From contig WARS01003068.1 in assembly GCA_008933995.1 (NCBI GenBank), positions 1 to 64,000 on the forward strand: 64,000 bases of DNA, in the 5' to 3' direction. This stretch comes from Datnioides undecimradiatus (lineage: Eukaryota; Chordata; Actinopteri; Lobotiformes; Datnioididae). Of this stretch, positions 1 to 64,000 are shown piece after piece. Both the position numbers and the translations under genes were made by a program. The stretch's first letter is position 1. The number at the start of each line of letters is the position of its first letter. The notes under the pieces were generated by a model. It saw only the letters and a list, made by a program, of their open reading frames with translations. It was not told the origin of the DNA and searched no databases.

Positions 1-67
1 CTCAGCCCCGGTCTCACACGCTCAGCCCCGGTCTCACACGCTCAGCCTCGGTCTCACACACTCAGCC
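1..67. repeat. 20-bp minisatellite at window edge
   Basis: A 20-bp unit (CTCAGCCCCGGTCTCACACG) is present three times in a row with one or two substitutions, then a fourth copy breaks down at about position 67. The array runs off the left edge, so its full length is unknown. It lies in the b4galt6 intron, only about 8 bp beyond the splice donor of coding exon 4. Confidence 0.85.
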
Positions 68-80
68 CTGCAGGACCCAC

Positions 81-3000
81 CTTCCAGCGAGGTCTGCAGT
101 CCTTTGGTTTCCAGTGGCCTCCAAACTCGATGTCAAAAAACTTGGAGAACTTCAGTTCTATTTCCTCCATGGGGATCTCCGTCATGTTCACTTCTATAAG
201 ACCCTCTGTGGACAGTTTGTTTTGAGTGGGTTATTTGACTGATGCGTGACAATCGCAAAACAATATCACAGCACAGAAAACGCAAGGCTGTCGCAAAAGA
301 TGGCCTTCCCTCTGCTGATGGCCTGTGGACGTTCTGCTCAATGAAGATCCCTCCGTCAGTCCCAGTCACTCCACTCTTTACCTGCCTCCATCAACTGAAC
401 TGAGTTGAAACTCTGGGTGAAACTCTGAACTGTGCCGCTCGTTTTGATCCAACAACCTTTCACAGCTGACAGGGGCTGAGCTGAGCCTCTTACGGTAATG
501 TGTAATGTCCTCTTACTGAACACGACTTCACAGTTGAATCTGATATTAAATCTGAACAGTCAAATGAAATCATTCAGGTTTAGCAGCCTGCGAGGACAGA
601 ACCACTTCTGAGTTGCAGCCTAATCAATGCTCACACTCCGCAGCGTCAACCTGGAATATTACCAATACTGTGACTGATGTTGGTGAATTCATGAGCTGGA
701 ATAAAAAACAGACTTTCAACAAATAGGAATATGTAAATATACACAGATAACTTGATTAAAGAATATCTTTAACTGAAGAAGAAATAAAACCCGGGGCTGA
801 ATGAACACCAGCGGCAGAAACCATTTATCTGAGCTTTACTGCTGCTGAGAGAAGAACAGCTCCTCTGCTCTCTAACGCTTAGCTTTCAATCTGTGAGGTT
901 TGTCACTGTGCTGTGACAAAGAGCAGCTGCTAGCTGCCCGGCTAACGCAGCAAACTGGTGCGGTAAGCCACATGACATGACTGTTGTCGGGAACAGGGTC
1001 ATATTGAAAGCTACGCTGAAAAGGGAAATGAGTTCATGAGTCCTCTGCTGCATGGTGCGGCATGCTGCTGGCATTGTGGCAACAGCGGCTCTCACCTCCC
1101 ATGATGAAGTGTTTAGCGGTTTGTGAGCTGGCCGTTGCATGTTCCATAATGCGAAGGTTTCTTTTTGTTAGTGGCTGTACTGTGTCTGTTATATACAGTG
1201 ACGGTCTCATAAACAGGTCGATTCACAGATTCCCTCCAGGGGCCGACGCCCCCGGAGCGTCCCTTTCCTGGTGTTAGGTGCCAGGCTACTCACTCATAGA
1301 AGGTAATCGCTCTGGGCAGGGGAGGTTCTGGGCGTAGGTGAAGTTCTCAGGGAGGTACGTGGTTGGCTGGACCATGAACTCACTGGAGTTACTGCCATCA
1401 GGATAGTCTGCAGCAAAAACAACCAATATGATGGCAAAACAGCAGAGAACTCCAGACAAGACTGCATGTGGGGTTATGGTTTCATGACATACCATAATGC
1501 TAACACTTCCTGGTTTTACTTTCACTGTCTAACTTAATTTGACTAGAGCAGATCAATGTCGGTCCGGACTGACGGACGCGTTTGAGGGTTTGAATGTTTT
1601 CAAACTCTGCTCCATGTCAGCGCACTTTGCACTGCGCTGCAGTTATCTGACAGCTCCATCTTCCTCTCTGCAGCTGAGACACATACTTTCATCACACCCA
1701 TCACACTGTTTGAGGCAGCCTTTTACAGATGCAGTCACTTTATTACACGCACTGCACATCTATTAATGCTGCACATTCTTATGGTTCAGACCAGTAATTC
1801 TGCCGGTGCAACTACGGGCTACGATAAGTCCGCTGTGGTTGTGTTCAACATGTCTGCAGTCAGAGCTGGTGGACCCACAGCTTACCTGCACCTTCATTCT
1901 TGTTGAACAGGTTGTTTATTTGTGTATTTACTGGCTGTTTATTTGTTGAGGTTTTGGATTACTTACAGTAACGCAAGTCATCAGCTCAGCTAATCTACTA
2001 GTTACCTCCTGTCTGCAGGCCGCTCTGTGTGTGTGTGTGCGCGCATGTGCCCCACCCTCAGTGACAGAGGGAGCGTGCGACCATGAAAGCACAGTGCATG
2101 CAGCCTCCATGCAAATCAGCAAATGTGCATCCTCATATGACCAGCGGAGGCTGCGCAGCCGAGTCAGAGAGTCTGTGAAGCGTCTTTCTGGCTCTGATTA
2201 ATGAGCCAAACCGCTGAATCAGTTGGCCTCCACTTGTTAGCCAGTAATTTATTCTGCTGACCAGCGTTGCAGAAGATGTTTGTTTGCTTCGGGTGAATGA
2301 ACATCTTCCAGCAGCACCACTGCTTCCTGCAGCCGCAGACTGTGTCCCTTTAAGTATCTCGAGTATCAAAACAAGCGCTCAGTGTATCACTGTAAATGAA
2401 GCTAGCAGCAGTGCTAACTTCCAACCCTTTACTGTCTGCACACATGCTGATCAGTGTGATGGCGTATTTGGAAGAAAAGCAGAAACAGCAGCTCTTATGA
2501 ATCACTTTGGAACATGTGGGAAGTGTGGGCCGCAGCAGGTAGAAGGGAGGTTTCACTCATGTGGCCCCAGACAGCATCGCCCAGACATTCACCTCATCTA
2601 CTGCTCAATCTCTGGACTCATGTAATCTTTAAAGACTGTAATGCAATCACCAATATAGTAACAAGTGCAGGTGTGTATCCTCACCTGTCCCGTTGAGTGT
2701 ACTGTTCTTGTTGGTGTACAATCGGATCATCTGGCCGATGGTCCTCACGTTGTCCCTCAGCATGATGCCCTGAGCCTGCACCATGAAGAAGTATGTGTTG
2801 GCTGACAGAAAGACAGGGAGAAGATCAGTTATTACTTGCATTCACTGACTCCAGCTCTGTCCAGCAACAGCTAGCGCGTGCTCTCACTTACTGTAAACAC
2901 TGGACATGTAGCTGTTACAGCCTCTGTCACACACATCATTTATAAAGTGCAACGCCAAACAGAGGAAAGAGTCAGAGTTTGAGTCGTTCATCACAACAAC

Positions 3001-6000
3001 CCAGGCGTGGCGAGTGGAGCGACTAACACTGATGTTGTTCTTAGCGTTTAAAGGTGGCAGGTAGAGGAGTGAGCAGTGGTGTGTGATACAGATGCAGAGC
3101 TGCTCTGAAACCTTTTTTACTTTTCATGCATTCACTCTATTATATAGTATAGTAATATAGTATATCAATATATTAAATCAGAACCCCTGTATATTGATAT
3201 ATAGAGCACCAGATTCTTGCCAATATACAGTCCTAGTGGCAGGTGCACTGTCCACTGAGTTTAAAACGCGCTGGTATGGCTTTCATTCAGTCAGACAGGT
3301 TTCACTCAGGTTTCAGTCAGGAGTGACGGACATGCAGAGAGCTTCCTCACTGATGGACGTCATGTTTACAGACTGATCTGAGATCAGTCTCCCTCACAAC
3401 TCAAAATTAATTATTATGATTTTTTGGGAAAGAGAGTAACTAAATGAACACGCTTTCCCCTGCTGTCTCTGGTCAACTGCCCCATATTCCTCATTACAGT
3501 GACCAATCACCTGCCCTGCATCTAAACGGAATCCTGTTCAAACATAGCTCACTCTTTGTTTTAGGGGCCACCTCACACTTGGTTTATACGCTTTTCAGAA
3601 CTGCAAATGACACAGGGTGGATTCACAGTAGCTTTTGGTTACGTATTGAGGAACTTCACACCACTGTTGTTTTTAAAGCGTCATGTGTACTTCAGAAGAA
3701 CTTTCCTCGAAGGACACTGCAGCCACACCGAACACACACTGACATGAAGTGAACTAACCGACACAAGCAAGATGAAGTTGTGGAGGTTCTAAAAGTCTCT
3801 TAGGTTGGGTTCAGAAACGTCGCTTTATCACTTTCAACACTGCAGATGCTGGGACTTTTTCATAAAAAGTGACCATCTCACATACTGGGACATTAGAATG
3901 ACAAGCTTGAGAGGCCATTAATGCAAAAAATGCTAACGGCACGGCGATTAAGATCTCGTCAACAGAAGAGAGTGGTGACTCAGACACACACACACACGCA
4001 TTACACAGCCATCTATTTATTACCCATCTATCTAATTACATTACACCACCCTCGGGTCCCTCTGACTACTGGCAGATACGCCAGTTTCAGTAAGTGTGTG
4101 AATCAGAGTGCAGGGCAGTGTTTGGGGATGATAAGAGCCTGACAGCCAGCAGGCAGCGCTGGTTGGTGAGCAGGTGATGAGGTTAAGGTAAGGGTCATGT
4201 CAAAGCCGACAAGAACAGGCAATTAGCTGATTCAGGGACAGTACAAATGTTTGCTACAGTCCTCGGCCAAAACCAGCACCATCATCCTCGGGTCGTAGGA
4301 GCAGATGCACTTTAAAGATAAACCTTCCTCTCTGTCTGCTGCCACACCGAGCATTTTTCAGCCCAGTTCTCAAGTGCATGTGTGTTTATCACAGTGACTG
4401 AATATGTTCAGTTCATTCTCATCTGTATGTTGGAACAGCCATGATTAGGAGAGGAGACCTGCATCCACAGACACAGGCTGCTGTCTCACACAGCGCAGGG
4501 AAAACGCTTTCACTCACCCACCAATCAACCATATCAATACAGCAGTGCACTTCAAACTGTGTGCGATACACAGCTGTGCGTGTTGTGTGACAGCAAACAA
4601 CAGCAGCAACACAAACAGTCTCAGTAAAGTTAGGGATGCACAAACCTCCTGAAAAGCTGCAGTAACACATCTTTCTGACCTTTCCATAGCATAAAGGACG
4701 CAGTAGGCTACAACTGTTCAGCGTGTGACCGACTGCACACACGAACCTTTTCTACCTTAGTAACAGACATGGTTTGCAGCCGCTCTGAGGCAAGAGCCAC
4801 CGCTACAGCATCACCTGATTAAAACCACGACTGACCCCAGTATCACCCTGGATGTGCATGAGTTTACATGCAAACAAAGTAAAGCCAGTGCTTTTGTGAG
4901 ATGTGTAGTTTAGCAGCATGGTGAGTATTTTTCCAAACTGTCAGCAAACACAGTGATACAGGGATCATGTGTCATGCCTGCTCACACCTTTAAGAAGAAA
5001 CACCAACACAATACTGGGAAAAACCCTATTACAGCACAAGACTATGTGACCAAGTCTGGAACAAGTTCCATCCTGTCTTGGTAATCTTATCTCTTCATCC
5101 ACAATCATACTGAAAGGATTCATAGTTCTTGGGTGAATTTCCCCAAAACTGCCACTCCTCCCGAGCATAACGACAGACCATAGCCTGCACCAGCATGTGA
5201 TCGCCACAGAAATGACCCTGCAACACATCCACTCGTCAGGCACACGACAAGCACACCAGCCCGGCACGCCAAGAGTCAGTCCAGCATCTGCATTCATGGC
5301 AAACAGGATCTGAACATCTAGATTTAATATATGGTGGCAGCTGCAGCTGATGTGAAAAGACTGATCAAACCCACAATCACATGTGTAACCTGTCTGTGAT
5401 GTACATCAGTCTACCAGCACATCAGACATTACAGTTTGGAGATTACTGGCATACAACTAATGACACCTGATCAAAAGATACAGCTGCATGGCTACATTTA
5501 TCTGAATACTGAAATAAGTGGACACACGTGATGTGGTGGTCACTGCTACATTATGTCCAGCTCGTCAGCGCAGGTAGATGTCTGAGTCCCAGTCAAAGTC
5601 TGGCTCGACATGCCTGTTACTTCACCCACTGTGTGAAGCCCTCAAATTAACATTAGCAGTGATGCTCATAGCTCATTCATTCACTATCCTGCCGTATAAA
5701 TCCATCTAAAGCGCATATCCTCCGTAAAATCCAGCCCAAAGGGAAGATGTGGGTAAATTGTCACTGTGATACGCATTCTGGGCTTTAACATCCCAAAGGA
5801 GGGAGAGCTAGCCGGACATCACCGCCCGGGATGGAGCGTTAAGGTGTGGGCTAGTTAGCTCGTTAGCTAGCCGTAATGTAGCCTTAGCACGGGCCGTGAC
5901 AGCAGCCGGTACATGCTGGGCTGTGGGACATAATCCATACATAATCACATTAACTGTTGCCCAGTAAGAGGTTTAGTGTAGACCTTTGGTAACTAACCTA

Positions 6001-6112
6001 TTCCAGGAGCCACATAAATGAAGTAGAGACAAGTGGTGGACATGGAAAAGAAGAATATGAAGGCCAGAAACGATCGGTTGGACATTCGCAGCAGTCGCCT
6101 CCAGTTCACCAT
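81..6112 (-). CDS. b4galt6: beta-1,4-galactosyltransferase 6, 5' part (coding exons 1-4)
   Basis: Type II Golgi glycosyltransferase that adds galactose to glucosylceramide, making lactosylceramide (family knowledge). Visible coding exons, complement: 5998-6112, 2685-2801, 1294-1407 and 81-205; together 471 nt, 157 codons, phases consistent. Exon 1 starts MVNWRRLLRMSNRSFLAF and holds a membrane anchor at about residues 15-35 ending FIYVAPGI. Exon 2 has YFFMVQAQGIMLRDNV and MIRLYTNKNSTLNGT, exon 3 has TTYLPENFTY and LPCPERLPSM, and exon 4 has GGHWKPKDCRPRWK. The wording, especially the NKNSTLNG and DYPDGSNSS segments, fits B4GALT6 better than B4GALT5. All introns have GT-AG ends. The catalytic domain (DVD and GWGGEDDD motifs) lies beyond the left edge, so the gene is cut by the window. 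The neighbourhood with ttr and dsg agrees with the mammalian locus. Confidence 0.93.
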
Positions 6113-6830
6113 TTTGGCTTAGGCCCGCTTCTCTTTCGCCGATATGAATCCCATAAAATAGATTTTTGGAGTTAAAAGGTCCTCGAATTGACAGGCGACA
6201 GTGTCAATGGCGCGGTCATGGAAATCCCTGCCCCGTCCAAGCCCAGAGGTGCAAGCGCGGAGAAGGCTAGCGCTGGCGGTGCTAGCTGGCCTGCTCTCCC
6301 CTGCCAAGAAATTTCCAGATGGAAAAGCAGGCCCGTGTCGGTAATATCAGGCAACTGAGGCTGTCATGGAGGACCCCCGGTCGGGCATAATGAAACCGTT
6401 ACACTACGGGCCAAGAGCTGAGCAGCGATCGCGTTTAGGAATACTCATGGTAGCCTTCCATGGCTGCGGCGTCGCCAGCGAGGCTTTTATCGCTAGCACC
6501 GATGGTTGGTCATTGAAGGGGGCAGGACCGCTCTGCCTTCTCCCACACAGTCTACTCTCGGCCGGCGCGATGTTTCCCAAACAGTCGGTGCACTACTCGA
6601 TCAGACCGCGCGCACAGGAGTCCAGGCATGCCACCGGGTGTCTGCACGTGCCTTTCCCACGGCTGTGGCATCCAACACGCATACGTGCAGGATGATATGT
6701 GAGAACTGAACTCAATAGAAGATATGTCAGGTCTATCTCCCTTTCATTTTCTGCTGGCTCTGCAGAGACCGTTTCCGGTGGGTGTAACGCCCCGCCCCTG
6801 CGTCGCCATGGAAACCGTGTGTGCGCGATG
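5800..6830 (-). promoter_or_regulatory. GC-rich promoter region of b4galt6
   Basis: The stretch around and upstream of the b4galt6 start codon is richer in G+C and CpG than the flanks, with a GC-box-like GCCCCGCCCC near 6790. No TATA box is evident. This is a CpG-island type promoter by appearance; the transcription start cannot be placed from sequence alone. Small open frames here on both strands look like by-products of the base composition. Confidence 0.5.
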
Positions 6831-7137
6831 CGGCGGCGTGTCTTCCGGTAGCGCCTTTATTTTAATTTAGCGCACTTTCTCAAACGTTTATTCGAGAGTG
6901 AAATGCAGAACAGATACACACTAATTTTAAAAAAATGAAATTGGCTCATTGCCAATTCGCAGCTAAATCTTAAAAGTGAAGTGTCCAAACTGAACCAAAA
7001 CTGCAACACGTGAAACAAACAGAACCTCAACTCTTCTTCTTCCACTTCTGCTTCTTCCTTCTGTTTCTTCTTATTACAGCCAGTTAGAAAAACACTGTCA
7101 TTTGCTTAACAGGATATCCTTGTCTATAACATATACT

Positions 7138-7165
7138 GTGTGTGTATATATATATATACACACAC

Positions 7166-7197
<32 letters not shown>

Positions 7198-7200
7198 TGT
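7138..7200. repeat. compound (TG)n/(TA)n/(CA)n microsatellite
   Basis: Alternating purine-pyrimidine tract: TG, then TATATA, CACACA, TATATA and CACACA blocks. It sits downstream of the rfc4 polyadenylation signal, between rfc4 and the b4galt6 promoter. No gene is seen in the surrounding 6.8-7.25 kb. Confidence 0.85.
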
Positions 7201-7291
7201 TGTAACAAGCCTCACTAAAATGTCTGGGGAAAGGTTGTAAGCAATGATTCAATGATTCCAAGAAACAAAGACTGAAAAGATACAAAAACTA

Positions 7292-7297
7292 TTTATT
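7292..7297 (-). promoter_or_regulatory. likely rfc4 polyadenylation signal AATAAA
   Basis: On the minus strand AATAAA occurs about 315 nt after the rfc4 stop codon and is the first canonical signal I see there. It implies a 3' UTR of roughly 330 nt. Confidence 0.5.
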
Positions 7298-7610
7298 AGT
7301 TTCCAAAATGCAAACATTGTACAAAGATCTGTTGGCAGGAATTGACATTAACAGGAATAACGATATTTACCGAAGCGCTCATCCCAGACTGGAGGGATGC
7401 TAATTTAGTACAGAGGGAAGCAGCTTGACAGCTTTGTCTCTGTAAACACCACCACTATCATCAGGTATCCACCGGTGGATGTCCCAAACTGCAACTCTGG
7501 AAAGTTTCTGTGAATGTGAATGAAGTGCTGAGGTGTCAGCGAGGCTGCTGGCCCCGCTGGAAGCAGACCACAACACTCTGTCTGGGGAGGAGGTGCTGCT
7601 CTGTGGAGTT

Positions 7611-10600
7611 TCAGTTGCTCTCTGAGGCCTGCTGCATGATGACCGAACAGAGACTCAACATCTGCAGGTACTCATCCGCACCATCGGACAGGCACTTAGC
7701 CACAATCTGAACCACAGAGGGAGCACAAGCACAAACTGAAACTGCTGTTTCTGCTTTCAACATTCACTTACATGACCAATCAATGTGTGTTATGGCATGA
7801 TCAAATTATCAGTGACTGCCACTTCTTTCTGTAAATGTCTTCTGCATTTGCTCCTCTCATGCACTGCGCTTGTCTTCACACATCATTACATGAAGATGAC
7901 TTCTAACCCATTTGCTTCTACTTCTTCCACCATGTAAACACACAGAGGGTTTAATGAGTTCCCAGTATTGACACACACCGCCCTGGTTATGTATTTTAAT
8001 GAGAACTTATTGTACAGTGTATGACATCCATAAATCAGTGCTTCAGTCAATATGTCTTTGATTTATGAGCTTGACAAACAAATGACTAACATGGTCTTTA
8101 TTGACTGAATTAGTGCCTCTGATCTTATTCTATAATGTAATAAGAAAGTAATAATCCCTGGCTCTCATCCCCGCAGTCACAGCAATAACAATACTCATTT
8201 ACAAAGGGAACAGAAAGTCACAGGAGCTGAACCTCCAGGATCCCCGGAGAACAGCCGGAACAACTTACCGCCATTTTCTCTGTGATGGCTGATTTCTGCT
8301 TGTCGCTGATGTCATACTCTATGACGGACTCATGCAGCTGGCTCAGGATCTGTGTGGCTGCATAGCCTTCGTCCACCATGTTCTGATAGAGAAGATACTC
8401 AAAAGATGAGAATGCGACATTGCAGGGAGTGAGGGAAAGCCTGATTCTTTATATCTATGTTACTCTTCAACATTAAATATTTACAGGCTTGCATTTCCCA
8501 AAACAAGAACTGAAGGCACAAACAGAGAGACACAGACATGTGAGAACACACTCACCCTGACAGCAACCTCTAGTTTCTCAAATGTTCCTTTGAAGCAGAT
8601 CTGGAGCAAGTTGTCAATCATCTTGGGAGGGACGACCTGTGATGGAGCATAACAGCAGGTTTCAGCTGTGCAGAAGCTTTTAACTGACCTAGATACCAAC
8701 AGAGTGGCATGACTAAGATATAGTAAAACATCTACAACTAAAGATAATGACAGGTCCATCATCAGTCCCTCCAGTCTGCTCTAAATCATACAGAAGTGCT
8801 TCTCACCCCTGCTATTTCAATGACGGCTTGCTCTGTGATGTCCTTGTCGACACTGAGGCGTGCAGCACTCTGCAGGAAGGTGATGGCTTTCCGCAGGTCT
8901 CCCTCAGACACCCTCACCAGCGCTGCTATGCTCTACATGAACAGAGACAGTCATCACATGTTGATTTTAGCAGCTGTGTAAAAATCGCAGCTGCAGCACG
9001 CTCCCTGAACGGAGGCCTCCAGGTTGGAGTGATATGCATGGAGTGAATGCTGACACGTGCAGCTGGGGTAAAAAAGAGCATTGTTAACTGGAAGACCTTA
9101 TTGCATATGTCTTCACACCCTTTCATTAGGAAGACTCATAGTTAACTAATCACAGTGAAAATCCTGCCTGTTGGTAAACAGCAAATAGCGAGTATTGAAT
9201 GGAAGTGATTCACATTTAAACCTGTCTGAAGTCAGCTGAGTCAGCTGAAGATTCAGGATTTGTTTGAATGTCTGAGGTTGTTTTCTGGAACAATATAATA
9301 TTGTCTGATGAGACAAACTTTTTGGCCTCAAAGCCGATCCAGCTCGTCATCCCAACACTATACACACTGTGAAGCACGGTGGTTGGGAGCCGAGATAGAT
9401 GGATGATGAATATCTCCAGATATCAAGACAAAACAGCTGGCCTCTGTCAGGAAGCTGAAGATAAAGAGGAATCTCACATTCCAACACGACAAGGACCCGA
9501 AACACACATCCAAGGAAAATCAAAGTGTTGGAATGACCCAGTCAGAGTCCAGACCTCAGTCCCACTGAAAACATGTGGAATGACCTACAGAGAGCTGAAC
9601 ACAGGAGATGCCCTCACAGTCTGAAGGAACATGAACTGTTCTGGGATGAAGAGTGGGATAAAATCCAAAGATGACTCATTCACCTGCTGCTGGAATAAAA
9701 AGGTGTTTCCACAAAGTGTCAGTCAGACAGGGTGTGCAGTTCTTGTGGTTTTTTATTTTTTATTCCTAATAATTAAGGATGTTTGTTTCTTAAAGACCAC
9801 ATTTAAACATTTACATCACTGGCATTTCTGTCTTTACAGTGCATAATCCTTCAGTTTTACAAGTTCATCTACTGCAGATACATGTCAGCATCAAAGAGTC
9901 AGTGTGTGGGACTTGGTGCCATCTAGCAGTGATGTTCAACATTGCAACCAATGTAATGTAGAAACATGCCTGCTTGTAAACAGGGCAACACTGTCTTTAC
10001 CTATGCAGATGTATAAAGCTTGTAATAAGCTCATGGGAACACAGCGGTTCTTATTTTCAGATACCTATAACAAATGAAGAGACAATTTTGTTACTGGTCT
10101 CCTCTACGTCACATTCAGTTAAATATATTATATGTACATTTCTGTAATTCTTTTACACGATCAGCAAGTCAACTGTTTGTAGAAGTGCTCTGGGAACACT
10201 CAGTCTGTATTATTCCTGGATGTTATTTCACAGCCCTGATGCCAACAAAGTGTGAATGATGATCTGTGTGCTGCCATGTTATAGCTCTTACCTCTTTGGT
10301 GTACTTCAGGTTCTCCTTCTCACAGATATCTAGCAGGCGCTCTTCTTGAATCTGATTGGCTAGAGGTTTGAAGCGAAATTTGGAACATCTGGACGTCAGA
10401 GGCTCGATGATCCTGGAGAACGCACAGACAGACAGGAGGGTAAGGGTCGGTCACACACAGCGTGTGCTTTTAATGTGTTGACTGTGTTACGCCAGCTGAC
10501 CTGCTGATGTAGTTGCAAATGAGGCAGAAACGTGTGGTGCGGGTCTCCTTCTCCATGGTCCGCCTGAGAGCAGCCTGAGCCGGTGCCGTCATGGAGTCTG

Positions 10601-12184
10601 CCTCGTCCAGGATGATGATCTTAAAAGGAGGACATAACTTCCCACTGCAGAAACGACCACAGAGACGTTTAACTTTAGTTTGAAATTTACTGACTAAGAG
10701 CTGCGTCTGAAACTATTCAACCCTGCACGGAATGAACAGTTTCAGATGCACATACTGGGACAATTTCCTAGATTTCAGCATATTTATGATGCTCACTCAC
10801 TCTGTGCGACTCCCAGCTACGGTGAGCTGGGCAAAGTTCTTGACCTTCTCTCTGATGACCTGGATGCCTCGTTCATCAGACGCATTGAGCTCCAGCACCC
10901 TCTGTCTGTACAGCTCTGGACTGCAGTAGATACGTGGGAGGATACAGGAAACGGAGCCATCAACAGAAAACAGATCAATTATTAAACTGAAGAAAAAAAG
11001 AGGACAGAACTTTGTGCACATGCGCTGAAATCTCTGCTTCTTTCCCATGACACCACTAACACGTGACTCACCCAAAAAGCTCTCTGGCAGCAGCTAAGAT
11101 GGTGGAGGTCTTTCCTGTTCCAGGAGGTCCGTAGAACAGCAAGTTGGGAAGCTGCCAGTTAAAAACAAAAACAAATGAAATGATCAAACGTTGCACCTGA
11201 GATACAGGGATGTCTGTAAATCAATGGCAGGTAAAAGCCAATCAGAGCAGCCTGATACTTACATCTGCTCCTTCCAGAGACTTCTTCAGCACTGCAACCA
11301 CCTCCTCCTGGAAGGCAACCTCATCAACACACTTTGGCCTGCTGCAAAAACACAGCAGGTTAATATTCACTGAGGGCTCAACATTAATTAGACACATTTG
11401 ATATAGCATTGCAAACGCACGAGTTATCAACAGTGCAGATTATGTATGCTCAGTGGACGCTTTATTAGAAACACCTGAGCAATCAAATGTAATCCAATAC
11501 AGCAGCCCTGCCTTAACATCTACCTCCATGAAGCCCATAATGTTCCGTTTTTGTTGACATTGTCAGAAAAGTGGACATTCAATTACATGTTTATAACTGA
11601 GCTCACAGGTTAAGCTGTTGTTATACAGGACTATAGTACACTGAGAAGTGTGTTTCTGTATTTAATCTTTCCAACGTACACACACAAACATGACAAACAC
11701 CTCTCAGTATAACACAGATCAACTATGATCGCATGAAGAAAACATGAAATAATGCCCCGATGCCTGTGTCAACAGAACAGCAAAATAAACATTACACGCA
11801 TCATAAAAGTCAACTTTATGGCAGAACGGTTGTATTGCTTTTGATTTGCCTGTATAAGGGTATATAATAAAGTAGATATCCAGTATACCATCAAGCTCAG
11901 GTACTTAGGAAGGAAAGCTGGGCGATATATCTAATAAATCAGGATAAATAGATTCAAATTAGAAATAAATAAACTGAGATTTTGTTCAGTTTTATCACAA
12001 AGTTTGTATTACAAACTGATTCTGGTGGATTGAGGCTTCAAGCAGAGAAGTGAGTGGTTCACACTTACTATTTTTCCACCCATGGAATGGGCTTTGCTTT
12101 CTTCTCTGTGCTGGGCCCTGCTGCTGCTTTGTCTTTCTGGGGTCTGGTGCTCTGCACAGTCGCTCCTTTCAAAAACGCCTGCAT
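7611..12184 (-). CDS. rfc4: replication factor C subunit 4 (RFC 37 kDa)
   Basis: AAA+ subunit of the RFC clamp loader, which opens PCNA and loads it on primer-template DNA in the nucleus. Coding exons, complement: 12069-12184, 11263-11341, 11072-11151, 10801-10920, 10501-10644, 10292-10412, 8807-8932, 8556-8636, 8269-8382 and 7611-7706; total 1,077 nt, 358 aa (human is 363). All junctions are GT-AG and phases close exactly. The N-terminus is [20 protein letters not shown]. Walker A GPPGTGKT is at about 73-80, the Walker B DEAD box at about 145-148, and the SRC arginine-finger motif at 187-189 in [17 protein letters not shown]. The C-terminal collar domain ends QQASESN. A 5' UTR exon probably ends with a GTAAGT donor near 12746, joining to an acceptor at 12198. 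The intron between 8933 and 10291 contains a Tc1 relic. Confidence 0.96.
9255..9855 (+). mobile_element. degenerate Tc1/mariner (Tc1-like) transposon fragment in rfc4 intron
   Basis: Read on the plus strand, this is the 3' half of a Tc1-like transposase gene with many breaks. Recognisable landmarks, in the expected order, are the GTGAAGCACGGTGGTTGG block, the ATCAAGACA...GTCAGGAAGCTGAAG block, a degraded (N)DPKHTSK segment near 9490-9520 (GACAAGGACCCGAAACACAC), and a remnant of the SPDLNPIEN segment near 9545-9580 (CAGAGTCCAGACCTCAGTCC). It is followed by an AT-rich 3' region. No intact frame survives, so it is inactive. The terminal repeats were not delimited. Confidence 0.8.
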
Positions 12185-12899
12185 GGCCGCTCCTGATCTG
12201 TTCAACGCAGCAGACAAACCCCGAGGATAAACAACACTATGCAGTCAACGATCCTACATATAACAGATACACAATGTCTGTGAGATCAGACTGACAGTTG
12301 TGCAGGTAGAGATTTAACAGTAATGATACCCCTCCTGCACTCACGAGGCACATGTGCACTTATTGCAGACTGATAATAATTAACAGTAGCTCATTAATCA
12401 AAGCGACTGAACTACACAAGAAGCTAGGGACACAATCATAGTATAAAGCAGACGTTGTCATAAACACAACACTACAACATGCATGCATATCGCGTATGCT
12501 TAACTGGCCAACTACAATCAACAACTGATTATCTGGTCAAACAAACGTCACTTGTTTCTATGCATCATCACCATCATCGGTTTCCTATTATATATTTGTA
12601 AATTGTGTGTACCTACGTGTGTAAATATAATTAACATCCTAACAATTAGCTAGCTGTGGTAGCCTGTGCCGGCCAGATTACTTTTGGCTAACAGTATTAG
12701 CCAACTGATAGCTGCTATTGCTGCAGACAGACGCACAGTACTTACTTTCTATAGCAGTCTCCGTAAAGTTAACGTTGACCTAAATGTCCCACAGCCGGAG
12801 TTACTGCTCGCAAAACCCTCACAACGCCTTTTCTTCAGACAAGTGTTTGTCTCGGGTAGAGTCCGGTTGTTGTCATGTGTGACAGCCGCACTATCTTCC

Positions 12900-13045
12900 C
12901 GCTCTAGCGGTGTAAATAACTTCCGTCTACGACATTTCCTGGCGTCCAATCAGATGCAGCCGATGCGGGCACTCAATTGGTTGGTTGGGTGTCCTGAGAT
13001 AGGCGCCCCATTGGTCAAGGTGTCGCCGCCATATTGGAGCGGGGA
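12900..13045 (-). promoter_or_regulatory. rfc4 promoter with three CCAAT boxes
   Basis: Upstream of the probable rfc4 5' UTR exon, CCAAT occurs at 12946-12950 on the plus strand and as ATTGG at 12976-12980 and 13010-13014. Spacing is 30 and 34 bp, close to three helical turns, a layout typical of NF-Y-driven cell-cycle promoters. GCCGCCAT (YY1-like) lies at about 13025-13034. No TATA box is seen. Assignment to rfc4 rests on position; binding is inferred. Confidence 0.55.
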
Positions 13046-13809
13046 AATAAATGGCCTGTAAATAGATGCACGCCTGCGAGGGATCCGCTGAAGTAAAATG
13101 CACCATAACGTTTCTCAACCGATGTTAATGAGTCTTTTATACAGTCAGTGCTTTGTGATATACGCAAAGAACACATTTTGACGCTCACAAGAGCAGTGTG
13201 TATCAACACGAGGCCTATGAGTCTCTTGTAATTCTGAACATGAGCATGGATTTAGTTTCTTAGTTAAAATGACGTCCCCACAATTGCGCAGCAAATGTGC
13301 ACAAACTGTATTACTTACATTACATTTTACATTTAGCAAGTGATCAGAAGAATAACTGAAGAAGAAGAATAAAGCTCTTTTAATAACTGGAGTGGATTGC
13401 ACAATGTATGCATCATTATTATACTTGTAATCATATGTTTCTATATTATACTTTAATTAATATACTTACATACCCACATACACACACATATAGGATTATT
13501 GTTGTCAAATGAGCACAATAATATTCACCTACAATATATCTGGTCTAACACGTTTTTGTAATTGCTGGCTTTTAATATATTAACATTAATGACATAAAAT
13601 ACAAATTTAGCATTAGACACTATTAACTGTGCAGTCTGGACTCTGTGCACTATTTTATTATATATACTATATTATATATATATATATTATACTACACATT
13701 TTAACAAAGGTAACTAATTATGGGAACAGTAGGGGAGTGAAGTGTGTCAGAGGCTGTTCAGGGTTGGAGGGATGCTGGAGGGTGGATGTGTGATTGAATC
13801 AGAGTAAAC

Positions 13810-13861
<52 letters not shown>

Positions 13862-13914
13862 AGTAAACTAAAGGAACATGTCACACAGTTCAACAGTGTG
13901 GCTCACTAATATGT
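13045..13914. other. rfc4-ttr intergenic region, AT-rich, no gene seen
   Basis: About 0.9 kb between the rfc4 promoter and the ttr 3' end. It is AT-rich with TATATA stretches near 13650-13690, and ends in a long (TG)n tract. I see no supportable coding or RNA gene. Confidence 0.6.
13814..13859. repeat. (TG)n microsatellite
   Basis: Uninterrupted TG dinucleotide run of about 23 units just downstream of the ttr polyadenylation signal. Confidence 0.95.
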
Positions 13915-13920
13915 TTTAAT
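13915..13920 (-). promoter_or_regulatory. likely ttr polyadenylation signal ATTAAA
   Basis: ATTAAA on the minus strand about 200 nt past the ttr stop codon. It would give a short 3' UTR; no AATAAA is closer. Confidence 0.4.
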
Positions 13921-14119
13921 AGTTTCTGGACAACAGTGGTGCTCTATGGCACAGGGGAATACATCAGACTTTGGCTGTGGACAAATAACATGTTAGCAGG
14001 ATACATTCATTTGTGGTTGAGTTCAGCACACGAGAGTCATTGAACAATTGAACAGAATTGAACATGCCTGCTGTCCCAGTACCTCCATCAGACTGGAAAT
14101 ACAGATGGTGTGACGAGTA

Positions 14120-17100
14120 TCACTGGTGCGCATCCGTCACCACGGCTGTGGTGGTGTAGGAGTACGGACTGAGCAGCAAGGCCAGGGTGTAGTGGCGATG
14201 ACCTTCAGCATGAGCCTCAAACACCACCTGCACACACACACACATACACACAACAGATTGAGAAGCAGCTATTAGACCAGGGTAACAAATAAGTTTGAGC
14301 CATGCTGTTCCAGGAAGAGTTTCTTCAGACTGTGGATGAACAGCACAGCAGCACACAGCTTCTTGAACACGCTAGTGTAAACACTGTTTCCTGACTAATG
14401 CACGCTCTTGATTGGCTCAACCCAGGCCAGAACTGTTAGGTTGTCCAACACCTTCAGAAACCCCACCCCAATCATCTTGATATCCACTGATTATTCATTG
14501 ATTGCTCTATTCAAATGGTGCAAAAACCAAGCAGGAGTAAATTTACCAATATATCAGTAGTCAAATGACATGAGGTCCTCTAACTCTCTATGATGACCAG
14601 CTTTCACTCCACCTTCCAGGGCACAACTGTATAAAAACAGTCAGGCAGCATGGTGTAGCCCCTGAGCTCCAAGACGCTCCAACTGCTGCTGCATTGTTTC
14701 TCAGGGAGTAAAGCAAAGACTCCCTCATCATCCTAATAAGCTACCACCATCATACTCACTGTCAGCATCTGTTAAATTGAAATACCAAATCATTTCCTTT
14801 GATACATGATAAATGCTTCACGTAGTACATTTCTTGGAAGTGACAGTTGGTCAGCGTAAGGTGGTTTGCCAGATAACAGTTACCACAGCATACAAGAGCC
14901 AAGTAAAACTGCATCCTTGTCATAAAATAGCATCCAATCAGATGTTGTTACTATCCTGCAACTGGGATATTTTGTCTCCAGGAGCCAAATAAAAATGGAC
15001 TTTGATGTCAAATAATGTGCGTCAAACATGTTCACTGTCTGCATGTCCGTCTGTCTTTGTGTGTCAACAGCCCGGAGGTGGACCCCAGATTAAAGGTTAG
15101 ACACAAGGTGTGCTCAAAATGTTCTCTGACGGCTCCTGTACCGAACACTAGCAGTACCTGATTTTAATTTGGCCACCATCCCATTCAAAGTTGTTGCCTT
15201 GTGCAGCATTACACTGCTTCAGGTTCTCCTACCATGCTTGAATCTCTTCCTGTAAAGCCTGTTATGTAACCCTGGAGAGCACCATCTGCAATGTGAACTG
15301 AATGTCCCCTGGACCTTCTCCACTAGATCAGCTTGGTCACAATTCGGCTTGAATTTAATTTAGGAGAAGATGAAGAAGCTGCTTTTGTAAAGTCCAAACA
15401 ATCCTCACTGTGCTGTGTGCCATGATTGAGAAGGAGCAATCAAACATGCCCTGAAGAGCTCTTTACTGACAGTCCAACCCTGAAGCATGAATTCACAGTG
15501 CACAATGCAGGAAATGTTGAAGAGATCAACCAGCATGACCTCCTGATCTGATGCACCCCCCCAACACTGCCTCTGCAGCTTTTTAACTGCCGGGACAAGT
15601 GTTTCATCTCTGGGTTGAACCCAGTCATCATCCATGCAACATGACACTTGTGTTTGATACAGATTTTGCCTCCCTGTCTGCTGAAGCTTGAGCTCCATGG
15701 TGACAATGCACAAATCACAAATGCACCACCTGCAGGTGGTCACACAGCAGCATGGAGCCCTGGTTCTGCTTGAGATTCCATGATGTAACTCAGCTGCTAC
15801 TTCCTCATTAGATCACAGTTGAAAGCAGTTGTGCCAACTGGTTTATACTCACATCAGCTACTTCATGGAACGGCGTGCTCCCTTCATTCTTCCAGTAAGT
15901 TTTGGTATCAAACTCAACATGATACACTCCTGCTGGGAACTGCTGCTCTGTGATCAGATTATGGATCTCTCCAGTGGCATCCGTCACTCTGCAGCAAGGA
16001 ACAGTGAAATCTGTCTGTATGGTTTATGCATCAAACAGACAGCGAGAGGAGACATTTAACGCACACAGCCGTATCTTGCATAATCTTCATACCCATTGGC
16101 GATTTGTGTCCATCCCCCATCAGCAGCCCTCCGAGACAACTTGAGTGCCACAGATCCAGCTGGAGTTCCTTTCACTGCATCCAGGATCTTCACCATCAGG
16201 GGGCACTTGGTGTCTGAGCCCCCATGTTTGTCCTGCAGCACAGACACAAGTCAGGACGTTCCTTCATCCTCTGTTACCTGTTCTTACACTCACAACTTAG
16301 TCAGGTCTAAGGATCATCACCTCAGCACTGTATATAACTGTAATTTCTGCTAATCCACATTAATTATAATATTAGTATATTAGATGACACGTTGTGATGT
16401 GTGACGTGTTGTTCTGATAGGTAACACAACTCGATGTTTCACCAGTTTAATATTCTCTCTGGTTCATTAATGATTATAGTCACTATCAAGCTTCAGGTAG
16501 AGCATTTCACATCCATTTCATTTACTCAGCATTGCTTAGTCAACTCATTGAGTTCAGGGAACATGATCTATGCTGCCAACCATACTACAGAGCTGTTATC
16601 TCCTGCAGTGACACTATGTGTAAACACAAGAGATAACGGCATATCATGAGCAGAGCATTCTGTACATTATGACAGTGAACCGTTGCAGGCAGGTCACTGA
16701 ACTGATTTCTGCTTAACAAATCAATAGGGATACTGGCCTGTGCCAGGAAGGTCAGTGGGTTGGTGTTGTTAAAGCTGATAGAAGACAGTACCTGCAGGTG
16801 ACTGCAGAGCCGTCATGTGTTAACCGTGGTGTTCACACTCACCACATTTACCTGAACATTCAGCTCAGAGGAAACTCTGCGTCCAATCTCATCACAAAAT
16901 AAAAGGGTCGTGCTTTTCTGTCGCTGTAACTCTGTCGGTAGAACTCTGTCCACTTAAATGAAAACAAATCTTCGAAACCTGTTGCTACAGATCAGATATT
17001 ACACCTAAAATATGAGCCTTAAGAGCACAAGTTCAAAAGACAAACATACATTGACACTTGGAGCCACACTGACCGTGGGGGTGGGGGCAGTGTTGGTGAG

Positions 17101-17145
17101 CAGCACAGCCGAAGCGAGAAGCAGACAGTGCAGCGGTCGGAGCAT
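14120..17145 (-). CDS. ttr: transthyretin (thyroid hormone distributor protein)
   Basis: Secreted homotetramer that binds thyroid hormones in plasma. Four coding exons, complement: 17074-17145, 16093-16232, 15853-15988 and 14120-14227; 456 nt, 151 aa, GT-AG junctions and consistent phases. The start codon at 17145 opens a signal peptide ([20 protein letters not shown]). The mature chain contains [20 protein letters not shown], equivalent to human residues 9-28 and including the hormone-channel lysine. Exon 3 gives [20 protein letters not shown] and exon 4 gives [20 protein letters not shown], ending VTDAHQ. The residue equal to human Ser117 is Thr, while Thr119 is kept. The four-exon layout matches all known vertebrate TTR genes. 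A mariner relic lies in intron 3. Confidence 0.97.
15100..15760 (-). mobile_element. mariner-family transposase relic in ttr intron 3
   Basis: On the minus strand, disabled frames keep the order of a mariner transposase. The segment [20 protein letters not shown] (about 15480-15540) corresponds to the family's FFD..GIVH.EFVPPGQTVN block. A C-terminal segment with [14 protein letters not shown] (about 15190-15230) corresponds to the W..C....GDYFEGD end. Stops and shifts lie between them, so it is dead. The ends were not defined; the call rests on these two ordered motifs. Confidence 0.7.
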
Positions 17146-17211
17146 GGTTGGCTGATAGACAGACGGATGGAAGCTGTTGGGGTTCACACATGACCTCCAC
17201 TGTCTCAGGCC

Positions 17212-17219
17212 TCTTTTAA
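17212..17219 (-). promoter_or_regulatory. TATA-like element of ttr promoter
   Basis: On the minus strand GTTAAAAG lies about 70 nt upstream of the ttr start codon, matching the short-5'-UTR, TATA-driven layout known for liver TTR promoters. No other TATA-like element is nearby. Function is inferred. Confidence 0.35.
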
Positions 17220-20200
17220 CAGCAGCTGTTCTCCCCCCACCCTCCTTCCCTCTCGCACCCACTCCACTTTCACCTCTGTGAACCACGTCAGAACCTGGAC
17301 AATGAATAACTCTGACTAAACCATATTTGGACTAAACCAGCAGAGATGCTTCAGAAGTCAGTCCCCTAACCCACACTAAAGACCGGTTTCACCTATGTTA
17401 CACACCAGCACCTCATCTTCTGGGCACGTATCCACAGGTAGATCCATCAGCAAAGAGTTGAATTTGCTGCAGCTTTCCGAAGGTGAAGTTTGATTGCTCT
17501 CGGTCACCTATTGCATCATTTCCTGTTAAACACAAACTTGGACACAATAGTAAAGTATGTTCATTTCTTGTATACTCTGTGGAATCACCGCATATTATCA
17601 CAGTTAGTGTAATTCTGCAGTGTGTTATAGTCTCAACAGTGTTAAAACAAGTATTCAGATCAATTACTTGGTAGAGGTTCCGTATGGGAACTCTTACTGA
17701 AGTGGAAATACATCTTACTGCCAGCAGTAAAACTTCTGATTTCATCCTTGTGACTGTCTGTGTGTCTATTAGCAATTTCCTGTTGTGGATCCTCAATTTT
17801 AGTTTGACTACTCTGCACTTTACACTTAGTTATAGAACAGAGGTCAGGTTCAACAGATAAACCTGATGGGTCATAATAGAAGAGGAAAGGAACAAAAACG
17901 TTCTGAGACAAAAATGTGTTGGGCCATTTATGAAAAGTGGAAAGTTTAAATGGGAACTGCTCACAACTCACAGAGGTCTGAAATATGTCAAACAGACAGT
18001 GTTTATAATTTAATGGACATGATTCTAATAATAACTATCATTCTAATGAGGTAGGAACAGAAACTCAATACCATACTCAATACCATACAATACTCAATTT
18101 AGTTCCTAAATTAGCTGCTGTAACACTGTGCTATCATTTAGAAGTGGGACACAGCCTCAGCCATATGTACTTTAATCAGTCCACCAGAAGGTGGTGGAAC
18201 AACCCCAGGAACAGGCTGCACTGATGCATCTATCAACCACACCAGCCAAGCTTTGACCCCAGGGAGCATTTGTATAAGACAGAAAGAAACATAACAAACA
18301 TAACAAAAACACACAGCGGGCAGCACTGTGCTTACTTAGCTCGCAGTATTTCACTTGAATTACAGTCTTAGTGCTGCCGTCTGCTTTACAGGAGGAGCTT
18401 TCAAAGTCTGAACCTCTGGGCCTCCACCTCCACCTGCTCCTTTGCTTATTTGCTTAGTTTTGCTCAATGCACCTATATGATGATGATGTTGTCTGATCCT
18501 ATATACACACAGCAGTTGTACCAAGGTAGTGTAATACTGCTGCTAGACATGACTTAATAGATAATACATAATCTTAAGGCATTGATCCATTCACTAAACA
18601 TCCCATCCCACAGTGCAGCAATTCAAAATTGCCCAGATGATGATAAGTCTTAGAGGGGTACAACACATTATGGTTAGTTAGCCGGGCCGTCGGCAGACCC
18701 AGGACCCTCAGCAGAACCAGAGTAGTCCCAGCTGGATCTGTCCCCTTGTGGGGACATGTGTCTCCGCAGCTGTATTCTATCTTCCTGTGGTTGTTTCCTG
18801 TGGTTGCATCTCTTTGTTGTCATTTTGTACTTGTACTGTTGACAGTGGCAATGAAATGTTAACAATGACTTTGAGCGTTGCTAGCATTCGACATAAGATG
18901 GTGAAAAAACATTTAGCAGCATAAATCTGAAAAAAACAGTTTCCTTCCTCTTGTGGTGCCTTGGCATCTGATGCTTGATTGGTGCTGTTTTGTAAGCTAT
19001 TTTTTGGAAACAAGGTTGTTTCATAAGCCAAGGGCATGCTGGGTTGTTTCTGGCTGGATGATTTCCTCAAACTTGACACCATGTTTTTGCTGACCTCCAG
19101 TGGTTTAGCTTTTTTGCTTTGCCGCTGTGGTTTGGACTCCCGGACCCCATGACATCAATGTCGGGTGTGGTTTCAAGTCCAACAGAGCACACTAGTCAGG
19201 GGTGAAGGACCTGGTTTTGATTGAACCTGTAGCTGTTCTTGGAACTGTAATAGACCCAGTTTAAACTTCAGAGCCAGTAACACTGAGACATGAGCTGTGT
19301 TTAAAGCCACTGAAAGGCTGCATATGGAACACTTCTCTTTCAGCTGATATTAATCCAAATTCTCTTGTCATATGTGTGCCTGGTAATACAGTATGTCAAC
19401 CAGATTCAGTTGATGGAGTCTTTTAACAAAAACAGCATGATTGATGCTTTTGTTCAGGTTAAAGTTGACGGCCCTCAAATATGTAATTGACCATCCTGTG
19501 ACTGCATGTGCTCATATTCAGATGAGTGTAAAGGTGAGATGGGTTAACCTGTCCTCTGCTCTGTGATTTAAAGCTATGCTGTACAACAGGTTTAACAGAT
19601 CATCAAGTTGGCCATGTATTAATGCAAGCAGTGTCAAGCACAGATGTATGAGAAGCACATTGGCGTGGATGCAAAGCACATTAGAACAAAAGAATTCCCA
19701 CAGCTTTAACGAGTGGGAATTCTGGCCAATGTTGATTTCATGCATTCATGCTCATGCAAATGCAGGCATTAGCGTGACACCGCAGTGTAAGCAATCACGT
19801 CTCAGCGCCTTCAGGGCAAAACAGATCAGGTTCCAAGTGACATTGGAGAAAGGTTTCTCTGCTCAGCCTCCTACGGCTCAAACACTTTGCGCTGGAAGAC
19901 GCTCCATGTCACAACTGTGACCTGTGAACCTGTCAGAAACAGCAGAAGGTGTTGCATACATGCCCTGCATTTCACCACACCCAACACCTGTTGGTCATGC
20001 GACATCTCAGGTGTGTTTGATATTTGTGTACCTGCTGTTTGGTACATTAATAAGTAACAAAGGGTTAGATGGGACCTTTTCTAATTATGGTATCAGGTGA
20101 AAGTGTCACCTCTCTGGAGCTCAGCAGCAGTGGAGTGGAGGCAGATATAAAAAAGTGAGGCAGAAAGAAAGAGTCGTGGTGGAAGAGACACTCGGACAAA

Positions 20201-20778
20201 ACGAGAGCGATAGACCGGAAAGATCCAGAGATTCATTCTGAAATGCATTTTTTAGTTCAGCATGACTCATGTTTGTCATTGAACTCATTGACTTAGCTGG
20301 CAGCTGGAACAGTTAATGTCAGATAATCAGACTGTCATGATGTTTGGAGCTTGTTCAGTGACACAGTTTGAGGCTGGACCTGAAAACTGTCCTCCTCACC
20401 AAAATGTTAATAAGAATAGTGTAAATAACACTTTAACAGCAAACAAGTCAGGTGTAAACCTTTGCCCAGGTCTCATGCAGAGTCACACTGATGATATTGC
20501 TGTTATATATGGTATTAACCACTAGGCCACATGGTCACCCCTTATGTAGCCTTTGTGAATCGTTGCTCTCTCTGTGTCAGTGTTGCAGTCTGTCACAGCA
20601 GGCTGCCTACCCAGTCTTTAACACCTTTCCACAAGTTTTCCACAGTACTGGTATCAGCAGATACAATGAGTTCATGTGTCAGAATCCATATTGCTTTAAA
20701 ATATACAACATGTAAACTAATATCTGTAGATCCATGTAGTCTTAAAACACTGCAATCTAAATTCAAATGTATTAATTA
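17220..20778. other. ttr upstream intergenic region, no supported gene
   Basis: About 3.5 kb with no exon chain I can recognise. A minus-strand open segment at about 17420-17528 follows a TTTAACAG acceptor-like site and ends in a stop, but has no partner exons and resembles nothing I know. A short perfect inverted repeat is at 19691-19723. The remainder looks unique and non-coding. Confidence 0.5.
19691..19723. repeat. 11-bp perfect inverted repeat (hairpin)
   Basis: Arms AGAATTCCCAC (19691-19701) and GTGGGAATTCT (19713-19723) around an 11-base loop. No run of T follows and there is no coding context, so its role is unknown. Confidence 0.7.
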
Positions 20779-21709
20779 CACTGGGGAACAATTTGAAAAC
20801 ATTTTTCTGTTGAGTTAGATTTTTATGCTGATTAAAACTAAAATTGACATGCTGATTCCAAAATTGCAGTCAGTTTTTTTCTAGCACGTCAAGTTTTTTC
20901 TCCACAGCTTACCCTCCAGATAAGCAAAATTCCACTGATTAGCTGTAGAGACTTGCCATCTGATTACGATTGGACTCATCTACAGCTATGTGGCAACTTG
21001 TTTGTGCGGTCACAATTGAGACAGTGCGGTGAGAGGTGTGTGCAGCTCCCAATAGGTCAGTACTATCAATATCTGCAAACAGAAAGCTAGCATAGTAGGA
21101 ATTAAGAGGATTTGTGCTGGCTTTTCTCTTAACCTTGTAACCATGGGCATACCGTTGTAAGTTCTATTTCGTTTTATGCTGTTTTTTTTAGTTTTCAAAG
21201 CTTGTAACTATTCCATCTTAGTGTTTTATTTACATAGGTATATGTTTCCTTTGTTCCAGATCATGTCTGCTCCTGCTACTTCTCGTCGTAAATGCCTAAA
21301 CAACCCTGACTCCTTTTGCTATATTTGTGGTAGTTTCACCATTCCAAGTCAGAGGGCAAACATCAGTGCATTTGTCAAAATAGATAATACGTAAATTTTT
21401 ACCTTAACTACTTGCACACAATAATAATTACAGTAGCCATATCCTTTGTAAAAACATAATACTGATAAACATCGCAGTCATGCCTGTTTCTTTCATATTT
21501 CATTGTATGTCAATATTTGAACATTTTTATAAAACAAGCACATATCTGTTAAGTACAGTATTTTTCATATTTTTTAAGAAAACGGGGATCCTATAGTTCA
21601 AAAACTTGACGTGATAGAGAAAAACTGAGATCAGTCTTGGATTCCGCACCCAAAAATTAGTTAAAAACAGCTGTCAGACCTAACTCAACAAAAATTGTGT
21701 TCCCCAGTG
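20779..21709. mobile_element. 931-bp DNA transposon with CACTGGGG termini and TTA duplication
   Basis: The left end CACTGGGGAACA at 20779 is mirrored by the right end at 21709, and both are flanked directly by TTA (20776-20778 and 21710-21712), a 3-bp target-site duplication. The inverted repeats continue inward imperfectly for about 110-120 bp: TGTTGAGTTAG occurs on both sides, and CACGTCAAGTTTTT at 20885-20898 is matched perfectly by its complement at 21601-21614. CACT(G) termini plus a 3-bp duplication are the habits of CACTA/EnSpm-type elements. Inside, on the plus strand from 21262, a reading frame starts MSAPATSRRKCLNNPDSFCY followed by CxxC (residues CYIC) and stops at 21394. It looks like the 5' fragment of a longer Cys-rich transposon protein. 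No transposase is complete, so the copy is non-autonomous. Confidence 0.85.
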
Positions 21710-21712
21710 TTA

Positions 21713-22080
21713 TGAGTCTGCAACACTGGCATGAAAAGTGACTAAGAACTCAAATGCAGAGTCAGGACACTGGATAATATGTAAAAGCAAGTCTTTACTG
21801 AAAGAAGGTTCATTCCAGTGAGAGTTAATCAATCTAACAGAGGTATCCACACCAGACAAAACCCAATGGTACACAGAAACAGGCTGAGACATGAGGAGAG
21901 CTCACTGGCAAGCAGACCAGAGAATATGGATTTAAATACACAAGAGTGAACAGGTAACAGGCAAAAACACTCAGGGAAGAGAAAACGCAAGGGGGGAGTG
22001 GGTGAACAGAGAGATAAACTGAGTGACAGGAAAACAACAGGGACTGATGAGGGATCAGCCACATAAACAAAACCATGACC
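21713..22080 (-). repeat. LTR-like interspersed repeat directly abutting the transposon
   Basis: On the minus strand the segment runs from a TCATGGTTTTGTTT-like start, through pyrimidine-rich text with several 'CCTGTT' and 'TGTTTTCCTGTCA' phrases and a TTTAAAT box, to a CTCTGCATTTGAGTTCT end. That composition and order are common to many teleost LTRs or retroelement untranslated regions. No open frame of note. Family not assigned. Confidence 0.35.
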
Positions 22081-22299
22081 TAGGCTCAGGCTGTGAAAAT
22101 GGCTTTTTAGCCTGCAATAAGATCATTTCAAGCCAGGGATCATTCATGTCTTAGATAAACATCCAAGGGAAGTATCCAGCACTATCAGTCCCACACACTC
22201 TCACTGGACACAACACACAACATTCTACAATATACACAATATTCTATATGTCAAACTGACTTTGTCACTGAAATGATGACAGTATTCAGCAATTACATA

Positions 22300-23614
22300 A
22301 AATGTGTTTTATTAAGAAAAATAGAAAAAAAGATGAATTCACCAAACTAGTGCTTTAACACACTCACACCCACATGCAGGTGCAAACAAGTACGCTCATA
22401 GGTCCAGTGCAGTTTATCTCTCAACCAGTTAAAATGTTCTTCCTACTGATGATTTGCATTTACATTTCAGCTAAAGACAAAAGAGAAGACATGCTTCATC
22501 ACAAACATGGCTACAGTATATGGTCAAATGAAAGATTTTTATGCAAGATATGTAAGGCTCACTATGACACTAACTGCAAATAAAAGGAACCACCACCAAA
22601 ATTCAAACCACAGGGCTGGACATCGCTATGTTGACATTAAATGGTTCTAATCAAAGATAAGCTCAGCATTATATTTTCAATATTGTCCTCTGTGTGTTGT
22701 ATGAATTGTCCATCCTCACTCAGTTTTTAACAACATGGGAATTTACATCAAATTTATACGTTCTAAGTTGTCTTATTGGGTTTTCAAAGCAATAAAATGT
22801 CAATTTTGAAATTCTTTCTCTAGCAAATTAAAGGTAGAAATCCTTAATAATACAATTCATCCCTGCCCTCCCTAAACTGAATACACTAAAGGTACCCTGT
22901 AGCCCTTCTTGATCTTGTATGACCAGTAGCTTAGTACCGTGTAATATATGTTTGTTTCAAAAGCATCAGCTAGATGTTCCCACATATCTAACATCATTGA
23001 GTCAGTTCGTCGACTTTAGCTCTCCTTACTTGTCTGTTTCAGCATTTACCACAAAAATATACCCAACTTCACAGACCAGCAAACTGACTTCTGCGGTTGG
23101 TCTCCATTTAAAGAGAGACACATGAAAAAATGATCTCTAACCTGCAGTGCTTGGTCCTCTCCACTGTCATTTTGGCTGTCTGTGAAATAAACTAACAGAC
23201 TTAATGGGATTGATCTCGCAGAAGTGATGGGCGCAGTCAGCTAGCATCAACTAGAAGCACTCACTATGCGTAAGATGCCAAAGGTCCCCCACCCTGCAAA
23301 ATCACAGCAATTTAGTATCCTGCTGCAGTGACTTAAGTCATTGCAGTTCATCTGATCTGATCTGATCATTGTCACAATCACTATCAACTGCTAAACAAAA
23401 TCAGTACATATAGCATTTTTAATCAGTTTCCCAAATTAAAGTCTAAACAGAAGCCTTACACATTGTGTGTCCAACATTTCCCAGGAAAACAGGGCCTCCA
23501 GCCCTTTTTTGTGGGTGTCACAATCTATAAAAACTCTCATAATATGTTGGCAATTGCAATTTTGCCAATTCAGTTTGGGCAACAGTTGTTCATACTGCTT
23601 CAAACTGAAAGCAA
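22300..23614 (-). other. probable 3' UTR of desmoglein A
   Basis: AT-rich, ORF-poor stretch directly after the stop codon of desmoglein A. Candidate signals on the minus strand are ATTAAA at 23418-23423 (about 195 nt past the stop) and AATAAA at 22308-22313 (about 1.3 kb past the stop). Which one is used cannot be told from the sequence. Confidence 0.4.
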
Positions 23615-26600
23615 TTACTGTTGCTTGCACTTTCCAGAAGGGCTTTTTTGACCTTGAGGAGTCTTGTTGGTGTCTTTTTTACTCTTTCTGGATTTGTTTT
23701 GTGGCGTTTGGCTGATGACTGTCTGAAGTTCTGCAGGACTCACTTGACCACCACTTGCTTCAGCCCCATGCATTTGATAATGAGGTTTTGACACAGCCTC
23801 TGTTAAACCAGTTTTCCTCACAGTGTTTTGGCCTAACACCACTGCTTCTTCAGGCTCATTTACACTTTCTGTCTGAGCATGCTGACCAGACTCCTCAGCC
23901 ACACCACCCATTGCAATAAAACTTGTCTCTGCTGTGCATGGGTCTGTTTCCAAAACTGAAGATGTCTTCTTCCCCGCTTCAATCTCTGAATAATGTACTG
24001 ATGATACCTGGCCAGATGCATTTTCCAATCCCTTACTTATCTCTAGGTCAGTGACTTCTGGTTTATCCTCTTCCAAAGAGAGATCTCCACACTCACTTTG
24101 TTCTATTTTAACTATGTCTGTATTCTGGTATTCAGACTGAGCTGTTTCACCTTCACCTAATTGTGCAGATGCCTCTCCCTCACTGAACATAGAAACCTGT
24201 CCTGTGGCTACCATGTATGATCTTATTTCCTCTGATAACTCAACAACATCATCTAATCTCTCAATGTTAGCACCCTGTGCTAACTTTTGACTAGCAGTAT
24301 CTTGTCTCTCAGGAATATCCAGAATTAGATCACTTATCTGAGAAGAGTCATTTCCTTGCCTGTCCTGATGTGTAGTAACTTTAAAACACATTTCTTGAGT
24401 TTCAGTCACCGCAGATGTTGCCGTTTGATTCATCTCCAAACAGTCAGTCTCTGAGCCAGATGTCTCTTCTAAGATCTGGTAAGAATTAATGTCTTCTTCC
24501 TCTGAGTGAGAACTTGCACCTGATATGTCTTTAGCACTTTCAACAGCCTGGTCATCGGTGATGTTTTTAATTTGCTCTAAAGGTAATGATGAATTCTCTT
24601 TTTCTCCATCATGTACATTACCTGAGCACACAAGATGACCCTGCAACTGAGGATTTCTTGGTGCACCTTCTCTTTCATTCCCATCATCTGAGTCATCAGA
24701 AATTTTCTCAAACTTGCTCATTTTTTGCTGCATGGATGGCAAATCCTTCTCTCCATCACTTACACTGTCATCTAAGATCACTGTATTGTCAACTTGAGAA
24801 ACTGTAATGGATGCATCTTCATTTTCTTCCAAGATGCTGGATGTTTGCTGTAAAGGTGACACTTCCTCCTCCAAAATGTTTACTCCATCTCTCATTATGG
24901 CTTCTGAGATGAGTATATCTCCTAGTGAAGGTCCTCTTCCTGATGCACCTTCTATTTCAGTCACCTCGTCTTGGTCGTCTGTGATGGTAACGGTTTGCTG
25001 TCTTTGTACTGCCACTATCTCCTCATCAGTATCAGAGATTAAGGTGTCATCCTCTTGAGAAGTCATGTCTAGTGTACTCTCGTCATTTTGGTCATCTGAG
25101 AAGTTTTTCTGTAAAAGTGATGTTACAATATCCTTTTCAACATCATGTACGTTATCTGAGCACATAAGATAATCCTGCGACTGAGAACTTGTTTCTGATG
25201 CATCTACTCGTTCACACTCTTCATCTTGGTCATCTGAAATGCTCATTTCTGTCTCTATGGATGGTATCTCTTTTTCTACATTAGTTTGGCAGTAATCAGA
25301 GATGGGCTTTTGATCCAACTGAGAAACTGTGGGGGAGACATCTTCATTCTCACTGTCTTCATTTTCATCTAAGACGCTGGATGTTCGCTGTACACATGAC
25401 ATCTCTTGCTCCACAATAGCCTTCCCTTTCACTTCGTCTTTTATTTTGGCTTCTGGGATGAGCAGATCCTCCAGGGGAGATCCCCTTCCTAATACAGCTT
25501 CTCTTGCTGTCTCTTTCTCTGGGTCATCTGTGATGGTTACATTTTTCTGAATGTGTAATGACCCTACATTTACAATCTCCTCATCATTGTCTGAGATCAA
25601 AGTATCATCCACTTGAGAACTTGCGGTTTCATCTGCAATCTCTTTATCTTGCTCATCTGAGGAGCCTATATTTTTCTGTAAAGGTGATGTTATGACATCG
25701 CTTTCAATGCCGTGATGAGCCTGCAACTGAGGACTTCTTGGTGCATCTTCTCTTACACTCTCTTCATCCTGGTCATCTGAATAGCTATTTTCTTCTTGAA
25801 CTGATGTTGCCTCTTTCTCTCCATTACTTGGACAGTCATCTGAGATGGGAATATGATCCACTTGAGAAGCTGTATGGGAGACACCCATGTTTTCACTGTC
25901 TTCATTTTCATTTAAGATTCTGGATGTTTGTTGCAGAAGAGCCTTCGCCTCTTCTTCTGAGAAGAGCAGAGGAGGATTTCTTCCTAATGCAACTTCTGTC
26001 TCTTTATCTTGGTCATCTTTGATGGCTACAATTTGCTGTATGTGTAATGCCCCTTCCTCCACAAACTCCTCATCGTTATCAGAGATTGAGGGTGATGCAT
26101 CTTCTCTTACACTCTCTTCATCCTGGTCATCTGAATAGCTATTTTCCTCTTGAACTGATGTTGCCTCTTTCTCTCCATTACTTGGACAGTCATCTGAGAT
26201 GGGAATATGATCCACTTGAGAAGCTGTATGGGAGACACCCATGTTTTCACCGTCTTCATTTTCATTTAAGATTCTGGATGTTTGTTGCAGAGGAGCCTTC
26301 TCCTCTTCTTCTGAGAAGAGCAGAGGAGGATTTCTTCCTAATGCAACTTCTGTCTCTTTATCTTGGTCATCTTTGATGGCCGCAATTTGCTGTATGTGTA
26401 ATGCCCCTTCCTCCACAAACTCCTCGTCGTTATCAGAGATTGAGGGTGATGCATCTTCTTTTGCACTGTCTTTATCTTGGTCGTCTGAGAAGCCATTACT
26501 TTGCTGTAGTGATGACACAGTTTTCTGCACAGCAGCCTCATATTTCTCTTCATCAGTAATGTTATCAACTGAGATGAACTCATCCTCAGTTAGAGAATGT

Positions 26601-29147
26601 ATGCTCAATGCATCCTGTCTTTCAATGTATGCATCTTGGTCATTCAAGCTTCTCAAACTCTGCTGTATATTGTCCATCTGTGGTTGACTAATTTCTTCTG
26701 CCACTGAAATCAAATGTGAATAACCAAGGTCTTCTTCCTCTTGGTCAGTTAAAATAGGGCTCATAGTCTGCAATGATGTCTGTACTTCATCACCCACAGT
26801 ATCGAGTCCCACTTCAAAATGTAACAGTTGTTCCTGCTCATCCTTAACTGCGTCATGTGCATTATCAGGGACAGTACTCATTTCGTCTATGTGATGTTCT
26901 GCCTGGATACTATCAGAAATGGAAATAACCTGATTTGTTTTTATTTCCAGGTCTGAATCAGCTTTCTTTGCTGGTCTGAAATCTTCATCCAACTCCCTTC
27001 CACTTGGATCTTCTGTGACTTCATTTAATTGGGGTTCTGACCCAAATTCAGAGTTTTTCTCCTCTGGACCTTCAGCCATGCTGAGCTGAACAAGTTTTTC
27101 GTCCACTTCTTCTTGCAAAGATGCCACACTTTCCTCTGTGCTACCATGTACTTGATTATCTACAGTGTTGATTTGTTCAGAATTAGAAGAGACATCTTCT
27201 CCTTGAGGAAGGAGGGAAGTTGATGTGTTTTCATTGTCCGTAATAACCAAATCAGTGACATCAGCTGCAGGAAGGAAATCTTCTGTGCAGGACATTTTAG
27301 TGATCTTAGACATATCTTCTCCTTCTTCTTCTGATTGGAGAGGCGTAGCTTCTTCCTTTGCATCCTCTTGTAGGTCATTTTCATCGACTGCAGCTCCGTC
27401 TTTCTCTACACATGATTTCTGCTGTACATGTGGTCCTGGTAATGGTTTTACACTATTTCCCTCAGAATTTAAAATTGAGTGTTCTGATTTTTCGGTTGGA
27501 TGCACCTGGATATCCTCATTGTCCTCAGATGCACTTTGGGTCATCTCACTAGGCTCCTCATTATGCAATGTTGAGAGTTGCTGTGATGTATAGGTGATCA
27601 CATCTTCTGATTGATTTGCATCTGTATCATCACGCATGTTCTGAAATGGATCTCTGTCGTCCTCAAGCAGATTTTTCATCATGACCTCTTCCTTTGAAGT
27701 CAAATCATCATCAGTGGTCTCAGCAGTAACAATACTATTTACAACATTAAAGGTATTGTCTTCCTTTGGTAAATCTTTATGTGCTTTGGAAATACGACCG
27801 GTATCCACTGTTTGCTCTAATGGAGTAATTCCTTGTGACTGGCTGACATGCCTAATCTCAACTGGATTTATCCCAAATGGCCAAATTCCAGCCTGAGTGA
27901 CTTCTGGCTTCACTGCTACCACATTTCCCATTGCGATATTTGGCTGCCCAACACCAACTCCCAAAACGGTGGCTGGCCTAAACCCTATTTGCCCAGGTTG
28001 CCTAATGCATGCTTGCCCTAAATTTCTATTTAGTGTAACTACACCCCCCTGTTTAGTAACAGCATGTTGTGGCAGAATGCCAAACACACCCCCATGGGCT
28101 ACTGGGCCTAATACCCCCTGAGGGGCAGCAGCCTCTTTTACCAGGATAACACCTCTTGGCAAATTGCCCTGAGGTGAACCTGGATCCATCTCTTCTACCT
28201 CACCCGGACTTCTGTTATCCTTAACCAAAACGTAATTACCTTCAGTATTTGGCCCTTTAATTTTCCAGCCATCCACAGGAACTGGGCCCTGAGATGCACC
28301 TGGGCTCACAGGTAGCAACAGGGTGGGGTTGACTGAACTTGTGGGGTTGGCGAGGGTTGTGGGGCTCTCAATGCCCTGGATAACTAGCCCAGAAGGAGAG
28401 CCTTGGGATCCACTGATTACGAGTCCAGAAGAAGGACTCTGGGGCCCACTGACCACATACAAACCTGGGATATTGGCTCCAAGGACCCTATCTGCCAGCA
28501 AAACTGTGTTCTGAAGCTGTGGTTGAACTACATAATGCATGGGCTGTAATACAGAGCTGGTAGTGTAGTAAACTGGCTGCTGCTGTAGCATCACTGTCTG
28601 AGTTTGACGGGGCAGAGTAGCAGAATGACTCATACTAGAGGATTGGCTGATGTTGGTAACCTTGGAGCGAGGAAGTGTCATGGATGGCAGTGCAGTACAG
28701 ACAGATGATTTGGAAATGTTAGTAGATGACATGACTTCCCGTGTATTTACACTGGTATGCTGTGTATCAACACTTTGCCTAATTTTAGGCTCAACGATGG
28801 CTTCAAAAGTACCCAAAGTGGTTTTGACAGCATCTGCTCCTTTTCGTGTCAGGGAGGGTTTTGGTGTTGGAGTAGGAGGGGTACAGACCTCAGCTAGAGT
28901 CTTGAACTTTGGCCCAAGGTCATTCAGGAACTGCAGGTCATTGTCGGAGTCCAGCAGGCTGCAGCAGCCCACTGAACCAGCAGGGGAGCCCTGGCCCTCA
29001 AAATCATACACCAACAGACAATCCTTCACTGGCACCGGAAACCCAGCTTTCTGTTTAGGACAAAGAAAAAGCACAGACACTGGAGATATTTGTATGTGGA
29101 AGATTTGGTGAAAGAACAGCTGTATGAACTGTGCCTCTCTCTCTCTC

Positions 29148-29182
<35 letters not shown>

Positions 29183-32100
29183 TGTGTATGCTTTATGCTC
29201 ATGTGGTACCTGAGAGTAGTAATCATTGAGGAAAGCATCAGGTAGGGCCATATCCTCCTCAAACAGAGCTGTCGTACGTTGGACACCAAGTGGCTGCCTG
29301 CTGAACGTGGCACTGCCATTGTCATGATTGAACAGCTCCCTTGAAAACCTGTAGGCGTTGTCAACTTCCATCAAACTTTGGCTGGTTTCCTGAAACTGCG
29401 TAGATTCACCATACATTGTAGCTGTCTGATGAGTTTCTGTCATTTTTGACTGAACGGTGTTAAAGTTTGGTGCTGATGCCTTCTCAACCTTCTTTTGGTT
29501 TCTCAACATCAAAGGGACACTTTGAAGTGGCACATCCTAAAAAACAGAAGAAATTAAAATATGACATTTAAATTGACTTTCATTCATTGACTTTGACTTG
29601 AGGATGTGGGTGTCATTAAAGAATATAGGTCACATTGGCTCCCTTAAAAAGCAGACAAAACTGTCAGCCAACCTTATCCTCGCCTTTGCCTTCAGTGTGG
29701 TAGGATATGAGGTGTTCTTTGGCATCAAAGGGTAGATCGCTAAATTGGTCAGGAAAGATAGTGTCTGCTCCTCCACACTGACAGAACAGTAGAAGGAGAG
29801 GGATGACTGCGGAGAATGGAAACATTTTTTGATGAATGGAAAGTAAATAAATTGTGTAAAATGTATTTTTTTTGCCCTTTATGTCAACATTTTCTAACTG
29901 CAACAAACACACAAGCAAATATTAAATGTTTTATAGTACATTAAATATCAGCACTTCATAATACGAGGTGCAAACAACATGTCTTTAGATGACGTCTGCT
30001 GTGCCCTAACAACAGTAGTCTTTTCAACAACAGTTGAAAATCCCCCAGTGTCAAAGAATGAAGTCGGTGCATTACGTCGGAAGGGCAGGCTGGTTGTTTT
30101 TCCAGGGATTCGCAGGGTTATGTAGGGATAAGACTAGATTCTAACTGTCAGCTAAATCTGAACTTAATCTGAGTTAAAACTTAAAGCTAAACTATGTAAC
30201 CTGTGTGTTTTACAGTATATTATTAAATCAGTGTGACTGGGATAGTGTGTTTGCCAAAGCACAACTCACACAGCAGTAAGCACATTGCCATTAGCAGCAG
30301 CCCAATGGCTGGGGCAGAGAGCTCAGATGAAGTGGTTCCTACTTTGGCTGTCCTTAACCTGCAGTCATCTGTTTCCACACAGGTACAAACATCCACAGTT
30401 AGAACCTCATCAGCAGGGCAGGACAGACCCTTTGCATCAGCCACCTTCACTTGTAGCTCGTACACTCCGGGCCATAGTTCCTCACTTGAGTGAAGAGCTG
30501 CAGTTGTCTCTGGAGACAAAAAGGAATAGAGGGCTGTCAGACTTAACTTGGATTATCATTATTAATATTAGCTGTAACTTAGCAGTAATACTAATAGTAC
30601 ATGCCACTGTCACAGGCCCATCCAAGAGACTTTGTCCTCATTACAGTGAAGGTTTTAAACTAAATTCAGTTACTTCCAAATGCTCTTGTTTTGTTTGCAC
30701 ATTCAAATCCAAACTCTCAAAACTTCTTCTCAGATTTAAGACATAAACACGGTATATGGAAAAGATTAATCTTAAAAAAAAGATCTTAATTTGGAATTGG
30801 CTGTCATATTTGTAGCTTTATACCTCTGCATTACTTATTGACTTAAGCTTTTTAGTAATTAGTAATTAATATTTTTCAGTGTAGGCAATATAATCCTCAA
30901 CCATTTACACAGTGACAAGCTCTGGCTAAATGAAAATGAACACAGTAATCACTAACGTCACTGATGCCTTACCACAAGTACATTTTCTTACCATTGATGA
31001 CTTCTATTTCCCAACTGCCTCTTGTCCCATCAGGTATGATTGTGAATGTGAATGGAGCAGCATTGGGGCTAACGTCCTCATCAAAGCCGGTAACATAAAC
31101 AGTTTTTTTATCAGTGCAGAGGCTGCTGTGAGTGGTGGTCAGGGTGGGACAGTGGTCATTGGAGTCAATGACTTGAATGGCTATTGTTCCTGTAGCTGTC
31201 TTTGATGGCATATCTGAGGATGACAACAACTCTGTTAGTTAAACAGCTCAGTCTGTTCGGCCAATGTCACGAAGATCCACTATGTAGTGTAGAGTCAGTA
31301 GTGATCATCACTGAAGGAAATACATGATGGTTTGATCTGACAACAACGTTGCTTTTACACACATCTGAATATTCCTCAATTAAATTATTGTCTCGATACC
31401 AATATCAGTGTGTGTTCTGTCAGGTTGTAGGAAGGTCTGGCAGTGGATGTACATTTATTTTGCTCTTGGGCTGACACACCTGGAATTACAAAGTGTTTTT
31501 ACAAGTTCTGTCAAGAGATCAGTGTGCTTCATTTTATTAAATGACCTCTGGTAATTACAGTTATGAACTGCTCATCTAACTCATAAAACAAAGGTGATAA
31601 ATCATCCTCAGAGAAGAAGTGTTGAATTGATTAGAGAGCAGCCAAGGCAGCGGCTTTAAGAGGAAAGAAATGAAGCATTACTGGTGGCAACAAACAAAAA
31701 CAGTACAGAATAATAAAGTACAAATGATATTACCTTTTGTTATGGCAAGAATCTTGGCAATGTAGGTACCGTTTACCAAGAACGGTGACTCTCTATCTGG
31801 TTCCTTGTTGAGTTTGATCTCAGCCGTCTCTTCATCGATTGTAAACCAGTTATCTGGATCAAAGGCTTTAACATAACTGGAGCATGACAAATATGTCAGA
31901 AAGAAAACCAATATGTTAAGAAAAATAAAAATATACAGCAGTGAAATGGTCACATCTGGTTTGAAACAGTCACTTATCTTGCAAAGTATTACGTGAGATG
32001 ATGATGTTGATGATTATGATGATGATGATGTCTACACATATGTCTCTATGAGTATATAGTTTAAGCCAGGAGGTGATTAGCTACACCTAGCATAAAGACT

Positions 32101-35100
32101 AAAGGCCAAGGAAACAGGTAACCTGGCTCTTATGGTTCAACATTTCGGTGTTAACTTGAGCCAAAGACTCTTCCTTCTATAAATAGTTTATCATTGACTT
32201 TTTTTTTTTTTTTTTTTTTTACAAGTTTTACAATTATACATTAAATATCAACAATCTAATTTCATTTTTAGGGATTGTATCACGAATTGAAAGGTCAACC
32301 ACTTTGGTCTGTGCTTAAATGATTTAAAATAGATGTCGATGACTTTCCTACCAGCTTCGCCTGCACTTTGTGTTTAGTTCTTTCCTTAACAGATATTTGC
32401 AATAATAATATGTCAAACATCAGTGCCTCATGAGAGCCCAGCAGAACTTTTTGTTAACTGCAGCTTGACTAACCTGACATCTTCAGCTACTTTTCCTGTG
32501 TCTGGATCGACAGCAGCAAACACTGTGAGCACACCATCCTGAGGTTGATCCTTTGGATCTTCTGATACAGGAACAGTCTTGGTGTCAGGCATGAATGCTG
32601 GACCTTCTGGCAGATTGTTCACTGCAATCTTAATAGGATAGCTTTTCCCTGGACTATCTGGCTTCGGTTTTGTCCCTGGTGCTGGTTTAAGTCCAATACC
32701 CGCTCCAGTCATAACTCCAGGGCCAAGCCCAGCCTCAGACTTGAGTCCTGCCTCCAGGTCAGCGTCCGACCCAACATTTACCCCCGCACCCACACCAACT
32801 CCAACTCCAACTCCAGCCCCAGCTCCAGCTCCAGCTGCAGCTCAGAGGATCAGCCAGAGGATCACCTTCTCCAACCGTAACATCCACATTCATCAATACA
32901 GCTTCACCCTCCACAAAAGGAGCCACATTCTTGATGATCAAGCCAAGCTCAAGATTCTGGACTTCTTCAAAGTCCACAGGCTGTTTGTCCCAGGGTGGAG
33001 GGGAAACAAGGTTCAGGGAGACGACATCAGACACAATAAACCAATGTTAGGGATCTGCCCAACAATGCCTACAGTAATCAAAATAAAAAATACATTTAAC
33101 CACCAAACATAATAAGACACATTAAATAAGTCTTAATTACCTTAACAAGCCACAGGATTCCCTCATTGGTTTCTTTGTCTGTCTCAATACAGAAAAGATT
33201 ATCCTCATTCCCTTGGGCGATTGTAAACACAGTCAGCCAGTTGTCTGTGTGTTCAAGGTCTTTGTCCAGTGCTTTGATTCTCATCACAGATACATCTTTA
33301 ACATTTTCATCCACCGCACCAGTGTACTGCAAGCACAACAAGATTTAAAACATTCAACCCACAGTCAAAGTTGCCCTGTTAGTTCTGCACCAGCTGTACA
33401 GTTTGCCTACAGTTTCCTGTGCACAGAACATATGGATCTTGGAAAACAGACATCAGCTGAAAAAACATTAAGAATGAGTTATATTTTGAATATAAGTATT
33501 GAAATCTTCTAAAATCATCTGAGTATCCAAAGACCTTTGGTGTCACTCTTTAAATGGGTATTTCAGATTTTACACAGCAAGGTCAATTTACTTATCATTC
33601 TTGTTATTACATCATATTACATGGAAATGCAGCATTTAGTGTTTATAGGCTTTGAACTTGTGGTCCATAGTGGCCTATAGTCCATGTATAGTGAACTATA
33701 AGCCTCGACCTCTCAATGTAATCGTTAAAGATCTTTAGAATTTACATAGTGCAGTGTTGTAGGTTTATGTTGCACATCTATCACTATTTCACCTCTTCGC
33801 TGTCTCGTTTCCTGAATTTGGTTCCTTTGACTGCTGTGTGTGAGGGTGTGTGCGTGTGCTGTAAAGGCTGTATTCCTGACCTCAGATTTTTCCAGAATAG
33901 GAATGTTGTCATTGATGTCAAGGACCTTGATCTCCACAGTTCCTGTCCCCGTTAGCCCCCCTGGTGCCCCTCCCAAATCGGTCCCCTTTATAACCAGTTT
34001 GTAGAAGTCAATAGTCTGTTGGAGGATAGACAGCAAAACAATGTATTGACAAAGGCTTATTAGGTAAGGTAATCACCATCACTGTCATAGGCAATCCTGT
34101 TCAACAACACCATTGGTACAGTTTGGATACACTATAATTAACTTTGAAGTTAAAAGGGAAAAGCCTTCAGATGGGGCAGAACTCCAGTGGAAGAAATCTC
34201 TCTCCAGGACACAACCACGTCATGCCAGGGGCCAGACCAAAGCTGTAGGTTCACAAATGTCCAGATATAGGAATATGCATGCTCTCAGATTTGGAAAGCC
34301 TTACCTACACCTGATTCTGTTTATAAATCTCAATAAAAATGTGCTGCAAATGAAAAACATGTTGCAGAAAGACAAAGCAAACATGTTAACAGCTAACACA
34401 CTGTAAATGCAGAAAAACCACACAAAGTCCAGAACTACAGAAAAACACTCCAAGATACCGAATTTAAATAAAAAGCTCCAGCATGTGTTGTGTGTGCTTG
34501 ATGTGCAGTGAGCAGCAGCCTCACCTCTCTGTCCAGTGTGGCCTCCTTGACGTACAGTTTGCCTGTCTTTTGATCTATAGAGAACATGTGACCTGCCCCT
34601 TCTGGCTCCTGACTGGCGATGCTATAGGAGATCTCTGAATGAATTCCAGGTGCATCGTCATCTTTCCCTGTGATCTGCATAACAAAGGTTCCTGCAGCGG
34701 ATAACAACAGACCATCTCAATAGAATCAAGTGACTGTTGAGAGGACCTGTTCATGTGTACAGTGTATCTGTCCTGTGTTTACATACTGTAGACTTTTTTG
34801 ACAACATGTATGAGAATATGAAAGAATAATCAGTTCTGGTTGAATGAGGGACAAGGAACCCAGTCATGAAGTCAGGGGTCAGAACCATAAAATTCTCTGG
34901 TTTGAAAAAAAGCTGCAACGGTGCCCGCTGCCCCTGTGGGTGATAAAACCTGGTAAAGTGTGTTACAACTTTCCTCAGGCTGCTGTTCTAACACACGGAT
35001 TTTTTGGCCCTTGTCCTCAGACAACCTGAGTTTGCCACTGTAGCAGGTGGATGGAGAAAATAGATGTCTGAAGTCCTGCAGTACCTTTTTTGCTTGCCTC

Positions 35101-38100
35101 TGTGATGTTTCCAGAATGTAGCTGAAAATAGGGGGCATTGTCATTTTGGTCCAAGATTGTGACAGTCAGGGGAATGTTGACCTCTGCTGTGGATCCATTT
35201 CTGTATTTGGCAATCCCTGTTAGCTGCATGAATTACATGGAGATAAGAGACAGGATGAAACCAAGTTAATGTTATATTGAACATAAATGTCTCACATTTG
35301 AAGGCCTTGAACAAGCTGTAACTCGAGATTTCTTCTCTGTAGATAAATGTGCATTTGAGGCTTTCTTCAAGACACCGCAACATTGAATACAGACTGAGTA
35401 GCAGAGATGAAGAAGACTACTACATTCCATTATGTGACACATGTTTGCAGATGCACTTCTGGAGCCCTGCCCATGCATATATCAAGCTCTATGCAGAGGA
35501 CTGAAGGATGCTACGAATCAGAGCCCAAACAGTGACTTAGCAGTGAAGAACGCTAGTTTAGGTGCAGTCATGTTTTAGTACTTGGCTTATTTAGAGAGAG
35601 ACTTACATTGTAGGAGGGATATTTCTCACGGTCTACAATATCAGTGATGCGTACAAATCCAGTGTTGTGATCCACCACAAAGAGGTTGTAGGGTGGCTTG
35701 TCAGCTCCTGGCCCAGATAGGTAATACTCCACCTTTGCATCTTTGTCTTTGTCCGATCGGATCTGACATCAGTGACAGAAAGAGAATACTGACTATAGTT
35801 GGAAGCCAAAGGAACAGCAGGTGGCCTGACTGTGACGTCATGATTTCAGCTCTCCATAACATTAAGGTGGAAATTGCCACATTGCCTCAGCTGCACTATA
35901 TATTGATAGATGTTAAAATAATGGAAACAGGGCACATATGTAAAACACAGAGTATATGTACCTATCCACAACAGTTACTGCAAAGTGCTCTGCAGCAATA
36001 CAAAATACTGTAGGGCACTATGCAAAATAGTAGATGAAACTGTCAAAGGAAACCTGTGAAGCAGGTTGTATTCTCTCAAAACAGTGTTGGGGTGAGCAAG
36101 GTCAACAATGAGCTGCAGGGGGAGATGGGTGGAGATGACTCATGGCAGGTGAGTTGATCCAGCTGGTGCTCGTTGATTAATCACTCTCTCTTCTTTCCAC
36201 TTCTCTTGCTGTTTTTGGACAAAGCTCTTTGACTTTCTAACCCTGTCCACCTGGGAACTGGGTCTGTTCCTGGTAGGCCGTCATGTAGAGGTGGTAGTCT
36301 GAACTAACCAGGGCAGGAAAAGTGGTTGTTATAGGCAAAATAAACAAACCTGCACTGGTTTCACAAGTAACAACCATTACTGACATTAAATGTCTCATGC
36401 TTATGCCTGAGTGCATGGTACGTGACATTTAGCTGTGTCCCGCCTGTTACATTAGCAGGTGAAAAGTACTCAGAGCCAGCTCTTACCAGTGAAAAAGGAG
36501 TTTTGTTTGGCATTTTCACACTGTCAAAACAACACATATCTGGGAATATGAAATATAGTTTATTCCTGGGTCAATCTCCTTATAATGGTGCGCCTGAGGA
36601 CTGGAACTGACAGAAGCGGTAAGCAAGTGTTAAAGTGTAACAAGTATAAACAGGCAAGCCAGTGACATGACAGAAACCAGTTCTTTGTCTTTATGTGAGA
36701 GGTTCATCTGTGTAGGCACCTTGCCAGCCTTCTCATGATGCCGCCACATACTAATTGTGGGAAATAAGATTTTAATGAGCTAAAGTCAAATGACCTTGGC
36801 AATGAATTTCCTTTGAGTGTAGTCAGTGTTCTCCATCAGCTTGGCAGGAGGAAGGATCCACTCTCTCTTCTTCCTCCTCAGTGTCTTTGGCCTTCTCTCT
36901 CTTGCCTCAGCACTGGACATCTGAAACCAAACCACAGGGGTGCATCTCACTTTTTAATAGAGACTGGAACAAACTGTTTGCACTATGCTGTGTGTACTCT
37001 GTGACCTGCCAGCCTTGTTGAAGACATATTTCATGCTGAAATTGAGGCACATTAGCTGACGAATGGCAGAAGAGTTTCACTGTTAAGACAAGATAGAAGA
37101 TCGCCTATAAATGAAGAGATAAATCTTCAGGTGGGAAATCACTGGGAGGTCTCTTTAAAGTGCTCTACCTCATACCTACTAACTGTGTTTAGATGTCAAC
37201 ACTAACACTTAACTGTGATTAAGCAACACTTTGTCACTTAACTGGCATTTAAACTTGCTTGTAATACAGCTGCAATTGCTGAAATTACTCAAATAGATTT
37301 AAATATCTATAGTATATATAAACTAACCATTATTACCATGATTCATGCATTTCTTGTTCTAATATCAGGTTATTAATTAAGTCATATAAAACATATAAAT
37401 ACATAATATATATGAATTTAATGTATCATGAATAAATCACACATTAATTAGCAAGGTTATCAGGATAGTATATGGATGTACTATAGTATATTAAAATAAA
37501 ATATAATCATGTGTGTGTGTGTCAGCAGCAGCAGCAGAGTCTGTTGTTTGATGGCAGTGAAATGTGTAATCAGTGGATAATGTACAATATGCTCAGACAG
37601 GCGGTAAATGTGCGATTAGTGGCTTCATTTAACACAGCATGGGTGTGATGAAGTGGGTGTGGACGGAGCTGGCAGCGTGGGTTTGACTGATGCACACCCA
37701 CCTGTGATACCAAGTGTCTAAACCCCTGTGCTAGCAACTTTCTGTAATTCCTTTAAAAGCCTCCAGCTGCTGAGAAGGGATCTTCTCAACATGTAGATGT
37801 TACCTCTCACCTTATCTGGTGCATCTCATTTTGTTTTGAAAGCCACAGTTTTGTGAGAAAGGCTCCAACTGAAATCTACCACCAGACACAGACCCAGCGG
37901 ATGAAAAGGCAGCGTCTATGTGGTACGACATGTGGACACGTTACATCTACATGGAGCTTTTTTTTCTTCTGTCTTAGACGCTTCAAGACAAGATGTACAG
38001 TAGCTGGTGGTGGGGGTGGACAGAGCTGGTTCAGAGTGTCTCCTACTCTGTCAGAAATGACTTTTGGTCCAGAAAAACTGTTAAATCCTTTTTATTTATT

Positions 38101-39685
38101 AATATATTTCTCTTTTTTTGGCTTCAAAATGTCAATTTTTAGGGATACTGACTTTAAAAAGTTTTTGTATCTGCCCTTTAAAGCCCCCCTACGTGTTAAC
38201 TTTAAATAATAAAATGTGCACCGCACTTCACATTCCCACATTTGAAAGTAGTCTGAGGTAAAGTAGGTTGTGGCCTTGGTTGAGTCAGCACTAAATCAAC
38301 TGATTGTAAAGACTACTGCTGGTTTTAGTTCTAATACTGTTAGCTGACTGCGTGTACTGCTCCATCTCTGATCTCTTTAACAGCTCCAGATAACAGGCAG
38401 TGAAGGATATGGTTTAAGGGCATTACGCGGATTTAGAAACAGTTGAATATATTTCAAATAAATATCATTAGTACATTTAAATCTGTGGATATCTTGAAAT
38501 ACAATGTCTACTAGTGAGAGTGTTATTTTGGATATCTTTAGTCAGCACTCTGAGCAGTGAGAAGCAGTTTTGTGTTTAAAGATAGAAGGATAGCTTGATC
38601 CCCAGTCACTAAAGGATGTATTCAGAGACACACCACATGATCAACAATGATCAGATCCTCAGTGTTTGTCTTTGTGAAAATCTAAACATGAGTCCTTTTT
38701 CAGTCGTACATGTTCGAGCTATAGTTGAGTTTGCTGCCGCACAGACTACCTGACTGCCTGACTGGGAAACTCTCTGTGAAATGTGAAGCTCTCCGTGCAT
38801 TAACTGTGTTTTTCTGAATACCATACAGGTGGAGGCCCTCAGGGCTTAGGGCCCAAAAGGTGCTGTTCCAGTTAGCCCACCGTCAGGTTGTGTGCCTAAA
38901 GTGAGCGGGTTTTTACTGGGGAAACCTCTAATCCGTGGAATATCTGAGAGGAGCCGTCACACAGACATCGATAAAATTCCTTTGGGGAATGCAGACCTTC
39001 TTTTCCCCCTGACATTGTTGCATTGTGATATATTTTTGTACTTTTGTTAATTACAGTGCTGCTGGCAAAGTAAGCAAAATGAAACAGATTTAGGTAAATG
39101 TCAAGCTAAATGATACAATTTGTGTTTAATATTAAAATACTGACACACACACACAAATTGAACATGTGGATGTTATTCAGATCATGGTCAGCACTGCATT
39201 TAACTCTTTTTAACACTATATTATTATCTAGGCAGCTTGTCTTTCAGCTGTGCAGCTGCTGCACATGCAGCACATGCAGCAGCTGCACAGAGGGATAATA
39301 ATCACAGGGAAAATGCACCAACTGTCCCCCGCCTCGGTTTATCAGTGCATCATTTACTGATGCACTGATCATTTTTTTCTAATTTTTATGATTTTGGCGC
39401 TGGATCTGAGAATATTTTCTGTTGTGCATGGTTTGAATCTCTGCATGTGGCTTCAAAAAACAGTTGCATGATATCTACTTCAACGTCATTTGTTATGATC
39501 AGTTATCAGGATAAAGAACAATTGTTGACACTTGAGTTCTGTCCTGTGAAAACACACTCCACATGCCCTGCAACATATCCTGGTGTGATAAGATGAGAGT
39601 TTGCAGTAAATCCAGGGTGCATACTCACCAAGGCCAGCACTAACAAAAGCAGCAAGCCCACTTCTGCAAGGGAGAGTCGAGCCAT
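23615..39685 (-). CDS. dsg2: desmoglein A (desmoglein-2-like) with giant acidic cytoplasmic tail
   Basis: Desmosomal cadherin of epithelial and heart cell junctions; its tail binds plakoglobin. Exons, complement: 39629-39685, 36795-36920, 35607-35762, 35085-35223, 34525-34691, 33881-34015, 33141-33326, 32908-32980 with 32474-32834, 31734-31876, 30992-31213, 30270-30509, 29673-29806, 29210-29536 and 23615-29050. This totals 7,902 nt, 2,633 aa; human DSG2 has 1,118. Signal peptide 1-19; furin site RRKKR ends at 38, so mature Trp2 (EW) is kept. Cadherin Ca motifs include [16 protein letters not shown] and LDRE. Transmembrane helix about 655-677; ICS about 829-880 ([31 protein letters not shown]). 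The final exon of 1,811 codons is described separately. Exon 8 needs a 73-nt mini-intron (32835-32907) or a one-base correction to stay in frame. Donors of exons 2 (GTCATT), 4 (GTACTG) and 13 (GTACCA) are weak. Adjacent to ttr, as DSG2 is in mammals. Confidence 0.88.
23760..27780 (-). repeat. acidic repeat region of the desmoglein A tail
   Basis: Within the last exon, about 1,300 codons are very rich in Glu, Asp, Ser and Gln. Phrases such as [21 protein letters not shown] and [11 protein letters not shown] return at long intervals, showing decayed repeats of about 118 residues. The region contains no globular domain I recognise. The protein then ends in a short basic tip, about the last 30 residues ([19 protein letters not shown]). 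The plus-strand open frames over this exon are antisense shadows. Confidence 0.85.
25742..26449 (-). repeat. two near-identical 354-bp tandem units in the desmoglein A tail
   Basis: The unit at 25742-26095 is repeated at 26096-26449 with only a handful of base changes, and a third, diverged start follows at 26450. 354 bp is 118 codons, so copy number changes keep the frame. Each unit encodes [41 protein letters not shown] and [15 protein letters not shown]. This is the youngest duplication in the array. Confidence 0.9.
29130..29182. repeat. (CT)n(TG)n microsatellite inside intron 13 of desmoglein A
   Basis: CT dinucleotides then TG dinucleotides, within the 159-nt intron at 29051-29209. On the gene strand the tract reads (CA)n(GA)n. 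Confidence 0.9.
32180..32221. repeat. poly(T) run in desmoglein A intron 8
   Basis: A run of about 22 T on the plus strand at 32199-32220, in the intron between exons 8 and 9. It could be the tail of a retroposed sequence on the minus strand, but no body is recognisable. Confidence 0.6.
32745..32834 (-). repeat. Gly-Ala/Gly-Val repeat segment in desmoglein A exon 8
   Basis: GCTGGA and GTTGGA triplet pairs encode AGAGAGAG then VGVGVGVG, directly downstream of the possible mini-intron. It matches in position the Gly-rich segments of the other two paralogues, but with different composition. Confidence 0.8.
39248..39290. repeat. 15-bp perfect hairpin, CAG/CTG-rich
   Basis: Arms CTGTGCAGCTGCTGC (39248-39262) and GCAGCAGCTGCACAG (39276-39290) around a 13-base loop, in intron 1 of desmoglein A. 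The arms also contain internal CAGCTG E-box palindromes. Confidence 0.8.
39341..39369. repeat. 12-bp perfect hairpin
   Basis: Arms ATCAGTGCATCA (39341-39352) and TGATGCACTGAT (39358-39369) around a 5-base loop, about 50 bp from the previous hairpin. Confidence 0.8.
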
Positions 39686-42600
39686 GAGTGCTGAGAAGCC
39701 ACGCGCACACCAGCCCGTCCTGTCCAGAATCCAGTGGTCCAGAACAATCTGATGAGCTTTAAGTGAGCTCTGCTGTAGACACACCTACGTCGGCTTCACT
39801 GAGCTTTGCATCATAACCACACCTGGATGTGTGCATCCCCCTCCCCCTACTTCACATATGCTTTTATAACTTTGACTGTCACGTGTGCGTGTTTCTTGAA
39901 GGTGTGTCTCTTCACCTCTGTGGAGTTTGAAAGACTACAGTAAGCCCTCGGGGCTGAACACTTGATCAAGCTGACAGATACAGACAGCCTAAGCACACTC
40001 TAAAAATAAAAAATGCTCTTAACTTTCACAGATCTCTTAATCTCTTACATCAAGTTATGCTGTTATTTTAATTGCATAAAATAAAGTCAGCACACTTTAA
40101 AGAGGGCTCCTGTGCTGACTGCTGTGAGACCGTTCCTGCTGTTTCTGATGCCGGGCAGCATGCAGCAACTGTGAGCCATAGCTGTTCAGGCAGTATTCCA
40201 AGTACTGTCGCATGGGCATCAGTGGGACCGGTGTTAGAAGTGTTGTTGTAAGCACCTGCAGAAGCACGTCTGTCATTGTGTGCAGAGTCATGTTGGCACT
40301 AAACTTGAGAAGAGAGCAAGCATGAAAATCTGTGTCAAACCCAGGTTCCATGTCCAAGATGTCCAAGAGAGTCGGCTCTCTATGACAGTTAAAGGGGAAG
40401 TTTTGAATTTAGCTGGCTCAGGAAAGTCACACACTAATTGAATGCATTGTAAATGATCTGAAATGATGCAACTGAGCCAACACATTGTGGATTCAAACAT
40501 TTCTGATTGAACTGAGCACAAACTCATTTAAACAGAAGTCCCCATTAAAGCAAGCTACATAAACTAAAGTAAGCAATGTAACGTTGTCCATTACCACCAG
40601 GGAAACACACCACCCGTCACCACAAGTCCACTGTTATGATTCCATGTGATTTCAAGTCAAAGTTGAGCTTTGTGAAACATGGCACTGACTTTATCAGACA
40701 ACTGAGTGGCTGTAGTTTTGCTGTCAGGCAGTATTTAAAGTGAGTCTGCTTCCTTAATCTGTGATGTGTACAGTTATGATATTACATATTGTTCCTTTAC
40801 TCTTTGTTCTTGTCTCTTCCAGTCATCGCCTGCATCAGTAGTGAGGAACAGCTGAACATCCGCTGTTTTTACGACTCTGGCCAGACACATGGCTGCTTGT
40901 GCTGGAGATGTCTGACTCTTTGCAGCGTTTTGACAGAGCTCCTCCTTTGAATTCTTGTTCCTGCAACACTGAAAACAAGTTTTTCACAGTTTTGCAGTCG
41001 TCCCTCTCAGGTATGGTGTTACCTGCTCTCCATTCATACATTTCGCACACTTCTGACAGAAGCACAGACCTTTTTAAAAAAATATTCAAAATTTAATACC
41101 ATGCTCTCAACTTTAAATAAGCTAAACTGCAATGACTTCTCAGCATTGTCACTCGGATGTTGTCGGATGTTGTTCTGATACCTTTTTTTTTTACAGTGCG
41201 TGTGCAAATTAAACACCACCTTAACCACACACGAGCATCGAGCACATGTGATTTATTAGCCCTGGCATATTCTCATTGACGGTATAAATTGATGTGCCTG
41301 GCAGCTTCTACGGGACTGCCAGAGCCTGGCACAACCACTGGTTACACCTGTCATTCGCTTATAAAACTGAAGCTGAGTTCAACTGACACATGGAGAATGA
41401 ATCAACGCCAAGACTCAAACACTCTTTTACACCCTGTATCACGCATGTCCAGTGTTTGCCAGAGTCAAAGTTTTTCACATGCACTTTGTAAATGACTGTG
41501 GATTGTGTGCAGGCGAGCTGTGTGGGTTATTAGCATGGTCCATGTTGATTGACATCAAAACATTTTGCAGCAGTTTTTTTAAAAAAGTGTCATCCACCCA
41601 AACGATATTAGTGAGCTTTATCAACGATGCAAGTTGTGGCTGATTAAAGCTGAATTGTATTAGAATCATTCTAATCTAATTATACATGAATATAGTTAAT
41701 ATTTGGTTTAAGGGAGACAACCGATATACAGTGTGTAGTGTGTAAGGGTCACACACAAACACAGACCTACTGTATATACACACATATGGCACATATGGCA
41801 CATAACAGTCTTGTGTTAATTAATGTGTGTACGTCCTGTTTGCTGATGTTAAATCAGTTTCGTCAATACTGCAGCAATAAGGTGAGTTTACTGCAGAGGA
41901 AGGTTGAAGGTCTGTTCCTTTGACATTACAGCACATGTCCATACTGTCCAGTTTGTGTGTGTTGAATTGAGCAGCCTTTGCACACATTCGGCTTATCGAG
42001 ACATGTTGCAGTTCTTCAGAGAGTATCAGTGTGATCAGCCCTGCTGTAGGCGGACCACATGTATCTAATTAACTGAAAGAAATATTTCTTTTGATGGATG
42101 ATTCTCTCCAGACAGATTCTGCATTAAGGCCTGCGCAGGTGTGTGTTTGTGCTTGTGTGTGTGTGTCTCAGACCACAGGTATGCTTAGATTAATTATAAG
42201 AGCTTGATTCAGAGCATTAATAGGACTGATAACATCTGTCTATTCCAGCTTACCTTGAGGAGTATGAATGAGACTGTGAACCAAAATGACCTTGGTGACC
42301 TTGCAGCAATCATTCCATGAGAAAAGTCTGAAATACAATGAATTTATTGAATCTTTATGGAAACAGTGACATGAGGAAACAACAGGCCAGGATCTTAGGG
42401 CACACATCAAAATGAGCATTTTAAAAAACAAAATCATAGATTCAATATCAAAATAAAGTTGTATTAAGAACCATCTGTACAAGTCACACTAAGTTTAATA
42501 TGAGTTTCCAAGGCAACAAAACCAACCTGGGCAGGGTGGAGGTAAAAGAGGCCAGAGCTGCTGCACACATTACTCTAAAGTTATGCTGGATGAAACATTT

Positions 42601-43243
42601 GTAGCAAATAGATGTTCATTAGCAAAGAGCAACAATGATAAGAAGTAAACCTTCACCAACGCTGACTAAAACATAGTTTTACAACAGCACCAAAACATTT
42701 CTCCAGCCGGCACCAGCATCAACAAAACACAAAAAGAGCTGCACTGCACGGCTATTACATAACTTATTGCATGAAATTATCCTGCAACGACCTATGACAC
42801 GGGTTATGATGTGTAATTTTTAGTATTTACCCTCCACCATAGCATGCACAATATCATCTGCATCGTTTCTGAAACACACAGAGTAAACAGAGAGGAGCTA
42901 CGTGCTGCTGTCACATGCTGTGTTTCAGATTATTGTGCTGCAACACATACGAGCCCATCCTGAGTCATGTTCAGCAGTAGCTTTGTACTGCCATCTAGTG
43001 TTCAAAACCCAACCAGACGGTTTGAAATCTAAGTAACCGGTCAGACTTATGAGCAGGTACCATGGAGCTAAAGAGGAGCTGAATGCTAGTTAACCATCGG
43101 CGAATGAGTAACTCCTGATCTCATTTTATGTAGAGTAGCTAATGACTGGTTGAAATGGAATATAATAAAGGACAAAATAGTAAAAGATTAGACTCATGTA
43201 GCTCTAATTGATTGAGTCATACATGAACTAATGACCTAATGAT
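39686..43243. other. desmoglein A-B intergenic region
   Basis: 3.6 kb between the start of desmoglein A and the stop of desmoglein B. It must hold the promoter of A and the 3' UTR of B. Candidate polyadenylation signals for B on the minus strand are ATTAAA at about 42494-42499 and AATAAA at 42343-42348. Open frames here are short and have no exon partners or familiar motifs. Confidence 0.5.
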
Positions 43244-46200
43244 TCACTGACGGTTGTCTGGTGGTACTGTGATGTCAGAGGCAGTTCTATAGTGTGAAAT
43301 CTGTCTCTGCTGATGCTTGTTTGTGCTCTGTGTGATAAGTACCTGGCCCTCTTCAGACCCTGCTGATCCCACCCTGTTGTGTCTACCTATCAACGTGCCT
43401 GTATTGAAATCATCCATCCTACCTCCATGCTCTGACCAGATCCGTCGACCACTCCTCCTGACACAAATTACCTCTCCTGGGACATCAGACCTCTGCCCCA
43501 TCAACACTTCCTGGTTCTTCTCAACCTCTCTGTTGCCTCTTTGCCTAGTCAGTGTTAAAGTAGCAGTGTGTCCCCCATGCACGATGTTCTCACTGTGTAT
43601 AGATCTCTCATTAAGCAGAGTCATTCCCTGCAGGTTTGGAACAGGTGCTTCGGCCAACAGCACAGTGCTCTGAAGGTGCGGTTGGATGACGTAGTGCATT
43701 GGCTGCAACACAGATGTGGTGGTGTAGTAGACAGGCTGCTGCAGTAGAAGCATCTGTCCAGGAGAGGGCGCCATGGCTCTGGTAACAGGACTAACAGGAG
43801 GCGACAGAGCCACGCTGCCGGTGCTGTGTGAGGACTGCTCACGCATGCTGCTGGAAGCTGCTCTACTAAAGCCTGTAGCTCCTTGGGATGACTGGCTGAT
43901 GCTGACGCTCTGGTTAAGCTCCAAGCCATTTCCGTGGATGCTGGGTGGTTTGGTCTCCAATGAGGGCACAGCAGTATGGTCTAATCCGTCCAGCCCTGGT
44001 GTGGCAATACATCGACGTGTCAGAGGTGTTTCAGGTTTAGGAGAGGTACAGATCTCAGCCAGGGTCTTGAATTTTGGCCCCAGGTCATCGAGGAACTGCA
44101 GGTCATTACTGGACTCCAGGAGGCTGCAGCAGCCCACTGAGCCAGCAGAGGAGCCCTGGCCCTCACAGTCATAAATCAGAAGACTGTCCTTTGCTGCTTG
44201 TTTCTCTGCTGCACAGTTTGCCTTCTGCAGAGAGGTGAACATTAACACAAAGAAAGAGAAAGACGTGCTACTGATTACACCCAGCACACCCTCAACAGTG
44301 ACAGCACACACTCTCGTTACAACATTATGACAGTAACATCTGTACAGTTTGAAATAGCATGTTTATCTGATGATTTTGTCTAATCATGGCTCACCACTGT
44401 GAAACATGGTGATGTCACTAAAAGGACAGACAGAGGTTGACCAAACTTGTTTGGAAGACAGGATGATGGTGAACTTCAACTGTCTCACGCTCCCTCACCT
44501 GGGAGTAGTATTGATGCAAAAACACATCAGGGAGTGCAGTTCCCTCCAGGCCATCACACTGTAACAGATGTTCCTCCATTGAGTACAGATCTCTCCAGCT
44601 TCTCCTGGATGCTTTGGAGCTGCCGTGCGGGGTTCTGCCGTCGGCCACGCACCTGGACTGGAAAGTGCTGGCAGTGCCCATGTTAAGAGTCATGATGGAA
44701 GCTGCTGTGTTTGCATTGGAGCCGCAAACCACGTTGCTGGCCTGCACAGCTGATATAGCGGCAGGTATCATCTGGACAGGAGAGCTGAGCAGAGGAACAT
44801 TCTGAAGGAAACACGAACACAGATTGAAAAGAGACACATTTACTTTCCAACACGTTTGACATTCACAGTACCTGACTGTGATATTCACACTAATGAAAAT
44901 AGACATAACAATACCAGATAAGGTGTCAAGCCACACTCTGAAGTCATGTGCCAACCACGTAGCTCAGCTTTTCACCAGAATTTGCTTCCTGAAAACTGGT
45001 CCTCTTAAATTCCCCAGTGTGTGCTAGTAAACGTGAGCTGCTTCCGTGCTCTTATATCTCTGTTTTGTTTTTAATTACTATCTATTTTGTTGTGCAAATT
45101 AGTGTCTATTAATTGTCCATTAAAAACACATCTTATTGTCATGCACTTGTAACATTGATGCCCTCAGTCTTAAATAAAGCTAGTTTGCGCCACGCTGTAT
45201 ATTTTACCTTGTCCTCTCCTCGGCCCTCGGTATGATAGACAATCAGGTGTTCTCTGGTACCAAAAGGAAGGTCAGAGAAGGCTGCTGACATTCCCCCACA
45301 GGAGCAGGTCATCAGCAAGAGAGCTACAACTGAAAAACACAAGCACAGCAATCATAGACATATATAGGACATATATAGCAATCACAGATATATATAGGAT
45401 CCCATAAACACAAATAGTTAGACATGCAAATTTAGACTTGCTAATACTTTGAGATTTCTGTACAATGTCTGGCCCCATCAAATGCTATGAACGCCCCTGT
45501 TACTCTGACACATTCACATATGCTGCTGTGAAGAGTTTCTTTGGTAAAATACAGAAAAAGCATTTCCAAGTGAAAGAGTGTAGATAAGCAGACGGGACAT
45601 AACGAGCTGCTGCTGGCTGGGTAACAATGTGATGTGCTGCTAAAAGTTGAGTAGATCAGTAGGTCAGGATGTTACTGGGTGAATCCTTTTGGTTCGTGCT
45701 GATGTGAGCACAGTTTACTGGAAGTGAATGTACTTTGAAATAAAATTTTCACATTTTTCATTTCACCTTGAATTTAAACATGGGCATACTGGAGAAGATG
45801 CTTTATTTCACCTTTTACGGGCACAGGCTATATACATGTATTTAAGGCAAAGGATACTCACCAAGCAGTACCAGAAGTCCCAGTATCAATGCCCCCACTC
45901 CCAGTCCTCCAAAGGCAGAGGAGGATTCCTTGAGGAAAGCTCCCCGGCCTTGTAAACCTGCCGATCTGCATGTCTCTCCTTTTTCACAGGTGCATACATA
46001 TAGGGCCAGGTACTGGGGGTCAGGGCAGGCAAGACCCTGCTGGTCCTGGACAATGAAGGCAACCTGATAGTGACCAGGCCACAGTGGTCTCAAAGCCCTG
46101 ACGGATGCAGCGGCATCTGTGAGCAAGAAGGAGACGAGAGGAGTCCAACGGTTCTAGTGCTGGTGGATTTTTAGATTTCCTTTAGAATGAAAGAAATGAG

Positions 46201-49200
46201 TGTAGAAGCTCAACCCAAAGTCTTCTCTGCTGAGTTCTACAAACAGCTATGGGATATTTGTTTCCTTTCTTTTAAAGAACACTGACAAAGAAAAATGATT
46301 CAGCACTCAAATGAATACAGAATACTGAACTTTAAAACAATCAGGTGATAAGGTGCCATACCATTCGAAGGCTCAACGCTCCACTTGCCCTGACTCTCCT
46401 CTGCCACAATGCTGAAGCTGAAAGGGGCTGAGTTCGGGTCTCCATCCTCATCCACCGCCGTGATGTTTATGAGTTCAGTGTCTGAGCAGACGTACTCAGC
46501 ATCGCTGGTCAGTGAGGGGCAGTTATCATTTACATCCCCCACCTGCAATGCTATCGTTCCTGTAACCATCTTGGGAGGTATTTCTGTGGGAATCAGGAAA
46601 TAGAAGCGCTCTGATTAAAGGCAGGCTCACTGCAAACATGAGCTTCTGGGGACAACTGTCTACATTTCAGATCATACCTGCTATCAATATAACAAGCTTA
46701 CCGTCGGTCAGACTCAGTATCTTAGCGTAGTAAGTTCCATTAACCAAGAACGGAGACTCTCTGTCCGGGTACTTTTGAAGTCTAATCTCAGCTGTTGTCG
46801 GGTCAACCAACAGCCAGTTGTCGGGGTCGTAGCCTTTAGCATATCTGTGGGAAAGAGTGTGAAGCAACTCTCAGAACTTTCAGATTCCAATAATCACAGC
46901 CACATATTTCAATTGATTTCTTTACCTTACTGCAATGAATTGTGGGAAATTAGCAAAACAGTGCAACAACATCCATAAATGTACATTCTGATGAACAAAT
47001 CCAGTGACGAGGCTGACTCAGTAACGTGTTTGTCATGAATCCTCCTGACTTTGGTGCTGCTCTGACTTTTCCTTCACTGCCACCAACAGGTTCAGTCTTG
47101 CTTTGAAGAGTAAAATGTCTCAGCAATGGTGCAGTCATTCGTGTCCTTTGAGAGCTTTGTGACTTTGATGTGTGTGTCTAACTGTTTGGTTTTATTTACA
47201 GTAAGGATTACAGCCCCAGAGAGAGTCGTGTTAAAAAGCCACTAATATCAAGTGAAAGAAAAACGTGCGTTTGTTAGAGACTGTAGTCCGTTAGTGTGAG
47301 GTCTCTTATGACTGAACATTTATTCTGCTGAAAGCCTGAAAGTTAAGCGTGACTGCATCTCACCGAACGTTTTGCGCTGGTTCTCCAGTGTCAGTGTCAA
47401 CGGCTGCGTAGACAGCAATCACCTCCATTAGTGGACTTTCCTCTGGTTGCTCAGACACTGAGACAGGCTTCACTGCAGGCTGAAAGGCCACGCCCTCAGG
47501 CTCATTCAGCACCGCAATGTTCACTGAGTAACGTTTGCCTTTTTTTGGTCTCTTGTTCTTGGAGGTCTTTTTAGCTGCGCCACCACCTGCACCAGCCCCA
47601 GCAGCATCCACCACACCAGACCCAGCTGCAAGTCCAACATTTGCCCCTCCGCTACCACCTCCGCCTCCGCCTCCTGCTCCTCCTGCATCCCCATCTCCAC
47701 CTCCCCCTGCTCCTCCATCCCCATCTCCTCCTCCTTCTCCTCCCTCTCCTTGACCCATGCCATCACCGTCTCCATCCCCCACAACTGGGGCAACATTGGA
47801 TACTACCACCCCCAGCTTGATATCAGGATTTTCCTCAAAATCAACAGGCTGAAAAGAAACAGAGTTGAGCCACATGAGTTTACTCTCACAAAACATTGTT
47901 AAACAAGTTATCTTACAGGAACACATTGTCCAGCTGTAGTCCTTACAAGCTTGCAAATATAAGTTTCAGCTGTTCAGGTGCTGCAGTGTAGGCAGAATTA
48001 CCTTTTCAAGCATCAGAACACCTTCGTTGGTTTTGGGATCAGTCCTGATGCTGAAAATTCCCTGTTCGTTTCCCGTGACGATGTGGAAAACAGCCAGCCA
48101 GTTGTCGGTCTTCTTCTCGTCAGCGTCCAGCACTTTGAACCTCATGACCTCCTTGTTGGCCGTGTTCTCCACAATGCTACCTGTATACTACACCAGCAGA
48201 GCACAGACAATAAGGAGTTTAATAATATATAAAGCTATTAAATGAAAATATTAATTTGACTATTATCATAAAGTTGGACATTTGGGATCATCAGTCATGG
48301 TTTTTAGTTGAGCACCTTGTTTTGGTGGTTTCCTGTTTTATTTTGAAAGGTTTCACCTGTGTCTCGTTTGCCTGCACTCCCCAGTTTATAAAAGTTGTCA
48401 CTTCCTTTGTTCTGTGGTTCGTTGTTGGTGAGTTAATGTGCCTTCCTAGTGTCCTTGTGTTTTCCCTCGTCTTCCCTCGTGTTCCTTGCATATGATTGGA
48501 TTTATGTTTTTTGTGGGTTTTTGCCTGTTTTCTGGACTTTGGGTTTTTGGACTGTTTACCTAGTTTGGACCCAGCCTGCCTCGACTAACCCTAAGCCTAA
48601 ACCCAACAATAAACTAAACTCTCTGCTCCTTGTGTCTGTGTCTTGTGTCTTGTGGCTCCTCTTATTTGCTTTCTATTGGGAAGATTAAAGCCTTCTGAGA
48701 TTCTAAGCTGAGCTAACTCACTATGAGTTATAGTCACTGACACTGTTTCATATGAGAACATCATCATCTGTGGAAACAGAGTCAGAGCTCATACCTCATC
48801 TTTTTCCAGGGTAGGTCTGTTATCATTGATGTCCACCACTTTGATATGAATAGTGCCAGTGCCTGTGTTGCCTCCAGGAGCTCCATCCATATCACTTCCT
48901 TTAACTGTTAAGATGTAGGAGCTCTGTGTCTGTGGACCGCAGAGAGACCAACGCAGGTGGTTTACCATCAGAGAGAAACGAGCTCAGCAGTCCTATCAAA
49001 CATCTACAGCCTTGTTAGAGTTACGGCACATGACACACTCTTCTGCCTGACCTCTCTGTCCAAAGTGTTTTCTTTGACGTAAATGGATCCAGTGTCTCTG
49101 TCTATGTAGAAAAGGTCCGTGCCATCGGAGGGCTCCTGCTTCACAATGCTGTAAGCGATCTTTGAATGGGAGCAGTTGGCCTTGTCTGCATCAGTGGCCG

Positions 49201-52200
49201 TTATTTTTCCAACCAGAGTCCCTGCACACAGAAATGGAGAGGGACAAAATTCAGCAGCTTTTGCATCATTGGTTACCTTTCTATCTGAGTCAAATATGTA
49301 AACTGCTTTTTCTATTAGGAACAAAAACATGCATGCATGCTTAGATTAAAAGTCCAAAGGCCAGTTGGTGTCTCCTGGATGCTGCTCTGAAGCGATGAGT
49401 CAGAACCAGGTATTTTGAGGATGAGACAGAAGACAAATGAGAAAGGAGGAGGGTCTGTCAGCAGGAACGTCTGGACCAAAGGTATCACTAAACCTTGAAG
49501 TCTGGTGTCTCTAATGAACACGGCTGAATTATTATGGGATGCTTCTGTTAGAATGAGATGTTCGTTCAGTATGCACTGCCTGGGTGCTGAACTCAGACAC
49601 CAAGAGCTACCTGCCAGCTGAGAGGCGACATCAAGTGGGATGGCTTTGAACTCTGACTAAGGGTTTATTCAAAAAGCACATTTCACACTAGGGTCAATAC
49701 TTTAGAGAAATTCAGAGAATCAGTGACAGTGTTTGTCGGTCAGATACACCTGATTCAAGTGATCATTTCCTTTTATATCTCTACACAAGTCTGAATGACT
49801 CATTCATGTGAACAAGATGTTCTACACAACTGATCTACACAGAGATGTCTCTCGTGTGTTCCAATAGATGTCTGCCTAAAACTTAATTACTTGAATCTTC
49901 TTTAATTCATAATGTCTTTTTTATCTAATAATGTCTTTATACACACTCTACAAAGATTTTCCAGGGAGGGGGAGGGTTGGAAAAACCCAGAATATCCAGA
50001 AAAACAAGAGGGACCGGTGTCAGAACAGCTCGGTCCCTAATTAAACTGAGATAAACAGAGCAACCTACCAGCATCCTTAAGCTGCCAATAGGATAACAAT
50101 TACATTAATGCTGATACACAAGTCTTTGTTTAGTGCCTGTCCATACATCAGTGTATGAAGCTGGGTTGGAGCTTTAAACAGCTGTTAGTGCTTAATATCA
50201 CAGCACCAAAGTAAAAGGCATATTCACTTTACCAGTGAAAAAATAAAAAGAGCATTTGAATCTAGTATTTTACGTGTTGATGGCGGAAAAGAACACGTTC
50301 TACCTGCTGGACTGGACTCGTTGACTGCAGCTGGAGGTACGGGGGCAAACACAGGTGGATTATCATTCTCATCCTCCACGTCAAACCTCAGGTTTATTCC
50401 AGCTTCAGCCACACTGCCGTTACTAAATCTGGCGACTCCGGTCAGCTGTTAAACAGAAACAAACACACATAATGTGTTTTTGTGATAACTCACTTGATTA
50501 TGTTGGTGAGGAGCAGTCAACAGTCTTTATATATTGTTAATTGGCAGCACAGCTGTTATTCCGTTGCATTACATTTCAAATGTAGTTAATTGCTGATGGT
50601 GAATAGAAAATCTGTTTGCAGCGTTGTGTCCTCACAATGTAAGTTTCTCTCTCCTCTCGGTCCAATGCTCCTCGGACGTACACCAGCCCAGTGCTCTCCC
50701 CCACAACAAACACGTTCACGGGTGCTTTACTGGCTCCATGACCCCGCAGAGAGTAGTACAGGGTCTTCCCTTTATCCCAGTCTGACCTGATCTGAGATTG
50801 ATCAAAACAGTCATTTTTGAAAATCATCAAATATCTGCCATGTCATCAATTCATCCAGACATCACTGAAATCTCTAGTCTCTAATGTCTGGGGCTAAAAA
50901 TAAAACCGGATTAAGTGTTCTGCTTTTCACCCAAACATGGTGAGGACAAACAGGTGAACTCTGGGAACTAAAGAGATTTAAGTTCTGCTTTTATTTTAAT
51001 ACCATTTGAATCCGTCAATACCTTCAGTTTTGGCTTCTCTGTATTGCCTCTGTACTTGTCTTAGCGCTGCAGTCAACACCATCGACCATCACGGCCTGCT
51101 ACAGTAACTGGAACATGGAACTGGCCTAAAGAAACTGAATTAAGCTGGTTTTAATCTTATTTATCAGGCAGAGCCCAGTTTGGACATGTGAAAAATAAAT
51201 CCTCCATGCACACCACTGTCACAGAGTTCCACAAGGGTCTGTGTTTGTACCAGTTCTATTTATTTATATATATTCCCACTAACTTTCATTGTTATGCAGA
51301 TGATACACAATTATACCTATCGATCATGCTCGGGGAAACCAATCAGTGAGCTGAACTTCAAGCTTGCCTGAGGGATATAAAGTTACTGGACTTGGCCCCA
51401 AACACCCCTGAAACACATCATCTAGACACAGAAGGTATTGCTGCGGTGTCCTGCACCACTGTCAGGAATCTGGGGTTATATTTGATCAGGACGTGATGCA
51501 AACTAAAACCATGTGACACACCGAGGATGGATGGCACCAACCTGGCTATATGAGCCTACTGCCCGCCGGACAAAGGCTTTTGAACCGGGGTTAAGTGAGG
51601 AGGATTTACCACTGACTACAAATGTATTACAAATATATTATTTATAAGTGTAAAAACTGTTTTGTTTCACAGACATTCACTGATAGACACAAAGGCAGAA
51701 CACTGTAGAAAGACGGGGCAGGCAGCAGCAGCAGCGAGGCTGATACACCTCCTGTGTGAACAGCAAAGGCCAGCGAGTCAGAGCACGCGCAGAGACAGAC
51801 GACACACATATGCAGGCTGTGTGTCCCAGGTGGAACAGTTAACTTAAAAACCTTCTTCCTTGATAAAGCTCATAGTTAGGGCTGCCTCAGGTGAACCCTG
51901 GACACCTGCTACCTGTGGCTTTTCAAATCCAGTTCAGAAACTCCAAATAATCCAAATAATAGACACATACAGTATACACAGAGAGGTATATAGAATGTTT
52001 ATTGCTGCACAGATGGCAGAAACAATCTTAAACTTTATGCTATGGTAGGGGAAAGTTTTAATGCACTCTGAATGCTAAAGATGGGGAAGTCAAGCCTGAA
52101 CAAGAGAGCTAAGGTAAAGCATCAACATCGATTACTCCAGGCAATCTCTTTTTATGTAGCTGTAGCTGTTTTTTATTTTCCTATGTCTCTAGGGTCTGCA

Positions 52201-53875
52201 AGTGTATTTATGAGCCTGAGCTGCATCAAAAGCAAAAGGAGAAAGATGATTCATGCTGTGATCTTGTGTTTCTTCTTCGGGCATGTTGAATTCCCTCACG
52301 CAGTTTATATTTTTCTCTCTCTGTGCTTCACAAAAAACAAACCAATTCTCCTTTTTTAAGGGAAACTAACACAATTGTTAGCTGTGGGGTAGCACAACAG
52401 TCTCTGCCCTGTGCACATATCTGCGTCCCATTTAATACATTACTTTGGTGCATTTTTAGTGCAACCTGTAAGTTCAGAATCAACAAGTGAACATGTGTAA
52501 ATGTGCTTGTTATGAGTAGTTCAGGAAGCAAGAGTTCACATGTGAAATCGCAGCAGACTAAATGGTTTTGTCTGATGGTGGCGGAGAAATCGACTAAATG
52601 ACTCATTAAGAACACAGGAATCACATGACATGGGAGAACTTGTTACCTTGGCGACATAGCCTGTTGTACTGTAGTCAAAGTTCTCTTTTAGCTTCCTGGT
52701 TGGGACAACCCAGTCCCTCTTATGGCGTCTCAGCTGTGGGACGCTGGCTTCCAGCTGCACGGAGAAAGGGGACATTCGTGTCACATCACCATGCTGTTGT
52801 TCTTTCCACATGTGGACTGATGTAATGACAAACTTCATGTTACAGTTTTCAGGTCAGATATCCGACATAACAAAATGAGTTGTTACAAGACTGAAAGTCC
52901 GAAGCTCGTTCAGCAGCTCAGACAGGCTGCAGTGCTCAACGAAATCAAAATGCCACACCATGTCTGCTTGAACCTGGCGTTTACACAATACTTTATATTG
53001 TTACAATATAATATTGTAGATTATTCTTATTATTATAGTATTCATTATTTTTATAATCATAAATACATACTCCATCTTTCACCTTTTTAGCAAAACTTAA
53101 TGATGACAGGGGCTACTGTGTAGTCACGATTTATGATTATGCTCTGGCAGAGCCACACAATCATAGCATCACTGTGTAAGCAGAGCCCAGGACAGCTAGC
53201 TTCAGCACTGCTTGAGGTAGACGCCGTTAGTGATCATGGTTTCCTTCGATTCTAGCAACTAACAAAAACATGGGACATATATTTGTTTTCAAATCTCAGA
53301 GAAGGAATGATCAAAAACGTGTGAGCCTATTCATTCATCTATTCTATAACAGAGACGTGAATGCAGGAGAAGAGAATGCCAACGGTGGAATAAATGGAAA
53401 TATGGCATAGATAAAGCTGAGGGCTTAAGGGTAAGAAGGAACCATAAGCTACTTGTGGTTAACACAGGAATGAAACAGACCCCTGGGTATCGTGAGAGAA
53501 GTCATAAAATATATCTTTCATTTCAAACATACCAGTAAGACAACCCTTCATCTCTTTTAAGTGTGTTATTTTGGATTTTGTGTGCCGCTCGTGTTGAGGA
53601 CAGACGATGTACGAGATGCTCAGCTGATACTGGTGTGAACTGAAACTGAATATCTCCGAGACTTTGGCTGTGAACTGGAAAAAGGTCAACAGTCTTGATA
53701 CAATTAAAAGGTGAAATCTTTGTGTGCTTTAACTTCACATTCCAAAACAGCATCTAAGTAGCTCATTTCCCCGCACATGCCTTTTTACCTGTTTTTCAAC
53801 TGTTAGACAGATATGCAGGTGTGAACTCACCATAACAGACAGCTGAAGCAGTAAAACGATGGACAATCCCTCCAT
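43244..53875 (-). CDS. desmoglein B (desmoglein-2-like)
   Basis: Desmosomal cadherin, complete and intact. Exons, complement: 53831-53875, 52647-52754, 50636-50791, 50304-50445, 49052-49221, 48795-48929, 48002-48187, 47364-47848, 46702-46844, 46362-46583, 45862-46116, 45208-45329, 44499-44801 and 43244-44224; 3,453 nt, 1,150 aa, close to human DSG2. All introns are GT-AG and the phases equal those of desmoglein A. Signal peptide [15 protein letters not shown]; propeptide cleaved after RRHKR (residue 28), leaving mature DW with the adhesive Trp2. Cadherin motifs include [20 protein letters not shown] and [11 protein letters not shown] glycine-rich stretch covers about 338-404. Transmembrane helix about 666-690. 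ICS begins [12 protein letters not shown] and includes GCCSLLE and [13 protein letters not shown]. The tail has [18 protein letters not shown], also seen in A. Orthology to a single mammalian DSG is not decidable here; a tandem copy of the dsg2-like gene. Confidence 0.93.
47560..47780 (-). repeat. glycine-rich simple-sequence segment in exon 8 of desmoglein B
   Basis: On the coding strand GGN triplets dominate, giving runs such as [10 protein letters not shown] and GDGDGD. The segment lies between the conserved VVVSNVAP and [13 protein letters not shown] stretches, in the extracellular part. The proline-rich frame on the plus strand is its shadow. Confidence 0.9.
48291..48690 (+). repeat. LTR-like or retroelement UTR-like repeat in desmoglein B intron
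   Basis: Pyrimidine-rich text with repeated 'GTTTTCC', 'CCTTGTGTTT' and 'CCTCGT' phrases, a TTTATAAAAG TATA-like box near 48384, and an AATAAA at about 48608 followed by TTGTGTCTGTG. The order TATA box then AATAAA is what an LTR would show. Family and ends were not determined. Confidence 0.35.
50792..52646. other. desmoglein B intron 2
   Basis: 1.9-kb intron containing the LINE relic described separately. Outside it I see no coding or RNA gene. Confidence 0.5.
51060..51500 (+). mobile_element. non-LTR retrotransposon (L2/CR1-like) reverse transcriptase relic
   Basis: Read on the plus strand, the sequence keeps the order of a LINE reverse transcriptase: a decayed GVPQGSVLGP region (about 51220-51260, reading '[11 protein letters not shown]'), then the catalytic motif YADDTQLY exactly at 51292-51315, then a segment ending in 'VRNLG' near 51460-51475 that matches the conserved block before the C-terminus. 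Stops and shifts are present. It lies in the intron between exons 2 and 3 of desmoglein B, opposite in direction to the gene. Confidence 0.8.
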
Positions 53876-55182
53876 GTCTTAGGTGGACGTTGCACACTGG
53901 GTGCATAGCCTTCCTCCGTGCATGCTGAAGCACAGCTTGCTGCAGTAACGTTAGTGGCTCCAGATGCCAACAGGCCCTCAGAACATGAAAAGCTTCATAT
54001 CATCCTCCCTCTCTGCGGCGGTGCTGCCTTCTCTCTGCTCCTCCCTGCTCTCTGCTCCTCTTACCTGTCTGACCCTTTCATTCTCCATTCTCGCCCCTCC
54101 CTCCCATCACTGAGCACGCTGGGAAAATGCCCTTTACATTTTATCTCCATCATTAAAATTGACTTAATGAAAGATAATTATCCTCCAGAAAGACTTCAGA
54201 ACACGCAAGTGTCTGTCATGTGAAGTGAATTCACACACTGAATGGAAGTCTCTTTACACTTTACTCATCCAATCAATAGTTTGTTAAAGCTTTATTGTTT
54301 CGGGTCATTTCAGGGCAGCAGGATGAACTGTGACAGCATCGACACGTTGTCGTGTATAAAGTAGATGTGGTCTTTTCACTATATGTTTCTGATCACCGCC
54401 AATCCTGTAGCGAAATGTTAAAGCGCTACGTTTACAAGCTAATCCCTTTGTCTGCTGTTTGTTGCTGAGCAGGTAATGTACAGTCTGTGTATGAGAGACT
54501 CTGCTGCTGGAAGCAAAGCTGATGAGGAGCGTGGTGTCGAGCCAAAATAGTTAAGTCTCTTTCCGATAGTGAGCTGAAAGGAGGAAAAAAGCTGAGGGGG
54601 CACTGTGGGTACATGTGTTCATAGTCCCTGTTGAAGCCGTTCACGCTGCACAGACATTTGTTCCATTGCCATTATGAAAAAATATTGATTAGCACAATTT
54701 ATTTTAGCTAATTAGCACAATCCACAGCAGCAGTGTTATGAAAAGCCACAAAACCCCCTAAGGTTGCGCAGAGGGAGGATTTAAGTGCTTTTTGCATGTG
54801 CCGGCTGCATAAGAATCCACACTGAGGCCCAAACCCCACGTGTCACCGTGTCACAGAGCTGCTTGACATTACCGGGTTGGATCTCAAACTGCACTCCCTA
54901 CATTACGTCATCAGTGTCACTGAATCTGAAATGTTCAGCAGTGGAGCTCCTCACTTGGAGCTAAAGGCATCACACTTTGACCAGCTCATTATGATTAACT
55001 GTATGTATCGCTGTCGCTGTTTTTAAAGAGCCACATTGGCAGAGCAAAATCAAGGGGAGAGCCACTTTTACGACAACATACCGAGTCACCTTTGCAAATG
55101 TGCATTTCTACATATACATTGGACATCCCACAAAAAAGAAACAACCCAGCCAATACATTTTCAATTAAGACCATATTTGCCT

Positions 55183-55392
55183 TTATACTGGGATGAGCGG
55201 GAGCTGGCATGCATGTCCTTGACTTTCCTCATGTTGATTTTCGTTTGCTGCTCCCTCAGACTCCTTTTCCTCACTGTTCGTTACAACACTGTGTGTCTGT
55301 CCGTCTGGTTTTTGCCCTTTTTTTATTAGAAATCGATCCATTTTGGCCAGCATCTCACGCTGGCTAGCGGAGCTAACATAACCTGGCTGCAA
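55183..55392 (-). mobile_element. possible hAT-type transposon N-terminal remnant
   Basis: On the minus strand a frame contains MDRFLIKKGQ followed by a Ser/Glu/Asn-rich low-complexity stretch and a stop. Fish hAT or ZBED-like transposase genes often open this way before their BED zinc finger. No zinc finger or hAT dimerisation domain could be read downstream, so the call is tentative. Confidence 0.25.
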
Positions 55393-57949
55393 GCGCGCGC
55401 TGCTGTCACGTGTGACGGTGTAAACAATGCCGTAAGCGGGCTGCGTTGCCAGGTTTGACAGGGCCCCCTTTAGGAAACACCATTAATTACCTTACCTGAT
55501 GCGTGTGACTCAACATCACTGAACAGGTGAAACAGCGGATCTATGTGTGTGAATTCTGTTAAGAGAAGATCTCTTTAAAATCGCTAAATGTAATCCAAAC
55601 CATCACCTTTCAGTGGTTTCAGCTTTTATTGCTTAAACCACAGGCAGGAGTCTGGACGTGAACCAAAGTCACTATCAAAGCTCTGTGATTTGTACATCTA
55701 CCAAGGGCTGAGAATGCAGCACTTCAAGTGTTTTGGAAAACACATTGGTATGCAAACATTATTTCCATGGTTGCTGAAACCAAATATTTAACACATTTCT
55801 CTGTTGTTTAGTGCCCCCTCTTCTGCTAATCTACTTGAGCATGGTATTCACTGAAGATTCACAAAGTGAGTGGGTTTGAAAAGCAAAAGCTCATTCACCT
55901 TTTGTCATTAGCAGAGACCAGGACTCAGCAGAGACCAGGACTGAGCAGACACCTGGACTTACAGTCTGTTCAGTTAGCATACAGTGGAACAAAAAGCTAA
56001 TATGGCTATTTGATGGCTTGAAGATAAATTGCACAATTCACTGAGGAACCTGGCAGGGAGCCAGTGTAAGATGGCTTGGATAATATACAAATCATGCTAC
56101 TCTGCAGTGTACTTGCTCATTCCTGATATTTTCATTGCTTCAGGGTGAGTTTGTACCATAAACAACCTCATCGGTCATATTACTAAACCAATTACTGACA
56201 AACCCCCCACAAAAAATCTTGTCATGTACAGTAATATTAAATAAGCCTATCCTCATGCAGACAGAGAAGGACATACAAAAGATTTTATTATAGTATGCAG
56301 GTGTGAAGTACCTGGTTTCCATTAGACATTCCTGAGACAGACATTATGACATTGTGTCAAAATGTATTTTAGCACATAAGCATCTTTCTGCATAGTTAGA
56401 CAAGAACCCCCATTTCTACCCCTGCATACCCATGAACATGTTGAGGACAAACAATTAAAAAGCAAAGCATCCATTGAAGTTTCAGACTTTAAATCGGCAT
56501 AAAAGCAGCATAATGAAGTTTTAATTAAATTACAAAAGTGTTTTGACTCTTTCAACTGATCTCTAATAAGGAGCGTTCAGCTGAAGTAACATTCAGTCAC
56601 TGTTCTCTGCAGTGACACATACAAAGCTGCTAGACCAAAAAATCCTTCCTATCATGAGTGGATGTTACCCTGACGCACAGCTCTGAAGAACAAAATGAAG
56701 GAATACAATCAAACATGCTGCCAATTTCTGTATATGTCTGTTGCACAAGACAGACACTCGTAAATCACAGGCTGCTTAACGCTGGCACCGCGTGAGGGAA
56801 CAAGTCTGAACAGGGTGTTTAACTGTTATATTACAGAGGCACACAACCTTGAATAACACACAAAGCCTACCCCTCCATCACCCACAGCACCATTGACTCC
56901 ACCTGCCACACAAACAGTTCATAAGGAACAGAATTCAAGATCCTGACATTAGCAAAATGAAAACAGAACAGAAAACAGAACTGATGGGACTCTTATGATA
57001 GATCACAAAAAGGTATGGGATGTGTATTGAGTGTGTTTTCTATATACAAAAGCAGGGCTGATGATAACGTCAGAGCTGTCAGCTCTCTTCTGGCATGTGG
57101 CACAGGCTTTTACAGCAGCAGAGATGAAGAGGCGAGTGTATTAAGTCTCTCTGGTATGGGAGTGATTAAATGGAGTGAGAGCTGATAACGTACCATAAAC
57201 TCAGATTCTTAGTGCACATGCTTATCTCTGTGTTGACGGGACTGCTGCTCAGGCTCACAGCTGGGAACCCAGAAGGCATTCGAGCAGCCAGCCACACTCT
57301 AATCAGTCTGATATTAATCAAGTAGGTATATGACAGCTATTGATCATTGGTTCATTCATAATGAGTGTAACCAAGAGTGTATATCATTTTGTAAATGCGT
57401 AATATTTGTTTTGAATAAACGCTCTGTAAGGCGTAGTCTTTGGTTAAGATAGCTTAAAGTTTTGTTCACATCAATACTTGACTGATTAAATTTCCTTGGA
57501 ATGGAGTGAAACAGTGAACGAAACAGTGTAAATGGTGTGTGTGTGGGTTCATGTGGCCGTTTTTGTCTGAAGTAGTGTTCTTGAGTTCTTTTGTTTCTTT
57601 TTGCTTCTTGTCCAATGTTGTAAAACTGTGACTGTTTCCTATGCTCAGGTGATTTCCTTGAACCTGGCACGACTGTAAGCTGTTGAGTCTGAACATGCGC
57701 CTCATTAACTGCACGTGTGATTGTTACGAGTTACGCAAGTCCATGGCATCAAAATCTCACTCCAGCCAGGCCCCCAAAGTTGTCAGAGTTTTCAAGGTAT
57801 CTGATCATAAAGTGTGGGGCAAATCTCTCTTGGAAACTAAGCAAAATGGGTGTGTATATTGTTGCTGTAATCAAACTTACATTAAAATACAGTACTGTTA
57901 CAATACTGTTACAACTGTTACTGCTATTACTATTTGAAATATTGACATT

Positions 57950-58002
57950 CTCCTGTACAAGTAAATTTTCCCACTGTGGGATCAATAAAGTATTATCTTA
58001 CA
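57950..58002 (+). mobile_element. LINE/SINE 3' tail signature
   Basis: TTTTCCCACTGTGGGATCAA followed by TAAAGTATTATCTTA. The CCCACTGTGGG hairpin and (A)ATAAAG ending is a frequent 3' terminus of teleost L2/CR1-like retroposons. Only the tail is recognisable; the body upstream is not. Confidence 0.4.
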
Positions 58003-58430
58003 AATGAACTCCTGTCCATGCCTCATGCCAGAATAAAGAAACACTGGATCAATATGGCAGAAGAAAAGACCCATTATTGTTAAGACAGTATGTGTTTGAA
58101 ACCATAGTCTAGATTGCAGAAATATATTTTTTCTATTACTATGAATGTAATGTATCTTAACCATCGGTGTAATTGTTTCAATAAACAACTAGGTCAAGTA
58201 ATGCATGAATACAGAGGTGGTTGTTTGGATGGATATGATGATGTCAAGTAGAAGCTGTAGCATGGACAAGCACATACATGTAGTTTCATTCCTTGTTTAA
58301 CTGCAGCAGCATACCCTCCACCAATAAACTGACATGCACATGCAGAGTGTCTCTCATAAATATACCAGAGGGAGACTGCCTTGCCAAACATTTCTCCTGC
58401 ATTTCTACCTTGCAGCAGGTGGGGCTGTGC

Positions 58431-61400
58431 TCATATGGGAGTAGATGAACCCAATACGTTGCCCTGAGAGCCAGTGGATGTGCTGCTCTTGCTGTAGATG
58501 ACGCTGTGAGAGCCAGAGATGGCATTCTTCTGAGACAGACCTCCTACTTCCTGAACCAGCTGCCCTCCGCTGCTTGTTGGCCCTCCAACCACCACAACTC
58601 TCTGAGATCCCGAAAGCGCCCCCGACTGAAGAGTGCCCCCTGGGACAAGGCAGGTTTGGCTTCCCTTTAGCAATTTCAAAGTCCCTGCAGGGACCTTGCC
58701 CTCCATAACCATCATGGTCTGGGAACCAGAGAGGTTGCCAGTGTGGATCAGGTTGGCACCGCCCTCCTGTACCCCACTTCTCTCCACCAGCATCATACCA
58801 GGTGCATGGGCCTGTCCACCAGATATCATTGTCTGCCCCTGAATGACCACACCTTGGGTTGGGCTGGTCTGGGTGCCATTAACCAGCACCATGCCCTGCA
58901 GACTGGGAGCTGGTGCCTCAGAGCCAACAGCACGGTGTTCTGGAGCCTGGGGGCTGGACTGCGTGGACTGGCTGCAGCATAGGGGTGGTGGGCACATAGT
59001 AGGCGAACTGCTGCTGCTGCTGCTGTAACCCAAGATCATCTGGCCTGGATTTGCCATCCCTTTCTTCACTGGTCATCCCTTGTGTCACCGTGGCCGTGCT
59101 TTCCTTCACTGTGCAAGGGAATGCTCAGATGTCCTCCCTGACCACAGACTGCTCTGTTTTGGACCTGAGTTGGCTGCAGCTGGGGTGGAGGAGGCAGCTG
59201 TTGGGCAATCTACACTTGATATGAGCTCTGAGTGTTGATGGAGGGGTGGGCGAGGAATAGCCACGGCTTGACTTCACCCAGGATCTTCTTTCCTCCACAC
59301 ACTTCAGCCAGGGTCTTGAATTTTGGCCCCAGGTCATCGAGGAACTGCAGGTCATTACTGGACTCCAGGAGGCTGCAGCAGCCCACTGAGCCAGCAGAGG
59401 AGCCCTGGCCCTCGCAATCATAAACAGAAGACTGTCCTTTACTCAGGTTCTGGTTCCACTGTTCTACCTTCTGTTAAAAGACAAAAAATCATCACAAGGA
59501 GTTACCTTTTTGTTGACAGAGCACCATGATTTATTTTAACAGTTACAAATCACATTAATATTACCCGCAACACCACAACCTAATACCAATCACACAAATT
59601 AGTGTAAAAACAGCTGGTCCTAGAACATGTTCTTCAAAGGTTATGTTGAGCTTGTATTGGTATCTTCTTAACATACATTCATTTGGACAAGACACAAGCC
59701 AAACAAGTACACAGCTTGATTTTGTTCCTGACACTCTGATATTAAAGAAGTTTGCATTTGAGCTTTTATATCCTTTTCCTATTCAGTTTGCTTTTTTCGC
59801 ACCAGAAAAAATTGCGTCCAGGAAAAAGAAATGATTCTAACCTGAGAATAATACTGTTGCCGGGAAATTGGTCGGCAGCGCCATGCCATCATAAAATTTC
59901 TCCGCGTTTCCTGACTCCTAGCCCCCAAACTCAGGTAAAGAAGCCACTGCCACTCGGCACAGTTCATCATCCCCATGTGTGATCTCTGGCGGTTACTTGA
60001 AACCATCTTGATAGATGCCCCGGCCGATCCCATCCATAAATGACGAATTTCTGGAAATCCAAAGCTGCTGCAGGGGCCATTGCTGAAGTCTTATTAGTCA
60101 TGCCCATACCCATGGTGATCATATCTCCATCCATTTGTGTTGGCAAGTTCAGCAGTGGCACCTCCCTGTCACGTCAATGAAAGTTAGAAGAGTCAACAGT
60201 TATTCTGCTGTCGCGGGCAAATAATCCTTCTTGCAGCTTTCAAGCAGACTATCAGTATGTATGGCAAGACTCTTGTTCTCGACAGTGCATGTCACATGTT
60301 TAAGAGCAAATTTGTTAGCCGTGTTCTCTCCCTACAGCCCTCAGTCGCGATAGTTTATGAGGTGTGATTTGGTGTCAAAAGGCATCTCAGTGACCTGGAA
60401 GATAAACGCCTCCCACATTGGCAGAACAGCAACAGAGAATGACTGTAAGAACAACACTTTTGAAGGTATAACTTAATATTTCGATGTGAGCTGGAGTGGT
60501 GGCGGGACCCTAACATTTACATAGCACAATACAATTCTGGTGTTAGTTTATGCTTCCTCTCTCTCTTTCCCCCCAACCAGTCAGATGGCCCGTCACGTGA
60601 GAGCCAGGATCTGTCACAGATCACCAGCAGGAATGGAGTTAGACCATATATATACTTGCTATTAACTTTGTGTTGGAGTGTGCATGTTGGCATATCCTGT
60701 ATCTGTTTGAAATGTTGGTTGTGCATCACGCCTCGGAAATTAAGGTTTCACATATACAAGGTGCACTGTGCACATGAACAGTAGGAGCATTATAGAAGCA
60801 GTGCTTTTGATGTTTTTCATCACACAGAATAAAGAGAAACATATCCACTGCTGTCACGGTCACTAAATTAAGACATTACCTGTCAGAAAACAGCTTAATC
60901 TGCGTCAAACCCAAGTTTCATGTTGCATCACTTCCAGCAAATCACAGACAATGTGTTTAAAGGTTACATGACAGGACTTTGGTTTCTCCTTGCTAAGAGG
61001 TAAGAAACACAACTCTTTCAATAATTAATTCAAAGAAAAAGTAATCATTTTAATAGCATCTAAGCCCTCCTAGGCTTGTCTTAATGTTCTGTCAATTGAA
61101 AGTAGACCTGACTTTGTCATACTACTACTCCAGACTTTTAACTGCATATCTAGGAATTCGTAGACCTGGCTGTTTACGATCAGGACAGTCCTACCTATTA
61201 ATAAGATGATTATGTATAGTGTGATACAGTCTTCAAAAGACCTTCCATTTATTAGGTAACATCCTGTGTCTTCAGAATAATTATTTTAAGTTTTATGTAT
61301 TATAAATTATATTGATATTTTGGTCTTGTTTTCAAACAATCTCTGGCCTACCTGAACTTATAACTCAGCTCAACCTGTCTTGGTATTGTCTTGAACACAT

Positions 61401-63963
61401 AGGAGTCTAAAATTGAAGTGTTTGATCCACTGAAACCTTCTTTAGAATGAACATCCATCATATACGTGGTAAAGCAGCAGGCCCAGGAACAGCAATCCGT
61501 GCCTGCAGGTCCGAACTCTGCCGGTTGCTGGGCTGACCGTTGGCACCTCTTCTTCCCCTCCATCCTCACAGAACAAGCTTGGACCTTCCTTTCTCTCTAG
61601 TTCTGGACAGGCATGATCCTGCTCATCCTTCACCATAAATTCCACCTGGTAGATACCTGGCCACATGGACTCCTGGGCCCTCAGGATGGCTGCCGTGTCT
61701 GCCACCAGCCAGACAAATACATGAAAAGATGCAGGAGGTCAGTATGTTTTATTGTCATCAACAAGTCAATGTCGTATTCCTGGGCAGGATGGAGGATGCA
61801 TGAATTTATCTAAATCTGTCTGACATCATTTCCAAATTTTGATATTCCCTCACCATTGGATGCTCCACCTGCCATTTTTGCCCTCAGTGCCCTCTGGTAT
61901 GATGACAAAGTCAAAAAGGTGGTCCATTAGAAAGACATCCTCATCTACAGGCGTTCGATAACAGAATCATCTGTAGTGCACATAGTCTGGACATTGCTGG
62001 TCAGGGGTGGGCAGTGGTCATTGAAATCTTCCCACCTGGATGGCGATGAATTTGCGGTGTGTGTTTTGTCACTCCCATCTGTTTTGGAAGAACAGGAAGA
62101 AGAACAGATGATTCTCAAATTACTACTTACTACACACATTTATTTTTACACCAAGAGCCCTTGTCTGGTATGTGAAACATCAAAAGCTGCAGCAGACATA
62201 CAGGGGAAGATCGTACCTTCTGGAATGCACAGCACTTTGGCATAGTATGTCCCATTCTGGCATGGAGATTCTCATCAGGGATCTTGTTGAGTTTGATCTC
62301 AGCTTTGTCTTTTGGATTAGATGGTTAGCCAGTTGCCAGGATCTGAGCCTTTGGCATACCTACAGCAGAAACCAGCTCTGTCAGTTGTTGTCACTCATGT
62401 AGAAAATAGACAGTATGGTTTAATTACACAGTCTTTTCATGTGTGCGTATCAGCATGCACTGACCTGACATTCTCAGCTGGTTTTCCAGTGTCTCCATCT
62501 GTGCAGGGAGTGGCGGGCAATGACATCATTGATGTTGAGAAGGGGAATTAGCCTCTCACCAAGAGATGGGAATAACTTTGACTTTGGGGTCCGTGCGGAC
62601 CCTCAGGCTGATTCTTCGCGTTGATTTTGACTGGATAAGTTTTAATGTGCTGCTTGGTGCCAGATGATCCTGCAAACCAACTTCCCTGCTCCAGATGCTC
62701 CACTAGCACCTCCCCCCTCCCCCCTCCTCCACCTCCTCCACCTCCACCTCCTCCTCCACCTCCACCTCCACCTCCACCTCCTGCCCCACCCCCTGCTCCC
62801 CCTCCAAAACTTATACTAGTTCCACTACTGGTCCCATATCCATATGGTGGAGCCTTGTTTCTGACGACTACTCCCAGGTCAAGGTTCTTCACATCCTCAT
62901 AATTTACAGCCTGTGAAATGGCACACAAAAACTCAATGAACACAGACTGTCGATATACCAATAACAGATATTAACAATCATCAGCTGGAGAGAAAATTTT
63001 GTCCACATCGGTTGCAGGAAGTTAGGACCTGTGTTGGGAATTGGGTTCAACGGGGACTGGGGCTTATTTCCAATTCTGATTGCAGTTTTCAAAGGAAGAA
63101 GTCCAGTATGGGGGCATCAGTACTGCAGGACTACGAAAACAATTGCTTCTTTTGGCTTATAAGTAAGTCACTGGCCCATGTGAGGGTTCAAGTGTCTATC
63201 AATTGGTCAGTGGTAAAAGATATAAAAGCATTCTCTAACATTTTGATCTGTAAAATTCCAGTGTGTGGCAGAGGCACAGCCTATAACTACTTCACAGGAC
63301 AAGCCTGTCAGCTTGACTTTGTCTGTTTTAGTGTGTATTTGCCATGCGTCATGATGCTGGTAAAGATAATTCATCCGTACATTCATTATTTAAGCCCCTA
63401 GCATCCGTTTGATGACATTTTGCCATGTATGGCATGAAATTCTTGATGTGTTTTTGTCTTTAGTAATTTACAATTAATTATCACACTGAAGACGACTCAT
63501 TATTCATTAATACATAATAAAGTCTTCCATGTGTATACATTTATATAAAGCCAAATCCTGCACGGCCTTAAGAAGATCAAGGGACCTCCCGGGTTTCTGG
63601 ACAAATCTGGGTTCTTATATACCCATTGGTGATGACAATAAGTTGGCTCATGTTCTGATTTTATATCCTATGTAAACCCAGTTTCAATGCACAAAGGACC
63701 GGGAAATCAGGACATGAAGTAAATTTCTTTTCAATTAAATTTGCAGAAACAACACCATGTTGCACATTCAGCCGTACCTTGTCGAGCATCAGGATACCCT
63801 CGTTGGTCTTGGGGTCTGTTTTGATGCTGAAGTAGCCCGCCTCGTTGCCTCTGACAATGTCAAACACAGCCTCCCAGTTTTCTGTGCCCTCCAGGTCCAG
63901 GTCCTGTGCTTTGAGTCTCATCACCTCCACACCCTGTGTGTTCTCCTCAATGCTGCCCACATA
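58431..63963 (-). pseudogene. desmoglein C, 3' part, with many frame breaks (pseudogene or poor assembly)
   Basis: Third tandem desmosomal cadherin; the 5' end is outside the window. Probable exons, complement: 63778-63963 (exon 7), 62465-62910, 62217-62359, 61854-62088, 61466-61698, 60336-60442, 59842-60165 and 58431-59470. Exon 7 is clean and has the family length of 186 nt ([11 protein letters not shown] ... [18 protein letters not shown]). All later exons contain one-base gains or losses: exon 8 after KINAKNQPEG, exon 9 within LTI(N)PKDKAEIK, exon 10 twice, exon 11 before the membrane helix, exon 12 at the CQCG motif, exon 13 before QQYYSQ, and the last exon just before YDCEGQG. Correcting for the shifts, the protein text stays good ([41 protein letters not shown]). 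Splice sites mostly remain, though the ends of exons 11 and 12 are uncertain. Breaks that are nearly all small indels, with few nonsense substitutions, could be young decay or sequencing error. Confidence 0.65.
62700..62815 (-). repeat. glycine-coding (GGTGGA)n segment in desmoglein C exon 8
   Basis: Plus-strand CCACCT/CCTCCA units give a run of more than 20 Gly codons on the coding strand, following KAPPYGYGTSSGTSISF. Its position in the protein equals the glycine-rich stretches of desmogleins A and B. Confidence 0.9.
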
Positions 63964-64000
63964 CTGCAAGTCGAGCACATTGTAAGATGAAAGTAAGAAA

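Follow-up and report, generated by a model that had tools for sequence, protein, structure and literature searches.

Does the last exon of a desmoglein gene in Datnioides undecimradiatus, which remains open for 1,811 codons, encode a translated tail, and what could such a tail do in the desmosome? The gene, copy A, is one of four neighbouring desmoglein copies, three of which lie within the window (the whole 64,000-nucleotide stretch of DNA analysed) and the fourth on the same contig. Little is understood of what desmoglein tails do past the plakoglobin site. The analyses below suggest that this teleost desmoglein has probably gained a translated, disordered and acidic C-terminal extension, which may act as a charged spacer or brush in the plaque.

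Gene model and desmoglein identity of copy A

The upstream exons of copy A are open and have GT-AG borders, and the joined translation has a single stop, at its end. The frame of exon 8 is broken unless a putative 73-bp intron is spliced out; if this intron is real, the rest of copy A would be an intact desmoglein gene, from EC1 to the catenin-binding segment.

29673..36950, minus strand: upstream exons, EC1 to transmembrane segment and anchor (homology to copies B-D, splice sites)
36950-36795 (5' limit provisional), 35762-35607, 35223-35085, 34691-34525, minus strand: upstream exons
34015-33881, 33326-33141, 32980-32908, 32834-32474, minus strand: upstream exons, continued
31876-31734, 31213-30992, 30509-30270, 29806-29673, minus strand: upstream exons, last four
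32835..32907, minus strand: putative intron, 73 bp, interrupting the Gly-rich insert of exon 8 (gt...ag, phase fits)
29210..29536, minus strand: penultimate exon, 327 bp (AG/GT borders and phase)
23615..29050, minus strand: last coding exon, 1,811 codons and stop (acceptor cag/AAAGCTGGG at 29050, single open frame)
28883..29035, minus strand: catenin-binding intracellular cadherin segment (Pfam CADH_Y-type_LIR, E 3.8e-11, ORF residues 168-218)

The ectodomain matches Pfam Cadherin in four stretches (E 3.7e-56), and an 11-residue stretch preceding EC1 in the joined translation is, judged by its motif, presumably a furin-type site. Desmoglein-3 and Desmoglein-2 are among the best 60 of 175 PDB matches to the first 285 residues, a set headed by CELSR1 and in which classical cadherins and desmocollins score alike. 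The catenin-binding segment also aligns to PDB Desmoglein-2, which is the best match both of the whole open frame and of the last exon when cut to its first 445 codons (E 4.4e-11, over codons 8-212). The desmoglein identity proposed in a first-pass annotation is borne out.

Layout, composition and repeats of the last exon

The stop-to-stop frame (23615-29536) spans 1,973 aa and contains an intron, since the penultimate exon ends at 29210. The last exon is open from its acceptor to the stop in a single frame, as first annotated, and stops number 101 and 177 in the two alternative frames. At the overall base composition of the tail, the probability of 1,365 open codons is ~10^-41. Two AATAAA hexamers lie within the exon, at 26945 and 25445.

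27790..28880, minus strand: linker and repeat-unit-like Gly/Val/Pro-rich region (first part by homology to B and D, the rest by composition only)
23741..27712, minus strand: acidic extension, 1,324 codons (446-1770), net charge -244 (composition)
24497..26668, minus strand: array of 17 units of ~43 residues with a ~180-residue higher-order period (profile matches, offset spectrum, alignments)
25739..26446, minus strand: recent 118-residue (354-bp) tandem duplication, copies 26446-26093 and 26092-25739 (nucleotide comparison)
24491..25603, minus strand: older superunits P2 (25603-25046) and P3 (25045-24491), used in the selection tests
23618..23698, minus strand: basic C-terminal tip, 27 residues (composition)
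23418..23423, minus strand: ATTAAA poly(A)-signal-like hexamer, 191 nt past the stop

The 27790..28880 region is 44-45% identical to paralogues B and D by tblastn, up to codon 214, and its Gly/Val/Pro-rich part holds a 15-residue pair at a 12-residue offset. Codons 446-1770 have an NCPR of -0.18 and an FCR of 0.31, and both the acidic tail and the basic tip described earlier are evident from composition. The accompanying claim that ~1,300 acidic residues are built from repeats stands for the acidity but not for the full length. Repeats are confined to codons ~795-1518, where a profile scan found 17 units scoring at least 14.1 bits against a shuffle maximum of 6.3 (13 of the 17 were the training set of the profile and 1 is wholly independent of it), and the same scan gave no repeat score above shuffles in codons 446-790 and 1540-1811. 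The ~118-residue unit annotated at first proved to be a single recent tandem duplication; the real units measure ~43 aa, and the older higher-order offsets fall at ~163-189 aa, often ~181, in the offset spectrum. The two recent copies differ at 8 of 360 nucleotides (3 synonymous and 5 non-synonymous changes), too few to be informative as a dN/dS test. The remaining units share 51-58% protein identity with superunit P2.

The Pfam search of the tail matched no domain, and the PDB search gave no convincing match, RPB6-like chains (four of seven rows, E 0.31-0.65) being set aside as compositional. An AlphaFold2 model of one superunit, weak in being derived from 3 sequences only, has a mean pLDDT of 51.8; it contains a single helix, of 12 residues, and lacks strands. 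Casein-kinase-2-like [ST]xx[DE] sites number 75, compared with 57.5 +/- 6.0 in shuffled sequences (0 of 500 as high), a count that repetition itself inflates.

Divergence between superunits

The selection tests covered only the repeat array, between codons 867 and 1521, and the superunits were aligned as DNA in a frame-blind manner; the tests are non-independent because the unit pairs have members in common. All aligned bases are in frame in P1a-P2 (345/345) and P2-P3 (521/521), and 470 of 473 are in P1b-P2. Indels come in multiples of three in 7/7, 8/8 and 9/11 cases, respectively, and the remaining two of P1b-P2, of 1 and 5, add up to 6. The weaker pairs P1a-P3 and P1b-P3 have 6/8 and 8/13 such indels and 2 and 24 out-of-frame bases. 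The older superunit pairs contain no stop, compared with 3.9 to 5.3 expected per pair under neutral drift (P 0.003-0.017). Acidic residues are retained beyond composition-matched neutral drift (41 versus 28 expected, 43 versus 29; P <=0.0015 in all six directions). This in-frame divergence, with stops missing and acidity kept while residues change nearly freely, argues for translation of the tail, and argues that selection may bear less on its sequence than on its frame and charge. The earlier suggestions that the tail is translated and disordered are both probably correct, the second also in view of the weak structural model.

Superunits differ by no fewer residue changes than neutrality predicts (P 0.17-0.37). 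Conservative exchanges are in excess in P2-P3 (25 versus 13.7, P 0.001) and show no excess in P1b-P2 (P 0.29) or P1b-P3 (P 0.51). The three codon positions differ little in identity (0.76, 0.74 and 0.69 in P2-P3; 0.78, 0.78 and 0.79 in P1b-P2). The dN/dS estimate is 0.57 (0.36-0.88) for P2-P3 and 0.66 and 0.76 for others, with intervals that extend past 1 in all but one of four superunit pairs, at a divergence of dS 0.34-0.52. A bolder and less probable reading is that this desmosomal cadherin has evolved a repeat-generated polyelectrolyte domain in which selection maintains length, frame and negative charge but not residue order, which would make it a tunable acidic brush on the desmosome's inner face that differs between the tandem paralogues of this fish.

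A somewhat unlikely alternative is that the tail is translated but tolerated, its repeats having expanded in an already disordered region with no positive role, so that selection only purges shifts of frame, stop codons and patches whose charge or hydrophobicity does harm. The dN/dS of ~0.6-0.76 with wide intervals, the neutral number of changes and the nearly flat codon-position profile favour this alternative, as do the recent duplication, a mark of ongoing turnover, and the lack of a Pfam domain. However, acidity is kept much better than composition-matched neutral drift permits, and the ~1,365 extra codons have persisted across the superunit divergence. It is improbable that copy A is a pseudogene, or that its transcripts end or splice out ahead of the tail, leaving the tail untranslated. 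Exon 8 is out of frame without the assumed intron, the neighbouring copy C has frameshifting gaps relative to copy D, and AATAAA hexamers occur inside the last exon, as would fit this reading; against it, 1,811 codons are open (for the tail, P ~1e-41 by composition), the superunits have diverged almost without frameshift and without stops, and every exon of the model apart from exon 8 is open between GT-AG borders, with a provisional 5' end for the first exon.

Paralogues and genome-wide search

Apart from copy A, an open last exon is present in copies B and D, on the same contig, and in copy C476, and it ends there after 326, 360 and 338 codons; the figure for B agrees with the first-pass count. 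The last exon of copy C is frameshifted relative to that of copy D. Like copy A, paralogues B, D and C476 have a catenin-binding segment, one large last exon and a QPVYYTT-like block (QPAMYYAAT in C476). The QPVYYTT/LQPMHYV block previously noted in copies A and B was recovered, and it extends to D in a variant form. The acidic tail of copy A has no tblastn match in the paralogue regions searched (B, D and C476), and a search of the 581-Mb assembly with the tail and superunit gave no match beyond copy A among the best candidates scored. The tail described as lineage-specific is therefore so within this genome, where three open-exon paralogues are without it; the tail could be widespread among fish.

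Alignment of the C-terminal tips of A and B/D/C476, which should be homologous if the tail had been inserted before an old tip, scored no better than shuffles (P 0.48-0.94); with tips this dissimilar, the data do not establish that an old tail grew from within. The dissimilarity would suit acquisition of the tail from a different gene, through fusion or exon capture. We nevertheless regard such an origin as very improbable, as the tail and superunit are unmatched elsewhere in the assembly (best candidates scored), the tail has no Pfam match, and the exon is continuous over the boundary. Least credible is an assembly artefact, for instance a repeat misjoined or spuriously duplicated in a contig of only 86,282 bases with one 354-bp duplication 98% identical, since one frame spans the whole exon and the other units, at only 51-58% protein identity to P2, cannot be a false duplication.

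Discussion

Under our preferred reading of a gained, translated acidic extension, the middle of the tail would have grown via repeated duplication of ~43-residue units, probably through unequal exchange, and the protein would be made and located in desmosomes. Past the segment that binds plakoglobin, the tail could then serve as a spacer or brush, negatively charged and open to phosphorylation, on the inner face of the plaque, which may set cadherin spacing and clustering and may recruit basic partners through charge, not through a fixed motif. Such a tail could change the anchoring of the junction inside the cell and, as first suggested, may alter plaque thickness or partners. A desmoglein with ~1,365 extra, mostly acidic codons adjoining short-tailed paralogues offers a natural comparison that could reveal the effect of the tail on plaque thickness, clustering and turnover. 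It also illustrates clearly how a region that is probably disordered can keep charge and frame while its sequence drifts.

The repeats of the mammalian desmoglein repeat unit domain are ~29 residues long and not known to be acidic, whereas copy A has an array of ~43-residue acidic units. PDB Desmoglein-2 can be aligned to the last exon only up to codon 212. No teleost or unusual desmoglein tail was reported among the matches listed in the open-licence PMC literature, as represented by titles and the beginnings of abstracts. Copy A is a desmoglein resembling zebrafish Dsg-alpha and mammalian DSG2. The tails of mammalian DSG1-4 carry 5, 6, 2 and 3 repeats (PMC10766750), and mammalian desmogleins, with their variable repeat number, have like copy A a long cytoplasmic tail past the catenin-binding segment. 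Zebrafish Dsg-alpha has 1143 aa and shares with copy A a similar exon series (186, 143, 222 and 240 bp are identical) and a Gly-rich insert in the ectodomain; its last exon holds the repeat unit domain and tail end (PMC3268089), where that of copy A holds the repeat-unit-like region and the tail. The last exon is 1,044 bp long in zebrafish Dsg-alpha (PMC3268089) and 5,436 bp in copy A, with an acidic extension of more than 1,300 residues. Two desmogleins in all, on different chromosomes, are reported in zebrafish (PMC3268089), in contrast to the four tandem copies here, and copy A adds to this picture of two reported desmogleins.

Gene structure of the long-tailed desmoglein

The gene model of copy A, the desmoglein with the giant tail, was built from open reading frames homologous between copies, followed by fitting of splice sites and phase. 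It runs from a furin-type site through EC1, the cadherin ectodomain, the membrane span, and the anchor to the catenin-binding segment, and its joined translation has one stop, which is terminal. The predicted protein is 2,595 residues long counted from the mature N-terminus, and Pfam places four cadherin stretches and a CADH_Y-type segment on it. By its ectodomain, catenin segment, and start of tail, the predicted product is a desmoglein. A single open frame of 1,973 codons covers 23615-29536 on the minus strand. The last exon starts at 29050, preceded by tgtcctaaacag, and comprises 1,811 codons plus the stop; its other two frames contain 101 and 177 stops.

Features of the desmoglein cluster (C251, the whole contig of the window; C476, another contig of the assembly)
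29536-29210, minus strand: penultimate exon of A
29051-29209, minus strand: intron with CA repeat, directly 5′ of A's last exon
191 nt past the stop of A: ATTAAA hexamer
32474-32834, 47363-47965, 62548-62970, C251:82409-82840: Gly-rich inserts
C251:75633-76715, beyond the window: copy D, open, short last exon
C476:2509688-2510788: desmoglein-like last exon on another contig

Each of the four tandem copies has a Gly-rich insert in its corresponding ectodomain exon, and these inserts differ in sequence and length. The insert of zebrafish was called unique to that species (PMC3268089); a Gly-rich stretch at what appears to be about the same place is not. Exon 8 of A is in frame only with a putative 73-bp gt-ag intron (32907-32835) inside its insert, possibly new in this copy, or else carries a frameshift; the acceptor sits in a GCTGGA repeat.

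Anatomy of the tail

Codons 8 to 214 of A's last exon align with copies B and D, and codons 8 to 212 with the PDB Desmoglein-2 sequence. Codons ~190 to 420 are Gly/Val/Pro-rich and resemble the repeat-unit domain in composition. Codons 446 to 1770 are acidic (net charge, -244; NCPR, -0.18), and the final 27 residues are basic; the acidic extension makes up about half of A's protein. A profile built from 13 units picked out 17 units, each ~43 residues long, between codons 795 and 1518: the 13 training units, three from the duplicated stretch, and one outside the training set (795-836). This last unit reached 14.1 bits, or 16.6 in a search restricted to the middle piece, versus at most 6.3 across 50 shuffled versions of that piece. 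The profile gave no score above shuffles in codons 446 to 790 and 1540 to 1811. The units are grouped in fours, with a higher-order period that measures ~181 residues (163-189), and the 118-residue repeat proposed by the first-pass annotation proved to be one recent duplication of part of such a group of four, or superunit.

Evidence for coding and selection

The four superunits, P1a and P1b (which hold the recent 354-bp tandem duplicates) and the older P2 and P3, were compared in DNA alignments that ignored the frame, giving six pairs that share units and are thus not independent.

Superunit pairs: aligned bases in frame; indels that are multiples of three; Nei-Gojobori dN/dS
P1a-P1b: 354/354; zero indels; 0.42 (0.11-1.79)
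P1a-P2: 345/345; 7/7
P2-P3: 521/521; 8/8; 0.57 (0.36-0.88)
P1b-P2: 470/473; 9/11; 0.76 (0.44-1.32)
P1a-P3: 327/329; 6/8
P1b-P3: 437/461; 8/13; 0.66 (0.40-1.14)

The off-frame indels in P1b-P2 (1 and 5) and P1a-P3 (20 and 7) are adjacent and sum to a multiple of three. Neutral simulations were run both plain and matched to the base composition of the tail. Each older pair contains no stops versus a neutral expectation of 3.9 to 5.3 (P = 0.003 to 0.017), and the acidic residues stay at 34 to 46 where neutral drift would take them from 34-46 down to about 23 to 29 (composition-matched simulation; P at most 0.0015). The count of residue changes in the older pairs is not below neutral (P = 0.17 to 0.37). 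Of the three older pairs, P2-P3 alone shows an excess of conservative exchanges (P = 0.001; others, 0.29 and 0.51). Judged from sequence, the repeat array is constrained in frame and charge and little constrained in residue identity. These tests span the array; outside it, the case for a coding tail is the open frame.

Paralogues in the genome

Four tandem desmoglein copies lie on one 86,282-base contig and one more on C476. The last exons of B (counted on its open frame), D, and the C476 copy have 326, 360, and 338 codons, and a tblastn search of codons 421 to 1811 against C251:1-84000 outside A's exon plus 10 kb at C476 found no match at E 1. Pairwise dS, computed on as many as seven exons, reaches 2.6 between A and B and 2.4 between A and D (values close to saturation), and 1.5 between B and D. 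For copy C, just two exons were used, giving dS of 0.28 with D, 0.74 with B, and 0.99 with A. By these distances, gene A is an old paralogue.

In the last exon of copy C (58423-59480), 18 of 21 gaps relative to D have lengths not divisible by three, almost all of them within the first half, and over 479 bp of its second half the exon matches D at 98% identity; a pseudogene, base errors, or gene conversion are the alternatives. The C476 copy is possibly the counterpart of zebrafish Dsg-beta, and the catenin segment has two additional, weak matches on C476.

Possible function and comparison with known desmogleins

An AlphaFold2 model of a superunit (three sequences; mean pLDDT, 51.8; one 12-residue helix) fits disorder and hints that the superunit may be disordered. 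A published plaque model left out DSG1 843-1049 as outside the outer dense plaque (PMC10312763), so a longer tail would extend in the direction of the inner plaque. According to the title of a reference in PMC10766750, the unique region at the DSG2 C-terminus inhibits internalisation through tail-tail interactions; taken with the DSG1 position, this suggests that A's tail could act as a spacer or brush of acidic character that influences spacing, clustering, or turnover. The tail holds 75 [ST]xx[DE] sites versus 57.5 ± 6.0 in shuffles, an excess due in part to the repetition of units.

Variation of repeat number in desmoglein tails is already known (PMC10766750). Among the listed matches in open-licence papers, titles and abstract starts described no desmoglein with such a further acidic extension; long predicted fish desmogleins may already be in sequence databases, unremarked. 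Zebrafish Dsg-alpha, with a last exon of 1,044 bp, has 1,143 residues in its whole precursor (PMC3268089), versus a predicted 2,595 from the mature N-terminus in A.
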